A DNA stretch of 64,000 bases from Desertimonas flava (GTDB taxonomy: Bacteria; Actinomycetota; Acidimicrobiia; Acidimicrobiales; Ilumatobacteraceae): positions 1 through 64,000 of the forward strand of contig NZ_QKYK01000026.1 in the NCBI RefSeq assembly GCF_003426815.1, in the 5' to 3' direction. The notes below the pieces were generated by a model. The model saw only the letters and a list, made by a program, of their open reading frames with translations. It was not told where the DNA came from and did no database searches. Every line of letters begins with the position of its first letter. Position 1 is the stretch's first letter. The translations under genes were made by a program, and so were the position numbers. Below are positions 1 to 64,000 of the stretch, in pieces.

Positions 1-1
1 C

Positions 2-85
2 GCCGCCAAGCTCAACCGCCGACCCCGCAAACGCCACGGCTGGAAGACCCCTACCATGATCCTCGACAACCACGTGTTGCAGTGA
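2..85 (+). pseudogene. IS30-family transposase, C-terminal end (partial)
   Basis: The open frame entering from the left edge encodes 27 residues, including LNRRPRKRHGWKTP, before a TGA at 83-85. The block LN-x-RPRK-x-x-GW-x-TP is the typical end of IS30-family transposases, just after the DDE catalytic domain. Only the tail is in the window, so I cannot tell whether the full gene upstream is intact. A half-copy of an intergenic palindrome (103-117) follows within 20 bp. No terminal inverted repeat of the insertion sequence could be recognised. Confidence 0.75.
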
Positions 86-102
86 CCACTGGAATCCAGG
101 CA

Positions 103-117
103 GGCACCATCTGTTAC
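103..117. repeat. Half-site of the GGCACC-core palindrome
   Basis: The 15 bases here are identical to the right arm of the complete palindrome at 33728-33760 (GGCACCATCTGTTAC). The matching left arm is absent; IS30 sequence stands close by on that side. This looks like a palindrome cut in half, possibly by the insertion sequence or a later deletion. Confidence 0.6.
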
Positions 118-148
118 GTCCGACCCGATCGGCTCGAGCGGCGAAACG

Positions 149-154
149 TACGGT
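149..154 (+). promoter_or_regulatory. -10 hexamer TACGGT, leaderless start of the amidohydrolase
   Basis: TACGGT fits the actinobacterial -10 pattern TANNNT and ends 6 bases before the ATG at 161. No purine-rich ribosome-binding site lies between them, so the transcript probably starts at or next to the start codon. Confidence 0.45.
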
Positions 155-160
155 GGGACG

Positions 161-1846
161 ATGGGCAGCGTGACTGACAGCACCGTGATCCGAGGCGGAA
201 CGGTGGTCGACGGCACGGGTGCGTCCGCCCGGCGCGCCGACGTGGCGTTCGGCCCCGACGGCCGCATCATCGAGATCGGCGAGAACCTGCGCGGCGATCG
301 TGAGATCGACGCCGGCGGCGCCGTCGTGGCGCCGGGGTTCATCGACATCCACACGCACTACGACGCTCAGGTGTTCTGGGATCCGGCGCTCACGCCGTCG
401 TGCTTCCACGGCGTCACCACCGTCGTCGCCGGCAACTGCGGGTTCTCGATCGCCCCGATCAAGCCCGCCGACCGCGAGCGCCTGGTGGCGACGATGGAGA
501 AGGTCGAGGACATGGACCCGGCCACGCTCACCGAGGGCGTCACGTGGGACTTCGAGACGTTCCCGGAGTACCTCGATGCCGTCGCCCGCTGCCGACCGTT
601 GCTCAACGTCGGTGCCTACGTCGGTCACACGCCGGTGCGCATGCACGTGATGGGCGACGAGGCGTCGGAGCGCGAGGCCACCGCCGAGGAAGTGGAGGCG
701 ATGGCTGCGATCGTCGGCGACGCCATGGCCGCCGGTGCCGCCGGCTTCGCCACCAGCTTCGGGCTGCTGCACCGCGACGGCGAGGGCCGGCCGATCCCCA
801 GCCGTTTCTCCACTCGCGACGAGGTGGCCCGTCTCGCCGGCGAGGTGCGCCGGGCGGGTGCCGGCGTGGTCGCCGTCAACGGCGGCGAGGGCCTGTCGTT
901 CCGGGAGCTGTACGAGTTGCAGCCGGAGATCGGCGTGCCGATCACGTTCACCGCCCTGCTCACCACCGACACGGGTGCCCACTGGAAGGGGCTCGAGATC
1001 CACCGGGCCGGACGCCAGCAGGGCATCGGCGTCTACCCCCAGGTGTCGTGCCGGCCGCTGACGTTCTCCATGTCGATGCTCGACCCCTTCACGCTCAACA
1101 CCAACCCGGTGTTCGCCGAGCTCTTCGGGCGTTCGGTCGATGAGCGTCGCGCCGCCTACGCGGACCCGGCCTGGCGGCAGCGGGCGCTCGACTACTGGCG
1201 CGCCGGCGGACCCAACACGCTGCCACCGCGCTGGGCGGCGATGAACGTGATGGAGTCGGCTTCACACCCCGAGCTGTGCGGTCGCGGGTTGATCGACATC
1301 GCCGCCGATCGGGGCGTCGATCCGTTCGACGCCCTGCTCGACATCACGATCGACGAGCCCGGCCTGGCGCTACGCGTGCGGGCCGTCGTGGCCAACGACG
1401 AGGCCGAGGGCATCACGACCCTGCTCAACGAGGAGGGATGCGTGCTCGGCCTGTCCGACGCCGGTGCCCACGTCGGCCAGCTGTGCGACGCGCCGCTGCC
1501 CACCGACCTGCTCGGCAACTGGGTGCGCGGCCGGAACGTGATGTCGCTCGAGCAGGCCGTGCACAAGCTCACCGGTGAGCCGGCCGGGCTGTTCGGGTTC
1601 GCCGATCGTGGCGTGCTGCGCCCCGGCGCCTGGGCCGACATCACGATCTTCGATCCGGCCACCGTCACCCCCGGTCCGCTGCGCCGCGTGCGCGACTTCC
1701 CGGCCAACGGCGAGCGCCTCACCGCCGATCAGCCCGATGGCGTCCGCGGCGTGTACGTGGCCGGCCAGCCCGTCGTCGAGGACAACACGATCACCGAGTC
1801 GGCCCGCTCGACCCCGCGCGGCCAGCTCGTCCGCCCCACCCCCTGA
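161..1846 (+). CDS. D-aminoacylase / N-acyl-D-amino-acid deacylase family amidohydrolase
   Basis: Metal-dependent amidohydrolase of 561 residues. The family hydrolyses N-acyl-D-amino acids or related cyclic amides in the cytoplasm. The N-terminal part has the beta-sandwich start (VIRGGTVVDGTG) followed by the metal-binding HxH at His64/His66 in PGFIDIHTHYD. A C-terminal GLSDAGAHVGQLCD block carries further metal ligands, and the end (ADITIFDP, then GVYVAGQPVV) returns to the sandwich. The length suits the family. A TACGGT -10 box 6 bases upstream supports ATG 161; an in-frame GTG at 170 is the alternative. It runs convergently toward fumarase with the DUF559 cassette in between. The true substrate cannot be told from sequence. 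Confidence 0.85.
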   Translation: MGSVTDSTVIRGGTVVDGTGASARRADVAFGPDGRIIEIGENLRGDREIDAGGAVVAPGFIDIHTHYDAQVFWDPALTPSCFHGVTTVVAGNCGFSIAPIKPADRERLVATMEKVEDMDPATLTEGVTWDFETFPEYLDAVARCRPLLNVGAYVGHTPVRMHVMGDEASEREATAEEVEAMAAIVGDAMAAGAAGFATSFGLLHRDGEGRPIPSRFSTRDEVARLAGEVRRAGAGVVAVNGGEGLSFRELYELQPEIGVPITFTALLTTDTGAHWKGLEIHRAGRQQGIGVYPQVSCRPLTFSMSMLDPFTLNTNPVFAELFGRSVDERRAAYADPAWRQRALDYWRAGGPNTLPPRWAAMNVMESASHPELCGRGLIDIAADRGVDPFDALLDITIDEPGLALRVRAVVANDEAEGITTLLNEEGCVLGLSDAGAHVGQLCDAPLPTDLLGNWVRGRNVMSLEQAVHKLTGEPAGLFGFADRGVLRPGAWADITIFDPATVTPGPLRRVRDFPANGERLTADQPDGVRGVYVAGQPVVEDNTITESARSTPRGQLVRPTP

Positions 1847-1848
1847 AC

Positions 1849-1923
1849 AATCTGGGGCCAGATCGTGCCATCCGCCCTTCCGGGGCGGGATCGTGACGAT
1901 TTGCGTCACGATCCGGCCCCAGA
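1849..1923 (+). repeat. Left inverted end with hairpin
   Basis: The outer 28 bases (1849-1876) are identical to the reverse complement of 2940-2967. Next comes a hairpin: GGATCGTGACG (1888-1898) pairs with CGTCACGATCC (1904-1914). The stem continues after one mismatch to GGGGC/GCCCC. An even wider pairing of TCTGGGGC (1851) with GCCCCAGA (1916-1923) closes the whole end. Confidence 0.8.
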
Positions 1924-1959
1924 CGGGCTGAAGAAAATCTCTTCCGGTTCGGCGTTCCC

Positions 1960-2892
1960 GTGACGCTCCGGGAGGGTGTGAAGCTGCACCTCGTCGAACC
2001 GTTCACCCGCCGTCACCACGGCCTGCTGACGATGCAGGCCGTGCTCGAGTCCGGGCAGTCGAAGCGCACGTGGTACCGCGCCAACGACTCGGGTCTGCTC
2101 GTCCCGGTGTATCCCGGCGTCTCCCGGGTGGTTTCGTCTCCAACGTCGCGTCTTCAGGCGATCCACGCGGCCGTCTTGGCGATGGGTGATGGAGCCGTCG
2201 CGTCGCACCGCACGGGCCTCGAGCTCTGGGGCGTCCCCGACCTGCAGTTCGATGGTGTCGACGTGATGTTGACCCGGCGCCGTCACCCGGTCGTGCCGGA
2301 CGGGATCGTGGTCCACCGGCCGCGCGACCTGATCGACATCGCGCCGGTCTGGCGGCACGGCATCCCGGCGAGCAAGCTGCTGCGCGGTCTGACCGACCTC
2401 GGGGCGGTCGCGCCGGATCGTGTGCACGCCGCGGTCGGACACGTCCTCACCGAGCGGTTGGCGTCGGGCGCCGCACTGTACTGGGCGACGCGGGCACACT
2501 CTCGACAGGGGCGGCACGGCGTCGTCGCCCTGCGCGATGCATTGCACGAGTGGCTCGTCGACGGCAAGGTGCTCGACAGCGACCTCGAGCGGGAGATGAA
2601 CAAGGCCCGGCGCCGCCACAAGCTCCCGCCGATGACGTTCCACGCCATCTGCGCCGGCTACGAGGTCGACTGGCTCGTCGACGGCACGATGGTCGTCGTC
2701 GAGTGCGACAGCCTCGAGTACCACGACAAGCGCCGGGAGGACTTCGAGCGCGACCGCAAGAAGAAGGCCGACCTCGCCGCCGCCGGCTACCGCGTCGTGC
2801 CGATCACGTGGCGCCAGCTGACGCGTCAGTCGAAGTGGATGGCGGCCGTCGTGCGCAGCGCGATCACCGCCGACACCGCGACCGCCGTCTGA
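1960..2892 (+). CDS. AbiEi-like winged helix plus DUF559 (Vsr-like) endonuclease-domain protein
   Basis: Protein of 310 residues. The first ~60 residues (LLTMQAVLESGQSKRTWYRA, then LLVPVYPGVSRV) look like the helix-turn-helix of AbiEi-type antitoxins. The middle follows the AbiEi-like layout (HRTGLELWGV, then VVHRPRDL). The end is a DUF559 domain of the Vsr/PD-(D/E)xK fold: Asp237 in VDW, then Glu248 and Asp250 in VECDSLEYH, then a basic helix, AGYRV and ITWRQL. This pattern suggests a nuclease, but activity and DNA target are unknown. The start is GTG 1960; GTG 1978 and ATG 2029 are alternatives. It is the only gene between two inverted hairpin repeats. Actinobacterial genomes often hold many such proteins annotated only as endonuclease-domain proteins. 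Confidence 0.8.
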   Translation: MTLREGVKLHLVEPFTRRHHGLLTMQAVLESGQSKRTWYRANDSGLLVPVYPGVSRVVSSPTSRLQAIHAAVLAMGDGAVASHRTGLELWGVPDLQFDGVDVMLTRRRHPVVPDGIVVHRPRDLIDIAPVWRHGIPASKLLRGLTDLGAVAPDRVHAAVGHVLTERLASGAALYWATRAHSRQGRHGVVALRDALHEWLVDGKVLDSDLEREMNKARRRHKLPPMTFHAICAGYEVDWLVDGTMVVVECDSLEYHDKRREDFERDRKKKADLAAAGYRVVPITWRQLTRQSKWMAAVVRSAITADTATAV

Positions 2893-2967
2893 TCCGGGGC
2901 GTGATCGTGACGATTCTCGTCACGATCACGCCCCAGATCGGCGGATGGCACGATCTGGCCCCAGATT
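2891..2967 (-). repeat. Right inverted end with perfect 18-bp hairpin
   Basis: An inverted copy of the left end. The hairpin at 2896-2934 has 18 perfect pairs (GGGGCGTGATCGTGACGA against its complement) around a TTC loop. Stem bases differ from the left copy but still pair, so the structure is conserved more than the sequence. The repeat overlaps the stop codon of the DUF559 gene by two bases. Confidence 0.8.
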
Positions 2968-2969
2968 CT

Positions 2970-4610
<1,641 letters not shown>

Positions 4611-4616
4611 CGGCCC

Positions 4617-4622
4617 AACGTA
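4617..4622 (-). promoter_or_regulatory. -10 hexamer TACGTT for fumarase
   Basis: Read on the minus strand, TACGTT ends 6 bases before the GTG start at 4610. No ribosome-binding site is visible, which fits a leaderless transcript. Confidence 0.45.
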
Positions 4623-4655
4623 CCGGCGCGCCCCTGGTCGTGCGAAGATCACTGC

Positions 4656-5327
4656 GTGACGGACAACACCACCCAGCCTGACGGCAGGCCAGACATCATC
4701 GTCGGACTCTCGTTCGACGACGCCTTCCGTGCCCAGGAGTTCCTCACTGCGACCTACCGGCTGGTGTCGAAGCACAGCATCGACCTGATCGACGCCGTCA
4801 CGATCATCAAGACGCCCGAGGGCCGCACGCACGTCGGCGAGACCACCGACCCGTCGCCCGGCGCACGGGCGCTCACCGGTGGGATGTGGGCCGGGCTGTT
4901 CGGCCTCATCCTCGCCGGACCCGTCGGCTGGCTGGCCGGGACGGCCGTGGGCGCCGGGGCCGGGGCGGTGCGCGGCAAGCTCGTCGACATCGGGATCCCC
5001 GACGACTGGGTGGCCTGGTTCCGCGACGCCGTGCAACCGGGGACGTCGACCGTCGTGCTGATGCTCGGTCGCATCGACGACCAGGCCGTGTTCAACGAGC
5101 TGGAGCGCTTCGCCGGAGCCCGGCTGGTGTACGCCAACGTGCCGCAGGACATGGTGCAGCGGATCCGTGATGCGATCGGCGATCCGTCCACCGGCCCGCT
5201 CACGCAGGAGGCCGAGGCGGCGACGGGGTCGGGGACGTCCGGCGAGAGGGGCGGCGAACTTCCTCCGCCGACGGGCGCCCCGTCTACGGTTGACCCGACC
5301 ACACCAGCGACGGGGGAACAAGGATGA
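4656..5327 (+). CDS. DUF1269-type protein with glycine-rich membrane segment
   Basis: Protein of 223 residues starting at GTG 4656 ([12 protein letters not shown]). The N-terminal domain ([31 protein letters not shown]) and the central hydrophobic glycine- and alanine-rich stretch (about residues 70-105, [16 protein letters not shown]) match DUF1269 proteins. Their role is unknown. The domain continues to [11 protein letters not shown]; the last ~50 residues are proline-, serine- and threonine-rich and probably disordered. The stop overlaps the ferredoxin start (ATGA), so the two are likely co-translated. It is divergent from fumarase. Confidence 0.75.
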
Positions 5328-5515
5328 AGATCACAGTCGACTTCGACGTCTGCGCCTCCACGGGCGGCTGCATGCAGATCGCACCCGAGGTCTTCGAGGT
5401 CCGCAGTGACGGCTACCTCTACGTGCTCCAGGAGGAGCCGCCCGAAGAGCTGCGCCAGAAGGTCGAAGAGGCCGCGGACATGTGCCCCACGGCGGCGATC
5501 ACCGTCGAGGGCTGA
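5324..5515 (+). CDS. Small [3Fe-4S]-type ferredoxin
   Basis: Ferredoxin of 63 residues starting [10 protein letters not shown]. Cluster cysteines are Cys10, Cys16 (CASTGGC) and Cys54 in the final MCPTAAI motif. The position that would hold the fourth cysteine of a [4Fe-4S] site is not a cysteine, so a [3Fe-4S] cluster is likely. This type usually passes electrons to cytochromes P450 or other oxygenases. No such partner is in the window. It overlaps the upstream DUF1269 gene by four bases. Confidence 0.88.
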
Positions 5516-5518
5516 CCG

Positions 5519-8233
5519 TCAGCGGCGGCCGGGGCGCTCGTTGGCCGGGTCGACCGGCCAGCGGTGCTTGGGATAGCGGCCGGCGAGGTCCTTGCGCACG
5601 TCGGCCCATGACCCGGCCCAGAAGCCGGGCAGGTCGGCGGTGACCTGGATCGGCCGATCGGCGGGTGACAACAGGGCCATCGTCACGGGGACCCGTCCGC
5701 CGGCGATCGTCGGGTGCTCGGTCATGCCGAACACGTCCTGCACGCGTACCGACAGCGTCGGGCGATCGGCGCCGTAGTCGATCCTCGCCGACCGGCCCGT
5801 CGGGAGCGGCCACGCCGCCGGAGCCAGCTCGTCGAGCTGGGCACCCTGGGGCCATGGCAGCAGGTTGCGCAGGAGCACGGCGATGTCGACCCGCTCGAGG
5901 TCGGCGCGCCCCGTGGCGCCGATGAGATAGGGGCGGAGCCACTCGTCGAGTGACGTCGTCAGAGCGGCGTCGCTGACGTCGGGCCAGCCGCCCCGTTCCC
6001 CGGCCACGGAGGCCGCGTCGCCGATCGTCGCGCGCAGGAACCCGAGCCGCGCCTGCAACTGGCGGGCCGTGTCGGTCCAGCGCAGCACGCCGAGCTTGGT
6101 CGCCCGGACGCGGGCGACGAGCGCCTCCACCGTCTCCTCCCCGGGCTCGGCGGCCCGGACCTCCTCGCCGAGGCGGAGGGCGTCGAGGCGGCGTTCCACC
6201 CGCTCCACCAGGTCGTCGCGATCCCGGTCCCACTCCAGACGGCGATGCTCGACGACGTCGTCGAGCACGCCGGCGATCTCCCACGCCTCCACCGCGGCGG
6301 CGAGACGGATGCGAGATCCCGAGCGCTTGCCGTCCACGTCGGCGGCGACGACGAACGGCGCCGACGCCAGCGGATCCGACTCTCCGACCCACGCCCCCGA
6401 ACCGGACCGCAGCTGGAACTGCCCGCCGCGCCGGCGCCCGGCGAGGCGGTCGGGGAACCCGGCGAGCAGGAGCAGCCCGGTGCGATCGGGATCGACGGTG
6501 TCGAGGTCGAAGCGGATCCCGGCGCGACGGGCGAGGTCGGCCGCCCGGTCGCGCGCCCGATGGACGGCGCCCCGATCGGCCCGGTCGTCGCGCGTGCGGC
6601 CGGTGACGAGGCCCACCCGCAGGGCGAGGTCGGCCGGGAGCTCCTCGATCCTGCCGCGCATGACGTCCCGGTCGTCGAGGAGGGCGGCGACGACGCATGC
6701 CGCCGCCGTCGGCGCTCCCGCCACGACGCGGGCCAGGCGCGGGTGGAGGGGCAGGTTCACCATCGCCCGACCGATCTCGGTCAGGCGGCCGTCGCCGTCG
6801 ATGGCGCCGAGCACGGTCAGCGTGTCGATCGCCTGGCGCCACGTGCGCGCCGGCGGCGGGTCGGCGAACGCCAGCTGCTCGGGCGGGGTTCCCCAGGCCG
6901 CCAGCTCCAGCGCCAACCCGGCGAGGTCGACGGCGAGCATCTCAGCCGTCTGATGGGCCGGCCGGCTGCCGTGCTCGATCTTCGACCAGAGGCGGTAGCA
7001 CACTCCGGGCTCGACGCGCCCCGCGCGCCCGGTGCGCTGCTCGGCCGAGTCCCGGCTGATCGACACCGTGGTCAGGCGCGTCATCCCGGTGCCGCTGTCG
7101 AATCGCGGCGAGCGCGCCAGGCCGCTGTCGACGACGATCCGCACGCCGTCCACGGTGAGGGACGTCTCGGCGATGTCGGTGGCGAGCACGACGCGCCGCC
7201 GCCCGGGTGGCGACGGCGCGAGCGCCAGATCCTGGTCCTCGAGCGTGAGCGCCCCGGCGAGCGGGCGCACGTCGACGTTCGCCGGGACCGACCCGACGAG
7301 GCGGTCGCGCGTGCGGAGGATCTCGCCGATGCCGGGCAGGAAGACGAGGGCATCGCCCGGCTCGTCCCGCAGAGCGGCGAGGACCGTCGACACGACGGTG
7401 GCGTCGATGGGGGACCGGTCGTGACGGGCCCGCGGCACCCAGCGGATGTCGACCGGGAACATGCGCCCGGCACTCTCGACGATCGGCGCCGGGCCCGCCT
7501 CGCCGGTGGCGAGCAGGCGCGAGAACGATGCCGTGTCCGCCGTCGCCGACATCGCCACGATGCGCAGGTCGGGGCGCAGCGTCGACGCCACGTCCAGGGT
7601 GAGGGCGAGCCCGAGGTCGGTCGTCAGGTTGCGCTCGTGAACCTCGTCGAAGAGCACCGCAACCACCCCGGGCAGCTCGGGGTCGGACTGCAACCGTCGC
7701 GTGAGCACGCCTTCGGTGAGGACCTCGATGCGGGTGCCCGGACCGATGCGGCGTTCGTCTCGCGTCTGGTAGCCGACGACGCCGCCGACCGGCTCGCCGA
7801 GCAGATCGGCCATGCGCCGGGCCGCGGCGCGAGTCGCCAGCCGCCGGGGCTCGAGCACGAGGATGCGACCGTCCCCACGCCACGTGGCACCGAGCAGCGC
7901 CAGCGGCACGACGGTCGTCTTGCCCGCGCCCGGCGGGGCCGAGACGACGGCCCGGCCGTGATGGGCGAGGGCAGCGAGGACACCGTCGATCGCATCACGG
8001 ATCGGCAGGTCGGGCAGCGGGGCGGGCAGTGCGACGATGCCCGGCAGTCTGGCGGGTCGGACCGCCGGTGCGTCGTCAGCCGTCGAGGGTGACGGTGGTC
8101 TGCGTGCCGACCTCGGCGAAGCCGAGCGTCTCGGCGAGACGGCGTGACGCCCGGTTGTCGGTGCGGGCCCGCCACTGCGGGACGAGCCCGGCGGCGAAGG
8201 CGTCGTTGGCCGCCAGGGCGGCGATGAGCCCAC
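5519..8233 (-). CDS. hrpB: ATP-dependent helicase HrpB
   Basis: DEAH-box helicase of the HrpB family; its substrate is poorly defined but presumed to be RNA. Walker A is APPGAGKTT, the DEAH box is the variant DEVHER, motif III is MSATADT, and motif VI lies in QRTGRAGR. The C-terminal HrpB domain ends RKDLAGRYPKHRWP. The start is uncertain. Homology begins around residue 70 (PLPDLPIRDAI), deep inside the overlap with the GNAT gene. Between the only upstream ATG (8233) and that point there is no in-frame ATG, GTG or TTG. Either a CTG is used just after the GNAT stop, or the long low-complexity N-terminus is made. It is the last gene of a leftward operon. Confidence 0.85.
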   Translation of the reverse strand: MGSSPPWRPTTPSPPGSSRSGGPAPTTGRHAVSPRRSASPRSARRPPSPSTADDAPAVRPARLPGIVALPAPLPDLPIRDAIDGVLAALAHHGRAVVSAPPGAGKTTVVPLALLGATWRGDGRILVLEPRRLATRAAARRMADLLGEPVGGVVGYQTRDERRIGPGTRIEVLTEGVLTRRLQSDPELPGVVAVLFDEVHERNLTTDLGLALTLDVASTLRPDLRIVAMSATADTASFSRLLATGEAGPAPIVESAGRMFPVDIRWVPRARHDRSPIDATVVSTVLAALRDEPGDALVFLPGIGEILRTRDRLVGSVPANVDVRPLAGALTLEDQDLALAPSPPGRRRVVLATDIAETSLTVDGVRIVVDSGLARSPRFDSGTGMTRLTTVSISRDSAEQRTGRAGRVEPGVCYRLWSKIEHGSRPAHQTAEMLAVDLAGLALELAAWGTPPEQLAFADPPPARTWRQAIDTLTVLGAIDGDGRLTEIGRAMVNLPLHPRLARVVAGAPTAAACVVAALLDDRDVMRGRIEELPADLALRVGLVTGRTRDDRADRGAVHRARDRAADLARRAGIRFDLDTVDPDRTGLLLLAGFPDRLAGRRRGGQFQLRSGSGAWVGESDPLASAPFVVAADVDGKRSGSRIRLAAAVEAWEIAGVLDDVVEHRRLEWDRDRDDLVERVERRLDALRLGEEVRAAEPGEETVEALVARVRATKLGVLRWTDTARQLQARLGFLRATIGDAASVAGERGGWPDVSDAALTTSLDEWLRPYLIGATGRADLERVDIAVLLRNLLPWPQGAQLDELAPAAWPLPTGRSARIDYGADRPTLSVRVQDVFGMTEHPTIAGGRVPVTMALLSPADRPIQVTADLPGFWAGSWADVRKDLAGRYPKHRWPVDPANERPGRR

Positions 8234-8789
8234 CGAAGCCCTGCCGACGGTGCTCGGGCGCCGTGAGCACGGCGAGATGGGCGATGAGGCCGGCCCATTC
8301 CTCGTAGCCGGCCCCGGCGACCGGCTGATCGTCCACCACCAGCACGAACCGCTCGGCCACGTCGGAGATCGACGCCTCGGCCGTGTCGTCGGCGGGGCAC
8401 GCTCGCTCCAGGGTCACGGCGAGGTCGACGTCGTCGGCCACCTGCGCGGTCTCGGCGTCGGGGTGGTCGATCGCCCCGTCGAGGTAGGCGAGGGTGGCCT
8501 CACCCAGGATCCGGGCCGACGGCACGTGGGCGGAGAGTTGGAGCAGCGTGCGAGCCGACCTCAGCTGCGCGTCGTCGAGCCGCCGCGCCGCGTCGTGGAC
8601 CCACGGTGGGCCGACGAGGACGCGGGCGTCGAACAGCTGCACGAACATCACCACGTCGGCCTCACCGCCGCCGGGGTGGACGGGCGAGTGATGGATGCGG
8701 CGACCCCGCGCCCGGTCGAAGGCGTCGTCGGCGAGGCCGAGCAGGCGGGCCCAGCCGAGCTGGATGATCGCCCGCGTGTTGGGATCCAT
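8076..8789 (-). CDS. GNAT-family N-acetyltransferase
   Basis: Protein of 237 residues with one clear C-terminal GNAT domain. The acetyl-CoA site is in LAVLTAPEHRRQGFGGLI and the closing strand in NRASRRLAETLGFAEVG. The N-terminal ~120 residues are less conserved and may be a degenerate second GNAT fold. The acceptor substrate is unknown. ATG 8789 overlaps the stop of the upstream aldo/keto reductase gene as TGATG, so translation is likely coupled; GTG 8792 is the alternative. Its 3' end overlaps the 5' end of the helicase frame. Confidence 0.8.
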   Translation of the reverse strand: MDPNTRAIIQLGWARLLGLADDAFDRARGRRIHHSPVHPGGGEADVVMFVQLFDARVLVGPPWVHDAARRLDDAQLRSARTLLQLSAHVPSARILGEATLAYLDGAIDHPDAETAQVADDVDLAVTLERACPADDTAEASISDVAERFVLVVDDQPVAGAGYEEWAGLIAHLAVLTAPEHRRQGFGGLIAALAANDAFAAGLVPQWRARTDNRASRRLAETLGFAEVGTQTTVTLDG

Positions 8790-9706
8790 CACCCGAGGGC
8801 CGCGACGTCCTCAGGCGTCAGGATCCATGATGCGGCCTTGGCGTTGGCGGCGACCTGGGCCGGCGTCGTGGCCCCGGCGATCACCGACGTGACCGACGGC
8901 TGGGCGAGCAGCCAGGCGATGGCGAGCTCGCCGACGGTGTGGCCTCGCGCGTCGGCGAAGGCGGTGTACGCCTCGACCCGATCGAACGCCTCCTCGGTGG
9001 CCAGGCGGGCGAAGCGCTCGCTGCCCGCCAGGCGGGTGCCATCGGGGAAGGCCTCGCCCCGCCGGTACTTGCCGGTCAACAGGCCCGATGCCAGCGGGAA
9101 GTAGGGGACGACGCCGAGACCGAGGCGCTCGGCCGTCGGCACGATCTCGTCCTCGACCTCGCGCTCGAGCATGCTCCAGTGGATCTGCGCACCGCGGAAC
9201 GGCGTCCAGCGGTTGGCGTCCGCGGCCGTCGCCGCTTCCTCCAGCTGCGCGGCCGAGTCGTTGGAGTTGGCGAGGTGCAACACCTTGCCCGCCGTGACGA
9301 GCTCGTGGAGCGTGGCCAGCGCCTCGTCCACGGGGCCGGGATCGGGGTAGTGCTGGTAGTAGACGTCGATACGGTCGGTGCCGAGGCGGCGCAGGCTGCC
9401 CTCGACCGCCTCGTGGATGCGAGAGGCGATCACGCCCGGGCGATACGGCTCGTCGTCGGGCCGCGGCGTGTACTTGGTGGCGATCTGGGCCTCGTCGCGC
9501 CGGCCGACGAGGGCCGCGCCGAGATACTCCTCGGAGAGCCCGTTGCCGTACATCTCGGCCGTGTCGAAGTGGGTGACGCCGGCGTCGAGCGCGGCGTGGA
9601 CCACGAGCGCCGTCTGCTCGGCGTCCATCCTCGTGCCGAAGTTGTTGCATCCGACGCCGATCACCGAGAGGGCCGGACCTTCGGTGCCGAGCGGTCGGGT
9701 CTGCAC
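8789..9706 (-). CDS. Aldo/keto reductase
   Basis: NADPH-dependent oxidoreductase of 305 residues with the (beta/alpha)8 fold. The catalytic tetrad is visible: Asp in THFDTAEMYGNG, Tyr in the same block, Lys in QIATKYTP and His in VYYQHYPDP. The C-terminal cofactor loop follows SVIAGATTPAQVAANAKA. GTG 9706 gives the canonical start VQTRPLGTEG and lies 10 bases after the preceding gene, so the pair is co-transcribed. The carbonyl substrate is not predictable. Confidence 0.88.
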   Translation of the reverse strand: MQTRPLGTEGPALSVIGVGCNNFGTRMDAEQTALVVHAALDAGVTHFDTAEMYGNGLSEEYLGAALVGRRDEAQIATKYTPRPDDEPYRPGVIASRIHEAVEGSLRRLGTDRIDVYYQHYPDPGPVDEALATLHELVTAGKVLHLANSNDSAAQLEEAATAADANRWTPFRGAQIHWSMLEREVEDEIVPTAERLGLGVVPYFPLASGLLTGKYRRGEAFPDGTRLAGSERFARLATEEAFDRVEAYTAFADARGHTVGELAIAWLLAQPSVTSVIAGATTPAQVAANAKAASWILTPEDVAALG

Positions 9707-9716
9707 GATTCTCGAC

Positions 9717-10205
9717 TCAGCCGAGGGCCGGCGTGCCGTGGAAGGCGCCGGGGTCGGTGGGGGCGGGGATGTCGGGCACCCGCCACGCCGTGACCTCCGA
9801 GATCGCCTCGGCGACACCGCGCCAGGCGACCGGGTCCCAGCCCTCCGCCGCGGCCGGCACCGTGCAGTCGACGCGGATGAACACGAAGGCGGGGAGGGTC
9901 TCGAGGCCGAGGGCCTTGACGGCGAGCCGGTCGGGGTCGCTGAACACGAGGAACTCGTCGGCAAGGGGGCCGACGAACGCCCTGGTGTCGTCCTCGTCGG
10001 CCGTCACCAGGAAGTTCACCCTGGCGTCCGAGCCCCGGAGGGCGTCGAGGATGCGCCGGGCCGTGGGCAGCACCCACGACGACTCGTTGGTGTACGGGTC
10101 GAGGACCACCGTCGCCAGGTGGAAGGTGGTGAGCCACTCCGACAAGGGGCGCGCCTCGGCGCCGAGTCGGGTCAGTACGAGATCAGGCCGGGGGTCCGTC
10201 GCCAC
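9717..10205 (-). CDS. Thioredoxin-fold protein lacking a CXXC motif
   Basis: Hypothetical protein of 162 residues. The pattern SEWLTTFHLATVVLDPYTNES, then FLVFSDPDRLAVKALGLETLPAFVFIRVD, resembles a thioredoxin fold with the cis-proline loop at LPAF. No redox CXXC pair is present, so oxidoreductase activity is unlikely. GTG 10205 is chosen because TACCGT ends 8 bases upstream; a TTG at 10223 would place the promoter inside the gene. It is the first gene of the leftward operon (this gene, aldo/keto reductase, GNAT, hrpB) and is divergent from the IF-2B-like gene. Confidence 0.6.
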   Translation of the reverse strand: MATDPRPDLVLTRLGAEARPLSEWLTTFHLATVVLDPYTNESSWVLPTARRILDALRGSDARVNFLVTADEDDTRAFVGPLADEFLVFSDPDRLAVKALGLETLPAFVFIRVDCTVPAAAEGWDPVAWRGVAEAISEVTAWRVPDIPAPTDPGAFHGTPALG

Positions 10206-10213
10206 GAGGCGAG

Positions 10214-10219
10214 ACGGTA
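10214..10219 (-). promoter_or_regulatory. -10 hexamer TACCGT, leftward operon
   Basis: On the minus strand TACCGT ends 8 bases before GTG 10205. It pairs with the rightward -10 at 10267, giving a compact divergent promoter region of about 75 bases. Confidence 0.45.
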
Positions 10220-10266
10220 GCAAGCCGGCGGCCCCCGTCCCCAGTTACCTGTCGATGAATCCCGGG

Positions 10267-10272
10267 TACCGT
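10267..10272 (+). promoter_or_regulatory. -10 hexamer TACCGT, leaderless start
   Basis: TACCGT ends 7 bases before GTG 10280, with only a C/G run between and no ribosome-binding site. Confidence 0.45.
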
Positions 10273-10279
10273 TGCCCGG

Positions 10280-11089
10280 GTGCACCCGATGGAGCGGCTC
10301 CGATACGTCGCTCGGGCCGGGAGTGGCGACACGGCGCTCATCGTCGGCGAGACGGTCGAGGCGATCGCCCGCCTGCGACCCGGGCCGGCCGAGCTGGTCA
10401 CGCTGTGCCGGCAACTCGTGCAGCGCAACCCCACGTGTGGGCCGCTCTGGTGGCTCGGTTCCCGCCTGCTCAGCGGCGATGTGGAGGATCTCTGGGACCT
10501 CGTCGACGAGGTCGACGAGGATCCGACGGCCGACCATCTCGTCGATGCCGTGCCCGACGGGTCGCGCGTGCTGACGATCGGCTGCCCCGACATCGCCAGC
10601 CGGGCCCTGGCCCGGCGTGGCGACATCGAGGTCCTCGCCGTGGATGCCGGGGCCGGGGCCGCGGCGTTCATGCGAGCGCTCGATCGGGCCGACGTCCCCG
10701 TGAGATCGGTCGACGTCACCGCCCTCCCCTCGGCCGCGGCCCGCGCCGACCTGGTGGTCGTCGAGGTCGCGGCCTGTTCGACGGCGGTGGGCCTGGCCGC
10801 CGTCGGCAACGCCCTGCTCTCCGTCGTTGCCGCGGCGACCGCTGCGCCACGGGTCGTGGTGACCGGGGTGGGGACACGGCTACCCGACGCCTACGTGGAC
10901 ACGATCGTCGCCCGCTCGATCGACCCCGACGCCCCGTGGTCGGCGGACGTGGAACGCATCGACCTCACGGCATTCGACGCCGACCGCGACCTGGTGGTCG
11001 GGCCCGCCGGAGCCGGCCCGGTCGGCGCCGAGACGCTGCGGCCCGATTGCCCGTTCGTGCCCGAGCTGATCCCCCCGTCGCCCGCCTGA
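10280..11089 (+). CDS. IF-2B / Rossmann-like conserved protein
   Basis: Protein of 269 residues. The middle and end (RVLTIGCPDIASRALARRG, ADLVVVEVAACSTAVGLAAVGNALLSVVAAA, then APRVVVTGVGTRLPDAYVD) follow the layout of eIF-2B and ribose-1,5-bisphosphate isomerase-type proteins. Several signature residues are missing. The assignment to that superfamily is weak and no activity is proposed. Start GTG 10280 (or ATG 10289) lies directly after a TACCGT -10 box. It is convergent with the MocR regulator; only 20 bases separate the stops. Confidence 0.55.
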   Translation: MHPMERLRYVARAGSGDTALIVGETVEAIARLRPGPAELVTLCRQLVQRNPTCGPLWWLGSRLLSGDVEDLWDLVDEVDEDPTADHLVDAVPDGSRVLTIGCPDIASRALARRGDIEVLAVDAGAGAAAFMRALDRADVPVRSVDVTALPSAAARADLVVVEVAACSTAVGLAAVGNALLSVVAAATAAPRVVVTGVGTRLPDAYVDTIVARSIDPDAPWSADVERIDLTAFDADRDLVVGPAGAGPVGAETLRPDCPFVPELIPPSPA

Positions 11090-11109
11090 CCCGGCGTCAG
11101 GTCGCGCGA

Positions 11110-12696
11110 TCAGCGATGGGCGGGGCGACGGTGGGTGCTGTGTTGGCGGGCGGCGGCGGCGACCGCTTCGGCGACCTCGGCCAGGCGGGATCCGCCGTCG
11201 GGACCGTCGTGGGCGAGCAGTCCGACGGTGACGCGGAGGTGGTCGCCGTCGGGCCGCACGAGGAACGGATGACCCGGGGCCACGCCGATCCCGCGCGCGG
11301 CGAGGGCCACCGTGGCGACGCGCTCGTCGTCGACGGGGATCCAGGCGTTGATGCCGTCCTGGCCGGTCATCGGCACGTCGTGGCCGGCGAGCACAGCGGC
11401 GACCGCCCGCCGGCGGTCGGCGTAGGCCGACCGTGCGGCCGCCATCGTGTCGGCCGTCGACGGATCCTGGAGCAGCTCGACGAGCACGGCCTGGAGGATG
11501 CGGCTCGACCAGCCCGGGCCGAGACGTCGCCGGTTGGCGACGGAGTTGACGACCTCACCGGAGCCGCCCACGGCAGCGAGGCGCAGGTCGGGGCCGTGGC
11601 TCTTCGAATAGCTGCGGATGTGGACGGTCTGGGCGGGGAGCCAGCTGCCGACGCTCACCAGCGGCGCCGACGAGATGTCGTTGGCGTGATCGTCCTCGAC
11701 CACGAGCGCCGTGGTGCCGCCGACGATGCCGGCGATCGCCGCCGCCCGCGACGCCGACATGGCGATGCCGGCGGGGTTCTGCGCGCGGGGTTGCAGGATC
11801 ACCGCCGCCGGCGGTGCCGCACCGGGGCGCCCGCTCTCGGCCGTGGCGAAGGCCGCCGCGAGCTGGTCGAGCACGATGCCCTCGTCGTCGACGTCGACAC
11901 CGACGATCTCGCAGCCGAGCTGATCGAGCAGGTCGAGGATCGGCGGGAACGCGGGGTGCTCGACGACGACTCGGTCGCCGAGCCGCAGGGCCACCTGGGC
12001 AACCCGGTCGAGCGCATCGAGGGCCCCGTCGACCACGGTGATCGCCTCGGCGGCGAACGGCCACGTGGCGTCGAGGAGCTCTTCGAGCGCCGGGAGCACG
12101 GGCCGGTCGAGATAGCTGGAGGTGAGGGACTGCCGGCTGACCCGAGCGATGACCGGTCCAAGGTCGGGAAGGAGGTCGGGGTCGGGGGTACCGGTGGAGA
12201 GGTCGATGTCGAAGTGGTCGGCGCCGTCGGCAGCCGCCCCGGTGACCATGCGGTAGCGCCGGGGCGCTTCCGCGCCCCTCGGATGGCGGACGTACGTGCC
12301 GTTGCGGCCCCGGGTCTCGATCACCCCGACGTCGGCCAGGCTGCGCCAGGCCACCGACACGGTCGTGGGGGAGACCCCGAGGCGGCGGGAGAGCTCGCGC
12401 ACGGTCGGCAGCCGCTCACCCACGGCGAGATCGCCGGCGGTGATCATCCGCCCGATCGTCGCCGCGATGCGCCGAGCCGTCCGTGTGCCGTCGTCGCCGG
12501 GGTGGATCGTGTCGCCGTTGCGGAGCGCGCCGGCGCCGGCCTTGGGGCCGGTGCCGTCGAGGTCACGGTGACGGTCGGCGTCGATGGCGGCGGCGATCAG
12601 GGCCGGCAGCCGGGACGGCGACTGGTGTGCCGGGGAGCCGGCGGACGGCGTGCTCGAGGACCTCACCGCCGGCCGAATGTAGCAGCGTGACGACAT
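11110..12696 (-). CDS. MocR-family (GntR-aminotransferase) transcriptional regulator of pyrimidine catabolism
   Basis: Protein of 528 residues. A GntR-type winged helix (GERLPTVRELSRRLGVSPTT, roughly residues 105-165) is fused to a fold-type I aminotransferase domain that binds PLP as effector sensor. The PLP region is RSYSKSHGPDLRLA with the Schiff-base lysine; AQNPAGIAMS and DHANDIS are further fold markers. It is divergent from the beta-ureidopropionase operon. The site TTGTCCGGTAACAA in the shared promoter region recurs before the class III aminotransferase at 35.2 kb, so this protein probably controls both loci. ATG 12696 was taken as start; the first ~80 residues are low-complexity and the start may be further in. 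Confidence 0.85.
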   Translation of the reverse strand: MSSRCYIRPAVRSSSTPSAGSPAHQSPSRLPALIAAAIDADRHRDLDGTGPKAGAGALRNGDTIHPGDDGTRTARRIAATIGRMITAGDLAVGERLPTVRELSRRLGVSPTTVSVAWRSLADVGVIETRGRNGTYVRHPRGAEAPRRYRMVTGAAADGADHFDIDLSTGTPDPDLLPDLGPVIARVSRQSLTSSYLDRPVLPALEELLDATWPFAAEAITVVDGALDALDRVAQVALRLGDRVVVEHPAFPPILDLLDQLGCEIVGVDVDDEGIVLDQLAAAFATAESGRPGAAPPAAVILQPRAQNPAGIAMSASRAAAIAGIVGGTTALVVEDDHANDISSAPLVSVGSWLPAQTVHIRSYSKSHGPDLRLAAVGGSGEVVNSVANRRRLGPGWSSRILQAVLVELLQDPSTADTMAAARSAYADRRRAVAAVLAGHDVPMTGQDGINAWIPVDDERVATVALAARGIGVAPGHPFLVRPDGDHLRVTVGLLAHDGPDGGSRLAEVAEAVAAAARQHSTHRRPAHR

Positions 12697-12705
12697 CGTG
12701 AACTG

Positions 12706-12739
12706 ATTGTCCGGTAACAATCGGCCTATTGTCCCGGAC
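12706..12739 (+). promoter_or_regulatory. Putative MocR operator: palindrome plus direct repeat
   Basis: ATTGTCCGGTAACAAT (12706-12721) is an inverted repeat, and ATTGTCCCGGAC (12728-12739) repeats its left half 22 bp further on, two helical turns away. MocR regulators often bind direct repeats of this kind. The same core stands at 35203-35218. Confidence 0.6.
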
Positions 12740-12812
12740 CTCGCGGTCACATTACGATTCGGCCTCTCACACGCGACTGCCACACCAAGTTCCGTACGGG
12801 GGTCCACCAACC

Positions 12813-13658
12813 ATGGCGAACATCGTGAGAGCTGCCTTGCTCCAGACCGATTGGTCTGGCGACAAGGGCTCGATGATCGACAAGCACGAGGCGGCGGCGC
12901 GAGATGCCGCGGCCCAGGGCGCACAGGTGATGTGCTTCCAGGAGGTCTTCTACAGCCCTTACTTCTGCCAGGTCCAGGACACGAAGTACTACGACTACAC
13001 CGAGCCGATCCCGGACGGACCGACCACCCAGCGCTTCCGCTCGGTCGCCAAGGAGCTCGGCATGGTGATGGTCCTGCCGATGTACGAGTTCGTGCAGGAG
13101 GGCGTGTACTACAACACCGCCGCGGTCATCGATGCCGACGGCACCTACCTCGGCAAGTACCGCAAGCAACACATCCCTCAGGTGAAGGGCTTCTGGGAGA
13201 AGTTCTACTTCAAGCCGGGCAACGGCGGATACCCGGTGTTCGACACCGCCGTCGGCAAGGTCGGCGTGTACATCTGCTACGACCGTCACTTCCCCGAGGG
13301 CTGGCGGGCGCTCGGCCTCAACGGCGCCCACATCGTGTTCAATCCCTCAGCCACCAGCCGCGGGCTGTCGGAGTACATCTGGCGGGTCGAACAGCCGGCG
13401 GCGGCAGTGGCCAACATGTACTACGTCGGGGCGATCAACCGCGTCGGCATCGAGGCCGAGATCGGCGACGACGACTTCTACGGCCAGAGCTACTTCGTCG
13501 ATCCCGAGGGCAAGTTCGTCGGCGACGTCGGCGACGCCTACAAGCCCGACCTCATCGTCCGCGACCTCGACATGGACAAGATCAAAGAGGTGCGAGACCG
13601 CTGGGCGTTCTACCGCGACCGCCGTCCCGACGCCTACGACGAGTTGGTGGAGGCGTGA
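12813..13658 (+). CDS. Beta-ureidopropionase / N-carbamoyl-amino-acid hydrolase (nitrilase superfamily)
   Basis: Hydrolyses N-carbamoyl-beta-alanine to beta-alanine, CO2 and ammonia, the third step of reductive pyrimidine breakdown. It has 281 residues with the nitrilase triad Glu44 (CFQEVF), Lys118 (YRKQHIP) and Cys155 (VYICYDRHFPE). ATG 12813 gives the normal N-terminus ANIVRAALLQTDWSGD. It is the first gene of the operon and has a ~75-base leader after the operator. Dihydropyrimidinase follows after 46 bases. A D-carbamoylase role (hydantoin conversion) is possible but the operon context favours uracil. Confidence 0.88.
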   Translation: MANIVRAALLQTDWSGDKGSMIDKHEAAARDAAAQGAQVMCFQEVFYSPYFCQVQDTKYYDYTEPIPDGPTTQRFRSVAKELGMVMVLPMYEFVQEGVYYNTAAVIDADGTYLGKYRKQHIPQVKGFWEKFYFKPGNGGYPVFDTAVGKVGVYICYDRHFPEGWRALGLNGAHIVFNPSATSRGLSEYIWRVEQPAAAVANMYYVGAINRVGIEAEIGDDDFYGQSYFVDPEGKFVGDVGDAYKPDLIVRDLDMDKIKEVRDRWAFYRDRRPDAYDELVEA

Positions 13659-13704
13659 GCGCAGCGAGCGGGGGCGCAGCTCCCGGGAAAGAGGCCTGAT
13701 CGTC

Positions 13705-15129
13705 ATGGCGAAGCTCCTGATCCAGGGCGGCACCGTGGTGTCGGCCACCGGCCGCACCGTGGCCGACGTGCTCATCGACGGCGAGACGATCGCCGCCGTC
13801 CTCGCCCCCGGCCAGGCCGAGACCCTCGGCCTCGGCGCCGGCAGTGACGTGCGTGTCGTCGACGCCTCCGGCAAGTACGTCGTCCCCGGTGGCGTCGACG
13901 TGCACACGCACATGCAGATGCCCTTCGGCGGCACAGAGGCATCCGACACGTTCGAGACCGGCACCACGGCGGCGGCCTGGGGTGGCATCACCACGATCGT
14001 CGACTTCGCCGTGCAGAACACCGGCGGCAGCGTCCAAGACGCCCTCGCCGACTGGCACACCAAGGCCGACGGCAACTGCGCCATCGACTACGCCTTCCAC
14101 CAGATCATCGGCGGCGTCGACGAGGACTCGCTGAAGGCGATGCGCTACCTCGTCGACAACGAGGGGGTCACCAGCTTCAAGCTGTTCATGGCCTACCCCG
14201 GCGTCCTCTACTCCGACGACGGCCAGATCCTGCGGGCGATGCAGACGGCGAACGAGATCGGCGCGATGGTGATGATGCACGCCGAGAACGGCATCGCCAT
14301 CGACGTTCTCGTCGCCCAGGCGATCGCCCGTGGCGAGACCGATCCGAAGTACCACGCCTTCACCCGCCCCGCCGACCTCGAGGGCGAGGCCACGCACCGG
14401 GCCATCCGCCTCGCCAGGGTGGCCGGCAACGTGCCGTTGTACATCGTGCACATGTCGGCGTCCGAGGCGCTCGAAGAGGTCGCCGCCGCGCAACACGCCG
14501 GCCAGAACGTGTTCGCCGAGACGTGCCCGCAGTACCTCTACCTGTCGATCGAGGATCAGCTCGCCCAGCCCGGCTTCGAAGGGGCCAAGTGGGTGTGCTC
14601 GACGCCGCTGCGCTCCAAGCACGAGCACCACAGCCGTGACCTGTGGAAGGGCCTGCGCATGAACGAGCTCGCCGTCGTGTCCACCGACCACTGCCCGTTC
14701 TGCTTCAAGGAGCAAAAGGAGATGGGCATCGGCAACTTCGCCAAGATCCCCAACGGGATCGGCTCGGTCGAGCACCGCATGGAACTGCTGTACCAGGGCG
14801 TCGTCAACGGTGAGATCTCGCTCGAGCGCTGGGTCGAGACGTGTTCCACCACACCGGCGCGCATGTTCGGCCTGTCGCAGAAGGGCCAGCTGGCACCCGG
14901 GTTCGACGCCGACGTGCTCGTCTGGGATCCCAACGGTCACACCTCCATCGGCTTCGAGAAGAAGCACCACATGAACATGGACCACTCCGCGTGGGAGGGG
15001 TTCGAGGTCGACGGCAAGGTCGACACCGTCATCAGTCGGGGCACGGTGGTCGTCGAGAACGACGCCTACGTCGGCACCAAGGGCCACGGCCGCTTCGTCA
15101 AGCGGGGCCTGTCGGAGTACCTCCGGTGA
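13705..15129 (+). CDS. hydA: Dihydropyrimidinase (hydantoinase)
   Basis: Opens the ring of 5,6-dihydrouracil to N-carbamoyl-beta-alanine. This cytoplasmic zinc amidohydrolase has 474 residues. Metal ligands are His67/His69 in DVHTHMQMP and the carboxylated Lys160 in SFKLFMAYPG, followed by MMHAENG, VHMSASEALE and the late Asp in STDHCPF. The length and the C-terminal sandwich (GQLAPGFDADVLVWDP) are typical. It lies between the enzyme of the next step and the semialdehyde dehydrogenase, which fixes the pathway better than sequence alone. Confidence 0.93.
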   Translation: MAKLLIQGGTVVSATGRTVADVLIDGETIAAVLAPGQAETLGLGAGSDVRVVDASGKYVVPGGVDVHTHMQMPFGGTEASDTFETGTTAAAWGGITTIVDFAVQNTGGSVQDALADWHTKADGNCAIDYAFHQIIGGVDEDSLKAMRYLVDNEGVTSFKLFMAYPGVLYSDDGQILRAMQTANEIGAMVMMHAENGIAIDVLVAQAIARGETDPKYHAFTRPADLEGEATHRAIRLARVAGNVPLYIVHMSASEALEEVAAAQHAGQNVFAETCPQYLYLSIEDQLAQPGFEGAKWVCSTPLRSKHEHHSRDLWKGLRMNELAVVSTDHCPFCFKEQKEMGIGNFAKIPNGIGSVEHRMELLYQGVVNGEISLERWVETCSTTPARMFGLSQKGQLAPGFDADVLVWDPNGHTSIGFEKKHHMNMDHSAWEGFEVDGKVDTVISRGTVVVENDAYVGTKGHGRFVKRGLSEYLR

Positions 15130-15205
15130 CCATCCCGGCACTGATCAATTTCGGCTCGGGCATGTATCACCGGCTCGAGTTCGCGCTCGTGAAAGGAGCA
15201 GAACG

Positions 15206-16690
15206 ATGAATCGCATCTCCCATTGGATCGACGGGAAGGTTGTGGGAGGCACGTCGGGGCGGACCGGCGTCGTCTTCAACCCGGCGACCGGAGAGCAGGC
15301 CGCCAGCGTCGACTTCGCCAGTGTTGCCGAGGTCGACGCTGCGGTCGCCTCCGCCAAGGCGGCGTTCCGGGCCTGGCGGGCGACCAGCCTGTCGAGGCGC
15401 GCCGAGGTCCTGTTCCGGATGCGTGAGCTGGTCGACGCCAACCGCAAGGAGATCGCCTCGCTGCTCACCGCCGAGCACGGCAAGGTGCTGTCCGACGCGA
15501 TGGGCGAGGTGGCCCGCGGTCTCGAGAACATCGAGTTCGCCTGCGGCATCCCGCACCTCTTGAAGGGCGGCTACTCCGAGCAGGCGGGCACTGGTGTCGA
15601 CGTGTACTCCATCCGCCAGCCCTTGGGCGTGGTGGCGGGCATCACGCCGTTCAACTTCCCGGCGATGGTGCCGATGTGGATGTTCGCCAACGCCCTCGCC
15701 TGCGGCAACACGTTCGTGTTGAAGCCGAGTGAGAAGGATCCCTCGGCGTCGTTGTTCATCGCCGAGCTGCTGGCATCGGCCGGGCTGCCCCCGGGCTGCT
15801 TCAACGTCGTGCAGGGCGACAAGGAGGCCGTCGATCGCCTGCTGACCCATCCCGACATCGAGGCCGTGTCGTTCGTCGGGTCGACGCCGATCGCCAAGTA
15901 CATCTACGAGACGGGGACGGCGAACGGCAAGCGGGTGCAGGCCCTCGGTGGCGCGAAGAACCACATGCTCGTGCTGCCCGACGCCGACTTGGACATGGCG
16001 GCCGACGCGGCGATCTCAGCCGGGTACGGCGCGGCGGGGGAGCGGTGCATGGCGATCAGCGTCGTGCTCGCCGCCGAATCGATCGCCGACGAGCTGGTCG
16101 CCAAGATCGCCGAGCGGATTCCCCAGGTGAAGGTCGGGCCGGGCAACGAGCCGGGCATCGAGATGGGGCCGCTGATCACCGGCGAGCACCGAGACAAGGT
16201 GAAGGGGTACGTCGACACCGCCGGTGATCATGGCGCAACGGTCGTGGTCGACGGCCGCGAGAACGTGCGCAGCGAGGGCTTCTTCTTGAACCCGACGCTG
16301 CTCGACAACGTCGCGCCGGGAACGCCGGCCTACGACGACGAGATCTTCGGGCCGGTGCTGTCGGTCACCCGTGTGCACGGCTACGAGGACGGCTTGCAGC
16401 TCATCAACGACAACCCGTTCGGCAACGGCACGGCGATCTTCACCCGCGACGGCGGGGCGGTCCGCCAGTTCCAGTTCGACGTCAACGTCGGCATGGTCGG
16501 CGTCAACGTGCCGATCCCCGTGCCGGTCAGCTACTACAGCTTCGGCGGGTGGAAGGCCAGCCTGTTCGGCGACACCCACATGTACGGGCCCGAGGGCATC
16601 AACTTCTACACCCGCGGGAAGGTCGTCACCAGCCGCTGGCCCGACCCGTCGACGAGCACGATCGACCTCGGCTTCCCGGAGACGCGGTAA
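15206..16690 (+). CDS. mmsA: Acylating (methyl)malonate-semialdehyde dehydrogenase
   Basis: NAD- and CoA-dependent aldehyde dehydrogenase of 494 residues. It turns malonate semialdehyde (from beta-alanine) or methylmalonate semialdehyde into acetyl- or propionyl-CoA. Catalytic Cys281 lies in GERCMAISV, with ITPFNFPAMVP and NPFGNGTAIFTRDGG as family marks. GERC and the final FGGWKASLFGD and GPEGINFYTR distinguish MmsA from ordinary dehydrogenases. A good ribosome-binding site (AAAGGAG) precedes ATG 15206. In this operon it is the exit of uracil carbon into central metabolism. Confidence 0.92.
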   Translation: MNRISHWIDGKVVGGTSGRTGVVFNPATGEQAASVDFASVAEVDAAVASAKAAFRAWRATSLSRRAEVLFRMRELVDANRKEIASLLTAEHGKVLSDAMGEVARGLENIEFACGIPHLLKGGYSEQAGTGVDVYSIRQPLGVVAGITPFNFPAMVPMWMFANALACGNTFVLKPSEKDPSASLFIAELLASAGLPPGCFNVVQGDKEAVDRLLTHPDIEAVSFVGSTPIAKYIYETGTANGKRVQALGGAKNHMLVLPDADLDMAADAAISAGYGAAGERCMAISVVLAAESIADELVAKIAERIPQVKVGPGNEPGIEMGPLITGEHRDKVKGYVDTAGDHGATVVVDGRENVRSEGFFLNPTLLDNVAPGTPAYDDEIFGPVLSVTRVHGYEDGLQLINDNPFGNGTAIFTRDGGAVRQFQFDVNVGMVGVNVPIPVPVSYYSFGGWKASLFGDTHMYGPEGINFYTRGKVVTSRWPDPSTSTIDLGFPETR

Positions 16691-16701
16691 AGGGCGCTGC
16701 G

Positions 16702-16923
16702 ATGGGGTTCAGCGAGCGAAGCGAGCGTCCCGACGTTCGAGCGGGTAGGCGCCCGGAGCGCCAGCGGAGGGTGCCGGCGCGCCGGCCTGCGTGGCCGGGG
16801 AACGCATGGATAATGGGGTTCAGCGAGCGAAGCGAGCGTCCCGACGTTCGAGCGGGTAGGCGCCCGGAGCGCCAGCGGAGGGCGCCGGCGCGCCGGCCTG
16901 CGTGGCCGGGGAACGCATGGATA
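16702..16923. repeat. Two-copy 111-bp direct repeat of the SD-bearing intergenic element
   Basis: Units 16702-16812 and 16813-16923 differ at one base. Each contains an approximately 100-bp element starting GTTCAGCGAGCGAAGCGAGC and ending GGGGAACGCA. In the second unit the final A is the first base of the LLM oxidoreductase start codon, so GGGG serves as its ribosome-binding site. Unit 1 ends in the same ATGGATA. Another copy lies at 51983-52083 and a shortened one at 56166-56198. Confidence 0.85.
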
Positions 16924-17969
16924 TAGGCGTCGTGCTGCAGACGACGCCGCCGTCGGCGCGCGTCGTCGATCTGGCCCGGCGGGCCGAGACGTACGGGTTC
17001 AGTCACGTCTGGACGTTCGACAGCCACATCCTGTGGCAGGAGCCGTACGTCATCTACAGCCAGATCCTCGCCGCCACGCGCAACGTCGTCGTCGGGCCGA
17101 TGGTCACCAACCCGGCCACCCGTGACTGGACGGTCACGGCGAGCCACTACGCCACGCTCAACGAGATGTTCGGGAACCGCACCGTGTGCGGCATCGGCCG
17201 CGGCGACTCGGCGGTGCGGGTCACCAACGGCAGGCCGACCACCATCCAGACGCTGCGGGAGTCGATCCACGTGATCCGCGAGCTGGCCAACGGCCGGTCG
17301 GTCGAGTACCGCGGGTCCACCATCACGTTCCCGTGGGCGTCGAAGAGCCGGCTGCCGGTGTGGGTGGCCGGCTACGGCCCCAAGGCCCTGGCCCTCGCCG
17401 GGGAGGTGGGCGACGGGTTCATCCTCCAGCTCGCCGACCCCGACATCACCTCCTGGACGATCGCCGCCGTGCGCAAGGCCGCCGAGGGCGCCGGCCGGAA
17501 CCCCGACGACGTGACGATCTGCGTCGCCGCCCCGGCCTACGTCACGGCGCCGGGCAGCGCGGCCGAGCTCGACCACGCTCGGAACCAGTGCCGCTGGTTC
17601 GGCGGCATGGTCGGCAATCACGTGGCCGACATCGTGGCCCGCTACGGCCGTGCTGGTGATGATGGGGCGGGAGGCGCCGAGATCCCCCGGGCCCTCACCG
17701 ACTACATCGCCGGGCGTGAGGGCTACGACTACAACCAGCACGGGCAGGCCGGCAACACGCACGCCGACTTCGTGCCCGACGAGATCGTCGACCGCTTCTG
17801 CCTCCTCGGCCCCGTGGAGGAGCAGGTCCGCCGGCTCGGCGAGCTGCGCGATCTCGGCGTCGACCAGTTCGCCGTCTACCTCCAGCACGACGCCAAAGAG
17901 CCCACGCTGCAGGCCTACGGCGAACACGTCCTGCCGGCCATCGCCGAGACGGCACTCGCCAAGCAGTGA
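16917..17969 (+). CDS. LLM-class F420-type oxidoreductase of the pyrimidine operon
   Basis: Luciferase-like flavin/F420 TIM-barrel protein of 350 residues. It begins MDIGVVLQTTPPSARVVDLA and contains YGFSHVWTFDSH, VVVGPMVTNPATR and CGIGRGDSAVR. LPVWVAGYGPKALALAGEVGDG is the signature shared with F420-dependent Mer-like enzymes. I recall a family of this type repeatedly found next to dihydropyrimidinases, but cannot verify it here. In this operon the missing step is uracil to dihydrouracil, so a reductase role is a reasonable guess. A RutA-like oxygenase is less likely, because its product would bypass the hydantoinase. The start codon is supplied by the upstream repeat. Confidence 0.8.
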   Translation: MDIGVVLQTTPPSARVVDLARRAETYGFSHVWTFDSHILWQEPYVIYSQILAATRNVVVGPMVTNPATRDWTVTASHYATLNEMFGNRTVCGIGRGDSAVRVTNGRPTTIQTLRESIHVIRELANGRSVEYRGSTITFPWASKSRLPVWVAGYGPKALALAGEVGDGFILQLADPDITSWTIAAVRKAAEGAGRNPDDVTICVAAPAYVTAPGSAAELDHARNQCRWFGGMVGNHVADIVARYGRAGDDGAGGAEIPRALTDYIAGREGYDYNQHGQAGNTHADFVPDEIVDRFCLLGPVEEQVRRLGELRDLGVDQFAVYLQHDAKEPTLQAYGEHVLPAIAETALAKQ

Positions 17970-18026
17970 CCGTCACCACGACCGCGGGAAACGTCGCAGC
18001 CCAGCGATCCGTGGGAGAATCGGCCC

Positions 18027-18908
18027 TTGCGTAGTTCGAGATCGGCGGTCCGCAGGGCGGTGCTCTTCGTCGTCGCCCTCGCGCTCGTCGCCGCCGCGTG
18101 GGAGCTCTACAAGGCCGTCGGCCCGGAGGGCGGCGGCAAGGTGCTCGGCTGGACGATCCTGCCCCGTACGTCGCGCAACGCCATGCCGCACACCTGGGAC
18201 ATGGTCGGCCGCCTCTTCGATCCCGAGAGCCGATCGTCGGAGCGGCCGATCTGGAGGGTCGTGCTCGCCGGCGCCTGGTTCTCGTTCCGTCTCGCCGTGC
18301 TCGGCTTCGCCGTCGGCTCGCTCGTCGGCGTGGGCCTGGCCACGATCATGGCCCGCTTCAGCGTCGTCCGTCGGGGCCTCGTGCCCTACCTCGTGGCGTC
18401 GCAGACCGTCCCCCTGATCGCCCTCGCACCCATCGTCGTCAGCTGGAGCGGCCGGGTCCATCCGTTCGGGTGGGATCTTCCGCGATGGGTGCCCGTGGCG
18501 TTGCTCGGCGCGTTCCTCGCCTTCTTCCCGGTGTCGGTCGGCACGCTCCGCGGGCTGACATCCACGTCGGCCACGTCGATCGAACTGATGCGTAGCTACG
18601 CCGCGTCGTGGACCCAGACGCTGATCCGGGTGCGGTTCCCGGCCGCCGTCCCGCAGATGGTGCCGGCGTTCCGGCTGGGCGCGTCGGCGGCGGTCGTCGG
18701 CGTGGTCGTCGCCGAGATCTCGGTGGGTCTCCGCGGCGGGATCGGCCGCCTGATCATCGAATACGGTCGACAGGCCACGTCCGATCCGGAGAAGGTGTAC
18801 ACCGCAGTGTTCGGTGCGGCGTTGCTCGGCCTGCTGATGGCCGGCCTCGTCGGCAGCACCGATTCGCTCCTGATGCGTAACCGGGCTCGTCCCCAGGAGG
18901 CCACGTGA
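18027..18908 (+). CDS. ABC transporter permease (pyrimidine/thiamine-precursor type)
   Basis: Membrane component of 293 residues from the nitrate/taurine/HMP (BPD) class. The first membrane helix is at about residues 9-27 and the next near 85-110. The cytoplasmic EAA-like loop that contacts the ATPase is SIELMRSYAASWTQTLIRVRFPAAVPQ. It starts at TTG 18027 after a purine run (GGGAGAAT). The stop overlaps the ATPase start (GTGA), so coupling is tight. With the second permease it should form a heterodimeric channel. Confidence 0.85.
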   Translation: MRSSRSAVRRAVLFVVALALVAAAWELYKAVGPEGGGKVLGWTILPRTSRNAMPHTWDMVGRLFDPESRSSERPIWRVVLAGAWFSFRLAVLGFAVGSLVGVGLATIMARFSVVRRGLVPYLVASQTVPLIALAPIVVSWSGRVHPFGWDLPRWVPVALLGAFLAFFPVSVGTLRGLTSTSATSIELMRSYAASWTQTLIRVRFPAAVPQMVPAFRLGASAAVVGVVVAEISVGLRGGIGRLIIEYGRQATSDPEKVYTAVFGAALLGLLMAGLVGSTDSLLMRNRARPQEAT

Positions 18909-19795
18909 CTCTCGACCGGCTCGACTCCACCGCCCGTGCGGCCGGCCCGACCGCCGGCGGCGCGCTCGGCGGCCAGGCCGTGCGCGTGGTCGGGGCGAGC
19001 AAGACCTTCAACCCGGGGACCAGGAACTCGGTCGACGCTCTCGTCGACATCACGCTCGACGTCGCCCCCGGCGAGTTCGTGTCCCTCATCGGGCCGTCGG
19101 GCTGCGGCAAGTCGACGTTGCTCCGCCTGATCGCCAACCTCATCGAGCCCACCAGGGGCGAGGTCTGGGTCAACGACAAGCCGGCCCGGCAGGCCCGCAT
19201 CGACCAGGACTACGGCATGGCGTTCCAGCAGGCAGGCCTGTTCGACTGGCGCACCGTGGTGCGCAACGTCGAGCTCCCGCTCGAGCTCAAGCGCTGGGAC
19301 AAGCGCAAGCGCCGCGAGCGGGCGATGGAGATGCTCGAGCTCGTCAAGCTCGCCGAGTTCGCGTCGCACCGACCGTGGCAGCTCTCCGGCGGTATGCAGC
19401 AACGGGTGGCGATCGCCCGCTCCCTGGCCGCCGCCCCGGCGCTGCTGCTCATGGACGAGCCGTTCGGCGCGCTCGACGAGATGACCCGCGAGCACATGCA
19501 GGTCGAGCTGCTGCGCATCTGCGCCGAGACGGGCACCAGCGTCGTGTTCGTCACCCACTCGATCCCCGAGGCCGTGTTCCTCTCCGACCGGGTCGTGGTG
19601 ATGTCGCCCCGCCCCGGTCAGATCACCGAGGTGGTCGACATCGGCCTCGGCCACGAGCGCACGCTCGACACGCGCGAGCAGCCGGAGTTCTACGCCAGGA
19701 TCACCGACGTGCGAGAGGCCCTGCGCGGCGTCGGCGGAGCGACCGACGACGAGCTGGCCATCGAGAAGGCCCGGCGCGCGGCGGAGGAGCGTTGA
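18905..19795 (+). CDS. ABC transporter ATP-binding protein
   Basis: ATPase of 296 residues. Walker A GPSGCGKSTLL, Q-loop QQAGLFDW, signature LSGGMQQR, Walker B LLLMDEPFGALDE and switch His in VTHSIPEA are all intact. It belongs to the SsuB/TauB/ThiZ-like class. Starts at GTG 18905 within the permease stop, and its own stop overlaps the TTG of the second permease. It energises the pyrimidine-operon importer. Confidence 0.92.
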   Translation: MTLDRLDSTARAAGPTAGGALGGQAVRVVGASKTFNPGTRNSVDALVDITLDVAPGEFVSLIGPSGCGKSTLLRLIANLIEPTRGEVWVNDKPARQARIDQDYGMAFQQAGLFDWRTVVRNVELPLELKRWDKRKRRERAMEMLELVKLAEFASHRPWQLSGGMQQRVAIARSLAAAPALLLMDEPFGALDEMTREHMQVELLRICAETGTSVVFVTHSIPEAVFLSDRVVVMSPRPGQITEVVDIGLGHERTLDTREQPEFYARITDVREALRGVGGATDDELAIEKARRAAEER

Positions 19796-20583
19796 CCCCG
19801 GCCGCGGCCCGCATCTGGAGGGCAGCCTGGCCTCCGATCGCGTTCGGTGTCGGGCTGCTGCTCCTCTGGGAGCTCGTCGTGCGTGGGTTCGACCTCAAGC
19901 CGTACTTCCTGCCGGCGCCGAGCAAGATCCTGTCGGCAGTGACCGACAACTTCGACCTGATCCGCCGCGCCGCGTGGGTCTCGGGCGCCAACGCCCTCGT
20001 CGGGCTGGTGGTCGGCACCTTGCTCGGCATCGCCATGGCGTTCCTGTTGATGCGGTTCCGGCTCCTCAACGATCTCGTCAGCCCGCTGGCCGTCGCCCTC
20101 AACGCGATCCCGATCTTCGTGCTGGTGTCGGTGTTCAACAACCAGTTCTCGAGCACGTCGGAGATCCCCCGGCGGCTGATGGTCACGCTCGTCGTCTACT
20201 TCGTGATCCTCGTCAACGTCGCCAAGGGACTGCGCCAGGTGGACGCCACCCATCTCGAGCTGCTGCGCTCCTACGCCGCGTCGCCGCTGGCGATCCTCCG
20301 CAAGGCGCGCATCCCCAACGCCATCCCGTACCTGTTCACCGCGCTCAAGATCGCCGCCCCCGGCGCCGTCATCACCGCCTTCGTCGCCGAGTACTTCGGC
20401 GGCAACCAGAACGGGCTCGGCGCCCGCATCACGTCGAACCTGTCGAGTTCCAAGAACGCCGTCGCCTGGGCGTACGTGTTCGGCGCGGTCGCGCTCGGGC
20501 TGGTGTTCTACCTGATCTCCATCGCATTGGAGAGTCTCACATCACCACACCGGGGCGGGTCCCCACAGGGAGAGAGCACATGA
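19792..20583 (+). CDS. ABC transporter permease, second subunit
   Basis: Membrane protein of 263 residues, same class as the first permease. It has hydrophobic segments near residues 10-25, 60-85 and 95-115, and the EAA loop HLELLRSYAASPLAILRKARIPNAIP. TTG 19792 overlaps the ATPase stop (TTGA), and its stop overlaps the ATG of the binding protein (ATGA). All four transport genes are thus translationally chained. Confidence 0.87.
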   Translation: MTPAAARIWRAAWPPIAFGVGLLLLWELVVRGFDLKPYFLPAPSKILSAVTDNFDLIRRAAWVSGANALVGLVVGTLLGIAMAFLLMRFRLLNDLVSPLAVALNAIPIFVLVSVFNNQFSSTSEIPRRLMVTLVVYFVILVNVAKGLRQVDATHLELLRSYAASPLAILRKARIPNAIPYLFTALKIAAPGAVITAFVAEYFGGNQNGLGARITSNLSSSKNAVAWAYVFGAVALGLVFYLISIALESLTSPHRGGSPQGEST

Positions 20584-21761
20584 AGCATCGAATGAAGCTG
20601 TTGGGCGCCGGCGTGGTCGCGCTGCCGCTCGTCGCGGGAGCCGCTACGGCCTTCGCCGCGACCGAACCTCCGACGACCGAGTCGGCGGCGACGGAATCGG
20701 CGGGCTCGGCCGCGCCGGCCGAGTGCGAGTCGGTCGATTCCGTCACGCTGCAGTTGCAGTGGTTCTTCCAGGGCCAGTTCGCCGGCTACATGGCTGCGCG
20801 CGACAACGGCATCTACGAGCAGTACTGCCTCGACGTCGAGATCCTCGAGGGCGGCGTCGACATCGTCCCGCAGCAGGTGTTGGCCGACGGCGGCGCCGAC
20901 TTCGCCATCGCCTGGGTCCCCAAGGCGCTGGCGACCCGCGAGGCGGGTGCCGACATCGTCAACATCGCCCAGATCTTCCAGCGCTCGGGCACGCTTCAGG
21001 TGTCGTTCGCCGACGCCGGCATCACCACGCCCGAGGACTTCGAGGGCAAGAACATCGGCAACTGGGGATTCGGCAACGAGTACGAGATCTTCGCCGCCCT
21101 GGCCCAGGCCGGGCTCGACCCGGCGTCGGACGTCAACCTCGTGCAGCAGCAGTTCGACATGGTCGGCCTGCTCGATCGCTCGATCGACGCCGCCGAGGCG
21201 ATGACGTACAACGAGTACGCCCAGGCGCTCGAGGCGGTCAACCCGGACACGGGCGAGCTCTACCAGCCAGAGGACTTCAACGTCATCTCCTACGAGGAGG
21301 TCGGCGTCGGCATGTTGCAGGACGCGATCTGGGCCGACGGTGCCCGCCTCGCCGATGACGAGGCCTACGTCGACATCGCCACCCGCTTCGTCGCCGCCTC
21401 GATCGAGGGATGGGCCTGGGCTCGCGACAACGTCGAGGACGCCGCGGCCCTCGTCGTCGACGGCGGCTCCCAGCTCGGCGCCAGCCACCAGCTGTGGCAG
21501 GTGAACGAGGTCAACAAGCTGATCTGGCCGGCGGAGAACGGCATCGGCTACATCGACGAGGCGGCGTGGACGCGCACCGTCGACCTCGCCCTCAACACGC
21601 CGAACCTGGAGGGCACCACGGTTCTCACGGCCGAGCCCACCGACGGCGCCTACACCAACGACATCGTCACCGCGGCCCACGAGCTGCTGGGCGACAGCGT
21701 CGACATCAACGGGGCCGACTTCGCCCCGATCGAGGTCACCCTCAACGAGGGCGGCGAGTAG
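20580..21761 (+). CDS. NMT1/THI5-like ABC substrate-binding protein
   Basis: Secreted or anchored binding protein of 393 residues. The signal peptide is MKHRMKLLGAGVVALPLVAG with a cleavage site near AFA-A (about 27). A short Thr/Ser/Glu-rich linker follows, then the type II periplasmic-binding fold (VTLQLQWFFQGQFAGYMAARDNGIYEQ). The QWxxQxQFAGYxxA pattern is that of proteins binding pyrimidine thiamine precursors or riboflavin-like ligands. In this operon uracil, dihydropyrimidine or a ureido acid is a more likely ligand. Ends 20 bases before an intergenic palindrome. Confidence 0.88.
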   Translation: MKHRMKLLGAGVVALPLVAGAATAFAATEPPTTESAATESAGSAAPAECESVDSVTLQLQWFFQGQFAGYMAARDNGIYEQYCLDVEILEGGVDIVPQQVLADGGADFAIAWVPKALATREAGADIVNIAQIFQRSGTLQVSFADAGITTPEDFEGKNIGNWGFGNEYEIFAALAQAGLDPASDVNLVQQQFDMVGLLDRSIDAAEAMTYNEYAQALEAVNPDTGELYQPEDFNVISYEEVGVGMLQDAIWADGARLADDEAYVDIATRFVAASIEGWAWARDNVEDAAALVVDGGSQLGASHQLWQVNEVNKLIWPAENGIGYIDEAAWTRTVDLALNTPNLEGTTVLTAEPTDGAYTNDIVTAAHELLGDSVDINGADFAPIEVTLNEGGE

Positions 21762-21780
21762 GGCGGAACCGTAACGACGG

Positions 21781-21819
21781 GGCCGTTACGGTTGGTGCCT
21801 GGCACCAACCGTAACGGCC
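21781..21819. repeat. GGTGCC-T-GGCACC palindrome, 19-bp perfect arms
   Basis: Left arm 21781-21799 and right arm 21801-21819 are perfect complements around a single T at 21800. The arm sequence (GGCCGTTACGGTT before the core) matches the copy at 53485 but differs from those at 33728 and 60461. It lies between the binding-protein stop and the next promoter, and could also act as a T-less terminator hairpin. Confidence 0.75.
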
Positions 21820-21845
21820 ACTCGTCGCCGCGGCCGGCGGCTTCC

Positions 21846-21851
21846 TAGACT
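21846..21851 (+). promoter_or_regulatory. -10 hexamer TAGACT, leaderless start
   Basis: TAGACT ends 8 bases before GTG 21860, with no ribosome-binding site between. Confidence 0.45.
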
Positions 21852-21859
21852 GGCGGTTC

Positions 21860-22231
21860 GTGAGCGATCCGTTGACCGTGAGCCAGGCCTGGTGGGACGA
21901 GGTCTGGCGCGACGGCGACCTCGACGCCGTCGATCGGCTCTTCACCGACCCGCTCACGCGCCACACCGGCTCGGGTAGCGAGACGGTCGGCCGCTCCGCG
22001 TACAAGGCGCGGCTCGCCGAGGCCCAGCGGGTCCTCTCACGCGCCAACACGACCATCGACGACCGCGTCGTCGACGGCGACACCGTCTGGACGCGCGCCA
22101 CGAGCTCGGGCATCAACCGGGAGACCGGCGAGCGCTCGGTGATGACGTGGCTGCTCGTGCAGCGCGTCGACGGGGGACGTATCGCCGAGCAGTGGGTGAG
22201 CACCTTCCCGGGCGTCGACTGGACGGCCTGA
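21860..22231 (+). CDS. SnoaL/NTF2-like small protein
   Basis: Protein of 123 residues with the cone-shaped SnoaL/NTF2 fold pattern. WWDEVWRDGDLDAVDRLF forms the first helices, then GRSAYKARL, and a sheet ending MTWLLVQRVDGGRIAEQWVSTF. Such proteins bind or transform small hydrophobic ligands; the function here is unknown. It has its own leaderless promoter and is probably not part of the pyrimidine operon. Convergent with the MFS gene. Confidence 0.7.
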   Translation: MSDPLTVSQAWWDEVWRDGDLDAVDRLFTDPLTRHTGSGSETVGRSAYKARLAEAQRVLSRANTTIDDRVVDGDTVWTRATSSGINRETGERSVMTWLLVQRVDGGRIAEQWVSTFPGVDWTA

Positions 22232-22255
22232 CCGCCCGGCCGCCGAGGAGCGCCG

Positions 22256-23506
22256 TCACGCGATCTCGACCCCCACCAGCTCGCGGCGATGGGCGGCGCG
22301 GCGAACGGTGAACCCCGCCGTGACGAGGAGGACCACGACGCCCATCATCATCAGGGTGAGCTCGAGCGTCAGGGCGTCGGCGAGCAGACCGAGCGGCAGG
22401 GCGGCGAGGCCGAACCCGCTGAACCCGAGCACGACCATGCTCTGCATCCGGCCGTGATACTCGATGTCGGAGAGCACCAGCATGAGCGACTGGGTGGTCG
22501 TCTGGAACACCAGGCCGGCGGCGCCGACCGCCAGGAGTGCGAGCAGGGCGAGGGGGTAGTTGACGGCGCCGCCGAGGCCGATCAGCGACGCGCCGAGGGC
22601 CACCCCGGCGACGGCGACGGTGGCCCACGGGCGATGGACCGTCCACTTCCCCCGTGGCGCGAGGACCCCTGCGATCACGGCCCCCAGTCCGGCGCAGCCC
22701 GACATCAGGCCGTAGCCGCCGGCGCCGACGTCGTAGCGATCGTCGGCGAGGGTGGGCAGGAACGTCATGTAGGGGAAGGCGATCACCACGACGCCGATCG
22801 TCGTCAGCGCCACGAGACCGAGCGCCCGACGCGAGCGCACGTACCGGACGGCATCGGCCATCTCCTCGATCGGGCTGCGCGTCGCCGTGACCCGCGGCTC
22901 GCCTCGAGGCAGGCGGAACAACACCAACGCCGAGATCGTGCTCGTCCCCGCCGAGAGCAGGAACACGCCGCCCGCGCCGAACCAGGACAACCCGACGAGC
23001 ACCCCGGCCAGCGCCGGGGCGACCACCCGCATCGCCTCCTGGGCCGTCTGGCTGAGCATCACCGCCGGGCCGATCTGATCCACCTCGACCACCTCGGCGA
23101 TGAACGCGATGCGCGCTGGCAGGTAGGCGGCGAAGGCGGCGGCCTGGATCGCGCTGGCGACGAGCAGCATCCAGTACTCGATGACGCCGGCGACCACGAC
23201 CAAACCGGTGAGCAACGACGACGTGATCAGCATCGCCACCGAGATCAAGAGCACGGTGCGCTTGGCGAAGCGGTCGGCGGCGACACCGCCCCACGGCGTG
23301 GCGAGGAGCATCGAGACGCCGAACGCCAACATCACGCCGCCGAGGCCGGCGTTGCTGCCGGTCAGGTCCTTGGCCAGCCAACCGCGTGCGACCGACTGGC
23401 CCATCACGCCGAAGATCACCGCCGCCGCGCTGACGAACAGCCGCCGGTAGTCCTCCGACTCCATCACCGAGGCGGAGCTGATCGATCGCTCACGTCGTCT
23501 CGGCAT
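22256..23506 (-). CDS. MFS transporter (EntS/TMEM-like)
   Basis: Major-facilitator protein of 416 residues with about 12 hydrophobic segments. The loop 2-3 motif WGGVAADRFAKRTVLL is of the type found in drug and siderophore exporters. EVVEVDQIGPAVMLSQTAQE and the later TTTQSLMLVLSDIEYHGRMQSM are typical of the EntS-like MFS_3 group. ATG 23506 follows a TACTCT -10 box by 7 bases. The cargo is unknown. It is divergent from the HemD-type nitrate regulator. Confidence 0.82.
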   Translation of the reverse strand: MPRRRERSISSASVMESEDYRRLFVSAAAVIFGVMGQSVARGWLAKDLTGSNAGLGGVMLAFGVSMLLATPWGGVAADRFAKRTVLLISVAMLITSSLLTGLVVVAGVIEYWMLLVASAIQAAAFAAYLPARIAFIAEVVEVDQIGPAVMLSQTAQEAMRVVAPALAGVLVGLSWFGAGGVFLLSAGTSTISALVLFRLPRGEPRVTATRSPIEEMADAVRYVRSRRALGLVALTTIGVVVIAFPYMTFLPTLADDRYDVGAGGYGLMSGCAGLGAVIAGVLAPRGKWTVHRPWATVAVAGVALGASLIGLGGAVNYPLALLALLAVGAAGLVFQTTTQSLMLVLSDIEYHGRMQSMVVLGFSGFGLAALPLGLLADALTLELTLMMMGVVVLLVTAGFTVRRAAHRRELVGVEIA

Positions 23507-23513
23507 CGGACCA

Positions 23514-23519
23514 AGAGTA
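23514..23519 (-). promoter_or_regulatory. -10 hexamer TACTCT for the MFS gene
   Basis: On the minus strand TACTCT ends 7 bases before ATG 23506; no ribosome-binding site lies between. Confidence 0.45.
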
Positions 23520-23596
23520 CGGCCGCGCGCCCCGGACCACCCTGCCGGACCGTCACCCCGGCGTCGGCCGCAGCCATCGGGGGATCCAGGGCAGCG

Positions 23597-23612
23597 TTCA
23601 CACGGACGAAAC
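23597..23612 (+). promoter_or_regulatory. GlnR-like box TTCAC-N6-GAAAC
   Basis: The half-sites TTCAC and GAAAC at 6-base spacing fit the known actinobacterial GlnR consensus (gTnAC-n6-GAAAc). The box ends 23 bases before the start of the HemD-type regulator that heads the nitrate genes. Only one pair is present, so this is tentative. Confidence 0.4.
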
Positions 23613-23635
23613 CGTTCGCCCTCCAGAATCGGACC

Positions 23636-24745
23636 ATGAGCGAGCCGGCGAGCCGTCCCCTGGCCGGGTACACGATCGGGATCACCGGACATCGGCGCTG
23701 GGAGGAGCAGGCCGAGATGTTGTCGCGCCGGGGCGCCCGCGTGGTCCACGGTCCGACGATGGCCACGACGCTGCTCGGCGATCTCGACGAGACGGTGGCG
23801 GTCACCAGGCGTGTCCTCGAGGCCCCGGTCGATGTGGTCGTGCTCACCACCGGCATCGGCACCCGCTCCTGGTTCGCCGCCGCCGAGAGCGTCGGGCTGG
23901 ACGACGAGCTGCGCGCCGCGCTCAACGCCTCCCGCGTCGTCGTCCGGGGACCGAAGGCGCTGCACGCCGCCCGCGCCGAGGGGCTGAACGTGACCTGGTC
24001 GGCGCCGAGCGAGACGAATCGTGAGGTGGTCGCCAACCTCGACGCGGCGGGGGTGAGCGGCCAGCGGATCGCCGTGCAGCGAGATGGCGGAGAGCCGGTG
24101 GTCGCCGCCGCGTTGCGCGATGTCGGGGCCCACGAGGTGATCGACGTGCCCGTCTATCGATGGAGCATGCCCCCCGATCCGGCTCCCGCGCTGCGGCTCC
24201 TGGACCTCGCCGTGCAGGGCCAGCTCGACGCCGTCACGTTCACCTCCGCCCACGCGGTGCACAACGCGTTCGAGCTGGCCCCCTCGCCCGGCGCGCTCGC
24301 CGAGGCCTTCAACCGCCACACGGTCGCCGTCGCCGTCGGCCCGGTGACCGCCCAGGCCCTCCACGACGCCGGCGTCGAGACGGTGCTCGAGCCCGAGCGG
24401 GCGCGCCTCGGGTCGATGGTGCTCGCCGTGGCCAAGGCGTTGACCGCCAAGGCGAGGAGGCTCGACTTCGGCGGTGTGAGCGTGCGGTGGCAGGGCCACG
24501 TGATCGTCGATCCCGACGGCGAGCTGACCGAGCTGACGCCGGGGGAGAGGCGGTTGCTCGAGATCCTCGTCGCCCGCGCGCCGTCGGTGGTGGCCAAGGC
24601 GTCGCTCGCCGAACCGGGCGCCGACGACCATGCCGTCGAGGCGGCGGTCGCCCGCCTGCGCGCCAAGCTCGGTGCGCTCGGCGCCGGCATCCGCACCGTT
24701 CGCCGTCGCGGGTACTCGTCCGAGCTCCACGCCACTCCGGCCTGA
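23636..24745 (+). CDS. HemD-like / winged-helix nitrate-assimilation regulator (NnaR type)
   Basis: Protein of 369 residues. The first ~260 residues resemble uroporphyrinogen-III synthase (GYTIGITGHRRWEEQAEML, then AVTFTSAHAVHNAFELA and VAVAVGPVTAQALHDAGVE). The last ~95 form an OmpR-type winged helix (GELTELTPGERRLLEILVAR, then VARLRAKLGALGAGIRTVRRRGYS). Actinobacterial NnaR proteins have this fusion and activate nitrate/nitrite genes with GlnR. The transporter and nitrite and nitrate reductase genes directly downstream support that role. Whether the HemD part keeps enzymatic activity or only senses a tetrapyrrole is unknown; siroheme for NirB is the obvious link. Confidence 0.87.
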   Translation: MSEPASRPLAGYTIGITGHRRWEEQAEMLSRRGARVVHGPTMATTLLGDLDETVAVTRRVLEAPVDVVVLTTGIGTRSWFAAAESVGLDDELRAALNASRVVVRGPKALHAARAEGLNVTWSAPSETNREVVANLDAAGVSGQRIAVQRDGGEPVVAAALRDVGAHEVIDVPVYRWSMPPDPAPALRLLDLAVQGQLDAVTFTSAHAVHNAFELAPSPGALAEAFNRHTVAVAVGPVTAQALHDAGVETVLEPERARLGSMVLAVAKALTAKARRLDFGGVSVRWQGHVIVDPDGELTELTPGERRLLEILVARAPSVVAKASLAEPGADDHAVEAAVARLRAKLGALGAGIRTVRRRGYSSELHATPA

Positions 24746-24859
24746 CCCGAAACCTCACGGCGGCTCCTGTCGCCCGATGAGGCAAACGTCGCGACGAAGA
24801 AACCCGTGTGACACACACGATCGGCACGATCGTCGGCACCCCCATCGACAGGAGCTGCC

Positions 24860-26245
24860 ATGACGCTGCCGACGACCGTCGTGCCCGACCCGACGTCATC
24901 TCCACCGCTCGCCGTGCCCGCGAGACGGTCGCGCTGGATCGACGACTGGCGCCCGGAGGATGCCGCCTTCTGGGACGCCGGCGGTGCCCGGGTCGCCCGG
25001 CGCAACCTCGTCTGGTCGATCTTCTCCGAGCACATCGGCTTCTGCGTGTGGAGCATGTGGTCGGTCTTCGTGCTGTTCCTCGGTCCCGAGTACGGCTTCG
25101 ACGCCTCCCAGAAGTTCCTGCTCACGACCGTCCCGACGGCCGTCGGCGCCGCGATGCGGTTGCCCTACACGTTCGCCGTGGCCAAGTTCGGCGGACGCAA
25201 CTGGACGATCGTCAGCGCCGCCGCCCTCGCCATTCCGCTCGTCGTCACGGCGGCTGTGTTGGAGCCGGGCACGTCGTTCGGGTCGCTGCTCCTCGCGGCC
25301 ACGCTCGCCGGGATCGGCGGCGGCAACTTCTCCAGCTCGATGGCCAACATCGACGCCTTCTACCCGCAACGCCTGAAGGGATGGGCGCTCGGGCTCAACG
25401 CCGGCGGCGGCAACATCGGCGTCGCCGCGGTGCAGCTGGTCGGCCTGCTCGTCCTCGCCACCGCCGGCAAGGAGCACCCCCGGATCCTGCTCGGCGTCTA
25501 CCTGCCGCTCGTCGTCGTCGCCGTGGCCGGCGCCGCCCTGTTCATGGACAACCTGAGTGGTGCGGTCAACGAGAAGCGGGCGATGCGCGACGTCGCCCGA
25601 CATCGGCACACGTGGCTGATCTCGCTGTTGTACCTCGGCACGTTCGGCTCGTTCATCGGGTTCGGCTTCGCCTTCGGACAGGTGCTGCAGGTGCAGTTCG
25701 CCGACACGTTCGACACGCCGACGAAGGCGGCGTCACTGACGTTCCTCGGTCCGCTGCTCGGCTCGCTGAGCCGCCCGGTGGGAGGGCGCCTGGCCGACCG
25801 TCTGGGAGGGTCGAGGGTCACGGCGTGGACGTTCGCCGCGATGGCCGTCGGCGCCGCCGTCGTGCTGACCGCCTCACGGATGGAGTCGCTCGGCCTGTTC
25901 CTCGTCGGCTTCGTGCTGCTGTTCATCCTGTCGGGAATCGGCAACGGCTCGACCTACAAGATGATCCCGGCCGTCTTCCGGGCCGAAGCGGACGCCGCGG
26001 TGGCCGCCGGGGCCGACGCCGACGATGCCGCCAGGCGTGCCCGCCGTCTGTCGAGGGCGCTGATCGGCATCGCCGGGTCGGTCGGTGCCCTGGGCGGTGT
26101 CGGCGTGAACCTCGCCCTGCGCCAGTCGTTCCTCGAGCGGGGCAACGGCGACGGGGCCTACCTGTCGTTCGGGGTGTTCTACCTCGTCTGCCTCGCCGTG
26201 ACGATCGCCGTCTACCGACGGCGTGCACGTCTGGTGGGGGTGTGA
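24860..26245 (+). CDS. narK: Nitrate/nitrite MFS transporter (NarK/NasA type)
   Basis: Membrane transporter of 461 residues. FAVAKFGGRNWTIVSAAALAIP and GIGGGNFSSSMANIDAFYPQ and GLNAGGGNIGVAAVQLV contain the glycine-rich nitrate signatures of the NNP family. The second signature lies near GIGNGSTYKMIPAVF. It imports nitrate or exchanges nitrite across the membrane. A 114-base gap follows the regulator gene, and GACAGGAGC supplies a ribosome-binding site before ATG 24860. nirB follows after 2 bases. Confidence 0.92.
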   Translation: MTLPTTVVPDPTSSPPLAVPARRSRWIDDWRPEDAAFWDAGGARVARRNLVWSIFSEHIGFCVWSMWSVFVLFLGPEYGFDASQKFLLTTVPTAVGAAMRLPYTFAVAKFGGRNWTIVSAAALAIPLVVTAAVLEPGTSFGSLLLAATLAGIGGGNFSSSMANIDAFYPQRLKGWALGLNAGGGNIGVAAVQLVGLLVLATAGKEHPRILLGVYLPLVVVAVAGAALFMDNLSGAVNEKRAMRDVARHRHTWLISLLYLGTFGSFIGFGFAFGQVLQVQFADTFDTPTKAASLTFLGPLLGSLSRPVGGRLADRLGGSRVTAWTFAAMAVGAAVVLTASRMESLGLFLVGFVLLFILSGIGNGSTYKMIPAVFRAEADAAVAAGADADDAARRARRLSRALIGIAGSVGALGGVGVNLALRQSFLERGNGDGAYLSFGVFYLVCLAVTIAVYRRRARLVGV

Positions 26246-26247
26246 CG

Positions 26248-28800
26248 ATGTCCTCGCGTCGATCGGCGGCCGTGCCGGGCCGCGTCGAATGGGCCGACGT
26301 GGTCGTCATCGGCAACGGCATGGTCGGGCATCGCTTCGTCGAGGCCTACACCGAGCGCAACCCGTCGGCGACCCGACGGGTGGTGGTGATCGGCGAGGAG
26401 CGACACCGCGCCTACGACCGGGTCCACCTCTCGTCGCTGTTCGACGGCGTCGATCCCGCCGAGCTGACGCTCGGCGACGACGAGCTCTACGAGCGCAACG
26501 ACGTCGACGCCATCCTCGGCGACCGGGTCGTCGACCTCGACACCGACGGTCACATGGTGACGACGGAACAGGGCCGGCGGATCGGGTACGGCTCCTGTGT
26601 CGTCGCCACCGGGTCGTCCGCGTTCGTCCCGCCGATCCCAGGGACCGACGCCGCCGGTGTCTTCGTGTACCGCACGATCGACGACCTCCACGCCATCCGC
26701 GAGTGGTCGTCGGATGCGACGAACGGCGTCGTGATCGGCGGAGGGCTCCTGGGCCTCGAGGCGGCGAACGCCCTGCGGCTCCTCGGCCTCGACACGACCG
26801 TGGTCGAGTTCGCGCCGCACCTGATGGCGATGCAGCTCGACGCCGGGGCGGGCCGGGTGCTCGCCGGTCACATCGAGCGGCTGGGCCTCGCCGTCCGCAC
26901 GGCGGCCGCGGCCCAGGCGCTGCGTGTGGACACCGGCGGCAGGGTGCTGGCCGTCGAGACGGTGCCGGCCGGAGGCCAACCCGGCGACGGGCCGGCCGAG
27001 CCGTCGGCGATCGCCGCGGACATCGTCGTCATCGCCGCCGGGGTGCGGCCCCGCGACGAGCTCGGCCGGCGCGCCGGCCTGGCCATCGGGGACCGTGGCG
27101 GCGTCGTCGTGAACGACCACTGCCAGACGTCGGCCGCCGATGTGTACGCGATCGGCGAGGTGGCGTGCCACCGCGGCCGCGTCTACGGGCTCGTGGGCCC
27201 CGGCAACGCGATGGCCGACGTCGTCGCCGACCGGTTGAGCGGGGGAGCGTCCACGTTCATCGGCGCCGACACATCCACCAAGCTCAAGCTGCTCGGTGTG
27301 GACGTGGCCAGCGCCGGCGATCCGCACGCCGACGGCGACGAGGTGGTGGTGGCCGACCTCGGTGCCGGGACGTGGCAGCGGGCCGTGGTCGGTCCCGACG
27401 GCCGGGTGCTCGGCGCCAGCCTCGTGGGCGACACGACGGCGTTCCCGATGCTCGTGCAGGCCGTGCGGGGCGTCACCCGACCGGCCGACGTGCTCCAACT
27501 GCTGCGGCCGATGGGCGCCCCGTCGGGCAACGGCGTCGTCGACCTCCCCGACGAGGCGACGGTGTGCTCGTGCCACAACGTGACGTGCGGGAGCGTGCGT
27601 GGCGCCGTCGTCGAGGGCTTCGAGAGCATCGCCGGCGTGAAGTCGTGCACGCGGGCGGGAACCGGCTGCGGGTCGTGCGTCGCCTCGCTCCAAGAACTCA
27701 TCGACGACCAGCTCGTGCAGCTGGGGCGCACGGTCGTCAAGCGCCTGTGCCCGCACTTCGCGATGACGCGTCCCGAGCTCTTCGAGCTGGTCCGGGCCAC
27801 CGGTCTCCGCAGCTTCGCCACGCTGGTCGAACGCCACGGGTCGGGACGCGGGTGCGAGGTCTGCAAGCCGGCGGTGGCGTCGATGTTCGCCTCGCTCGGC
27901 TCGGGCTACATCCTCGACGGCGAGCAGGCCAGCTTGCAGGACTCCAACGACCACTTCCTCGCCAACATCCAACGCGACGGCACGTACTCGGTCGTCCCAC
28001 GAGTTCCCGGCGGCGAGATCACGCCGGCACAGCTCATCGCCATCGGCCAGGTGGCCGCCGACTTCGGTCTCTACACGAAGATCACCGGCGGTCAGCGCAT
28101 CGACCTCTTCGGTGCCCGGGTCGACGAGCTCCCGGCGATCTGGGCCCGCCTCCGCGAGGCCGGGCTCGAGTCGGGCCACGCCTACGGCAAGGCGATGCGC
28201 ACCGTGAAGTCGTGCGTGGGATCCACGTGGTGCCGGTACGGCGTCCAGGACTCCGTGCAGATGGCGATCGATCTCGAGCTGCGCTACCGGGGCCTTCGCG
28301 CTCCCCACAAGATCAAGCTGGCCGTGTCGGGATGCGCACGCGAGTGTGCCGAGGCCCAGAGCAAGGACGTCGGCGTCATCGCCACCGACAAGGGCTGGAA
28401 CCTCTACGTCGGCGGCAACGGAGGCATGCGTCCGGCCCACGCCGAACTGCTCGCCGAGGATCTCGACGACGAGACGCTCGTGCGCAGCATCGATCGCTAC
28501 CTCATGTGGTACGTCCGCACCGCTGACCGCCTGGAACGGACGGCGACGTGGCAACGCAAGCTGCCCGGCGGGATCGACTTCGTGCGCAGGGTGGTGCTGC
28601 ACGACGAGCTCGGGATCGCCGCCGACCTCGAGGCCGAGATGGCGCGCCACGTCGAGTCCTACCAGTGCGAGTGGGCCGCGACGCTCGACGACCCCGAACG
28701 GCTCGCCCGGTTCGTCACGTTCGTCAACAGCCCCGAGCCCGATGCCGCCGTGACGCGCGTCGAGGTCCGCGGCCAGCTGGTCCCGGCGGCCGTGTCATGA
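26248..28800 (+). CDS. nirB: Assimilatory nitrite reductase, large subunit
   Basis: Reduces nitrite to ammonium with NAD(P)H in the cytoplasm. The protein has 850 residues. The N-terminal FAD/NAD part (VVVIGNGMVGHRFVEA, VVIGGGLLGLEAANALRL) is followed by a BFD-like [2Fe-2S] region (VCSCHNVTCGSV, then TRAGTGCGSC). The ferredoxin-like half-domain and siroheme/[4Fe-4S] core follow, with cysteines in KSCVGSTWCRYG and SGCARECAEAQ. ATG 26248 follows the narK stop; GTG 26242 is an alternative. The stop overlaps nirD (ATGA). Confidence 0.95.
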   Translation: MSSRRSAAVPGRVEWADVVVIGNGMVGHRFVEAYTERNPSATRRVVVIGEERHRAYDRVHLSSLFDGVDPAELTLGDDELYERNDVDAILGDRVVDLDTDGHMVTTEQGRRIGYGSCVVATGSSAFVPPIPGTDAAGVFVYRTIDDLHAIREWSSDATNGVVIGGGLLGLEAANALRLLGLDTTVVEFAPHLMAMQLDAGAGRVLAGHIERLGLAVRTAAAAQALRVDTGGRVLAVETVPAGGQPGDGPAEPSAIAADIVVIAAGVRPRDELGRRAGLAIGDRGGVVVNDHCQTSAADVYAIGEVACHRGRVYGLVGPGNAMADVVADRLSGGASTFIGADTSTKLKLLGVDVASAGDPHADGDEVVVADLGAGTWQRAVVGPDGRVLGASLVGDTTAFPMLVQAVRGVTRPADVLQLLRPMGAPSGNGVVDLPDEATVCSCHNVTCGSVRGAVVEGFESIAGVKSCTRAGTGCGSCVASLQELIDDQLVQLGRTVVKRLCPHFAMTRPELFELVRATGLRSFATLVERHGSGRGCEVCKPAVASMFASLGSGYILDGEQASLQDSNDHFLANIQRDGTYSVVPRVPGGEITPAQLIAIGQVAADFGLYTKITGGQRIDLFGARVDELPAIWARLREAGLESGHAYGKAMRTVKSCVGSTWCRYGVQDSVQMAIDLELRYRGLRAPHKIKLAVSGCARECAEAQSKDVGVIATDKGWNLYVGGNGGMRPAHAELLAEDLDDETLVRSIDRYLMWYVRTADRLERTATWQRKLPGGIDFVRRVVLHDELGIAADLEAEMARHVESYQCEWAATLDDPERLARFVTFVNSPEPDAAVTRVEVRGQLVPAAVS

Positions 28801-29159
28801 CGGTGCTCGACGATCGCGATGTGGCCAGCGGCGCCGACTGGGTGGGGGTGTGCGAGGTGAGCGCACTGATTCCCGACCGTGGCGTCGCCGCCCTCGTCGA
28901 CGGACATCCCGTCGCCGTGTTCCTCCTCTCCGACGGTTCGGTGCACGCGATCGACAACGACGACCCCTGCTCGGGAGCCGGTGTGCTCTCCCGGGGCATC
29001 GTCGGTGACGTCGACGGCGTGGCGACGGTCGCCTCACCGCTCTACAAGCAACGGTTCGAGCTGTCGACGGGCCGGTGCCTGGACGCCGAGGCGGCCGTCA
29101 CCGTTCACCGCGCACGCATCGTCGACGCCGTCGTCGAGGTCCGGGTGGGGGACCGGTGA
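28797..29159 (+). CDS. nirD: Nitrite reductase, small subunit
   Basis: Protein of 120 residues with the Rieske-like fold of NirD: WVGVCEVSALIPDRGVAALV, then HAIDNDDPCSGAGVLSRGIV and VASPLYKQRFELSTGRCLD. The cysteine-histidine ligands of a true Rieske cluster are absent, as is normal for NirD. It partners NirB. It overlaps nirB by four bases and its stop overlaps the next gene's GTG. Confidence 0.92.
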   Translation: MTVLDDRDVASGADWVGVCEVSALIPDRGVAALVDGHPVAVFLLSDGSVHAIDNDDPCSGAGVLSRGIVGDVDGVATVASPLYKQRFELSTGRCLDAEAAVTVHRARIVDAVVEVRVGDR

Positions 29160-30583
29160 CCGCCACGCCCGTCGCCCTGTCGCCCAAGCCCTTTCGACCG
29201 TCGCGGTCGCGAGCCGTGCCCGAACGGCCCGAGCTGCTCGCCCTCGACGCCGGTGAGCAGTACCGCTTCGGGTTCTCGATGGATGCGTGCATCGGCTGTC
29301 ACTCGTGCGAGGTGGCGTGCGGCGAGCAGAACGGCCTGCCTCCCGAGGTGACCTGGCGCCGCGTCGGGGAGATCGAAGGGCTGGATGACCATGCGACGAC
29401 GCGCCGCTTCCAGATATCGATGTCGTGCAATCACTGCATCGAGCCGGCGTGCCTCGAGGGGTGTCCGACCAACGCCTACGTGAAGCTGCCCAACGGTGTC
29501 GTGGCCCACCACGCCGACGACTGCATCGGTTGCCAGTACTGCACGTGGAACTGCCCGTACTCGGTCCCGGTGTTCCAGCCCGACCGGCGGATCGTCACGA
29601 AGTGCGACATGTGCCAGCCCCGCTTGGCCGAGGGACTCGCACCGGCGTGTGTGGATGCCTGCCCGACGCACGCCATCACGATCGAGAAGGTGAACGTCGC
29701 AGCGTGGCGGGACGACCACACCGGCGCCAACGCCCCGCATCTGCCCGACGCCGGGATCACCCTGTCGACCACTCGGATCGAGCTGCCGCGCGGCGTCCCG
29801 GCCGAGACCCTGGCGGCCAGCGACTGGAACCTGCGGCCCGAACATGCGCACTGGCCACTCGTGTGGCTGACGTTGGTGAGCCAGCTCGCCGTCGGCCTGA
29901 GCATCGTCGCGGCCGGCGGCTCGGGCACGGGCCTGCGGGTCGCCGCCGCGGCGACCGCGCTCGCCGGGCTCGTCGGCGCCGTCGGGCACCTCGGCCGCCC
30001 GGTCGCGGCATGGAAGGCGTTGCGGAACCTGCGGCGGTCGTGGCTCAGCCGGGAGGTGGCGGCGTTGTCGGCGCACGCCGCGGTGGCGGCGCTCGCCGTG
30101 CTGGTGCCCGGTGCGGCGGTGCCGGCGGCGGTCGCCGGCCTGGTGGGTGTGTACTTCTCGGCCCGGCTCTACGTCGTGCCGGGTCGGCCGGCGTGGAACA
30201 CGCCGCTGACCATCGTGCGGTTCAACGCCACCGCCGTCGCCCTCGGCTTCGCCGCCGCCGGACACGGGGCGATCGCCGCCGCCGGCCTCGCCGTCGCTCT
30301 CACCGCCACGTCGGCCAACTGGCGCCGCCTGCGCAGAGTGGCCGACCGGGCGTGGCGAGGCGCCGTCGTGCTCGAGACGAGCCATTTCCGGACCGCCACG
30401 GCGGCTCGGTGGATCGTCGCCATCGCGGCGCTCGCCACCGGCCTCCTCGGCTCGCCGGCACCGCTCGTGTTGGCGCTCGCCGGGTTCAGCGAGCTGGTCG
30501 GCCGCTGGCTGTTCTTCGTCACCGTCGTCCCCCTCAACATGCCCGGCTCGTTCTGGCGCGGCGCCGCTGGGAGCAACCGGTGA
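29156..30583 (+). CDS. DmsB-DmsC fusion: four-cluster ferredoxin subunit with membrane anchor
   Basis: Protein of 475 residues. The N-terminal half is a DmsB/NarH-like ferredoxin with four cysteine groups (CIGCHSCEVAC, CNHCIEPACLEGCP, CIGCQYCTWNCP, CDMCQPRLAEGLAPACVDACP). Residues from about 245 on form some eight membrane helices like DmsC (LVSQLAVGLSIVAAGG, AVGHLGRPVAAWKALRNLRRSW). DmsC-type anchors oxidise menaquinol and pass electrons to a molybdoenzyme. In most genomes these are separate genes. GTG 29156 overlaps the nirD stop. It directly precedes the NasA-type catalytic subunit, so it is probably that enzyme's electron donor. Confidence 0.87.
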   Translation: MTATPVALSPKPFRPSRSRAVPERPELLALDAGEQYRFGFSMDACIGCHSCEVACGEQNGLPPEVTWRRVGEIEGLDDHATTRRFQISMSCNHCIEPACLEGCPTNAYVKLPNGVVAHHADDCIGCQYCTWNCPYSVPVFQPDRRIVTKCDMCQPRLAEGLAPACVDACPTHAITIEKVNVAAWRDDHTGANAPHLPDAGITLSTTRIELPRGVPAETLAASDWNLRPEHAHWPLVWLTLVSQLAVGLSIVAAGGSGTGLRVAAAATALAGLVGAVGHLGRPVAAWKALRNLRRSWLSREVAALSAHAAVAALAVLVPGAAVPAAVAGLVGVYFSARLYVVPGRPAWNTPLTIVRFNATAVALGFAAAGHGAIAAAGLAVALTATSANWRRLRRVADRAWRGAVVLETSHFRTATAARWIVAIAALATGLLGSPAPLVLALAGFSELVGRWLFFVTVVPLNMPGSFWRGAAGSNR

Positions 30584-30614
30584 CCGGCCCGAGCCCGATC
30601 GGCGGGGGACGCGG

Positions 30615-32825
30615 ATGAAGAGCGTGGCGACGCTTCTCGGACTCGACCACGGCGGCGAGCGCTACGCCTACGTCGCGCAGGCGGGCGCTCGCGGCCCGGT
30701 GTCGGCGTCGCGCGCCGCCGACCGCTGGGTCGCCACGACGTGCGGCTACTGCTCGGTCGGCTGCGGGATGCTCGTCGGGGTGCGCGACGGCCGGGCCGTC
30801 GCCGTCGAGGGGGACGCCCGCCATCCCGTCAACCGCGGGCGCCTGTGCCCCAAGGGCCTCTCCGAGCACCACATGCTCGATGTCGACGGGCGCTTGACCA
30901 CTCCGTTCGTCGATGGCCGTCCGGCGCGTTGGGACGCCGCGCTCGACCGCACCGTCGAAGGCTTCAAGCGGCTCATCGACGAGCACGGGCCGGGCTCGGT
31001 GGCCATGCTGTCGACCGGGCAGCTGGTGACCGAGGAGTTCTACACGCTCGGCAAGCTGGTGCGGCTGGGGATGGGGCTGCGCCACTACGACGGCAACACC
31101 ACGCTGTGCATGGCCAGTGCCGTGGCCGGCTACAAGCAGAGCTTCGGCACGGACGGTCCGCCCGGGTGCTACGAGGACTTCGAGCTGGCCGATGTCGTCG
31201 TGCTCTGGGGTGCCAACATCGCCGACAACCACCCGTTGCTCGCGCCGCGAGTGCTCAACGGCGAGGGCCGGGTGATCGTCATCGACCCGCGGGTGACGAA
31301 GACGGCGATGATCGCCGACGTCCACCTGCCGGTGCGCCCGCGCGGCGACGTCGCCCTCCTCAACGGCATCATCCGGGTGCTGCTCGACGAAGGACTCGCC
31401 GACGCCGGCGCCCTGCAGCGCACCGCCGACGGCGTTCCGGCCCTGCTCGCCCAGCTCGATTCGTGGACGGTCGAGCGAGCAGCCGCCGAGAGCGGCATCG
31501 ACGTCGACACCCTCGTATCGACGGCGAGGGAGATCGGCCGGGCCGAGCGCTGTGTGTTCGCCTGGACGATGGGCGTCAACCACTCGGTGCAGGGCACACA
31601 GACCGTCACCCTGCTCAACACGCTGGCGCTGCTCACCGGCAACGTCGGACGGCCGGGAGCCGCACCGTTCTCGATCACCGGGCAGAGCAACGCGATGGGC
31701 ACGCGCGAGACCGGGTTCACAGCGTCGATGCCCGGCTATCGCGCCTACGACGACCCGCGGGCTCGCGACGAGCTGGCGGCGCTGTGGGGCGTCTCGCCGG
31801 ACCGCCTGCCCCGCGAGCGAGGCCACGCCTACCCGGACATCATCGACGGCGTCGTCGCCGGCGAGATCAAAGGATTGTGGATCATCGCCACCAACCCGAT
31901 CGTCTCCTATCCCGATCGCGAGGTGCTCGAGCGGGCGCTGCGCGGCCTCGAGCTGTTGGTGGTCCAGGACGGTTTCGACACTCCGACCACACGGCTCGCC
32001 GACGTGGTGCTGCCGGCGGGGATCTGGGGCGAGAAGGACGGCACGTTCACCAACAGCGAACGACGGGTCTCGCGGGTCCGCGCCGCCGTGTCGCCGCCGG
32101 GCGAGGCCTGCGCCGACTTCGGCATCTTCCTGGCGATGGCCGAGCGCTGGGGCTGTGCCGACGAGCTGTTCGCCGGCTGGACCGAACCGCGCGACGCGTT
32201 CGAGGAGTGGCGCCGCGTGTCGGCTGGGCGGCCGTGCGACTACAGCGGCATCACCTACGAGCGGATCGACGCCGCCGGCGGGGTGCAGTGGCCGTGCCCC
32301 GAGGGCGCCGACGTCCCCGTCGGCGGAACGGCCCGCCTCTACACGGACGGGCGCTACAACCGGCCCGGCGGGCGCGCCGCGGTCTTCGCCGTGGAGCCCG
32401 TGCCGATCAGCGACGCGCCGCGCGCCGACTTCCCGCTCCTGCTCAACACGGGCCGGACCGTCGAGCACTGGCACACCCGGACGAAGACGGGACGGATCCC
32501 GATCCTCGAGGGGCTCGCTCCGGAGGCCTGGGTGGAGATCCACCCCGACGACGCCGCCGATCTCGGCGTCGGTTCCGGCGACATCGTGCGGGTCGAATCG
32601 TCACGAGGTGCGATCGACCGGATCCGCGCCCGTGTGACCTCCATCGTGCGGCGGGGCGAGGTGTTCGTCCCGTTCCACTGGGACGAGGCGTGCGCCAACC
32701 GCCTCACGGTCGCCGAGTTCGACCCGATCAGTCGCGAACCGAACTACAAGCAGTGCGCCGTCAAGGTGACGGCGGTGACGCCCGCTCGGCGGCGCCGCCC
32801 GGGACGCACACGGGTGCGCCGGTGA
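30615..32825 (+). CDS. nasA: NasA-type molybdopterin nitrate reductase, catalytic subunit
   Basis: Mo-bisMGD oxidoreductase of 736 residues. The N-terminal [4Fe-4S] site is CGYCSVGCGMLVG with the fourth cysteine in GRLCPKG. The probable Mo-ligand cysteine is in NTTLCMASAVAGYKQSFG. VLWGANIADNHPLL, ATNPIVSYPD, GEKDGTFTNSERRVS and the C-terminal cofactor domain (LLLNTGRTVEHWHTRTKTG) follow the assimilatory nitrate reductase layout. No twin-arginine signal is seen at the N-terminus, so it should be cytoplasmic. Reduction of nitrate to nitrite is inferred from the neighbours narK and nirBD. A C-terminal [2Fe-2S] domain present in some NasA proteins is missing. Confidence 0.88.
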   Translation: MKSVATLLGLDHGGERYAYVAQAGARGPVSASRAADRWVATTCGYCSVGCGMLVGVRDGRAVAVEGDARHPVNRGRLCPKGLSEHHMLDVDGRLTTPFVDGRPARWDAALDRTVEGFKRLIDEHGPGSVAMLSTGQLVTEEFYTLGKLVRLGMGLRHYDGNTTLCMASAVAGYKQSFGTDGPPGCYEDFELADVVVLWGANIADNHPLLAPRVLNGEGRVIVIDPRVTKTAMIADVHLPVRPRGDVALLNGIIRVLLDEGLADAGALQRTADGVPALLAQLDSWTVERAAAESGIDVDTLVSTAREIGRAERCVFAWTMGVNHSVQGTQTVTLLNTLALLTGNVGRPGAAPFSITGQSNAMGTRETGFTASMPGYRAYDDPRARDELAALWGVSPDRLPRERGHAYPDIIDGVVAGEIKGLWIIATNPIVSYPDREVLERALRGLELLVVQDGFDTPTTRLADVVLPAGIWGEKDGTFTNSERRVSRVRAAVSPPGEACADFGIFLAMAERWGCADELFAGWTEPRDAFEEWRRVSAGRPCDYSGITYERIDAAGGVQWPCPEGADVPVGGTARLYTDGRYNRPGGRAAVFAVEPVPISDAPRADFPLLLNTGRTVEHWHTRTKTGRIPILEGLAPEAWVEIHPDDAADLGVGSGDIVRVESSRGAIDRIRARVTSIVRRGEVFVPFHWDEACANRLTVAEFDPISREPNYKQCAVKVTAVTPARRRRPGRTRVRR

Positions 32826-32859
32826 GCGGCGATCGTCACGGCCCGTGGAACGTCGACGG

Positions 32860-33693
32860 TCAGGACCCCGTGGAATCCACGGGGCGGGGGACCGCGTACC
32901 GGACGACGATGCGCGGCTGCGACACGACCGGCGTCGCCACCGCGGCGCGGCGCCAACGCTCGGCGGGGTCCTGCCGGTAGAAGCCGGCGAGCACGTCGTA
33001 CAGGTCCGGCTTCTCGGTCTGCAGCTCGATCGGCCTGGTGAAGAACGTCTCGGTCGCCACGGCGAAGAATTCGGCGGCGTTGGTCCCGGCGTAGTCGCGC
33101 AGGATGCGCCCACCCGTTCCCTCGCGCACCGCCTCGAAGTGGTTGGTGCACACCTTCACCCAGCGCGGCACCGCCTCGTCGTCGAGCCGCGGCGTGCCGT
33201 CGAGCGTTCCGTCGAGCATGTCGAGCTTGTGGGCGAACTCGTGCAGCACGACGTCTCGCCCCCAGCGAGGCTGGGCGGCCTCACGGCGGGCGGCGGCCCA
33301 CGACACCATCAACGGCCCGTCGTCGTGGTGCGCTTCGCCGTCGATCACGCCGGGGTACCGCGTGACGATGCCGCGCCCTCCGCTCAGCGTCGGTGCCCGG
33401 TCCATCGCGCCGGCCCGTACCACGACCGCCCCGACCTCGTCGTACCACGACTCGCCGAGCTCGAGCACCAGCAACGAGGCGTGCGCCGACACGAGGGTGC
33501 GCACCTCGTCGGTGAGCTCGAAGTCGCGGGCGGCCTCCCAGCGCCGTTCCCTGAGCAGCCAGTCGGCGAGCTCCCCGAGTCGGTCCCGCTCGCCGGGGTC
33601 GAGGAGGCGCCAATGCACCGACCGGGCGTCGAGGATCGAGCGCCACGCGTCGGGAAGCCCGGCGCGTTCGGCTCGCTTGCGTCGCCCGAACAT
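32860..33693 (-). CDS. mtfA: M90-family zinc peptidase (MtfA-like)
   Basis: Protein of 277 residues. The zinc-binding HEFAH lies in DVVLHEFAHKLDMLDG, and the third ligand is likely the Glu of NAAEFFAVATETFF. The flanks (LLDPGERDRLGELADWLL and LVLELGESWYDEVGAVVV) match MtfA, which in E. coli binds Mlc and has aminopeptidase activity. The cellular target here is unknown. ATG 33693 is preceded by an in-frame GTG at 33696. Convergent with nasA across a 34-base gap. Confidence 0.87.
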   Translation of the reverse strand: MFGRRKRAERAGLPDAWRSILDARSVHWRLLDPGERDRLGELADWLLRERRWEAARDFELTDEVRTLVSAHASLLVLELGESWYDEVGAVVVRAGAMDRAPTLSGGRGIVTRYPGVIDGEAHHDDGPLMVSWAAARREAAQPRWGRDVVLHEFAHKLDMLDGTLDGTPRLDDEAVPRWVKVCTNHFEAVREGTGGRILRDYAGTNAAEFFAVATETFFTRPIELQTEKPDLYDVLAGFYRQDPAERWRRAAVATPVVSQPRIVVRYAVPRPVDSTGS

Positions 33694-33727
33694 CACCAGC
33701 AGTCAATCAGCGCCGGCCGGCGAACGC

Positions 33728-33760
33728 GGTAACAGATGGTGCCAGGCACCATCTGTTACC
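33728..33760. repeat. GGTGCC-A-GGCACC palindrome, 16-bp perfect arms
   Basis: GGTAACAGATGGTGCC (33728-33743) is mirrored exactly by 33745-33760 around an A. The arms differ from those at 21781 but pair perfectly. The right arm equals the half-site near the IS30 fragment at 103-117. It lies between the aminotransferase stop and the mtfA start, both leftward genes. Confidence 0.75.
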
Positions 33761-33778
33761 AGCGCCGGTCAGTTGAAG

Positions 33779-35179
33779 TCAGCTGGTGACGAACTCGTCG
33801 GCGACGGCGAGGGCTTCGTCGATGATGGCCAGGCCGGCGCGCATGTCGTCGTCGCTGATCGTGAGCGGCGGCACCACGTGCGTGCGGTTGAAGTGCGTGA
33901 ACGGCCACAGCCCGCGCTGCTTGCAGGCCGCGGCGAACTTCGCCATCGGGGCGTTCGCCTCGCCGGAGGCATTGAACGGGACGAGGGGCTCACGGGTCTC
34001 GCGGTTGCGCACGAGCTCGATGGCCCAGAACACGCCGAGGCCGCGCACGTCGCCGACCGAGGGGTGCTTGGCCGCGAGCTCGGCGAGCGCCGGGCCGACG
34101 ATGTCGTCGCCGAGGTGGCGGGCGTGCTCGATGATGCCCTCCTCCTTGAAGATGTTGATGCTGGCGACGGCAGAGGCGCAGGCGAGGGGATGGCCCGAGT
34201 AGGTGAGCCCGCCCTGGTAGGCGCGGGTGGCGAAGGACTCGGCGATCGCCTCGCTGATCACGACACCCCCGAGGGGGATGTACCCGGAGTTGACCCCCTT
34301 GGCGAAGCAGATCAGGTCGGGCGTGATGCCCCAGCGGTCGACGGCGAACCACTCGCCGCAGCGCCCGAAGCCGGACATCACCTCGTCGGCGACCATCACG
34401 ATGCCGTGCTCGTCGCACAAGGCGCGGACGCCGGCGAGGTAGCCGTCGGGCGGCACGAGGATGCCGTTCGTGCCGACGACCGTCTCGAGCACGATCGCGG
34501 CGATCGTGCTCGGTCCCTCCATGGCGATGACGTCGGCGAGGTGGGCGAGCGCGCGCTCGGACTCCTCGGCCTCGGTCGAGGAGTGGAACGCCGAGCGATA
34601 CGGGTAGGGGCCCCAGAACTTGACGACCCCGGGAATGCCTGGCTCGCTGCCCCATCGCCGCGGATCGCCGGTGAGGGTGATCGACCCGGCTGTCGAGCCG
34701 TGATAGCTGCGGTACATCGTGAGGATCTTGTGACGGCCGGTGTGGCCACGGGCCAGACGGATGGCGTTCTCGGTGGCCTCGGCGCCCCCGTTGGTGAAGA
34801 ACACCTTGTCGAGATCGCCCGGTGCCAACTCGGCGATCAGCCGCGCCGCCTCGCTGCGGGCGTCGTTGGCGTGGATCGGCGCGACCGTGCACAGCTTGTC
34901 GGCCTGCTCCTTGATCGCCGCGACCAGCTTCGGGTGCTGATGGCCGATGTTGACGTTGACGAGCTGGCTCGAGAAGTCGAGATAGGTGGTGCCGGACTCG
35001 TCCCAGAACCGCGCGCCCGAGGCGCCGGCGATGACGACGGGGTCGAGGGCGGCCTGCGCCGACCACGAATGGAAGACGTGGGCCCGGTCGTCGCGATAGG
35101 CGGCCGATCGCTCGGGGGTGGCCGGCGCGGTGGCGGGTGAGCTGTCCGTGGCTGTCACGACGACGATGGTATTCGACAT
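33779..35179 (-). CDS. Class III aminotransferase, probable beta-alanine transaminase
   Basis: PLP enzyme of 466 residues. VFFTNGGAEATENAIRLARG, SYHGSTAGSITLTGD, VMVADEVMSGFGRCGEWFA and the Schiff-base Lys in ICFAKGVNSGYIPLGGVVIS are the family marks. Its promoter holds the TTGTCCGGTAACAA site also found before the pyrimidine operon. A beta-alanine to malonate-semialdehyde reaction would fill the only step missing there after uracil reduction. From sequence alone other omega-amino acids remain possible. ATG 35179 was chosen; the leader is about 24 bases from the operator. Divergent from the dienelactone hydrolase gene. Confidence 0.85.
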   Translation of the reverse strand: MSNTIVVVTATDSSPATAPATPERSAAYRDDRAHVFHSWSAQAALDPVVIAGASGARFWDESGTTYLDFSSQLVNVNIGHQHPKLVAAIKEQADKLCTVAPIHANDARSEAARLIAELAPGDLDKVFFTNGGAEATENAIRLARGHTGRHKILTMYRSYHGSTAGSITLTGDPRRWGSEPGIPGVVKFWGPYPYRSAFHSSTEAEESERALAHLADVIAMEGPSTIAAIVLETVVGTNGILVPPDGYLAGVRALCDEHGIVMVADEVMSGFGRCGEWFAVDRWGITPDLICFAKGVNSGYIPLGGVVISEAIAESFATRAYQGGLTYSGHPLACASAVASINIFKEEGIIEHARHLGDDIVGPALAELAAKHPSVGDVRGLGVFWAIELVRNRETREPLVPFNASGEANAPMAKFAAACKQRGLWPFTHFNRTHVVPPLTISDDDMRAGLAIIDEALAVADEFVTS

Positions 35180-35202
35180 TGCCGCGGGTGAACAGAAGAC
35201 TC

Positions 35203-35218
35203 TTTGTTACCGGACAAA
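35203..35218 (-). promoter_or_regulatory. Second copy of the putative MocR operator
   Basis: Read toward the aminotransferase, the site is TTTGTCCGGTAACAAA, sharing the 14-base core TTGTCCGGTAACAA with 12707-12720. It is part of a 22-base inverted repeat (35200-35221). It ends 24 bases upstream of ATG 35179. It also lies just upstream of the rightward promoter, so both divergent genes could respond. Confidence 0.6.
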
Positions 35219-35226
35219 GAGCCCTC

Positions 35227-35232
35227 TACGGT
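35227..35232 (+). promoter_or_regulatory. -10 hexamer TACGGT for the dienelactone hydrolase gene
   Basis: TACGGT ends 7 bases before ATG 35240, which favours this ATG over the in-frame GTG at 35231. Confidence 0.45.
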
Positions 35233-35239
35233 GACCCGA

Positions 35240-35926
35240 ATGGGAGATCACGTCACGCTGACGAGCGACGGAGGACAGACCGACGGATCGGTTCCGGGGT
35301 ACTTCAGCGGCGGGGGAGGACCCGGCGTCGTCGTCATCCACGAGTGGTGGGGGCTCACGCCGCACATCCTCGACGTGGTCGAGCGGTTCGCCGCAGCCGG
35401 CTTCACCGCGATCGCCCCCGACCTGTATCACGGGCGCACCGCCACCGACGAGCACGAAGCGGCGTCCCTCGCCGGCGCTCTCGACAGCACGCGTGTCCTT
35501 GACGACCTCGGCCTCGCCGTCGACCACCTCGTCGAGGTCACCGGCACCCGCCGCGTGGGAGTCGTCGGATACTGCCTCGGCGGGGGATTGGCCCTCGCCC
35601 TGGGCGCGGCGCGGCCCGACGCCGTGGTCGCCGTGGCCCCGTACTACGGGCTGCCGCCCGAGGGCATGGCGGTCGACCTGTCCCAGATCGAGGCCACGGT
35701 GGTCGGCGAGTTCGCCGAACTCGACCCGTGGTATCCGCCGGCGGCGGCCAGCGCCCTCCAGGAGTCTCTGCGCGCCGCTGGTCGCGACGCGACGATCAAC
35801 GTGCACCGTGGTGCCGGCCACGCCTTCTTCAACGACGCCCGCCACGACACGTACGCGGTCGAGCCGGCGCTCGAGGCGTGGGAGCGGACCCTGGCGTTGT
35901 TCCGCGACCAGCTCGGTGACGGTTGA
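35240..35926 (+). CDS. Dienelactone hydrolase-family protein
   Basis: Alpha/beta hydrolase of 228 residues. The nucleophile is the Cys in VGYCLGGGLAL (the family uses Cys instead of Ser), and the catalytic His is in GAGHAFFND. IHEWWGLTPHILDVVERFAAAGF and APDLYHGR are further family blocks. Such enzymes open lactones in aromatic degradation, but many have unknown substrates. It shares a short divergent promoter region with the aminotransferase, including the putative MocR operator. Confidence 0.88.
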   Translation: MGDHVTLTSDGGQTDGSVPGYFSGGGGPGVVVIHEWWGLTPHILDVVERFAAAGFTAIAPDLYHGRTATDEHEAASLAGALDSTRVLDDLGLAVDHLVEVTGTRRVGVVGYCLGGGLALALGAARPDAVVAVAPYYGLPPEGMAVDLSQIEATVVGEFAELDPWYPPAAASALQESLRAAGRDATINVHRGAGHAFFNDARHDTYAVEPALEAWERTLALFRDQLGDG

Positions 35927-35967
35927 CCGACACGCGAATATGACGCCGTCCGCGCTCCGGCGACCAC

Positions 35968-35973
35968 TAGGTT
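35968..35973 (+). promoter_or_regulatory. -10 hexamer TAGGTT, leaderless start
   Basis: TAGGTT ends 8 bases before ATG 35982 with no ribosome-binding site between. Confidence 0.45.
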
Positions 35974-35981
35974 CGCCGCGT

Positions 35982-36755
35982 ATGCGTACCGCCTTCACCC
36001 TCCGCACGTCGCTCGCCGCCGCCGCCCTCGTCGCCGGTGGGCTCCTCGCCACGGCGGGCGCCGCCTCCGCTGCGCCTCCTACCGAGCCCCCCACCCAGCC
36101 CATCGAGATCGATCTCCAGCAGATCATGGAGACGCTCACGCCCGAGCAGATCGCCTGCATCGCTCAGGCCGGCGCCGATCTCGCCGCCGATCCCAATTCG
36201 GCAGTCCAGGTGCTCACCGACTGTGGCGTCTCGCTGGACCAGCTGGCGACACTCGTGCCCGGCGGCGAGTCGCTCGACCCGGCCGTGTCGAGCGAGGTCG
36301 GCTCGGATGACGGCACGGTCGACCCGGCAGCCGTCGCCGCGGTCCTGGCCGCCGCCGGCCTCGACGCCACCGACCTCACCTGCATCGGTGCCGGTCTCGA
36401 CGCCGCCGTCACCGGCGACGACGCCGAGGCGCTGACCATCCTGCAGGGCTGTGGCATCAGTCTCGCCGAGGTCCTTCAGGGTCTCGTGGCCGCCGGTGCG
36501 TCCGCGCCCGTTCCCGCGGTCGACACGCCCGCCACGCCCGCCTCGACGGTGGCCGGTGTCCCGGCCGACGACGCCATCAACAACATGGTGACGGACATGC
36601 TCGCGAGCATGGGTATCGAGCTGTCGCCCGATCAGATCGCGTGCTTCACCAACGCGGTCACGACCGGCGGGATCAACTCCTCTGACACTGGCGCAGTGAT
36701 GACCCTCTTGTCGGAATGCGGCATCAGCCTCACCGACATGATGCCGTCCGGCTGA
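35982..36755 (+). CDS. Secreted protein with three two-cysteine repeats
   Basis: Protein of 257 residues that I do not recognise. A clear signal peptide (positive start, hydrophobic 11-26, ASA-A cleavage near 30) leads into a mature acidic protein. Three modules of about 40-45 residues share the plan L-x-P-x-x-I-A-C ... C-G-[IV]-S-L. The cysteine pairs are Cys59/Cys81, Cys134/Cys157 and Cys221/Cys246, giving one possible disulfide each. Modules 2 and 3 are joined by an Ala/Pro/Thr linker (about 168-197). Export plus repeat structure suggests a cell-surface or extracellular role; nothing indicates an enzyme. Confidence 0.75.
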   Translation: MRTAFTLRTSLAAAALVAGGLLATAGAASAAPPTEPPTQPIEIDLQQIMETLTPEQIACIAQAGADLAADPNSAVQVLTDCGVSLDQLATLVPGGESLDPAVSSEVGSDDGTVDPAAVAAVLAAAGLDATDLTCIGAGLDAAVTGDDAEALTILQGCGISLAEVLQGLVAAGASAPVPAVDTPATPASTVAGVPADDAINNMVTDMLASMGIELSPDQIACFTNAVTTGGINSSDTGAVMTLLSECGISLTDMMPSG

Positions 36756-36800
36756 GGCAGGCCAAGCGTGCAAAAACCGCGCAGAACAGTCATCGAACGA

Positions 36801-36806
36801 TAATGT
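36801..36806 (+). promoter_or_regulatory. -10 hexamer TAATGT (GATAATGT), leaderless start
   Basis: TAATGT ends 7 bases before ATG 36814; the overlapping GATAAT also fits a strong -10. No terminator is visible after the previous gene, so some read-through is possible. Confidence 0.5.
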
Positions 36807-36813
36807 CTCGCCC

Positions 36814-37047
36814 ATGAAGAAGCTGATTGCCCTGTGCGCCGTTGGTGCGCTCGCCTTTGCCGCCTGTGGCGACGATGACGACGACACCCCGGCTACCGAA
36901 CCCGCTGCTGAGGCCACCGAAGCCGCCGCCGACGAGACCGAGGCTGCCGCCGAGGAGACCGACGCCGCTGCCGACGAGACCGAGGCTGCCGCCGACGAGA
37001 CCGAGGCTGCGGACGAGGACGCCGAGACCACCGAAGCCACGAGCTGA
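36814..37047 (+). CDS. Small acidic lipoprotein-like protein with EAADET repeats
   Basis: Predicted protein of 77 residues. A short signal (MKKLIALCAVGALAFAAC) ends in a lipobox-like Cys18, followed by five Asp. The rest is imperfect repeats of about seven residues (TEAAADE, TEAAAEE, TDAAADE and so on) with almost no hydrophobic residues. It is probably an extended, highly charged tail anchored to the outer face of the membrane. The DNA coding for it is also repetitive and likely to vary in length between strains. No function can be assigned. Confidence 0.7.
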   Translation: MKKLIALCAVGALAFAACGDDDDDTPATEPAAEATEAAADETEAAAEETDAAADETEAAADETEAADEDAETTEATS

Positions 37048-37050
37048 GTT

Positions 37051-37190
37051 TCTCACCCCCTTGTGGGGTGGGTGCCGGCTCACGCCGGCGAACAGGCGTC
37101 CCGACAAGGGACGCACTGAGACTCCGGACCAGACCGCCGTTGCCCTGGCAATCGCCCGGGCAAGGGCGGTCTGCCAGTTTTCTTTCCGGG
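37051..37190 (+). ncRNA. Structured 3' region / possible small RNA with four hairpins
   Basis: Directly after the lipoprotein stop come CACCCC/GGGGTG (37054-37070), GCCGGC/GCCGGC (37074-37089), GCGTCCC/GGGACGC (37096-37114) and a large stem-loop (37131-37172). A T-rich tail (37178-37185) follows. The chain of perfect short stems with small loops is unlike ordinary intergenic DNA here. It could be a stable small RNA, or an elaborate 3' end of the lipoprotein mRNA. I do not recognise a known RNA family. Confidence 0.45.
37131..37185 (+). terminator. Intrinsic terminator with two competing stems
   Basis: AGACCGCC (37131-37138) pairs with GGCGGTCT (37165-37172), and TTGCCC (37140-37145) with GGGCAA (37158-37163). 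Alternatively CTGGCA (37145-37150) pairs with TGCCAG (37172-37177), directly before TTTTCTTT. Only the second stem abuts the T-run. The two foldings share bases and exclude each other. Confidence 0.6.
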
Positions 37191-37203
37191 GACTCGAGGA
37201 CGG

Positions 37204-38250
37204 TCAGCTCTCCGTGGAGCGGGGCTCCGGAATCGGGCCTTCCACGGGAGGATCGACGGCCCAGTCCCGCCGATTCACGAGGACGAACAGCCACAGCATC
37301 GCCGGTACCGCCGTCACCGCGGCGGCGGCGAACGTGACGACGAGCCCGACCTGGGTCGCCCGGGCACCCGCCGCATCCTCCAGCGTCAACGTGTCGGCCA
37401 GCAGGTCGGGATACTGGGCAACACCCCAGCCGATCACGATCGCCGCCACGGCGACGACCGTGGAGATCCTGGCGACCGCCCAGCGCCCGGCGCGCAGCAG
37501 CCAAAGACTCGTCGCACCCGCTGCCGCCGACACGATGAGCGCCGCCGCGCCGCGGCCCTGGAGGCGATCGGCCAGCGTGTCCGAGTCGATCCGGATCGGC
37601 ACGATGGCGGCCACCGCCACGAACCCCGTGATCGCGCCGACGACGAGATTGCGGCGCCCCACCCAGGCGGCGAGGTGGTCGTCGCCGGCCCGCTGGGCGT
37701 CGGCGGCGAGGAACGACCCGGCGAGGAACGTGCACGTGAGCACGGCCAGGACACCGCCCACCCACGACGTCGGACCGGTCCAGCTGGTGACCAGGCTGCC
37801 GCTGCCGTCGGCAGGGACGCGGCCGCTGGCGATGCCTCCGGCGATCATGCCGAGGAAGAACGGCGTGATCAACGACGACGTGGCGAACACCACGCCGTAG
37901 AGCCGCGCCCGCTCCCAAGACCCCGCGAACTTGCGGAAGGCGAAGCCCGCCCCGCGCAGGACGATGCCGAGGCCGACGAACAGCCATGGCACGTACAACG
38001 TCGTGACGATGGCGCCGAAGCCCTCGGGGAACCCGGTCCAGAGGAAGACGAGCACGTAGATCAGCCACACGTGGTTAGCCTCCCAGACCGGCCCGATGCT
38101 GCGGTCGATCTGGTGTCGCAGCGCCGGCGCCTCGCGTCGATCGAGGGCGAGCAGGTCCCAGATCCCGCTGCCGAAGTCGGCGCCCCCGAACAGCGCGTAG
38201 CACAGCACACCGAGGAACAGCATCGCAGCGACGACGTCAACGAGGCTCAT
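37204..38250 (-). CDS. cydB: Cytochrome bd oxidase, subunit II
   Basis: Membrane subunit of 348 residues of the quinol oxidase that reduces oxygen to water with high affinity. Hydrophobic segments run through the whole length. FGGADFGSGIWDLLAL and IGPVWEANHVWLIYVLVFLWTGFP are the canonical CydB blocks. ATG 38250 lies 14 bases inside the end of cydA, so the two genes are translationally coupled. No cydCD assembly genes follow in the window; the lipoprotein gene and its RNA are convergent downstream. Confidence 0.95.
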   Translation of the reverse strand: MSLVDVVAAMLFLGVLCYALFGGADFGSGIWDLLALDRREAPALRHQIDRSIGPVWEANHVWLIYVLVFLWTGFPEGFGAIVTTLYVPWLFVGLGIVLRGAGFAFRKFAGSWERARLYGVVFATSSLITPFFLGMIAGGIASGRVPADGSGSLVTSWTGPTSWVGGVLAVLTCTFLAGSFLAADAQRAGDDHLAAWVGRRNLVVGAITGFVAVAAIVPIRIDSDTLADRLQGRGAAALIVSAAAGATSLWLLRAGRWAVARISTVVAVAAIVIGWGVAQYPDLLADTLTLEDAAGARATQVGLVVTFAAAAVTAVPAMLWLFVLVNRRDWAVDPPVEGPIPEPRSTES

Positions 38251-39631
38251 GGTGCACCCGCTCGGGGATCTCGTAGGGCGTCGGGAGGTCGACGTCGCCC
38301 GTGTCCCGCCATCGGCGGGCCATGCCACGCAGAACGCTGACCGCGCCGACGGCCATCGCCGTGTACACGACGACGATCACCACGAGGCTGATCCAGATGT
38401 TCCCGCTCTGCGTGACGGCGTCCTCCACCCGCATCACGCCGAACACGATCCACGGTTGGCGGCCGACCTCGGTCGTCGTCCACCCGGACTCCAGGGCGAC
38501 CACCGAGAGGATGCCCGCAGCGAGGGCGGCGCGCAGGAACCAGCGGCCGGCGAACACGTCGGCGCCAGGGTCGCGCCGGGAGCGCCGCCAGCGCCAGCCG
38601 AACCACAGGGCGATCAGCGCCATCACCACACCGGCGCCGATCATGATCTGGAAGGCGAGATGGACGACATTGGCCGGCGGGCGGTCTTCGACGGGGAACT
38701 CGCTCAGACCGGGAACGGCGCGGTCGATGTTGGCCCGCGAGATCAGCGAGCCGAGCCACGGGATGGGGATGCCGAACCTCACGTCACCGTCGACCAAGAC
38801 GCCGCCGAGCCACAACGGGGCTCGCGTCTCGGGATCGGCGGCGAGCTCCATCGCGGCGAGCTTCGACGGCTGGTCGCTCGCCAGGCGCATGCCGCCGATG
38901 TGACCAATGAACGGCTGGATCACCGCACCGACGGCGGCGAACGTGAACGGGACGGTGAATCCGAGGCGATGGTGGCGATCGCGGCGGCCGCGCATCATGC
39001 CGACGGCGTACACCGCGGCGGTGACGAACCCGGCGACCATGTAGGCGGCGACGAACATGTGGGTGAACTGCTGCCAGACGGCCCCGTTGAAGATCGCGCC
39101 GAGCGGATCGACGTCGGTGACGTTCAGGCTGCCGTCGGGCAGCGGCGGGCCGAGCTCGAACCCGGCGGGAGCATTCATCCAGGCGTTGACGGCGAGCACG
39201 CAGAACGTGCCGAACACTCCGGAGATGATCATCGGGATCAGCGTCCGCAGGTGGATCTTCGGCGGCAGGCGGTTCCAGCCGTAGAGGTAGATGCCCATGA
39301 AGATCGCCTCGACGAAGAAGGCGATCCCCTCGAGCGCGAACGGCAGGCCGAGGACGTCGCCGAACGTCGACATCAGCTCGGGCCACAGCAGGCCCATCTC
39401 GAAGCTGAGGATCGTGCCGGACACGGCGCCCACGGCGAACAGCACGGCCGCCGCCTTGGCCCACTTGTGGGCGAGGTCGAGGGCCGCCTGGTCGTTGTCA
39501 CGGATGCCGCGCCGGTGGACGACGTAGATCATGGCCGGGAAGGCGACGCCGAAGCACGACAGGATGATGTGGAACCCGAGCGACAGCGCCATCTGGTAGC
39601 GCGCCGCCATCAGGTTCTCGAGAGCCAGCAA
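38237..39631 (-). CDS. cydA: Cytochrome bd oxidase, subunit I
   Basis: Membrane subunit of 464 residues carrying heme b558, b595 and d. The early [19 protein letters not shown] holds a heme-ligand His. [46 protein letters not shown] has the conserved Glu residues of the d-heme site. The Q-loop after [17 protein letters not shown] is short, as in CioA-type oxidases. Start TTG 39631 has a strong ribosome-binding site (GGAGGAGG) 7 bases upstream, one of the clearest leadered starts here. Confidence 0.95.
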
Positions 39632-39733
39632 GGCCGTACCTCCTCCGGTCGTCCACTCCAGTCAAGCAGTCGGCCGGGGGTGCCGTCCGGTTCCGTGATC
39701 CCCGTCACCCGCCGCCGGGCCGGGCGACGAGGT

Positions 39734-41338
39734 TCAGGAGACGAGGCGGCGGGCGATGACCTTGAGACAGAGCGTCTCGTCGGCGCCCTCGAAGATCGAC
39801 AGCACCCGGGCGTCGACGAAGAGACGGCTCACCGTGAACTCCTCGGCGTAGCCCATGCCGCCGTGGATCTGCATCGCCTCGCGGGTGACCCACTCGGCCG
39901 CCTTGCAGACGTACGCCTTCACCATGCTCGCCTCCGTGGCCCCTTCCCCCTTGGCCATCAGCGTGGCGACGTGGTACGCCGACTGCCGGGCCGCCTGGAT
40001 GAGCACGGCCATGCGGCCGAGCTTGGCCTGCGTCAGTTGGTACTCGACGATGTTGGAGCCGAAGACCTTGCGGTTGCTGGCGTAGTCGAGCGCTTCGGCG
40101 TAGGCGGCCTGCATCACGCCGATCGCCCGGGCGGCGGTCTGCAGCCGGCCGTTCTCGAAACCCTCCATCTGGTAGTAGAAGCCGCGACCCAGGCCGTCTT
40201 CCCCGCCGATGAGGTGATCGGCCGGGACCCACCAGTTCTCGAGGGCGACCTCGTAGCTGTGCATCCCGCGGTAGCCGATCGTGTCGATCGGGCGACCTTC
40301 CATCTTGCCGTGCTGGCCGTTGATGGTGATCCCGTCCTGGGTGAACTGGAAGCCGTGGCCGTCACCTTGGGGCTTGGGGACGATGAACAGGCTGAGGCCC
40401 CGATGGCTCTTGGAGCGGTCGGGATCGGTCCGGGCGAGCAGCATCAGCACGTTGGCCCGGGCGGCGAACGTGCACCACGTCTTCACACCGTTGATGACGT
40501 AGCCCGCGGAGCCGTCGGGCCCGGGGGCGGGGGTGGCTGTGACCTTGAGCCCGGCGACGTCGCTGCCGTAGTCGGGCTCGGTGACGGCGACGGCGGCCAT
40601 CACCTCGGCGGTGGCCAGCTTGGGCAGCCATTCGAGCTTCTGTTCCTCCGTGCCGCCCTTCACGAGCGCCCTGGTGAGGATCTCCGGCCGTGTGATGAGC
40701 GAGCCGCCGATTCCGAGGCTCGCCCGGCTGAGCTCCTCGGTGGCGATCACCATCGCCACGTACTCGCTGTCGCCACCCTCGCTGAAGCCGCCGTACTCGG
40801 CGGGGACCGACAGGCCGAACGCGCCGATCTCGGCGAGACCGGCGATCACCTCCTCGGGCACGTCGCCGTTGGTGCGGTGGACGTGCTCGGCGTGGGGGGC
40901 CACGACGTTGGCGGCGAACGAGCGGAACGTGTCCTGGACGAGCTCCATGTCGGCATCGAGGTGGCGCGGTCCCTCGGTGGAGGCCAGCGACGCGAGGAAC
41001 GCCGGGTCGCGGTAGGCGGCCAGCGCCGGGCGGGCGGGGTCGAACACGTCGGCAGCGACGTCCCAGAGGCTCTCGCGACCGGCGACCCGAGTGATGAGGT
41101 CGTGCACCATGTCGGCGGCAAAGGCGCACGTGATCGCCGCCTCGGCGTCGCCCTTGGCGCCGTAGTCGAGCAACACCCTCGCCGTCGCCGCAGCCGATGC
41201 GGCGTGGGCGATGTCGTAGGCGACCACCTGGTTGGCGTCGGGACCGCCCTCGGCCTGCAGTTTGGCGAGGGCGGCCTTCACCACGGAGTCGGCGAGGTCG
41301 ACGAGACCGGCAGCAGCGGTGAGGTCGGGCGTGCTCAT
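39734..41338 (-). CDS. Acyl-CoA dehydrogenase with long N-terminal extension (Mcd-like)
   Basis: FAD-dependent acyl-CoA dehydrogenase of 534 residues. About 140 extra N-terminal helical residues precede the normal fold (FRSFAANVVAPHAEHVHRTNG, VTEPDYGSDVAGLKVTAT, GVKTWCTFAARANV, AMQIHGGMGYAEEFTVSRL, FEGADETLCL). The extension and size recall (2S)-methylsuccinyl-CoA dehydrogenase of the ethylmalonyl-CoA pathway. Malyl-CoA lyase and a paralogue at 55-57 kb support a C2/C5 acyl-CoA context. No other ethylmalonyl-CoA enzyme is in the window. ATG 41338 follows a TAAGGT -10 box that overlaps a palindromic operator. Confidence 0.82.
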   Translation of the reverse strand: MSTPDLTAAAGLVDLADSVVKAALAKLQAEGGPDANQVVAYDIAHAASAAATARVLLDYGAKGDAEAAITCAFAADMVHDLITRVAGRESLWDVAADVFDPARPALAAYRDPAFLASLASTEGPRHLDADMELVQDTFRSFAANVVAPHAEHVHRTNGDVPEEVIAGLAEIGAFGLSVPAEYGGFSEGGDSEYVAMVIATEELSRASLGIGGSLITRPEILTRALVKGGTEEQKLEWLPKLATAEVMAAVAVTEPDYGSDVAGLKVTATPAPGPDGSAGYVINGVKTWCTFAARANVLMLLARTDPDRSKSHRGLSLFIVPKPQGDGHGFQFTQDGITINGQHGKMEGRPIDTIGYRGMHSYEVALENWWVPADHLIGGEDGLGRGFYYQMEGFENGRLQTAARAIGVMQAAYAEALDYASNRKVFGSNIVEYQLTQAKLGRMAVLIQAARQSAYHVATLMAKGEGATEASMVKAYVCKAAEWVTREAMQIHGGMGYAEEFTVSRLFVDARVLSIFEGADETLCLKVIARRLVS

Positions 41339-41346
41339 GGCTCGCG

Positions 41347-41363
41347 ACCTTACCGACCGGTAA
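41347..41363 (-). promoter_or_regulatory. TetR-type palindrome overlapping the -10 of the acyl-CoA dehydrogenase gene
   Basis: TTACCGACCGGTAA (41350-41363) is a perfect inverted repeat around AC. It overlaps the minus-strand -10 TAAGGT (41352-41347), which ends 8 bases before ATG 41338. A repressor bound here would block transcription. No TetR gene is in the window. Confidence 0.55.
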
Positions 41364-41468
41364 TTCTGCGGCTCGTACGCGCCGCGACGTGCCATCCGTC
41401 GCATCCTCGGAGGCTCGCGCCGGTGCTGATGGCGTGGCTGGTGCCGTCCGATCGTGTAGCAAGGGGTC

Positions 41469-42776
41469 GTGAGCGCGCGGTCGGAGCACAATCGGCGGAT
41501 TGCGCCGCCGGAGTGGGTCTCCGGTGATCTGCCTCCCATCGTGCGCGACCCGTCGGAGCCGGTCGAGCGCAAGAAGAAGTTCAAGCCGCTGCGGTTCGGC
41601 ATCAAGACGGTCGGGTTCCTGCTGGCTGCCAACTTCTTCGTGCTGCCGATCCTCCCGCGGTTCCGTGACGCCGCCGAGAATCTCACCAAGGTCGAGCCGC
41701 TGCTGCTCGTGCTCGGCCTGGCGCTGCAGGTCGGGGCCTGGTCGGCGTACTCGCTGCTCACCCGCGCCGCCTTGGGAGAGGCCGGCAAGACGATCTCGCA
41801 CATGCGGATGTTCCGCATCCAGATGAGCTCGAAGGCCCTCACGCTCATCGTCCCGGGCGGCAACGCCGCCGGAGGGGCGCTCGGCTACCGGTTGCTCACG
41901 CTGTCGGGCATCCGTGGTGCCGACGCCGGGTTCGCCATGGCCACCGCCGGCGTCGGCTCAGCCCTGGTGCTCAACATCATCTTCTGGGGTGCCGTGCTGG
42001 TCTCGATCCCCAGCCGCGGCGTCAACGGTCTGTACGCCACAGCGGCCCTCGTCGGTGTGGTGACGATGTTCGTCGTCGCGATGCTGGTGCTCGGCCTGAT
42101 GCACGGCCAGGGCCGGGCCGAGCGCATCGTGCGCCGGATTGCCGCCAAGTTCCGGCTCAGCGGCGACAAGGCCGTGAGCGTGCTGCGCCAGATCGGCAGC
42201 CGCGTCGAGGAGTTGATCGACGATCGCCGGCTGTTGAAGCGGGTCGCCGGTTGGGCGGCGCTGGCGTGGTTGCTCGATGCGACGTCGCTGTGGATGTTCC
42301 TGCGCGCGTACCACGACCAGGCGATGGATCCCGATGGGCTGCTCGTGGCGTTCGGGCTGGCCAACGTCGTCGCCTCGGTGCCGCTCACCCCGGGAGGCCT
42401 GGGCTACGTCGACGGCGTCTACGTCGGCTCCCTCGTCGGCTTCGGGATGCCCAGGACGCCGGCCGGTCTCGGCGTCGCGTCGTACCGCCTCGCCCAGTGG
42501 GCGTTCCCGATCATCGTCGGCGCGTTCTTCTACCTCACGCTCCGAGTGGGGCCGTGGAGCATCGCCCGGCGGGAGCGACTGAAGGCGATGCGCGAACTCG
42601 TTCGCGATGCGGAGAGCACCCACGAGTCGAGCATGGACTTCCTCATGCGCGCCTGGCCCAAGCGGCCGGTGCGGAGAATGCCCGACGTCCAGATCCCGGT
42701 CGAGGATGCCGAGGAAGCGGCCCGCGCCGAAGCGATCGAGGCGCTGGAATCCGAGCAGGATCCCGCCGACACCTGA
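41469..42776 (+). CDS. Lysylphosphatidylglycerol-synthase-type transmembrane protein
   Basis: Membrane protein of 435 residues of the UPF0104/LPG-synthase-TM family (flippase-like). FFVLPILPRFRDAAENL opens the domain. LIVPGGNAAGGALGYRLL and TPGGLGYVDGVYVGSLVGFGMP are its conserved motifs, with about eight helices between residues 45 and 365. There is no C-terminal aminoacyl-transferase domain, so transfer of lysine to lipid is not expected. The last ~65 residues are charged and cytoplasmic. Starts at GTG 41469; divergent from the acyl-CoA dehydrogenase gene. Confidence 0.82.
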   Translation: MSARSEHNRRIAPPEWVSGDLPPIVRDPSEPVERKKKFKPLRFGIKTVGFLLAANFFVLPILPRFRDAAENLTKVEPLLLVLGLALQVGAWSAYSLLTRAALGEAGKTISHMRMFRIQMSSKALTLIVPGGNAAGGALGYRLLTLSGIRGADAGFAMATAGVGSALVLNIIFWGAVLVSIPSRGVNGLYATAALVGVVTMFVVAMLVLGLMHGQGRAERIVRRIAAKFRLSGDKAVSVLRQIGSRVEELIDDRRLLKRVAGWAALAWLLDATSLWMFLRAYHDQAMDPDGLLVAFGLANVVASVPLTPGGLGYVDGVYVGSLVGFGMPRTPAGLGVASYRLAQWAFPIIVGAFFYLTLRVGPWSIARRERLKAMRELVRDAESTHESSMDFLMRAWPKRPVRRMPDVQIPVEDAEEAARAEAIEALESEQDPADT

Positions 42777-42782
42777 CGCGCG

Positions 42783-43109
42783 TCAGGCGCAGTCGCGACA
42801 GGTGGTGGTGTCGGGGAGCGCTTCGAGGCGTTCGTCACCGATCGGCTGGCCGCACTCGGAGCAGCGCCCGTAGTCGCCGGCGGCTTCCTGGGCGAGGGAT
42901 CGCTCGGCTGCGGCGAGGGCACCACGGGCCTCCTCGAGGATGCGCCGCGTGGTGTCGCGGTCTTCCTGGATGACGTCGCGGTTGCCGAGCAGCTGCTCGT
43001 ACTCGACTTCGAGCTCGGCCACGCGGGCGCGCGCCTGGTCACGCTCCGCCTCGAGGCGTGCGTGCAGATCGGCGTCAGCGGCGGTGGGGACAGGCTGTGA
43101 AGTGGTCAT
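42783..43109 (-). CDS. DksA/TraR-like C4 zinc-finger protein
   Basis: Protein of 108 residues. A long coiled coil (about residues 12-80, ADLHARLEAERDQARARVAE) leads to the zinc finger CSECGQPIGDERLEALPDTTTCRDC with four cysteines. DksA-like factors insert the coil into the secondary channel of RNA polymerase; in actinobacteria the targets are poorly known. ATG 43109 is taken because GGAG lies 10 bases upstream; a TTG at 43172 would add 21 residues. Only six bases separate its stop from that of the convergent flippase-like gene. Confidence 0.85.
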   Translation of the reverse strand: MTTSQPVPTAADADLHARLEAERDQARARVAELEVEYEQLLGNRDVIQEDRDTTRRILEEARGALAAAERSLAQEAAGDYGRCSECGQPIGDERLEALPDTTTCRDCA

Positions 43110-43174
43110 CGGAGACTCCGGTGTGGTCAGTGGATCATCCGGCCGGGGCTGACCAGTCGGGTGATCCGTCAACG

Positions 43175-44518
43175 CTACCGAGCGGTCCCGGCGGCGGGGG
43201 CGATGGTTTCACGTCCGGCGCCGCCGGTGAGCGCGGGCAGTCCGTTGGCGTGGGCCAGGGCGGCCGCCTCGCCGCGGGTGGTGACGTCGAGCTTGCGCAG
43301 GATGTTGGCGACGTGGAACTTCACCGTGTGTGCGGTGATGGTGAGCGCCTCGGCGATCTGGGCGTTGCGCTCACCGCGGGCCACCAGCGTCAGCACCTCG
43401 AGTTCGCGGGGGTTGAGCACCGAGAGCGGTGAATCGGCCTCGGCGGTGGTGATGGCGAGAGGAACGCGGACGGTGACCGTCGACCCCCAGCCGGGGACGG
43501 CATCGACGTCGAGCCGCGCCGAGAGGGCGTCGAGCCGCTCGCCGATCGGCGACGTGCGCAGCGCGTCGGCGTCGAGGCTCCCCGGTCCGTCGTCACGAAC
43601 GGAGATGACGAGGAATCCGCCTTCGGGCCGCCACGCGAGCCGCAGCCTGGACACGTCGGCCTGGTCGCCGGCTGCCATCACGAGCGAGCGGGAGACGGCG
43701 CGCGCAGCGTGGGCGATCCCGGCCGGGATGCTCGGGCCGGTTCCGGGGCCGGCCAGCTCGAGCCGCGCGGCGGCGAAGCGCACCTGGGGCGCGAGCTGGT
43801 CGCGCAGCCGCTCGAACGCCGCGTCGAGCGGCTCCTCGCTCATGTCGCGGTTGCGATGGCCGCGCTCGCGCAGCTCGATCAGTGCCGTCGTCGCCAGCTC
43901 AACGGCCGCCGCACGGGCCGAGCCGTCGGGGACGTCGCGTGCACGGAGCGCGGTGAGGATGCCGCTCAACGTCGCTTCGTGGGTCTCGCCGAGCTCGGCG
44001 ATCGCCCTGGCCCGCTCCTGCGCGGCGGCGAGGGTGGAGGCCAGGAACCCTGGTGCGGCGCTGACCGATCGGTCGATCCAGGTCAGCGCGGCGACGTCGC
44101 AGAGGCCGGCGATGGCGTCGACGTCGATGTGCTCGGTGCCCATGCCGGCGGGGCCGTCGAGGGCGACTACGAACACCGACCCGGTGGCATTCGGTGGTAC
44201 CGACCGCACGGCGAGCACTCGATGCTCCGCGCCCGCGAGCAGCATCGGGCCGACCCATCGCTCTCCCGGCGTGAGGGCATCGTGGAGCCCGCCGAGCTCG
44301 GCGCTGGTCACGCGGTCCGCCGGCTCGACGGAACTGACCTTGAGCGGGGAGTGCGAGCAGTCGCCGGTGAGCACGGCGACGAGTGGCCGGCGCCCCGACG
44401 GCGCGACATCGGCCATCAGATCGGCCAGACGGTCCATCACGTGCTCGATGGGCGCGGCGAACAGGTCCAAGGCGGCGTGGAGGGCCCAGCCGGCATCGAC
44501 CCTGGTGGCGGTCGTCAC
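43175..44518 (-). CDS. LuxR-type regulator with histidine-kinase-like ATPase domain
   Basis: Protein of 447 residues. The first ~190 residues look like a sensory GAF-like region (GSVFVVALDGPAGMGTEHID). A degenerate dimerisation helix follows (ERGHRNRDMSEEPLDAAFERL). Next comes a GHKL ATPase remnant (FLVISVRDDGPGSLDADAL, then IGERLDALSARLDVDAVPGWGSTVTVRVPL). The C-terminus is a LuxR/NarL helix-turn-helix (LNPRELEVLTLVARGERNAQIAEALTITAHTVKFHVANILRKL). Sensor, ATPase and DNA-binding parts in one chain would make a one-piece two-component system without a receiver. No phospho-acceptor His in a normal HisKA box is evident. GTG 44518 lies 6 bases after a TAGCCT -10 box. Confidence 0.8.
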   Translation of the reverse strand: MTTATRVDAGWALHAALDLFAAPIEHVMDRLADLMADVAPSGRRPLVAVLTGDCSHSPLKVSSVEPADRVTSAELGGLHDALTPGERWVGPMLLAGAEHRVLAVRSVPPNATGSVFVVALDGPAGMGTEHIDVDAIAGLCDVAALTWIDRSVSAAPGFLASTLAAAQERARAIAELGETHEATLSGILTALRARDVPDGSARAAAVELATTALIELRERGHRNRDMSEEPLDAAFERLRDQLAPQVRFAAARLELAGPGTGPSIPAGIAHAARAVSRSLVMAAGDQADVSRLRLAWRPEGGFLVISVRDDGPGSLDADALRTSPIGERLDALSARLDVDAVPGWGSTVTVRVPLAITTAEADSPLSVLNPRELEVLTLVARGERNAQIAEALTITAHTVKFHVANILRKLDVTTRGEAAALAHANGLPALTGGAGRETIAPAAGTAR

Positions 44519-44524
44519 GGGCTC

Positions 44525-44530
44525 AGGCTA
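44525..44530 (-). promoter_or_regulatory. -10 hexamer TAGCCT for the LuxR-type gene
   Basis: On the minus strand TAGCCT ends 6 bases before GTG 44518. The same hexamer and similar spacing precede pucR at 48027. Confidence 0.45.
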
Positions 44531-44665
44531 GCCGCGACGATGCCGGCCGCGGCTCGCCGTTCGGCGAGGAGGACTGCCCGAACGGCGAGGTCGCGCCGCG
44601 TCTCGTCCTGCGCATCGTGGACGGCAGCCCGCGAGGAGCGGACGGACACGAATGGAGCAGTAGTC

Positions 44666-45610
44666 ATGCGAGCAGTGAGATTCGACCGGTACGGCGGTGT
44701 GGACGTCTTGGAGGTCCGCGACGTCGACGATCCCGTCGCCGCCGAGGGGCGTGTCGTCGTGGAGGTGAGAGCGGCCGGTGTCAATCCCGGTGAGATGGCG
44801 ATCCGCGAGGGCTTCCTGCACGACCGCTGGCCGGCGACGTTCCCGTCGGGACAGGGGAGTGACCTCGCCGGCGTGGTGGTCGCCGTCGGCGACGGCGAGA
44901 CGTCGTGGAAGGTCGGCGACGAGGTGTTGGGCTTCAGCCACGAGCGCTCGTCGCATGCCGAACTGGTCGCCGTGCCGTGGCAGCAGCTGGTGGCCAAGCC
45001 GGCGGGAACGCCCTGGGAGGTCGCCGGGTCGCTCTACGTCGCCGGCGTCACGGGAGCGATCGCCTCCCTGGTGGTCGCCCCGCAGGCGGGCGAGGTCGTC
45101 GTCGTGTCGGCGGCCGCCGGCGGTGTGGGCGGCGTCGCCGCCCAGATGTCGGTGCGCGCCGGCGCCACGGTGATCGGCCTGGCGAGCGAGCGTCACCACG
45201 ACTGGCTCCGCAGCCGTGGCGTGGTGCCCGTCGCGTACGGCGACGGCCAGGAGCAGCGCATCCGTCGGGCCGCCGGAGAGCGACCGATCGCCGCGTTCAT
45301 CGACACGTTCGGTCGCGGCACGGGTGCGGCGACCTCGGACGGGTACATGGCGCTGGCCGTCGCCCTCGGCGTGCCGGCGTCACGCATCGAGACCGTGATC
45401 GACTTCGCCGGAGCGGCCGAGATCGGCGCCAACGCGGTCGGCGGCGACCACCCCGATCCGCGCCCGATCCTGACCGAGCTGGCCGGCCTCGTCGCCACCG
45501 GCGATCTCGACGTGCCGATCGCCGCGACGTACCCGCTCGAGCAGGTGCGCGACGCCTACCGCGACGTCGAGCGCCGGCATACCCGCGGCAAGATCGTCCT
45601 CCTGCCGTGA
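44666..45610 (+). CDS. Zinc-type alcohol dehydrogenase-like / quinone oxidoreductase
   Basis: MDR-superfamily NADPH oxidoreductase of 314 residues. MRAVRFDRYGGVDVLEVRDVDDP, then RAAGVNPGEMAIREGF and GSDLAGVVVAVG form the catalytic half. VVVVSAAAGGVGGVAAQMSVRAGATVIGLAS is the nucleotide-binding Rossmann motif. Zinc-ligand cysteines are missing, so it belongs to the quinone-oxidoreductase branch. GGAG is 10 bases upstream of ATG 44666. Divergent from the LuxR-type regulator, which may control it. Confidence 0.88.
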   Translation: MRAVRFDRYGGVDVLEVRDVDDPVAAEGRVVVEVRAAGVNPGEMAIREGFLHDRWPATFPSGQGSDLAGVVVAVGDGETSWKVGDEVLGFSHERSSHAELVAVPWQQLVAKPAGTPWEVAGSLYVAGVTGAIASLVVAPQAGEVVVVSAAAGGVGGVAAQMSVRAGATVIGLASERHHDWLRSRGVVPVAYGDGQEQRIRRAAGERPIAAFIDTFGRGTGAATSDGYMALAVALGVPASRIETVIDFAGAAEIGANAVGGDHPDPRPILTELAGLVATGDLDVPIAATYPLEQVRDAYRDVERRHTRGKIVLLP

Positions 45611-45621
45611 GCCGCCGCCGG

Positions 45622-45627
45622 TAGCGT
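45622..45627 (+). promoter_or_regulatory. -10 hexamer TAGCGT before mutY
   Basis: TAGCGT ends 9 bases before ATG 45637 with only a GC run between. Confidence 0.45.
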
Positions 45628-45636
45628 CGGCGGGCG

Positions 45637-46455
45637 ATGCTCGATCCTGGCGCCGTGTTGGCGTGGGGCGTGCCCCGGCTGCGCGATCTGCCGTGGCGGG
45701 CGACCCGGGACCCCTGGCACATCCTCGTGGCCGAGGTGATGCTCCAGCAGACGCAAGCCGAGCGCGTCGCGCCGAAGTGGGAGGCATTCCGGGCCGACTT
45801 CCCGACGCCGTCGGTCACGGCAGCCGCCGCGCTCGGCGACGTGCTGCGCCTGTGGCAGGGCCTCGGGTATCCGCGTCGGGCCAGAAACCTCCGCGACGCC
45901 GCCGTGGCGATGGTCGACCGGCATCGCGGCGAGGTGCCGGACCGTCTCGACGATCTGCTCGCCCTTCCGGGCATCGGCCCGTACACGGCGCGGGCGGTGC
46001 TGGTGTTCGCCTACGAGCGCGACGAAGCAGTCGTCGACACCAACATCGCCCGCGTCCTCGCACGCGTGGCCGGGGAGCGGCTCACGGCGAAGCGCGCCCA
46101 GGCGCTCGCCGATTCGCTCGTCCCGCGTGGTGACGGATGGGCGTGGAACCAGGTGCTGATGGACCTCGGCGCCCAGCTCTGCCGGCCCGACCCGAAGTGT
46201 GAGCGATGTCCCGCGACATCGCGATGCGCGTGGTACCGATCCGGACGCTTGGCACCTGACCCGGCGGTCGGCTCGGCCGGGGTCAGCACCCGCCAGGGCC
46301 GGTTCGAGGGCAGCGCCCGCCAGGCCCGTGGCAAGGTGCTCCACGCCTTGGCCGGGGGAGCGGCACCGGCCGCGGCGTTTCCCGCCGACATCGTGGCGAC
46401 GCTCCTCGCCGACCGGCTCGTCGTCGCCGACGGCCCGCTGCTCCGCCTCCCGTGA
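45637..46455 (+). CDS. mutY: A/G-specific adenine DNA glycosylase
   Basis: Removes adenine opposite 8-oxoguanine. It has 272 residues. The helix-hairpin-helix is LLALPGIGPYTARAVLVFAY, the catalytic Asp lies in VVDTNIARV, and Glu in AEVMLQQTQ is the second active-site residue. The [4Fe-4S] loop has four cysteines (CRPDPKCERCPATSRC). The C-terminal NUDIX-like 8-oxoG recognition domain of E. coli MutY is missing; only ~55 residues follow the cluster, with a GRFEGSARQARGKVLHAL motif seen in other actinobacterial MutY. It probably has its own leaderless promoter. Confidence 0.9.
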   Translation: MLDPGAVLAWGVPRLRDLPWRATRDPWHILVAEVMLQQTQAERVAPKWEAFRADFPTPSVTAAAALGDVLRLWQGLGYPRRARNLRDAAVAMVDRHRGEVPDRLDDLLALPGIGPYTARAVLVFAYERDEAVVDTNIARVLARVAGERLTAKRAQALADSLVPRGDGWAWNQVLMDLGAQLCRPDPKCERCPATSRCAWYRSGRLAPDPAVGSAGVSTRQGRFEGSARQARGKVLHALAGGAAPAAAFPADIVATLLADRLVVADGPLLRLP

Positions 46456-46467
46456 GCGGGCGAGCGC

Positions 46468-48018
46468 TCAACGTGTGGCGGCGGAGGTGCGGAGGCGCCA
46501 GCCGACGAGGGCGAGGTCGATGGCGGTGCGGCGCTCGCGATGGTCGAGATCGAACCCGCCGAGGAGGGAGCTGATCCGCTCGAGGCGCCCGTACAGCGTC
46601 TGGCGACGAACACCGAGGCTGGCGGCGGCCGCCGACTTCGACAGGCTGCAGGAGAGATAGGTGTCGAGGGTGCGCACGAGCTCCGAGCCGGTCCGGGCGT
46701 CGAACTCGATCAGGGCACCGATCTGGTCCTGCACGAATCGTTCGAGCGCGGTGTCGTCGACGAGCCCGGCGATCAGCTGGTAGAGGGCGAAGTCGTCGGC
46801 GAGCACCGTCTCGGTCGAGGGGGTGAGGCGACGAGCGAGCACGGCGGTCTCGCGTGCCGTGGCGACAGAGCGGTCGAGTCCGGCGATGTCGTCGACGAGC
46901 GCTCCGGCGCTCACGACGAAGCGCCCGGTGGCGGTCAGGTCGAGCTCGGTACGGACGACAGCGGCGAAGTCGGCGAGCCGGCGCCGGACGTCGCGCGGAT
47001 GGACCGCGGTGGCGACGACGACCACGTCGTCGAACGGTGCCACCAAGGCCGGGCCGAACGCCCGCCGGGCCCCCGCCCGCGCTGCGGCGATGGTGGTGAG
47101 CGCGCCCCGGCTGCCCCCGGCGACGAGGAGGCACAGGGCGATCGCCCGCTGACCGGCCCCGACCACCAGCCCCACCCCGGCGGCGCGACGGTTGAGCTCG
47201 TCGATCGACGAGTACTCACCCCGCACGATGTCGGTGAGGAGGTCGCCGCCGGCCTGGTCGAGGCTTGGCAGCCGGGGGTGGGCCCGCTGCATCTCCAGCG
47301 CCAGCAGTCCGACCACGCTCTCGACGACCGCGAGCACGGGCTGGGCCACCGGCCCGGCGATGCTCAGCGATCCCCATTCTGTTCCGGCGGCCGAGACGGC
47401 CACGGTCGTCGACGGCACGTCCGACATGCCCGTCGGCAGCTCGGCCCCGGGAGTGCTGGCGATCACGTCCCCGCCGACCGACGTGAGGGCCACCGGTGCG
47501 CCGGCGACCTCGGCGATGCGGGCGACCATCGCCGGCAGGCCGTCGCCGGCGATCATGCCGCTGACGATCCGCTCGGCGAGATCGGCGCCGTCACGCAGGC
47601 GCCCGACCTCGCCGCCGATGAGCAGAGGGTGCGCCGCCTCGGTGATCTCGATGAACGGAACGACCCCGTGCAACACGACGAGGGCGAGGCCTTCGTCCCG
47701 CGCCGCCGCCACGAGCGTGTCGGGCGCGACGGTGAACGTGCGCCCGAGCTCGAGGAACAGGGCGGCCACACCCACCCCGGCGAGCGACGCGACGTACCGC
47801 CGCACGGCCGTGGCGGACAACCCGACGAGGCCGAGGCCGGTGGTGAGCAGCACCTCCCCGCCCTTCAGCAACGGCGAGATCTCGTAGATCTCCGACGTGT
47901 GCACCCAGCGCACCGGACGGTCGAGATCGCCGGAGCCGCCGACCACCAGCTCGGGGCGGGCCCGGCGGACCACGGGGAGGTCGAGCAGCCCCGCCACGGT
48001 CATCGTTGCGTCCGCCAC
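46468..48018 (-). CDS. pucR: PucR-family transcriptional regulator
   Basis: Regulator of 516 residues. The N-terminal PucR domain (TVAGLLDLPVVRRARPELVVGG, WVHTSEIYEISPLLKGGEVLLTTG) is followed by a GGDEF-like middle part. The C-terminal helix-turn-helix is LVRTLDTYLSCSLSKSAAAASLGVRRQTLYGRLERI. PucR proteins activate purine or nucleoside catabolism. It is divergent from a BMP-type nucleoside importer and cytosine deaminase, its likely targets. GTG 48018 lies 8 bases after a TAGCCT -10 box; ATG 48003 is the alternative. Stop is 13 bases from that of convergent mutY. Confidence 0.88.
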   Translation of the reverse strand: MADATMTVAGLLDLPVVRRARPELVVGGSGDLDRPVRWVHTSEIYEISPLLKGGEVLLTTGLGLVGLSATAVRRYVASLAGVGVAALFLELGRTFTVAPDTLVAAARDEGLALVVLHGVVPFIEITEAAHPLLIGGEVGRLRDGADLAERIVSGMIAGDGLPAMVARIAEVAGAPVALTSVGGDVIASTPGAELPTGMSDVPSTTVAVSAAGTEWGSLSIAGPVAQPVLAVVESVVGLLALEMQRAHPRLPSLDQAGGDLLTDIVRGEYSSIDELNRRAAGVGLVVGAGQRAIALCLLVAGGSRGALTTIAAARAGARRAFGPALVAPFDDVVVVATAVHPRDVRRRLADFAAVVRTELDLTATGRFVVSAGALVDDIAGLDRSVATARETAVLARRLTPSTETVLADDFALYQLIAGLVDDTALERFVQDQIGALIEFDARTGSELVRTLDTYLSCSLSKSAAAASLGVRRQTLYGRLERISSLLGGFDLDHRERRTAIDLALVGWRLRTSAATR

Positions 48019-48026
48019 GCGGCGGC

Positions 48027-48032
48027 AGGCTA
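48027..48032 (-). promoter_or_regulatory. -10 hexamer TAGCCT for pucR
   Basis: On the minus strand TAGCCT ends 8 bases before GTG 48018. Confidence 0.45.
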
Positions 48033-48129
48033 GTCGCCGGTGGGGGACGAAGTGTCCAGTGGAAACGCCGCCGAAACGACACATCGTCCCTGGACCACAC
48101 CACCGTCGGTGGGTACCGTCTGACGCAGT

Positions 48130-48221
48130 CAGCCATCGACACCGGCGCAGCCGGCCACCAACAGCCAGCCACCAACAGACATTCATCGACAGACAGCCAT
48201 CGACAGCAGCCCACCAACCAC
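48130..48221 (+). promoter_or_regulatory. Leader with interleaved short repeats before the nucleoside importer
   Basis: CATCGACA occurs at 48134, 48184 and 48198, and CCACCAAC at 48155, 48169 and 48211, all within 92 bases upstream of GTG 48238. The 234-base divergent region with pucR is the longest regulatory gap in the window. The repeats could be binding sites for PucR or simple-sequence drift. Confidence 0.4.
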
Positions 48222-48237
48222 GCAGCGAGGTTCCACC

Positions 48238-49323
48238 GTGCGCATCCCCACTCTCCTCGGAGCGGCCGGCCTGGCGGCCGCGACCGTGGCCGCCGGCATC
48301 GTGAGCGGCACCGGTGCCGCCTCCTCCGACGCCGAGCCCTTGCTCGTCTACGGCGTCTACGCCACCGCTCTCGAGGAGCCCTGGGACGGGGCGATCCACA
48401 CGGCGATCGAGGCGGTCGCCGAGACCGGCGCCATCGAGTACCGCTACGTCGACGGACTCGGCACGGCCGACGTGATGGAGCGCGGCCTGCGCGACATCAT
48501 CGAGTCGGAGGACCCCGACCTCATCGTGGGTGACGCCTTCGCCGCCGAGGAGGCGGTGCGGGCGGTCGCGGCCGACTATCCCGACACGGCGTTCGCCTTC
48601 GGCTCCGGCCAGGCCGAGGTGGCTCCCAACTTCAGCGTGTTCGACAACTGGCTGCAGGATCCGGCGTACCTCGCCGGCATGCTCGCCGGGGGCCTCACCG
48701 AGTCGAACACGATCGGCGTCGTCGCCGCCATGCCCATCCCCGAGGTCAACCGCATCGTCAACGCCTTCGTCGATGGTGTCGGCACCGTCAACCCCGACGC
48801 CACGGTCAAGGTCTCGTTCATCAACTCGTTCTTCGATCCGGCGAGCGCGGGACAGGCCGCCGAGGCCCAGATCGCCCAGGGCGCCGATGTGCTCTTCGCC
48901 GAGCGGGCCGGCGTGATCGAGATCGCCGAGGAGAACGACCTGCCGGTGATCGGCATGATGGTCGACCAGCGTGAGCTGGCGCCGGGTCACGTCGTCACGT
49001 CGCTGGTATGGAACATGCAGCCGACGATCGAGGCGCTCGTCGAGCAGGTGAGCTCCGGCACCTACGAGGCGCAGAACCTCGCCGAGTACTCGTTCATGGT
49101 CAACGGCGGCAGCTCGATCGCCGAGATCAACACCGACATCGTCGTCGAGGTGCCCGAGGATCTGCTCGCGGCCGTCGAGGCGCAGCAGGAGGCGATCCTC
49201 GCCGGTGAGTTCACGACGCCGGTCGACGAGTCCGAGCCGGCCGGTTCGATCAATGCCGGCGAGGCCGCGGCGGCATCGGCCGAAGGCGCCTCCGACAGCG
49301 CAGCTCCGGCGACCACCAGCTGA
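48238..49323 (+). CDS. BMP-family substrate-binding protein (nucleoside importer)
   Basis: Binding protein of 361 residues with a signal peptide (MRIPTLLGAAGLAAATVAAG, cleavage near 28). The PnrA/Bmp fold shows in LVYGVYATALEEPWDGAIHTAIEAVA, VGDAFAAEEAVRAVA, FAFGSGQAEVAPNFSVFDNWLQDPAYLAGMLAG and DVLFAERAGVIEIAEEN. Family members bind purine or pyrimidine nucleosides or nucleobases. The C-terminal ~40 residues are Ala/Ser/Glu-rich. It is the first gene of an importer operon and starts at GTG 48238 after GCGAGG. Confidence 0.87.
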   Translation: MRIPTLLGAAGLAAATVAAGIVSGTGAASSDAEPLLVYGVYATALEEPWDGAIHTAIEAVAETGAIEYRYVDGLGTADVMERGLRDIIESEDPDLIVGDAFAAEEAVRAVAADYPDTAFAFGSGQAEVAPNFSVFDNWLQDPAYLAGMLAGGLTESNTIGVVAAMPIPEVNRIVNAFVDGVGTVNPDATVKVSFINSFFDPASAGQAAEAQIAQGADVLFAERAGVIEIAEENDLPVIGMMVDQRELAPGHVVTSLVWNMQPTIEALVEQVSSGTYEAQNLAEYSFMVNGGSSIAEINTDIVVEVPEDLLAAVEAQQEAILAGEFTTPVDESEPAGSINAGEAAAASAEGASDSAAPATTS

Positions 49324-49343
49324 GCATCGCCCGGTCGTCCACG

Positions 49344-50909
49344 GTGGCTCCCACCGTCGAGCTGCGGCGCATCACCAAACGCTTCGGCACGGTCGTCGCC
49401 AACGACGGGCTCGATTTCTCGGTCGAGCCCGGCGAGGTGCACGCCCTCCTCGGCGAGAACGGCGCGGGCAAGTCGACGCTCACCCGCATCCTCTACGGGC
49501 TCAGCCAGCCCGACGACGGTGAGTTGCTCGTCGACGGGACGTCCGTGCGGTTCTCCTCGCCCAAGGACGCGATGGCCGCCGGCATCGGGATGGTGACGCA
49601 GGAGTTCTCGCTCGTCGCTCCGATGACGGTGACCGAGAACGTCATGCTGTCGACGCTCGGCTTCGGTCGGTTCGACCGGGTCGCCGCCCGCTCCCGCGTG
49701 GTCGAAGTGGCCACGCGGGTGGGCATCGCGGTGGATCCCGATGCTCGGGTCGGCGACCTGTCCGTCGGCGAACGCCAGCGTGTCGAGATCCTCAAGGCGC
49801 TCAACCGGGAGTGCCGCGTCCTCGTGCTCGACGAACCGACGGCGGTGCTGGTCCCGCAGGATGCCGATGCCCTGTTCGACACGATCCGGGCGCTGACCGC
49901 CGACGGCCTCGGCGTGGTGTTCATCTCCCACAAGCTGCACGAGGTGACGGCGATCGCCGACCGCGTCACCGTGATCCGCCGCGGCCGCAACGTCGCCACC
50001 CGGCCCGCCGCCGGGCTCGAGCCGCGGGCGATCGCCGCCCTGATGGTCGGCGCAGAGGTCGGCGACGCCATCGACGACGAGGTCGAGCTGGCCGCCGTCC
50101 TCGGCGCGCCCCTCCCGCACCGTGACGACGCCGGCGCCGACCACCCCACGGGTGCCGCGGGGCCCGAGCCGGTGCTCGATCTCGTCGACGTCGGGCTCGA
50201 CAGCGACGGCGTCACCCGGCTCGACGGCGTCGCGCTGCGCGTCCACGGCGGCGAGATCGTCGGCGTCGCCGGGGTGAGCGGCAACGGCCAGACCGAGCTC
50301 GTCCAGGTGCTGTCGGGGACGGCGCCGGCTACCCGGGGACGAGTGATCGTCGCCGGTCGTGACGTCACGGCGGCCGACCCGCTGGCTCGGCTGGCGGCCG
50401 GGCTCGGCCGCATCACCGAGGATCGCAAGGGCAGCGTCGTGCCCGACCTGACCGTCGAGCAGAACCTCGTGCTCGAGGACCTCGATTCCTTCAGGCGCGG
50501 CCGCTGGTTCGTCGACCGGCGTCGCGTGCGCGAACACACCCGCGCGCTCATCGAGCAGTTCGACATCCGCGCCGACGCCACGGCGCCGGTCCGGACGCTT
50601 TCGGGCGGGAACATGCAGAAGGTGCTGCTGGCGCGGGCGCTCGCCCGTCAGCCCAAGGTGCTGGTGGCGTCGCAGCCGACGCGCGGGCTCGACGTCGGCG
50701 CGTGCGAGTACGTCCACGGCCAGTTGCGCTCGGTGCGCGACCGGGGCGGTGGTGTGCTGCTGATCTCCGAGGACCTCGACGAGCTGCTCGCCCTCGCCGA
50801 CCGGATCGTCGTCATGGTCGGCGGCCGCATCGTCGGCGAGACCAGCGGCGCGGACGCCACCCCCGAATCGGTGGGCCTGATGATGACCGGGGCCGGGGTG
50901 CCGGCATGA
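49344..50909 (+). CDS. Nucleoside ABC transporter, duplicated ATPase
   Basis: ATP-binding protein of 521 residues with two nucleotide-binding halves, as in sugar and nucleoside importers. The first has Walker A GENGAGKSTL, signature LSVGERQRVE and Walker B VLVLDEPTAVLVPQD. The second has GVAGVSGNGQTEL, signature LSGGNMQKVLLARAL and a switch region with VASQPTRGLDVG. The second Walker A is degenerate, as is usual in this family. Between halves lies a ~35-residue acidic insertion (about 240-275). GTG 49344; the stop overlaps the first permease (ATGA). Confidence 0.92.
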   Translation: MAPTVELRRITKRFGTVVANDGLDFSVEPGEVHALLGENGAGKSTLTRILYGLSQPDDGELLVDGTSVRFSSPKDAMAAGIGMVTQEFSLVAPMTVTENVMLSTLGFGRFDRVAARSRVVEVATRVGIAVDPDARVGDLSVGERQRVEILKALNRECRVLVLDEPTAVLVPQDADALFDTIRALTADGLGVVFISHKLHEVTAIADRVTVIRRGRNVATRPAAGLEPRAIAALMVGAEVGDAIDDEVELAAVLGAPLPHRDDAGADHPTGAAGPEPVLDLVDVGLDSDGVTRLDGVALRVHGGEIVGVAGVSGNGQTELVQVLSGTAPATRGRVIVAGRDVTAADPLARLAAGLGRITEDRKGSVVPDLTVEQNLVLEDLDSFRRGRWFVDRRRVREHTRALIEQFDIRADATAPVRTLSGGNMQKVLLARALARQPKVLVASQPTRGLDVGACEYVHGQLRSVRDRGGGVLLISEDLDELLALADRIVVMVGGRIVGETSGADATPESVGLMMTGAGVPA

Positions 50910-52090
50910 GCGGCGGGCCGGGTCGGGGCGCGGTCCGGGGGATGGCGCGTGGCACGGCCCGCGGGGCCGGGCCGATCGCCGTGGTCGCCGCGATCGTCGC
51001 CACGTTCGCGATCACGGCGGGACCGATCCGGGCGTCCGGCGCCAATCCGCTGTCGGCCTACAACCGGTACCTGATCGAACCCCTGCGATCGTCGTACTCG
51101 ATCCAGGAGGTGCTGCTCACCTCGACCCCCCTGCTCTTCACGGGGCTCGCCGTGGCCGTGGCGTTCCGGGCCGGCTACTTCAACATCGGCGCCGAGGGAC
51201 AGTTCCTCGCGGGGGCGATGGGCGCAACGGTGCCGGGCCTGTACCTCGACGGGTTGCCGGCTGGGGTCGCCCTGCCGGTCGGGGTGGTCGCCGGCGCGAT
51301 CGGGGGCACGTTGTGGGCCACGCTGCCGGCGTGGCTGCGCCGCGTCGCCGGCATCGACGAGGTGGTCACCACGCTGCTGCTCAACCCGGTGTCGCTGCTG
51401 CTGATGCAGGGTCTGCTGAACGGTCCGTGGCGGCACCCCGAGAGCGGCTTTCCGGACTCCGACACGTTCGGACCGGGCTATCGCATGCCGCTGATCGTCG
51501 GCACCGACCGCGTGCATGCCGGGTTCCTGCTGGCCGTGCTGGCGATCGCCGTGTTCGGCGTGGTGATGGCGTGGTCCCCGCTCGGTTTGCGCGTGCGGGC
51601 GGCCGGCGAGGCGCCCGACGCTGCTCGGTTCTCGGGCATCGCCGTGGAGCGGATCCGCTGGCGTGGCGCCCTGCTCTCGGGAGCGATCGCCGGCGTGGCC
51701 GGCGCCGTGCAGGTGATGGGCGTGCAGCATCAGCTGACGGCGTCGATCGCCGTCGGCTACGGGTACACGGGCGTCGTCGTGGCGACGCTCGGCGCCTTGC
51801 ACGCAGCCGGCGTCTCCGTCGTCGGCCTCGTGCTCGGCCTGATCGCCGTCGGCGCGCAGAGCGCGTCGCGGGTGCTGCAGCTGCCGTTCCAGATGGGCCA
51901 GTTGGTGACCGCCGTGCTGCTTCTCACCACGGTGAGCGCCGTGACGATCGCCCGCAGGAGAACCCGCGCATCAACCTCCGGAGTTCAGCGAGCGAAGCGA
52001 GCGTCCCGAAGTCCTCGCGGCCAAGGGCGACGGAGCGCCAGCGGAGTCGCCCGTTGGCGCGGCCTGCGTGGCCGGGGAACGCAGAGATGA
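50906..52090 (+). CDS. Nucleoside ABC transporter permease 1 with repeat-encoded tail
   Basis: Permease of 394 residues, BPD_transp_2 type. Hydrophobic helices and family blocks are FRAGYFNIGAEGQFLAGAMGA, VVTTLLLNPVSLLLMQGLLNGPWR, LRVRAAGEAPDAARFSGIAV and TGVVVATLGALHAAG. The normal fold ends near residue 352. The last ~37 residues (VQRAKRASRSPRGQGRRSAS and on) are Arg/Ser-rich and come from the intergenic repeat at 51983-52083, which has been read into the frame. The stop overlaps the ATG of permease 2. Confidence 0.85.
   Translation: MSGGPGRGAVRGMARGTARGAGPIAVVAAIVATFAITAGPIRASGANPLSAYNRYLIEPLRSSYSIQEVLLTSTPLLFTGLAVAVAFRAGYFNIGAEGQFLAGAMGATVPGLYLDGLPAGVALPVGVVAGAIGGTLWATLPAWLRRVAGIDEVVTTLLLNPVSLLLMQGLLNGPWRHPESGFPDSDTFGPGYRMPLIVGTDRVHAGFLLAVLAIAVFGVVMAWSPLGLRVRAAGEAPDAARFSGIAVERIRWRGALLSGAIAGVAGAVQVMGVQHQLTASIAVGYGYTGVVVATLGALHAAGVSVVGLVLGLIAVGAQSASRVLQLPFQMGQLVTAVLLLTTVSAVTIARRRTRASTSGVQRAKRASRSPRGQGRRSASGVARWRGLRGRGTQR
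51983..52083 (+). repeat. Copy of the SD-bearing intergenic element inside the transporter operon
   Basis: This 101-bp copy shares its first 27 bases, a central block (CGGAGCGCCAGCGGAG) and its last 23 bases with the copies at 16707 and 16818. It ends GGGGAACGCA, 3 bases before ATG 52087. It encodes the tail of permease 1 and provides the likely ribosome-binding site of permease 2. Confidence 0.85.
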
Positions 52091-52989
52091 GCGGCTTTTC
52101 GTTTGTTGCCGCGTTGACGGCGATGCTGACGATCGCCACGCCGTTGATGTTCGGAGCCCTCGGGGCGATCTGCAACGAGCGGGCGGGCGTGCTCAACCTG
52201 GGGATCGAAGGGACGATGTACGCCGGGGCGTTCGTGGGCTTCATGGCGGCCGAGCACACCGGCTCGTTGTGGGTCGGGGTTGTGTGCGCGCTCGCCGCCG
52301 GTGCGGTCGCCGGGGCCTTGATGGGAGTGCTGACGGTGACGATCGGGGTCAACCAGCACGTCGCCGGCATCGGCGTGACGTTGGCCCTCGTCGCCGCGTG
52401 CGACTACGCCAGCCGTCTGCTCTACAGCACCGGATCGATGGCCCGCTCGCCGAAGTTCAGCCGTTGGTTCGGCGGCGCCGACATCATCGGGCAGTACCCG
52501 CCGACGTTCGTCGCCGTGGTCGTGCTCGCGCCGTCGTTGTGGTTCGTGCTGCGCTCCACCGGAGCCGGCCTGCGTCTGCGGGCGGTGGGGGAGAACCCCG
52601 AGGCCGCCGACGTCGCCGGCATCTCCGTCGCCCGCACCCGCTACGCGGCGCTCGTCGTCGGCGGCATGTCGATGGCGATGGGTGGTGCCTTCCTGACGCT
52701 CGCCGTGCTCGGCAGCTTCACGATCGACATCGTCAGCGGTCGCGGCTGGGTCTGCATCGCCCTGGTCATCTTCGGCCGGTGGGGCGTGTGGGCGACGATG
52801 GGCGGCGCCCTGCTGTTCGGACTCGCCGACGCCCTCCAACTGCAGTTGGCGATCACCTCGGCGTTCGGCGGCGTGCCGAACGAGTTGATGATCGCCGTCC
52901 CCTATCTCGTCGTCATCATCGCCCTCGTCGTGTGGGGCCGGGGCATTCGCTACCCCGGCGCCTACATGCGTGCCTACCACCGCGCCTGA
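52087..52989 (+). CDS. Nucleoside ABC transporter permease 2
   Basis: Permease of 300 residues. ATPLMFGALGAICNERAGVLNLGIEGTMYAGAF and GVNQHVAGIGVTLALVA are the canonical second-permease motifs, with RAVGENPEAADVAGISVARTRYAAL later. About eight hydrophobic segments. ATG 52087 overlaps the stop of permease 1; the preceding repeat supplies GGGG as ribosome-binding site. It pairs with permease 1 to form the channel. Confidence 0.92.
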   Translation: MSGFSFVAALTAMLTIATPLMFGALGAICNERAGVLNLGIEGTMYAGAFVGFMAAEHTGSLWVGVVCALAAGAVAGALMGVLTVTIGVNQHVAGIGVTLALVAACDYASRLLYSTGSMARSPKFSRWFGGADIIGQYPPTFVAVVVLAPSLWFVLRSTGAGLRLRAVGENPEAADVAGISVARTRYAALVVGGMSMAMGGAFLTLAVLGSFTIDIVSGRGWVCIALVIFGRWGVWATMGGALLFGLADALQLQLAITSAFGGVPNELMIAVPYLVVIIALVVWGRGIRYPGAYMRAYHRA

Positions 52990-53013
52990 GTTCGCCGGAG
53001 TCTGGAGTTCCCC

Positions 53014-53484
53014 GTGCCCGCTGATCCGATCACCGACCTCGACCGCCGGCATCTCGATGCCGCCATCGCCGAAGCCCGGGCCGGCCTCGCCGAAGGAGGA
53101 ATTCCGATCGGCGCCGCCCTCGTGGTGGACGGCGAGGTGATCGCCGTCGGCCGCAACCGGCGCGTGCAGCAGGGCAGCGCGATCAAGCACGGCGAGACCG
53201 ACTGCCTGGAGAACGCCGGGCGTCAGCCGGCGTCGGTGTACGCCTCGGCGACGATGGTGACCACGCTGTCGCCCTGCGACATGTGCACCGGGGCGATCCT
53301 GCTCTACGGCATCGGCCGGGTGGTCATCGGCGAGAACCGCACCTTCTACGGCGGCGAGGACTACCTGCGCCAGCGCGGTGTCGAGGTGGTCGTCGTCGAC
53401 TCCGACGAGTGCGTGGCGATGATGACCGACTTCATCGCCGCCAACCCCTCGCTCTGGAACGAGGACATCGGCGTCGTCGACTGA
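53014..53484 (+). CDS. Cytosine/nucleoside deaminase (CDD fold)
   Basis: Zinc deaminase of 156 residues. The ligand His59 with proton-shuttle Glu61 lies in KHGETDCLEN, and Cys88/Cys91 in SPCDMCTGAILLYGI. The short CDD fold, the N-terminal GIPIGAALVVDG and the C-terminal ending NPSLWNEDIGVVD resemble yeast-type cytosine deaminase more than guanine deaminase. Product uracil would feed the pyrimidine operon at 12.8-21.8 kb. Last gene of the importer operon, 24 bases after permease 2. Confidence 0.85.
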   Translation: MPADPITDLDRRHLDAAIAEARAGLAEGGIPIGAALVVDGEVIAVGRNRRVQQGSAIKHGETDCLENAGRQPASVYASATMVTTLSPCDMCTGAILLYGIGRVVIGENRTFYGGEDYLRQRGVEVVVVDSDECVAMMTDFIAANPSLWNEDIGVVD

Positions 53485-53518
53485 GCGTTACGGTTGGTGC
53501 CTGGCACCAACCGTAACG
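53485..53518. repeat. GGTGCC-T-GGCACC palindrome
   Basis: CGTTACGGTTGGTGCC (53486-53501) mirrors 53503-53518 around a T, a 16-bp perfect stem. The arms match the copy at 21781. It sits between the convergent deaminase and queF genes and may end both transcripts. Confidence 0.75.
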
Positions 53519-53536
53519 GCGGTCCACGGTCCGGTG

Positions 53537-53950
53537 TCAGGGCAGCTCGGCGAGCGCCGTCAGAGTGATGCCGCCGCGTGGCCGTTGCGTGATCCGCACG
53601 GTGACGCGGTTCGGCGCGGCCGTCAGCATGATCTCGCCGGCGATCTCGGCGGCCAGCGCTTCGGCGAACACCTGCTGATCCCGGAACCGCCAGAGGTAGA
53701 GCTTGAGACTCTTCGACTCGACGCACCACTCGGCGGGCACGTAGCTGATCTCGACGCTCGACAGGTCGGGCTGGCCGGTCACCGGGCAGACCGACGCGAC
53801 CTCGTCGGTGGAGAATCGGACCTCGGTGACGTGGGCCGGCGCCGGGAACACCTCGACGTGGTCGACGGCGTGGCGGACCGTGCTCCCGAGGATCGTCAGG
53901 GACGGCGGCTCGCCCGTGGAAGATGGCTCGGGCAAGTCGGACTCGGACAC
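53537..53950 (-). CDS. queF: NADPH-dependent 7-cyano-7-deazaguanine reductase
   Basis: Reduces preQ0 to preQ1 in queuosine synthesis. The unimodular type has 137 residues. Catalytic Cys55 lies in VASVCPVTGQPD with Asp62, and the QueF signature ESKSLKLYLWRFRDQ begins at residue 78. It ends with the T-fold strands PNRVTVRITQRPRGGI. GTG 53950 is supported by TACGCT ending 7 bases upstream. No queCDE genes are in the window. Confidence 0.93.
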   Translation of the reverse strand: MSESDLPEPSSTGEPPSLTILGSTVRHAVDHVEVFPAPAHVTEVRFSTDEVASVCPVTGQPDLSSVEISYVPAEWCVESKSLKLYLWRFRDQQVFAEALAAEIAGEIMLTAAPNRVTVRITQRPRGGITLTALAELP

Positions 53951-53957
53951 GCTCGTG

Positions 53958-53963
53958 AGCGTA
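53958..53963 (-). promoter_or_regulatory. -10 hexamer TACGCT for queF
   Basis: On the minus strand TACGCT ends 7 bases before GTG 53950. With TACCGT at 54004 it forms a divergent leaderless promoter pair. Confidence 0.45.
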
Positions 53964-54003
53964 CCGATGCGCCGGGCCGCGGCCGGCGGGGCTCGCCAGC
54001 GCC

Positions 54004-54009
54004 TACCGT
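54004..54009 (+). promoter_or_regulatory. -10 hexamer TACCGT for the kinase-like gene
   Basis: TACCGT ends 8 bases before ATG 54018 but only 2 bases before ATG 54012, which favours 54018 as the start. Confidence 0.45.
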
Positions 54010-54017
54010 CGATGAGC

Positions 54018-54986
54018 ATGACGCCGGCCTTCTCGCAGCGCGTGACATCGGAAGAGTGGCGCTCCGGGGCCGAGCGCTGGATCGGCGATCGTCTCGCCGA
54101 GCGGGCGATCGCGCCCACGGGGCCGATCGAGCAGCGCCGGGTGCGTCCGTGGTCGACACAGCTCACCGTGCCGACCACGGCGGGGACCGTGTGGTTCAAG
54201 GCAAACTGCGCGGCGATGGCGCACGAGCCCGCCGTCCACGCCGCCCTGGCCGGAATCGACGACGACATCGCCGCGCCGCTGGCCATCGAGGCCGACGAGG
54301 GCTGGCTGCTCACGCTCGACGCCGGTTCGACGTTGGCAGGCGACGAGTCGCCGTCCAGTGACGACTGGCGCACGGTGATGCACCTGGCGGCCCGGCTGCA
54401 ACGTGCGGTCATCGTTCACCGGCACGTGCTGATCGCGGCCGGACTGCCCGACCACTCGCCGTCGACGGCCGGCCGGCGCTTCGACGAGTTGGTCGACGCC
54501 TTCTCGTCGCTGCCGGACGAGCATCCGTCCCGACTCGACGCCGACCGCCGGCGCCAGCTCGTCGCCGCCCGGACCCGCCTGATCGAGGCGGCCGACGAGC
54601 TCGGAGCCTCGCCGCTGCCGGCGACGTTCCAGCACGGCGACCTGCATCCCGGCAACGTCTTCGCCGGTGACACCGGCCTCCGTCTCTTCGACTTCGGCGA
54701 CGCGCAGTGGGCGCATGCGCTCGAGGTGCTCGTCGTGCCGATGGGGATCGTCGGCCGGAGCGACGACGTCGACTGGGACGTGGTGTGGGAGGCCTACACG
54801 GACGGTTGGAACGGCGTCGCGTCGCCGAGTGAGATGGAGCCGCTCCTCGCCGCAGCCGAGCTGACCCACGCGGTGAACCGCTCGGCGACGTGGTGGGCGG
54901 CGGTCGCCGAAGCGACGGCCGCGGAGCTGGCCGACTGGGGCGATGCTCCGCTGGGCCACCTGCTTCGCGTCCTGGACGCAGCCTGA
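54018..54986 (+). CDS. Aminoglycoside-phosphotransferase-like kinase (APH family)
   Basis: Protein of 322 residues with the APH/choline-kinase fold. Catalytic loop [12 protein letters not shown] (Asp of HGD) and metal-binding Asp in [13 protein letters not shown] are intact. The N-terminal nucleotide-binding half ([22 protein letters not shown]) carries the Lys. Members phosphorylate small metabolites, sugars or antibiotics; the substrate is unknown. Divergent from queF. Confidence 0.83.
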
Positions 54987-55080
54987 GAAGCGTTCGGACC
55001 CGGAGATCTCCGGTCCCGACCCGTCCGGAATCGTGCCGCCCGCTCGCCGAGCGGGTTCGGGGTGGCAACGGCGGGCGCCC

Positions 55081-55086
55081 TACGCT
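55081..55086 (+). promoter_or_regulatory. -10 hexamer TACGCT for malyl-CoA lyase
   Basis: TACGCT ends 7 bases before GTG 55094. Confidence 0.45.
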
Positions 55087-55093
55087 TCGCGGC

Positions 55094-56149
55094 GTGCGTC
55101 CCCCGAAAGACTTCTTCCGCCCGCTCGCGCTCGGCGCGCCCGAGCCGGTGCGGGACATCCCGTTCCGACCGTCGCGAATGATCCACTTCATGCCGCCCTC
55201 GAATCCGAAGATGGTTGCCAAGGTGCCGCAGATCGCCCCGACGGTCGACGTGTTGTTGGCCAACCTCGAAGACGGCGTCCCGGCGAGCGACAAGGAGGCC
55301 GCCCGGGCCGGGCTCGTGGAGATCGGCAAGGCGTGGGACTCCGGGACCGACACACAGCTCTGGACGCGGGTGAACTCGCTCGACTCGCCGTGGGTGCTCG
55401 ACGATCTCACCGCCGCAGTGACCGAGATCGGTGACCGGCTCGACGTCATCATGATCCCCAAGGTCGAAGGGGCCGAGGACATCCACTACGTCGACCGCCT
55501 CCTCGCCCAGCTCGAGGCGCGTGCCGGGCTCACCAGGCCGATCCTCGTGCACGCCATCCTCGAGACGGCACGCGGCGTGGCCAACGTCGAGCAGATCTGC
55601 GCCGCGTCGCCCCGGATGCAGGGCCTCAGCCTCGGCCCAGCCGACCTCGCCGCCAACCGGCGGATGAAGACGACACGCGTCGGTGGCGGCCACCCGGGCT
55701 ACCTGGTGCGGCAGGACCCCGATCCCGACGATGCCGCGGCACCCCGCACCACGTACCAGCAGGACCTGTGGCACTACACGATTGGCCGCATGGTCGATGC
55801 GTGCGTCACCTACGGCGTGCTGCCGTATTACGGCCCCTTCGGCGACATCGCCGACGTGGTCGCCTGCGAGGACCAGTTCCGCAACGCCTACCTGCTCGGC
55901 TGCGTCGGGGCGTGGAGCCTGCATCCCGCGCAGATCGACATCGCCAAGCGCGTGTTCAGCCCCGACCCCGCCGACGTCGCCCACGCCAAGCGGGTGATCG
56001 AGGCGATGGGCGACGGCACGGGCGCCGTGCTGCTCGACGGCAAGATGGAAGACGACGCGTCGGTGAAGCAGTGCAAGGTCGTCATCGAGCTCGCCCGGCA
56101 ACTCTCCGCCCGCGATCCGCACCTCGCCGAGCTGTACGGGGCGCTGTGA
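55094..56149 (+). CDS. mcl: L-malyl-CoA / beta-methylmalyl-CoA lyase
   Basis: CitE-like TIM-barrel aldolase of 351 residues that splits malyl-CoA into acetyl-CoA and glyoxylate or methylmalyl-CoA into propionyl-CoA and glyoxylate. [81 protein letters not shown] and [19 protein letters not shown] closely follow my recollection of the Chloroflexus enzyme. Glu and Asp metal ligands are in NLEDGV. GTG 55094 lies 7 bases after a TACGCT box. It is followed by a paralogue, with a shortened repeat between them. Confidence 0.9.
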
Positions 56150-56165
56150 TGAGCTGCTGGAGTTC

Positions 56166-56198
56166 TTCAGCGAGCGCACTGCGTGGCCGGGGAACGCA
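56166..56198 (+). repeat. Shortened copy of the SD-bearing element
   Basis: The two ends of the element are fused after loss of the middle (~67 bases): TTCAGCGAGCG joins to CTGCGTGGCCGGGGAACGCA. The last base abuts ATG 56199, so the repeat again supplies the ribosome-binding site. Confidence 0.8.
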
Positions 56199-57065
56199 AT
56201 GAACGAGCTCATCCCCCGCCGATCGGTGCTGTACATGCCCGCGGCCAACGAGCGAGCGCTCGAGAAGGCCAAGACGCTTCCCGCCGACGCGATCATCTTC
56301 GATCTCGAGGACGCCGTCGCCCCGGACGCCAAGCCACAGGCACGCGAGCAGGCGGCGGCTGCGGTCGCCTCGGGCGAGTACGGCCGGCGGGAGCTGACGA
56401 TCCGGTGCAACGGCCTCGACACCCAGTGGGGCGCCGACGACATCGCCGTCGCCGCGGCGGCAAAGCCCTCGGCGGTGGTGATCCCCAAGGTGTCGACGGT
56501 GGCCTACCTCGACGACATCGCCGCCCGCCTCGACGCCGCCGGTGCCGACACGACGACGATCTGGGCGATGGTCGAGACGCCGACGGCTATTCTCGATGCG
56601 CGCGCCATCGCCGCCCATCCCAGGGTCACCGTCCTCGTGATGGGCACCAACGACCTCGCCCGCGAGCTGCGCGCCCCGCTCGGCGTGGCGGACCGGTCGA
56701 ATCTCGTGCCACACCTCGCCGCCGCCGTGCTCGCCGCCCGGGAGGCCGGCAAGGTGATCCTCGACGGCGTCTTCAACGACGTCAAGGACCTCGACGGCTT
56801 CGCCGCCGAGTGTCGCCAGGGCGTGGAGCTCGGCTTCGACGGCAAGACGCTGATCCATCCCGGCCAGGTCGAGCCGGCCAACGCCGCATGGTCGCCGACC
56901 GAGGCCGACATCGAGCAGGCGCGCAAGGTGATCGATGCGTTCGCCGCCGCCGAGGCCGAGGGCCGCGGAGTGGTCACGGTGGACGGCCGGATGGTCGAGA
57001 ACCTCCACGTCGACAACGCCCGGCGCACGCTCGCTGTGGCGGCGGCGATCGCCGCCCAATCGTGA
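56199..57065 (+). CDS. HpcH/HpaI (CitE-like) protein, possible malyl-CoA thioesterase
   Basis: Protein of 288 residues in the same superfamily as the preceding lyase. RRSVLYMPAANERALEKAK, DAIIFDLEDAVAPDAKPQAR, VIPKVSTVAYLDDI, VMGTNDLARELRAPL and GFDGKTLIHPGQVEPANAAW are CitE/Mcl2 marks. In Rhodobacter a paralogue of this size is a (3S)-malyl-CoA thioesterase acting with Mcl. That role is plausible from the tandem arrangement, but a citramalyl-CoA or other lyase cannot be excluded. Confidence 0.83.
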   Translation: MNELIPRRSVLYMPAANERALEKAKTLPADAIIFDLEDAVAPDAKPQAREQAAAAVASGEYGRRELTIRCNGLDTQWGADDIAVAAAAKPSAVVIPKVSTVAYLDDIAARLDAAGADTTTIWAMVETPTAILDARAIAAHPRVTVLVMGTNDLARELRAPLGVADRSNLVPHLAAAVLAAREAGKVILDGVFNDVKDLDGFAAECRQGVELGFDGKTLIHPGQVEPANAAWSPTEADIEQARKVIDAFAAAEAEGRGVVTVDGRMVENLHVDNARRTLAVAAAIAAQS

Positions 57066-57095
57066 CGGCGGCGGCGATCGCCGCCCAGGCCTAGC

Positions 57096-57138
57096 GCGAT
57101 GAGCCAGACCCGCAGTATCCGCGGGTCAGGCTCATCGC
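57096..57138. terminator. Long hairpin between convergent genes
   Basis: GCGATGAGCC (57096-57105) pairs with GGCTCATCGC (57129-57138). After an A-A mismatch GACCCGC (57107-57113) pairs with GCGGGTC (57121-57127), leaving a 7-base loop. There is no T-run. Its place between convergent stops (57065 and 57157) suggests a two-way transcription block. Confidence 0.5.
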
Positions 57139-57156
57139 AGCGTCGGTCACTGTCGA

Positions 57157-58032
57157 TCAGCTGCAGAAATCGGCGATGAGGGCGTTGACGATGTCGGGCT
57201 GTTCGAGGTGGAGGAAGTGGCCGGCGCCGTCGACGACCGTCGTCACGATGTGATCCGGGTAGAACCCGTCGGCGCCGTCGAGCAACTCGGCGCCGATGCA
57301 TCCGTCGTCTCTCCCGTGGAGGTAGAGCGTCGGCTGAGCGGGGACGGCCGTCGTGGCGATCTGGGCCACCTCGTAGCGGTCGTCGCGGGCGCCATCGCCG
57401 AGCGTGGCGCGGTAGTAGCCGATGGCGGCGAGGAGGTGCGCCGGATCGGCGAGGCTGTCGCGGACGTTGGCGACGTCGACCGACGCGTCGTAGCCGGGTG
57501 ACCATTGCGCCCAGAGCCGCTCGATGAAGGCGAAGTCGTTCGACGGGACGACGAGGTCGGCCAGCGGGTGGAGCAGGAAGAACATGTACCAACTGCGTTG
57601 CAGCTGGTCGAGGTTGCCGAGGAAGGCGCCGGCGACCACCGGCCCCGGCGGCACGGCCAAGCCGACCACCCGCCGCCATCGGTCGGGCGCCGCGCCGACG
57701 GCGCCGTACGTGGCCATCGCCCCCCAGTCGTGGCCGATCAGCACGGCGTCGCCGTCGCCGCCGAGCACGTCGTGGAGGGCGTTGGCGTCGTGCCCGAGGG
57801 CCCCCGTCTGGTACACGCCGTCCGGGGCGAGTCCGGTCGGTGCGTAGCCGCGCATGAACGGAGCCACGGCGCGATAGCCCCGTTCGGCCAGCACGGGCAG
57901 CAGGTGACGCCACGTGTGGGCGGTGTCGGGGAAGCCGTGCAGGCAGAGCGCGAGCGGTCCCGTCCCGGTGGCGAGATAGGCGAAGTCGATGCCGTTGGCT
58001 GTCGTCGTGCCGTGCTCGATGGCGTGATGCAT
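57157..58032 (-). CDS. Alpha/beta hydrolase, epoxide-hydrolase/dehalogenase-like
   Basis: Hydrolase of 291 residues. The oxyanion motif is LCLHGFPDTAHTW. The nucleophile Asp is in VLIGHDWGAMATYGAV, which is the pattern of epoxide hydrolases and haloalkane dehalogenases rather than of esterases. The catalytic His is in VDGAGHFLHLEQPD. The acid is likely the Asp of LYLHGRDDGCIG. Substrate unknown. Start ATG 58032; no clear -10 or ribosome-binding site is seen. Confidence 0.82.
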   Translation of the reverse strand: MHHAIEHGTTTANGIDFAYLATGTGPLALCLHGFPDTAHTWRHLLPVLAERGYRAVAPFMRGYAPTGLAPDGVYQTGALGHDANALHDVLGGDGDAVLIGHDWGAMATYGAVGAAPDRWRRVVGLAVPPGPVVAGAFLGNLDQLQRSWYMFFLLHPLADLVVPSNDFAFIERLWAQWSPGYDASVDVANVRDSLADPAHLLAAIGYYRATLGDGARDDRYEVAQIATTAVPAQPTLYLHGRDDGCIGAELLDGADGFYPDHIVTTVVDGAGHFLHLEQPDIVNALIADFCS

Positions 58033-58082
58033 CCCGGGATCATCGCAGGGTGAACGGAGACGGACGTCACGGTGCCGTGGCG

Positions 58083-58112
58083 TTTACACGGTGCAGTCCG
58101 GCGACCTAGCGT
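58083..58112 (+). promoter_or_regulatory. SigA-type promoter TTTACA-N18-TAGCGT
   Basis: TTTACA (58083-58088) matches the -35 consensus at 5 of 6 positions, and TAGCGT (58107-58112) fits the -10. The start would leave a leader of about 55 bases before ATG 58175, unlike the leaderless genes around it. Confidence 0.5.
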
Positions 58113-58174
58113 GATCGTGTTCGTACGAGCAGCGTCAGACAGAGCCTGGGGGAGAGTTTGCAGGTCGGGTCCGA

Positions 58175-59008
58175 ATGATCATCACGTTCCATGGTGTCCG
58201 GGGGTCAACGCCGTGCAACAGCGACGCCATCAGTCGGTACGGAGGCAACACATCGTGCGTGTCGGTGAGCGCGCCCGATGAGGATCCGTTGCTCTTCGAC
58301 CTCGGGACGGGACTGCGCTACTTCGGCGATTCGATGCGCCCTGACGAGCTGTTCCGTGGCACGGTGCTGCTCAGCCATCTTCACTGGGATCACGTCCAGG
58401 GTCTGCCGTTCTTCCGGCCGCTGCTGAAGGACGGCGCGGAGATGACGATCCACGCGCCGGCCCAGCCCGACGGCCGTCATCCCGGCGACGTGCTGCTCAC
58501 GACGATCCGCCCGCCGCTCTTTCCGGTGCACCTCAACGAGATGGGTGGCACGGTCACCGTGCACCGGGCGAAGCCGGAGTTCTCGGTGGGCGGCTTCATC
58601 GTCCGCTCCGCCGAGGTTCCTCACAACGGTGTCACGTGCGGCTACCGCGTCGACTACCACGACCGGAGCGTGGCGTACATCTGCGACCACCAGCAGCCCG
58701 ACGACCCTGAGCAGGTCGCCGAGTCGGTGATCGGCCTCTGTCACGGTGTCGATCTCCTCATTCACGACGCGCAGTACACACCCGACGACTTCGAGCGCAA
58801 GCGCACGTGGGGTCACTGCACCAGCGAGTACGCCGTCACCGTCGCCGCGGCCGTGAAGGCCAAGCGGCTGGCCCTGTTCCACCACGATCCGTATCACGAC
58901 GACGACATGGTCGACGCGATGGCCGCTCGCGCCGCGGGCCTCGCTGCGCCGCACGGCATCGAGGTGTTCGCCGCGGCCGAGGGCCAGTCGATCGACCTCG
59001 ACGACTGA
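58175..59008 (+). CDS. Metallo-beta-lactamase-fold hydrolase
   Basis: Protein of 277 residues. Metal site HxHxDH is at His68-x-His70-x-Asp72-His73 (LLSHLHWDHVQG), with later ligands near VPHNGVTCGYRV, LIHDAQYTPDDF and LALFHHDPYHDD. The N-terminus MIITFHGVRGSTPCNSDAISRYGG matches a cytoplasmic branch related to phosphodiesterases and RNase Z-like enzymes. Substrate unknown; a cyclic-nucleotide or phosphodiester bond is a guess. Own promoter at 58083. Confidence 0.85.
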   Translation: MIITFHGVRGSTPCNSDAISRYGGNTSCVSVSAPDEDPLLFDLGTGLRYFGDSMRPDELFRGTVLLSHLHWDHVQGLPFFRPLLKDGAEMTIHAPAQPDGRHPGDVLLTTIRPPLFPVHLNEMGGTVTVHRAKPEFSVGGFIVRSAEVPHNGVTCGYRVDYHDRSVAYICDHQQPDDPEQVAESVIGLCHGVDLLIHDAQYTPDDFERKRTWGHCTSEYAVTVAAAVKAKRLALFHHDPYHDDDMVDAMAARAAGLAAPHGIEVFAAAEGQSIDLDD

Positions 59009-59053
59009 CCGGCTGGCGGGTCCGGCACGGGGAGCCCGACGAGCAACGACGCC

Positions 59054-59473
59054 GTGTCGCCGATAGGAACGGTGGGGATGGTGTTCGCCACGTCCTATGT
59101 CGCCAACGTCGCTGGGGTCACGCTCGGGGTGCTCTTCATGATCGCCGGCATCGCCAAGATCGGGGCCGGTGAGCGCTGGTGGGTGCAGGCCGCCGACCTC
59201 GGAGTGCCGCGACCCGTGGCCGCGGCGGTGCCGTGGCTGGAGATCGCCATCGGGACGACGGTCGCCTTCCGCGTGGCCATGCCGCTGCCGGCGATCGCCG
59301 CCGTGGTGCTGCTGCTCGCCTTCACCGTCTTCATCGTCGTCCGGCTGCGCGACGGGGAACGACCGCCGTGCGCATGCTTCGGGGTGTGGTCCGCCGCACC
59401 GCTGTCGGGCTGGCACGTGGCCCGCAACGTGTGCATGGTCGCCCTCGGTGTCGTCACCTTCGTCGCCGCCTGA
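59054..59473 (+). CDS. MauE/DoxX-like membrane protein
   Basis: Protein of 139 residues with four hydrophobic segments (about 15-32, 48-70, 75-95, 120-138). GVLFMIAGIAKIGAGERWW and the RPPCACFGVW cysteine pair are typical of MauE-type proteins, which help disulfide formation or redox maturation of exported enzymes. No methylamine dehydrogenase genes are nearby. GTG 59054 starts 45 bases after the preceding gene. Confidence 0.75.
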   Translation: MSPIGTVGMVFATSYVANVAGVTLGVLFMIAGIAKIGAGERWWVQAADLGVPRPVAAAVPWLEIAIGTTVAFRVAMPLPAIAAVVLLLAFTVFIVVRLRDGERPPCACFGVWSAAPLSGWHVARNVCMVALGVVTFVAA

Positions 59474-59499
59474 CCACGGGAGGTTCTCGACCGGGTTCT

Positions 59500-59514
59500 T
59501 GACCAGTATGGTCA
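59500..59514 (+). promoter_or_regulatory. Palindromic operator TGACCAGTATGGTCA over a -10 box
   Basis: TGACCA and TGGTCA are perfect inverted halves around GTA. The hexamer TATGGT (59507-59512) inside it ends 9 bases before ATG 59522 and probably is the -10. A repressor dimer here would block the hydrolase gene. Confidence 0.5.
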
Positions 59515-59521
59515 GGAATCG

Positions 59522-60451
59522 ATGAGCGACGTCCCGTTCCCCGCCGGCACCTTCTCCGACGCCTACGACCCAGACGACGAGTTCTCCCTGCTCGCCGATG
59601 AGGCGGCGATCTTCGGCATCGCCGTCGACTTCCAGCCCGTCGAGCGCGTGTCGTTCGAGGCGTCGGGCGGCCAGCAGCTGAGCGCGCTGAGGTGGGGGAC
59701 CGCCACACCCGAGATCGTCCTGTTGCACGGCGGCGGGCTGAACGCCCACACGTGGGACATGACGATCGCGGTGCTCGACCGGCCGGCGCTGGCGATCGAC
59801 CTCCCCGGCCACGGGCACTCGGCGTGGCGCTCCGACGGGGACTATCGCCCGCGCACCAACGCCGGGCCGGTCGCCGAGGCGATCGCCGCCCTCGCTCCGG
59901 ACGCCGCAGCGGTGGTCGGGCAATCGCTCGGCGGGCTGACCACGATCGCCGTCGCCGAGGTGCGCCCCGACCTCGTCCGCCGGCTCGGCCTGGTGGACAT
60001 CAGCCCGGGTCTGCGGATCGAGGACGCCGCCCAGGTGCGCGACTTCCTGGACGGGGCGACGTCGTTCGCCAGCCCCAACGAGATCGTCGAGCGGGCGCGG
60101 GCGTTCGGCATCGGCTTCAGCGACCAGTCGCTGGCGATCGGCGTGCTGCACAACACCCGCCGGGGCGACGACGGGCGCTGGGTCTTCCGCCACCATCTGA
60201 CCACGCTGCCCGAGGGCGCCCCGGCGGACTTCGACTTCCCGTCGTACTGGGCGCCGCTCGAGGCGGCGGCCTCACGCGGCGTGCCAGTGCTCCTCGTCCA
60301 CGGATCGCGCGGCTTCCTGTCCCCGCCGGTCGTCGCCGAGTTCCCCGAGCGGATCCCCGGCGCCACCGTCGTCGCCATCGACGGCCCGCACAACCTCCAG
60401 GAGGACGCCCCGGCGCCGCTGGCCGCGGCCCTCGCCGACTTCCTCGGTTGA
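59522..60451 (+). CDS. Alpha/beta hydrolase (serine type)
   Basis: Hydrolase of 309 residues. Oxyanion HGGG lies in IVLLHGGGLNAHTWDM, nucleophile Ser in AAVVGQSLGGLTTIAV, and catalytic His in AIDGPHNLQEDAP. LPGHGHSAWRSDGDY is a further fold mark. The N-terminal ~45 residues form an acidic extension. Substrate unknown. The start follows a TATGGT -10 embedded in a palindromic operator, so the gene is likely inducible. Confidence 0.83.
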   Translation: MSDVPFPAGTFSDAYDPDDEFSLLADEAAIFGIAVDFQPVERVSFEASGGQQLSALRWGTATPEIVLLHGGGLNAHTWDMTIAVLDRPALAIDLPGHGHSAWRSDGDYRPRTNAGPVAEAIAALAPDAAAVVGQSLGGLTTIAVAEVRPDLVRRLGLVDISPGLRIEDAAQVRDFLDGATSFASPNEIVERARAFGIGFSDQSLAIGVLHNTRRGDDGRWVFRHHLTTLPEGAPADFDFPSYWAPLEAAASRGVPVLLVHGSRGFLSPPVVAEFPERIPGATVVAIDGPHNLQEDAPAPLAAALADFLG

Positions 60452-60460
60452 CCTCCGGGC

Positions 60461-60497
60461 GATCTGACGGTCGGTGCCCGGCACCAACCGTCAGATC
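60461..60497. repeat. GGTGCC-C-GGCACC palindrome, third arm type
   Basis: Left arm 60461-60478 (GATCTGACGGTCGGTGCC) and right arm 60480-60497 pair at 17 of 18 positions. The arms differ from all other copies. It sits between convergent stops (60451 and 60504). Confidence 0.75.
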
Positions 60498-60503
60498 CGT
60501 CGG

Positions 60504-62582
60504 TCACAGGGTGGTGAGGAGGAAGGCGAGGGTGCGGGCTTCGTCGCGCCAGGCTTCGTAGCGGCTCGTCGGGCCGGCGTGGCCGGCGCCCATCTCGGTC
60601 TTCAGCACCAGCGGGCGAGCCACACCGGCGCCCAGCGAGCGCAGACGGGCGACCCACTTGGCCGGTTCGTGCACGCTGACCCGCGGATCGTTCAGCCCCG
60701 CCGTCACGTACAGCGCCGGCCACGTCGCCGCGCCCGATGCGACCGTGTTGTCGTAGGGGGAGTAGGAGAGCATGTAGCTGGCGTAGGGCTCGACCCGCGG
60801 GTCGCCCCACTCCTCCCACTCGGTCACCGTCAGGGGCAGCGACGGATCGCTCATCGTCGCCACGATGTCGACGAACGGCACCTCGGCCACCGCCGACGCG
60901 AACCGCGCCGGCTGCATCGTGATGCAGGCGCCCACGAGCAGGCCTCCGGCGCTGCCACCGCGGATCGCCAGGCGGCTGCCATCGCCGTAACCGGTCGCCA
61001 CGAGATGGTCGGCGATCGCCAGGGTGTCGGTGAACGTGTTGCGCTTGTTCAGCAGCTTGCCGTCGAGATACCAGGACCGGCCGAGCTCGCCGCCGCCACG
61101 CGGGTGGGCGAGGGCCCAGACGCCGCCGCGGTCCAGGAGCGAGATCCGACCGACGCTGAACCACGGCGGCATCGACATCTCGTAGGAGCCGTAGCCGTAC
61201 ACGACACACGGGGCCGTGCCGTCGATCGGCGTGTCGACGTGGTGGACGACGTCGACCGGGACCTCCACACCGTCGGCGGTGGTGGCCCACAGGCGGGTCG
61301 CCGTGTAGCGGCTGAGGTCGACGCCGGGGGTGGGCGTCTGCTTGCGCAACCTCCGCTCGCCGGAGACGAGGTCGTGGTCGTACACCGACGACGGGGTGGT
61401 GAGGGACTGGTACGTCACGCGCACGCTGGTGCTCGTCCACTCCGGATTGGCGCCGAGCTCGATGTCGTGGGGCTCGGCACCGAAGTCGAGTGCCGTGAGC
61501 GTGCCGCCCCGCCCGAGCACCCGGACCCGCGGTTGGGCGGCGTTCCACTCGTGGATCACGAGGTGATCGGCGAATGGTTCGGCCCCCGTGATGCGCCGGC
61601 CCGGCTCGTGGGCGATCAACTCGGTCCAGTCCTCGGGCGCGTCGTGGGGCGCCGTCATCACCCGGAAGTCGGGGGCGTCGAGGTTGGTGACCACGACGAA
61701 CCGGTCACCCCAGTCGTCGATGCCGTACTCCACGTCCTCGGCCCGCTCCCGGACGAGGCGAGGCGCCGCGGTGGGATCGTCGGTGGGGATGACGTGGGCC
61801 TCCCCCGAGGTCTTGGCGTTGGACGAGATGATCAGCCACTTCTCGCTGCGTGTCGACTCGACGCCTATGAAGAACCGTTCGTCGGGCTCGGACATCACCA
61901 GCACATCGTCGGCGGGGTCGCTGCCGAGGCGATGACGCCAGATCTCGTGTGGGCGCATCTGCTCGTCCGGGCGGGCGTAGAACAACCACGTGGCCCCGTC
62001 GGCGTCGGGTGCCGACCAGGCGATGCCCGCCCACGAGATCACGTCGGTCAGGGTGTCGGGCAGATCGCGCCCGGTCACGAGGTCACGCACGCGCACCGTG
62101 TACTTCTCGCTGCCGTCGGGGTCGAACGACCAGGCGATCAGCGAGTGGTCGGGCGAGGGTTCGACGGCGTTGACGTCGAAGTACTCGTGGCCGGCCGCCT
62201 CGACGTTGCAGTCGAGCATGACGGTGGCGGGCGCGGCGGGACCGGCCTCCTGCAACGCCGCCTCGTCACGGCTGCGGCAGAACACGGGGTACGCCTCACC
62301 CTCGATCGTGCGGGTGACGTACCACCAACCGCCGTGCCGGACCGGGACGGACAGGTCGGTCTCCTGGACGCGTGACTTGATCTCCTCGTACAGCCCGTCG
62401 ACGAGCTCGGCCCGGCCGTCGGCGGCGAAGAACTCGTCGGCGTAGGCGTTCTCCGCGTGCAGGTAGGCGATCAGCTCGGGGTCGTCCTTGTCCCGCATCC
62501 ACGCCCACGGGTCCTCGGCGGGACCGGTGGGGCGCTCCCACACGTGGGGCCGGGTCGGGGCAACGGGGGGTGTGGCGGTCAT
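60504..62582 (-). CDS. ptrB: Oligopeptidase B (S9A family)
   Basis: Serine peptidase of 692 residues that cuts small peptides after basic residues in the cytoplasm. An N-terminal beta-propeller precedes the alpha/beta-hydrolase domain. Catalytic residues are Ser544 (IRGGSAGGLLVGA), Asp632 (GLNDPRV) and His668 (MGAGHAGPTSRY). APCVVYGYGSYEMSMPPWFS and ALAHPRGGGELGRSWY are family marks. ATG 62582 lies 30 bases after the TauE stop, so it may be the last gene of a ferredoxin-TauE-PtrB unit. Confidence 0.93.
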   Translation of the reverse strand: MTATPPVAPTRPHVWERPTGPAEDPWAWMRDKDDPELIAYLHAENAYADEFFAADGRAELVDGLYEEIKSRVQETDLSVPVRHGGWWYVTRTIEGEAYPVFCRSRDEAALQEAGPAAPATVMLDCNVEAAGHEYFDVNAVEPSPDHSLIAWSFDPDGSEKYTVRVRDLVTGRDLPDTLTDVISWAGIAWSAPDADGATWLFYARPDEQMRPHEIWRHRLGSDPADDVLVMSEPDERFFIGVESTRSEKWLIISSNAKTSGEAHVIPTDDPTAAPRLVRERAEDVEYGIDDWGDRFVVVTNLDAPDFRVMTAPHDAPEDWTELIAHEPGRRITGAEPFADHLVIHEWNAAQPRVRVLGRGGTLTALDFGAEPHDIELGANPEWTSTSVRVTYQSLTTPSSVYDHDLVSGERRLRKQTPTPGVDLSRYTATRLWATTADGVEVPVDVVHHVDTPIDGTAPCVVYGYGSYEMSMPPWFSVGRISLLDRGGVWALAHPRGGGELGRSWYLDGKLLNKRNTFTDTLAIADHLVATGYGDGSRLAIRGGSAGGLLVGACITMQPARFASAVAEVPFVDIVATMSDPSLPLTVTEWEEWGDPRVEPYASYMLSYSPYDNTVASGAATWPALYVTAGLNDPRVSVHEPAKWVARLRSLGAGVARPLVLKTEMGAGHAGPTSRYEAWRDEARTLAFLLTTL

Positions 62583-62612
62583 CCCCGAGATTCTGGTCGG
62601 TGATCCGCCGCT

Positions 62613-63344
62613 TCAGGACCTCATGGCCGAGGCGATCGCGCTGAACGCCGCCACGCAGAGCAAGGCGAGGACGAGATACCGGAACCTCCTGCCGTGGAGG
62701 CGGCGCCGCAGCGGCCAGCCGAGCGCCTGGCCGGCGAGCACGGCGGGTGCGGCCACGGCGGCCGCGATCAATCCGTCACGGTTGACCTTGCCGGCGGCGA
62801 CGAACGCCACGATGGCCCCTACGTTGGAGATCGTGAACACCGCGGCCAGCGTCCCCCGGAACCGGTCGGGCGACACGTGGCGCGCCTCGAGGGCGAACAC
62901 GAGCGGGGGCCCGTTCGTCGACAGCGACGTGTTGAGCGCCCCCGACAGGAACCCCGCCGAGTACTCGAGGCGGCGATCCGTTCGGGCCGGCTCGCGCTGC
63001 CACAGCAGGAAGACCACCGCGACGACGATCGCCACCCCGAGGATGATCTGCAGCGTCCGGTCGCTGACGACGAGGAACAGGGCCAGGCCGAAGGGCATGC
63101 CGAGGTAGGCGGCGACAGTGAGATCGCGGACCGCAGCGCCGTCGATGTGACGCCGGCCGGCCCATGCATGCCACGCATTGAGCACCAGCCCGATCAAGGT
63201 CCCGACGACGACGGCCTCACGCGTGGGGATCGCCAGTGACATCAGCGGCATCGACAGCAGGCTGAAGCCGAACCCGGAGGCGGCGTGCGTGGCCCCGGCC
63301 ACCAGCACGGCCGCAGCGACGATGGTGAGGTCGGCGCCGCTCAT
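62613..63344 (-). CDS. TauE/SafE-family sulfite exporter-like permease
   Basis: Membrane protein of 243 residues with eight or so helices. ATHAASGFGFSLLSMPLMSLAIP is the first TauE repeat motif, and ALNTSLSTNGPPLVFALEARHV carries the second half signature (NGPP). Such transporters export sulfite, sulfoacetate or similar anions; the cargo here is unknown. ATG 63344 lies 12 bases after the ferredoxin stop. Confidence 0.87.
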   Translation of the reverse strand: MSGADLTIVAAAVLVAGATHAASGFGFSLLSMPLMSLAIPTREAVVVGTLIGLVLNAWHAWAGRRHIDGAAVRDLTVAAYLGMPFGLALFLVVSDRTLQIILGVAIVVAVVFLLWQREPARTDRRLEYSAGFLSGALNTSLSTNGPPLVFALEARHVSPDRFRGTLAAVFTISNVGAIVAFVAAGKVNRDGLIAAAVAAPAVLAGQALGWPLRRRLHGRRFRYLVLALLCVAAFSAIASAMRS

Positions 63345-63356
63345 CCGCGGACCGGC

Positions 63357-63671
63357 TCAGGCCGCGTCGTCGCGGATGTCGATGCGGGCGGCGATGCGGG
63401 CGTCGACGTTCACGTCGAGGTCGGCGTCGACCGGCGCATCGATCTCGATGAAGATGCACTCGCCGGGGCAGTCCTCGGCGGCGTGGATGACGTTCTCGAC
63501 CCAGCGCACCGGCACGACGGCGAGCGATCCCGAGCTGCCTGGATCGTTGAGCGCGTGACCGTTCTCCTTGACGTAGGCGATGCCGTCCTCGAGCTGCATG
63601 AACACGTCGGGACAGTGGTCACAGCAGAGGCCGTCGCCGGTGCAGAGGTCTTGATCGATCCACACGCGCAT
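63357..63671 (-). CDS. Ferredoxin with extra cysteines
   Basis: Ferredoxin of 104 residues. The cysteine pattern is C-x5-CC-x2-CP near residues 10-21 (CTGDGLCCDHCP) and CPGEC near 70. It suggests a single [3Fe-4S] or [4Fe-4S] cluster. A ~30-residue insertion (GHALNDPGSSGSLAVVPVRW) separates the halves, and the acidic C-terminal tail (ADLDVNVDARIAARIDIRDD) extends beyond the usual length. ATG 63671 lies 9 bases after TACCGT. Its upstream region merges into the tandem array. Confidence 0.85.
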   Translation of the reverse strand: MRVWIDQDLCTGDGLCCDHCPDVFMQLEDGIAYVKENGHALNDPGSSGSLAVVPVRWVENVIHAAEDCPGECIFIEIDAPVDADLDVNVDARIAARIDIRDDAA

Positions 63672-63680
63672 GCCGCCTGC

Positions 63681-63686
63681 ACGGTA
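63681..63686 (-). promoter_or_regulatory. -10 hexamer TACCGT for the ferredoxin, at the array edge
   Basis: On the minus strand TACCGT ends 9 bases before ATG 63671. The -35 region would fall in the first unit of the 41-bp repeat array that begins at 63689. Confidence 0.45.
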
Positions 63687-63688
63687 CC

Positions 63689-64000
63689 GGGTTTTGGATT
63701 TCCGGGGTCCACAGCGGCGGAGCCCCGTCGGGTTTTGGTTTCGGGGGTTCACGGGGGCGGAGCCCCCCGTCGTTTTGGATTTCGGGGGTTCACGGGGGCG
63801 GAGCCCCCCGTCGTTTTGGATTTCGGGGGTTCACGGGGGCGGAGCCCCCCGTCGTTTTGGATTTCGGGGGTTCACGGGGGCGGAGCCCCCCGTCGGTTTT
63901 GGTTTTTGGGGTTCACGGGGGCGGAGCCCCCCGTCGGTTTTGGTTTTTGGGGTTCACGGGGGCGGAGCCCCCCGTCGGTTTTGGTTTTTGGGGTTCACGG
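63689..64000. repeat. 41-bp tandem repeat array with GGGGGC-GGA-GCCCCC hairpins (runs off the edge)
   Basis: Seven full units and a partial eighth. Units start at 63689, 63730 (42 bp), 63772, 63813, 63854, 63895, 63936 and 63977. Units 3-5 are identical to one another (GTTTTGGATTTCGGGGG type), as are 6-8 (GGTTTTGGTTTTTGGGG type). The first two are intermediate or degenerate. From unit 2 on, every unit has the same hairpin. No gene is seen in these ~310 bases. Confidence 0.9.

Follow-up and report, generated by a model that had tools for sequence, protein, structure and literature searches.

REPs are dispersed palindromic repeats that lie between genes, near gene 3′ ends, and in the descriptions given by PMC2817692 and PMC3733652, two inverted copies of such a repeat flank the RAYT gene. 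According to PMC2817692, REPs number more than 100 copies. The CGTC-tagged REPs are palindromic gene-end repeats that, in the words of PMC3733652, "apparently lack a dedicated transposase". Inverted repeats also occur in the promoter of AbiEi, the antitoxin of a type IV toxin-antitoxin system, which is described in PMC3985639 as repressing its own promoter by binding them. In the open-access literature, as represented by titles and the beginnings of abstracts and with subscription papers outside this scope, we found no description of a system comparable to the one presented here.

We analyzed a 64,000-nucleotide stretch of Desertimonas flava contig NZ_QKYK01000026.1 (positions 1 to 64,000, hereafter the window), in which a cassette at 1849-2967 carries one gene between inverted palindromic elements. 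As in REP/RAYT units (REPtrons and REPINs), the gene lies between two inverted copies of a dispersed palindrome that is found at gene 3′ ends. However, the encoded protein is an AbiEi-Vsr-type fusion without a Y1 match and not a Y1 HuH tyrosine transposase (PF01797). REPs also have a GTAG head, whereas the elements here have a TCTGG tip, a half-site 28 nt outside the hairpin, and a consensus without GTAG, and element matches number in the tens, below the copy numbers of REPs. The CGTC-tagged REPs are similar in being palindromic repeats at gene ends, but the elements in this study end in TCTGG/CCAGA and have a candidate enzyme. With the EDxHD or Vsr-like homing endonucleases, represented by I-Bth0305I, the system shares the fold of the nuclease domain in a predicted model and the occurrence of both filled and empty sites. 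In contrast to I-Bth0305I, the protein has an AbiEi-type DNA-binding part, its gene is free-standing with no Rfam intron match in 1500-3500, and palindromes both flank the gene and are dispersed. Finally, about the first 200 residues match the AbiEi antitoxin, but a nuclease domain is fused on and the gene is not bicistronic with an AbiEii toxin gene; none was seen in the cassette, and the neighboring genes encode an amidohydrolase and a fumarase.

Architecture of the cassette and its protein

The left element is 75 bp long (1849-1923, forward strand) and consists of an outer 28-nt half (1849-1876) and an inner hairpin (about 1879-1923). The right element (2893-2967, reverse strand) is an inverted copy that starts directly past the stop codon of the gene, and the two 75-nt arms are 85% complementary. 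A 17-nt half-site, TCTGGGGCNNGATCGTG, first present at 1851-1867 on the forward strand, recurs at exact 28-nt intervals at 1879 (forward) and 1907 (reverse), with the mirror arrangement at 2893, 2921, and 2949 in the right end. A first-pass annotation of this DNA had described a perfect 28-bp terminal inverted repeat, and we found that 1849-1876 is indeed identical to 2940-2967 in inverted orientation. This was the only other match to the outer repeat in the window when up to three mismatches were allowed, and none of 100 dinucleotide shuffles contained two such matches. As that annotation also described, a single gene (1960-2892, forward strand; 310-residue product) lies between the two elements. 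It was the one gene recognized in the cassette interior, where further open reading frames overlap it in other frames, and the proposed 2-bp gaps to convergent stop codons were present on both sides. On the left is an amidohydrolase gene (Amidohydro_3; 161-1846, forward strand), with the last base of its stop codon at 1846, and on the right is a fumarase gene (Fumerase and Fumerase_C; 2970-4610, reverse strand, with a provisional start), whose stop codon begins at 2970. Between 1500 and 3500, no Rfam family reached its gathering score, and the five weak matches were to microRNA models far below it.

Both ends were also said to contain a hairpin whose stem bases differ between the ends yet still pair. 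This holds, and both hairpins fold far below shuffled sequences. Folded as DNA, the left inner hairpin (1877-1925) reaches −21.3 kcal/mol (z of −7.0) and the right inner hairpin (2891-2941) reaches −27.2 kcal/mol (z of −9.4), with none of 200 shuffles equaling either value. Among 27 aligned copies from the D. flava genome, many of which are close relatives of each other, 92.4% of the hairpin cells pair, 24 cells have changes on both sides (0 of 500 shuffles), and the covariation score is 0.123 versus 0.037 for shuffled alignments. Five pairs changed on both sides, a count matched by 43 of 500 shuffles. The outer half-site still pairs with the 3′ arm in 88.4% of the cells (covariation of 0.095), so that the half-site and the arms change together. 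Twenty-five of the 27 copies start with TCTGG and two start with TCCGG.

The window protein scored 19.5 bits against DUF559 (PF04480), just below the Pfam cut-off of 20.6, and the MTES_1575 profile matched it below the Pfam cut-off as well; two homologs exceeded the DUF559 cut-off (24.1 bits for L085 and 32.4 bits for L079). The N-terminal part matched AbiEi profiles (best E value of 3.9e-19), the C terminus weakly matched a homing-endonuclease profile (E value of 3.4e-4), and the nuclease domain gave profile matches to 3hrl (3.5e-8) and 3r3p (1.4e-3). In an AlphaFold2 model built from 35 homologs (pLDDT of 87.8, pTM of 0.66), residues 3-199 resembled AbiEi (6y8q; Z of 12.3 over 184 residues, rmsd of 4.5), and residues 207-307 resembled the catalytic domain of I-Bth0305I (3r3p; Z of 12.9 over 97 residues, rmsd of 2.7), followed by 3hrl (Z of 11.7) and Vsr (1cw0; Z of 9.3). 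Both programs used for fold comparison, VIA-align and Foldseek, give many weaker matches besides these. Acidic residues E210, D237, and E248 were invariant in all 35 aligned homologs, and H255 and D265 were kept in 30 of 35; these five residues may correspond to an EDxHD motif. The product is a probable DNA-cutting protein, in which an AbiEi-like DNA-binding part (residues about 1-200) is predicted to be fused to a nuclease domain of the Vsr/I-Bth0305I homing-endonuclease type (about 205-309).

Dispersed elements in the D. flava genome

When the left element was used as the query against the D. flava assembly (6.2 Mb in 73 contigs, 96.6% complete), at least 77 matches were obtained, with 40 of 69 first-look candidates scored. 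Merged by hand, the matches correspond to at least 40 places, a count that includes the two in the window and some partial ones. The element is therefore not unique to this locus, and copies do stand alone, which was one of the points that the first-pass annotation had proposed to check. About half of the places lie within a longer repeat of ~560 bp, and the remainder are mostly standalone. Of 14 standalone copies that we examined, a set without the two window copies, 20 copies attributed to the longer repeat, and four partial copies, 13 were intergenic and 13 had a gene 3′ end no more than 60 nt away. Copies from a relative, G009, were similarly placed (16 of 18 intergenic and 17 of 18 at most 60 nt from a gene 3′ end), with heuristic gene calls underlying the counts in both genomes. 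The first-pass annotation had regarded repeats at many gene ends with no link to DUF559, together with a gene present at the same locus in all relatives and no empty site, as evidence against its proposal. Solo copies do occupy gene ends, as REPs do; the gene family is nevertheless strongly linked to the repeats, as described below. Elements at gene ends could also serve as terminators, which we counted against the reading of the cassette as a selfish unit.

The longer repeat is MITE-like, with terminal inverted repeats starting GATTCTCAG..CGTC and a type-A element in its middle, and is present in about 17 to 20 copies (L008, L014, L021, L043, and other loci of D. flava, G000). The element of a distant D. 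flava paralog, on contig C23, gave 34 matches, distributed over 18 sites that include the two ends of its own cassette. We also observed elements of the C23 paralog in short tandem arrays at gene ends on C12 (L336) and C39 (L337), where dispersed elements occur on both sides of ordinary genes. The extra cargo genes between these paired elements were VOC/AraC-like and phosphofructokinase-like by inspection of their translations and were set aside as ordinary. Because the C12 and C39 pairs enclose such ordinary-looking genes, the nuclease gene is not the only gene found between paired elements.

We searched the 15 element-carrying genomes for the Y1 transposase family with the Y1_Tnp profile. 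One carrier, D. flava itself, has two Y1 genes, and the other 14 had no match to this profile, making a RAYT origin of the elements unlikely for these 14 carriers. No full element was present in the flanks examined of either D. flava Y1 gene. Near the Y1 gene on C72 is a weak 19-nt partial element match (E value of 0.002), and the Y1 gene on C8 (L270) is bounded by an inverted 17-mer, CAGGCACCATCTGTTAC, at 102-118 and 958-974. The window contains further copies of this 17-mer at 101-117 and 33743-33759 and one with a single mismatch at 33729-33745, which forms an inverted doublet. CAGGCACCATCTGTTAC apparently represents a distinct REP-like family of D. flava that has a Y1 enzyme.

Palindromes and cassettes in related genomes

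A profile search of the genomes of the family at an E value of 1e-20 found homologs in 38 of 101 genomes, at 55 places. For each locus, the 260-nt upstream flank was compared with the reverse-complemented downstream flank of equal length, and a score of 33 was taken as a pass (four thresholds tried give similar answers); this score detects any inverted repeat and not one defined element. The 60 loci examined were 52 of the 55 family places, 3 further contigs that were the only ones with a locus in a wider contig collection, and 5 more D. flava paralogs. Two of the further contigs, equal in length to contigs of G038 and G036, were removed as duplicates, and five loci truncated at the end of a contig were also removed, which left 53 testable loci. 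Inverted repeats bound 41 of these 53 homologs, including 28 of 35 close homologs (the window locus among them) and 13 of 18 distant ones, compared with 1 of 59 control genes from partly heuristic gene calls (36 window genes and 23 genes of two relatives). This difference gives a Fisher p value of 1.3e-18, in which related loci are not independent. Overlapping random positions in the window passed in 6 of 994 cases. Many of the genomes analyzed are fragmented and incomplete. The 12 homologs without inverted flanks at this threshold include a 74% identical paralog. Among further distant paralogs from four genomes of genus g10, 12 of 20 passed. Across a phylum-wide sample, 9 of 35 long fusions scored at least 35 compared with 8 of 987 positions; thus, the arrangement exists beyond the family but is not general there.

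Flanked homologs are usually bounded by a repeat sequence of their own and not by the element of the window. As to whether copies flank other DUF559 genes, which the first-pass annotation had asked, inverted flanks are far more frequent around these genes than around control genes but usually do not share one sequence. The two nearest D. flava paralogs also lie among such elements, which differ in sequence. The paralog on C72 is bounded by 87-nt inverted arms, and the paralog on C40 has, by eye, a hairpin downstream and a half-site upstream, which fell below the score and were counted as a miss. Several such genes per genome had been said to fit the proposal, and we found 9 matches in D. flava and 7, 8, and 9 in G009, G086, and G410, respectively. 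Homologs within single genomes sit at different places and have differing palindromes.

In the phylum sample, 120 of 296 genomes had a DUF559 match, short forms included. Six of 13 short stand-alone DUF559 proteins passed the flank threshold. Because the passing flanks of four of these six are the TGTTTCACGTGAAACA palindrome, which we take to be parS, this short class was not counted as support. We observed TGTTTCACGTGAAACA palindromes on both sides of short DUF559 genes at L164, L165, L166, and L167 (family f32) in 4 genomes. A different pattern was seen at L080 and L062 (G036), where several CACCCAGGAC-type repeats surround the nuclease gene, unlike the simple pair elsewhere.

Close homologs share features of element geometry. 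In this group, TCTGG occurred in 51 of 75 flanks versus 15.3 expected, and the commonest spacing of repeated 7-mers was 28 nt (13 of 75 flanks; next best, 7). Neither feature stands out in the distant group, with TCTGG in 8 of 36 flanks versus 6.1 expected and the 28-nt lag in 3 flanks. We did not detect codivergence of element and protein across 24 loci (Mantel rho of 0.06; 1616 of 5000 permutations were as high), which speaks against simple codivergence or may reflect a core that changes too fast, and the measure may saturate at low protein identity. With the G009 element and its flanks as the query against the 15 g10 genomes, G009 had at least 28 matches, the query locus included, and G074 had at least 27. 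The other 13 genomes had 1 to 3 matches each among the 28 candidates scored per genome, mostly to the flanking genes, and G048 and G406 had many diverged matches at a looser threshold with another query. When all candidates were scored for the element of G062, G062 itself had 17 matches, among them the ends of its own cassette, G407 had 5, G409 had 3, and the remaining 12 of the 15 genomes had none. Judged from these sequence matches, the type of element appears to go with its genome.

Filled and empty sites were found in g22, a sister genus with 24 genomes. One convergent junction is occupied by a homologous cassette in G055, G068, and G115 and, in part and at a contig edge, in G116. The cassette is absent from this junction in G101, G106, G117, and G118, where the flanks are 2 nt apart and 92-96% identical. 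The insertion splits overlapping stop codons with at most a few duplicated bases. Since both flanks need stop codons and TAG/TTAG could be selected, target duplication and selection are inseparable at this site. Two more g22 genomes with flanks about 1.2 kb apart were set aside, as the interval holds a beta-lactamase-like gene by inspection and no cassette. One standalone element is present in G068 and absent from G055; only its left border is clean, at a stop codon. G101, G117, and G118 have elements but no homolog at an E value of 1e-20, in assemblies that are 68, 80, and 62% complete, respectively. Inverted, REPIN-like pairs of the g22 element with a spacing of about 20 nt were observed in G101, G116, and G115 (L150, 1501-1627; L151, 259-385; L152, 1478-1604; and L149, 1484-1534), and their flanks suggest a common junction where G068 carries a single copy.

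Among the 15 genomes of g10, one junction contains the cassette in either orientation. G074, G404, G405, and G048 have the orientation of the query, G009, with a truncated gene in G048, and the cassette is inverted in G062, G406, G097, and G409, counts that leave out G407, G032, G408, and G411. The inversion could have arisen by recombination between the inverted ends or by separate insertions. At the same junction, G086 has 63 nt, which is not a clean empty site because an element-like remnant is kept, and G410 has 441 nt of other repeats, with the nuclease gene absent at that spot. A clean empty site for a standalone element in g10 was not obtained, as the intergenic flanks diverge.

A proposed REP-like unit and alternative explanations

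The checks that we ran were mostly favorable to the proposal of the first-pass annotation, a REP-like unit in which a Vsr-type nuclease replaces the Y1 transposase. We consider it reasonably probable that the cassette at 1849-2967 is a selfish, REP-like unit in which an AbiEi-Vsr nuclease takes the place of a RAYT. The sequence most likely recognized by the encoded protein would be the element that packages its gene. The AbiEi-like part would read half-sites spaced by 28 nt, and sequence reading by this part is plausible since AbiEi binds inverted repeats in its own promoter. The nuclease part would then nick or cut the palindrome at its tip (TCTGG/CCAGA), possibly in an extruded hairpin, and break repair or template copying would seed gene 3′ ends with solo copies and, less often, bring an entire cassette into a junction such as overlapping stop codons. 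Because the nuclease part resembles a homing endonuclease, copying by cutting and repair is plausible. We infer each of these steps, including binding, cutting, the copying route, and a role for the protein in driving the spread. Several results weigh against this reading: codivergence was not detected, three incomplete genomes with no homolog at the cut-off have elements, 12 of 53 homologs and most long fusions of the phylum-wide sample fall below the flank threshold, TCTGG and the 28-nt spacing do not stand out in the distant group, G086 keeps a remnant, target duplication is inseparable from selection, the border of the standalone element is clean on one side, and ordinary genes also lie between paired elements.

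Homing and plain autoregulation are the main rival explanations, and each leaves some of the data unexplained. A free-standing homing endonuclease gene with borrowed ends might cut cassette-free junctions so that repair copies the cassette in, with hairpins as landing or protection sites and solo copies as relics or by-products. I-Bth0305I as the best structural match of the nuclease domain, the weak homing-endonuclease profile match, the occupied and empty alleles of the g22 junction, and the use of one g10 junction in several genomes and both orientations are all consistent with homing. The classical form predicts one target and few copies, however, whereas element matches number in the tens in several genomes and the homologs of one genome occupy different places with differing palindromes. 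We regard homing as unlikely. If, alternatively, the palindromes were operators and terminators of the gene, the AbiEi-like part would be autoregulatory and the hairpins at other gene ends would be ordinary terminators, as might be expected from the described repression of the AbiEi promoter through inverted repeats (PMC3985639) and from the position of standalone copies at gene 3′ ends. Such a function would leave unexplained the presence of a downstream as well as an upstream copy, the dispersed similar copies, the conserved outer 28 nt beyond the hairpin, and the presence or absence of whole cassettes, and we find it quite improbable.

We also considered that another transposase moves the elements and that the nuclease gene is a passenger between two copies. 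D. flava does have two Y1 transposase genes, dispersed elements also enclose ordinary genes (phosphofructokinase-like and VOC-like, by inspection), and the longer MITE-like repeat carries a copy of the element. Against a passenger gene, 14 of 15 carriers had no Y1 match in a transposase search that covered the Y1 family, the two Y1 genes have nearby only the weak 19-nt partial match, with one of them bounded by a different inverted 17-mer, and the nuclease gene family lies between inverted repeats far more often than control genes. This explanation appears very improbable.

Returning to a REP-like unit with an AbiEi-Vsr nuclease, we rate the system as a new kind because the sole analogous system is defined by its Y1 enzyme, whereas the window protein has no Y1 match. 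If architecture is weighted over the enzyme, the system may instead count as a form of REP/RAYT. A broader interpretation, for which we see the chances as evenly balanced, is that of a second, independently evolved REP-like system, in which AbiEi-derived DNA-binding domains and Vsr-type nucleases maintain and spread their own palindromes, with several gene-element pairs per genome, in this Acidimicrobiia-like family and in some other actinobacterial families. The AbiEi-Vsr fusion may also be the missing enzyme for some palindromic repeats that lack a RAYT. If this is true, the pairing of a nuclease of a different fold with a gene-between-palindromes architecture would represent convergent evolution of a minimal selfish system and would suggest a function for the AbiEi-DUF559 fusions, an uncharacterized group. 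The question of what moves RAYT-less palindromes could then be tested directly, with a single protein and a 75-bp oligonucleotide.
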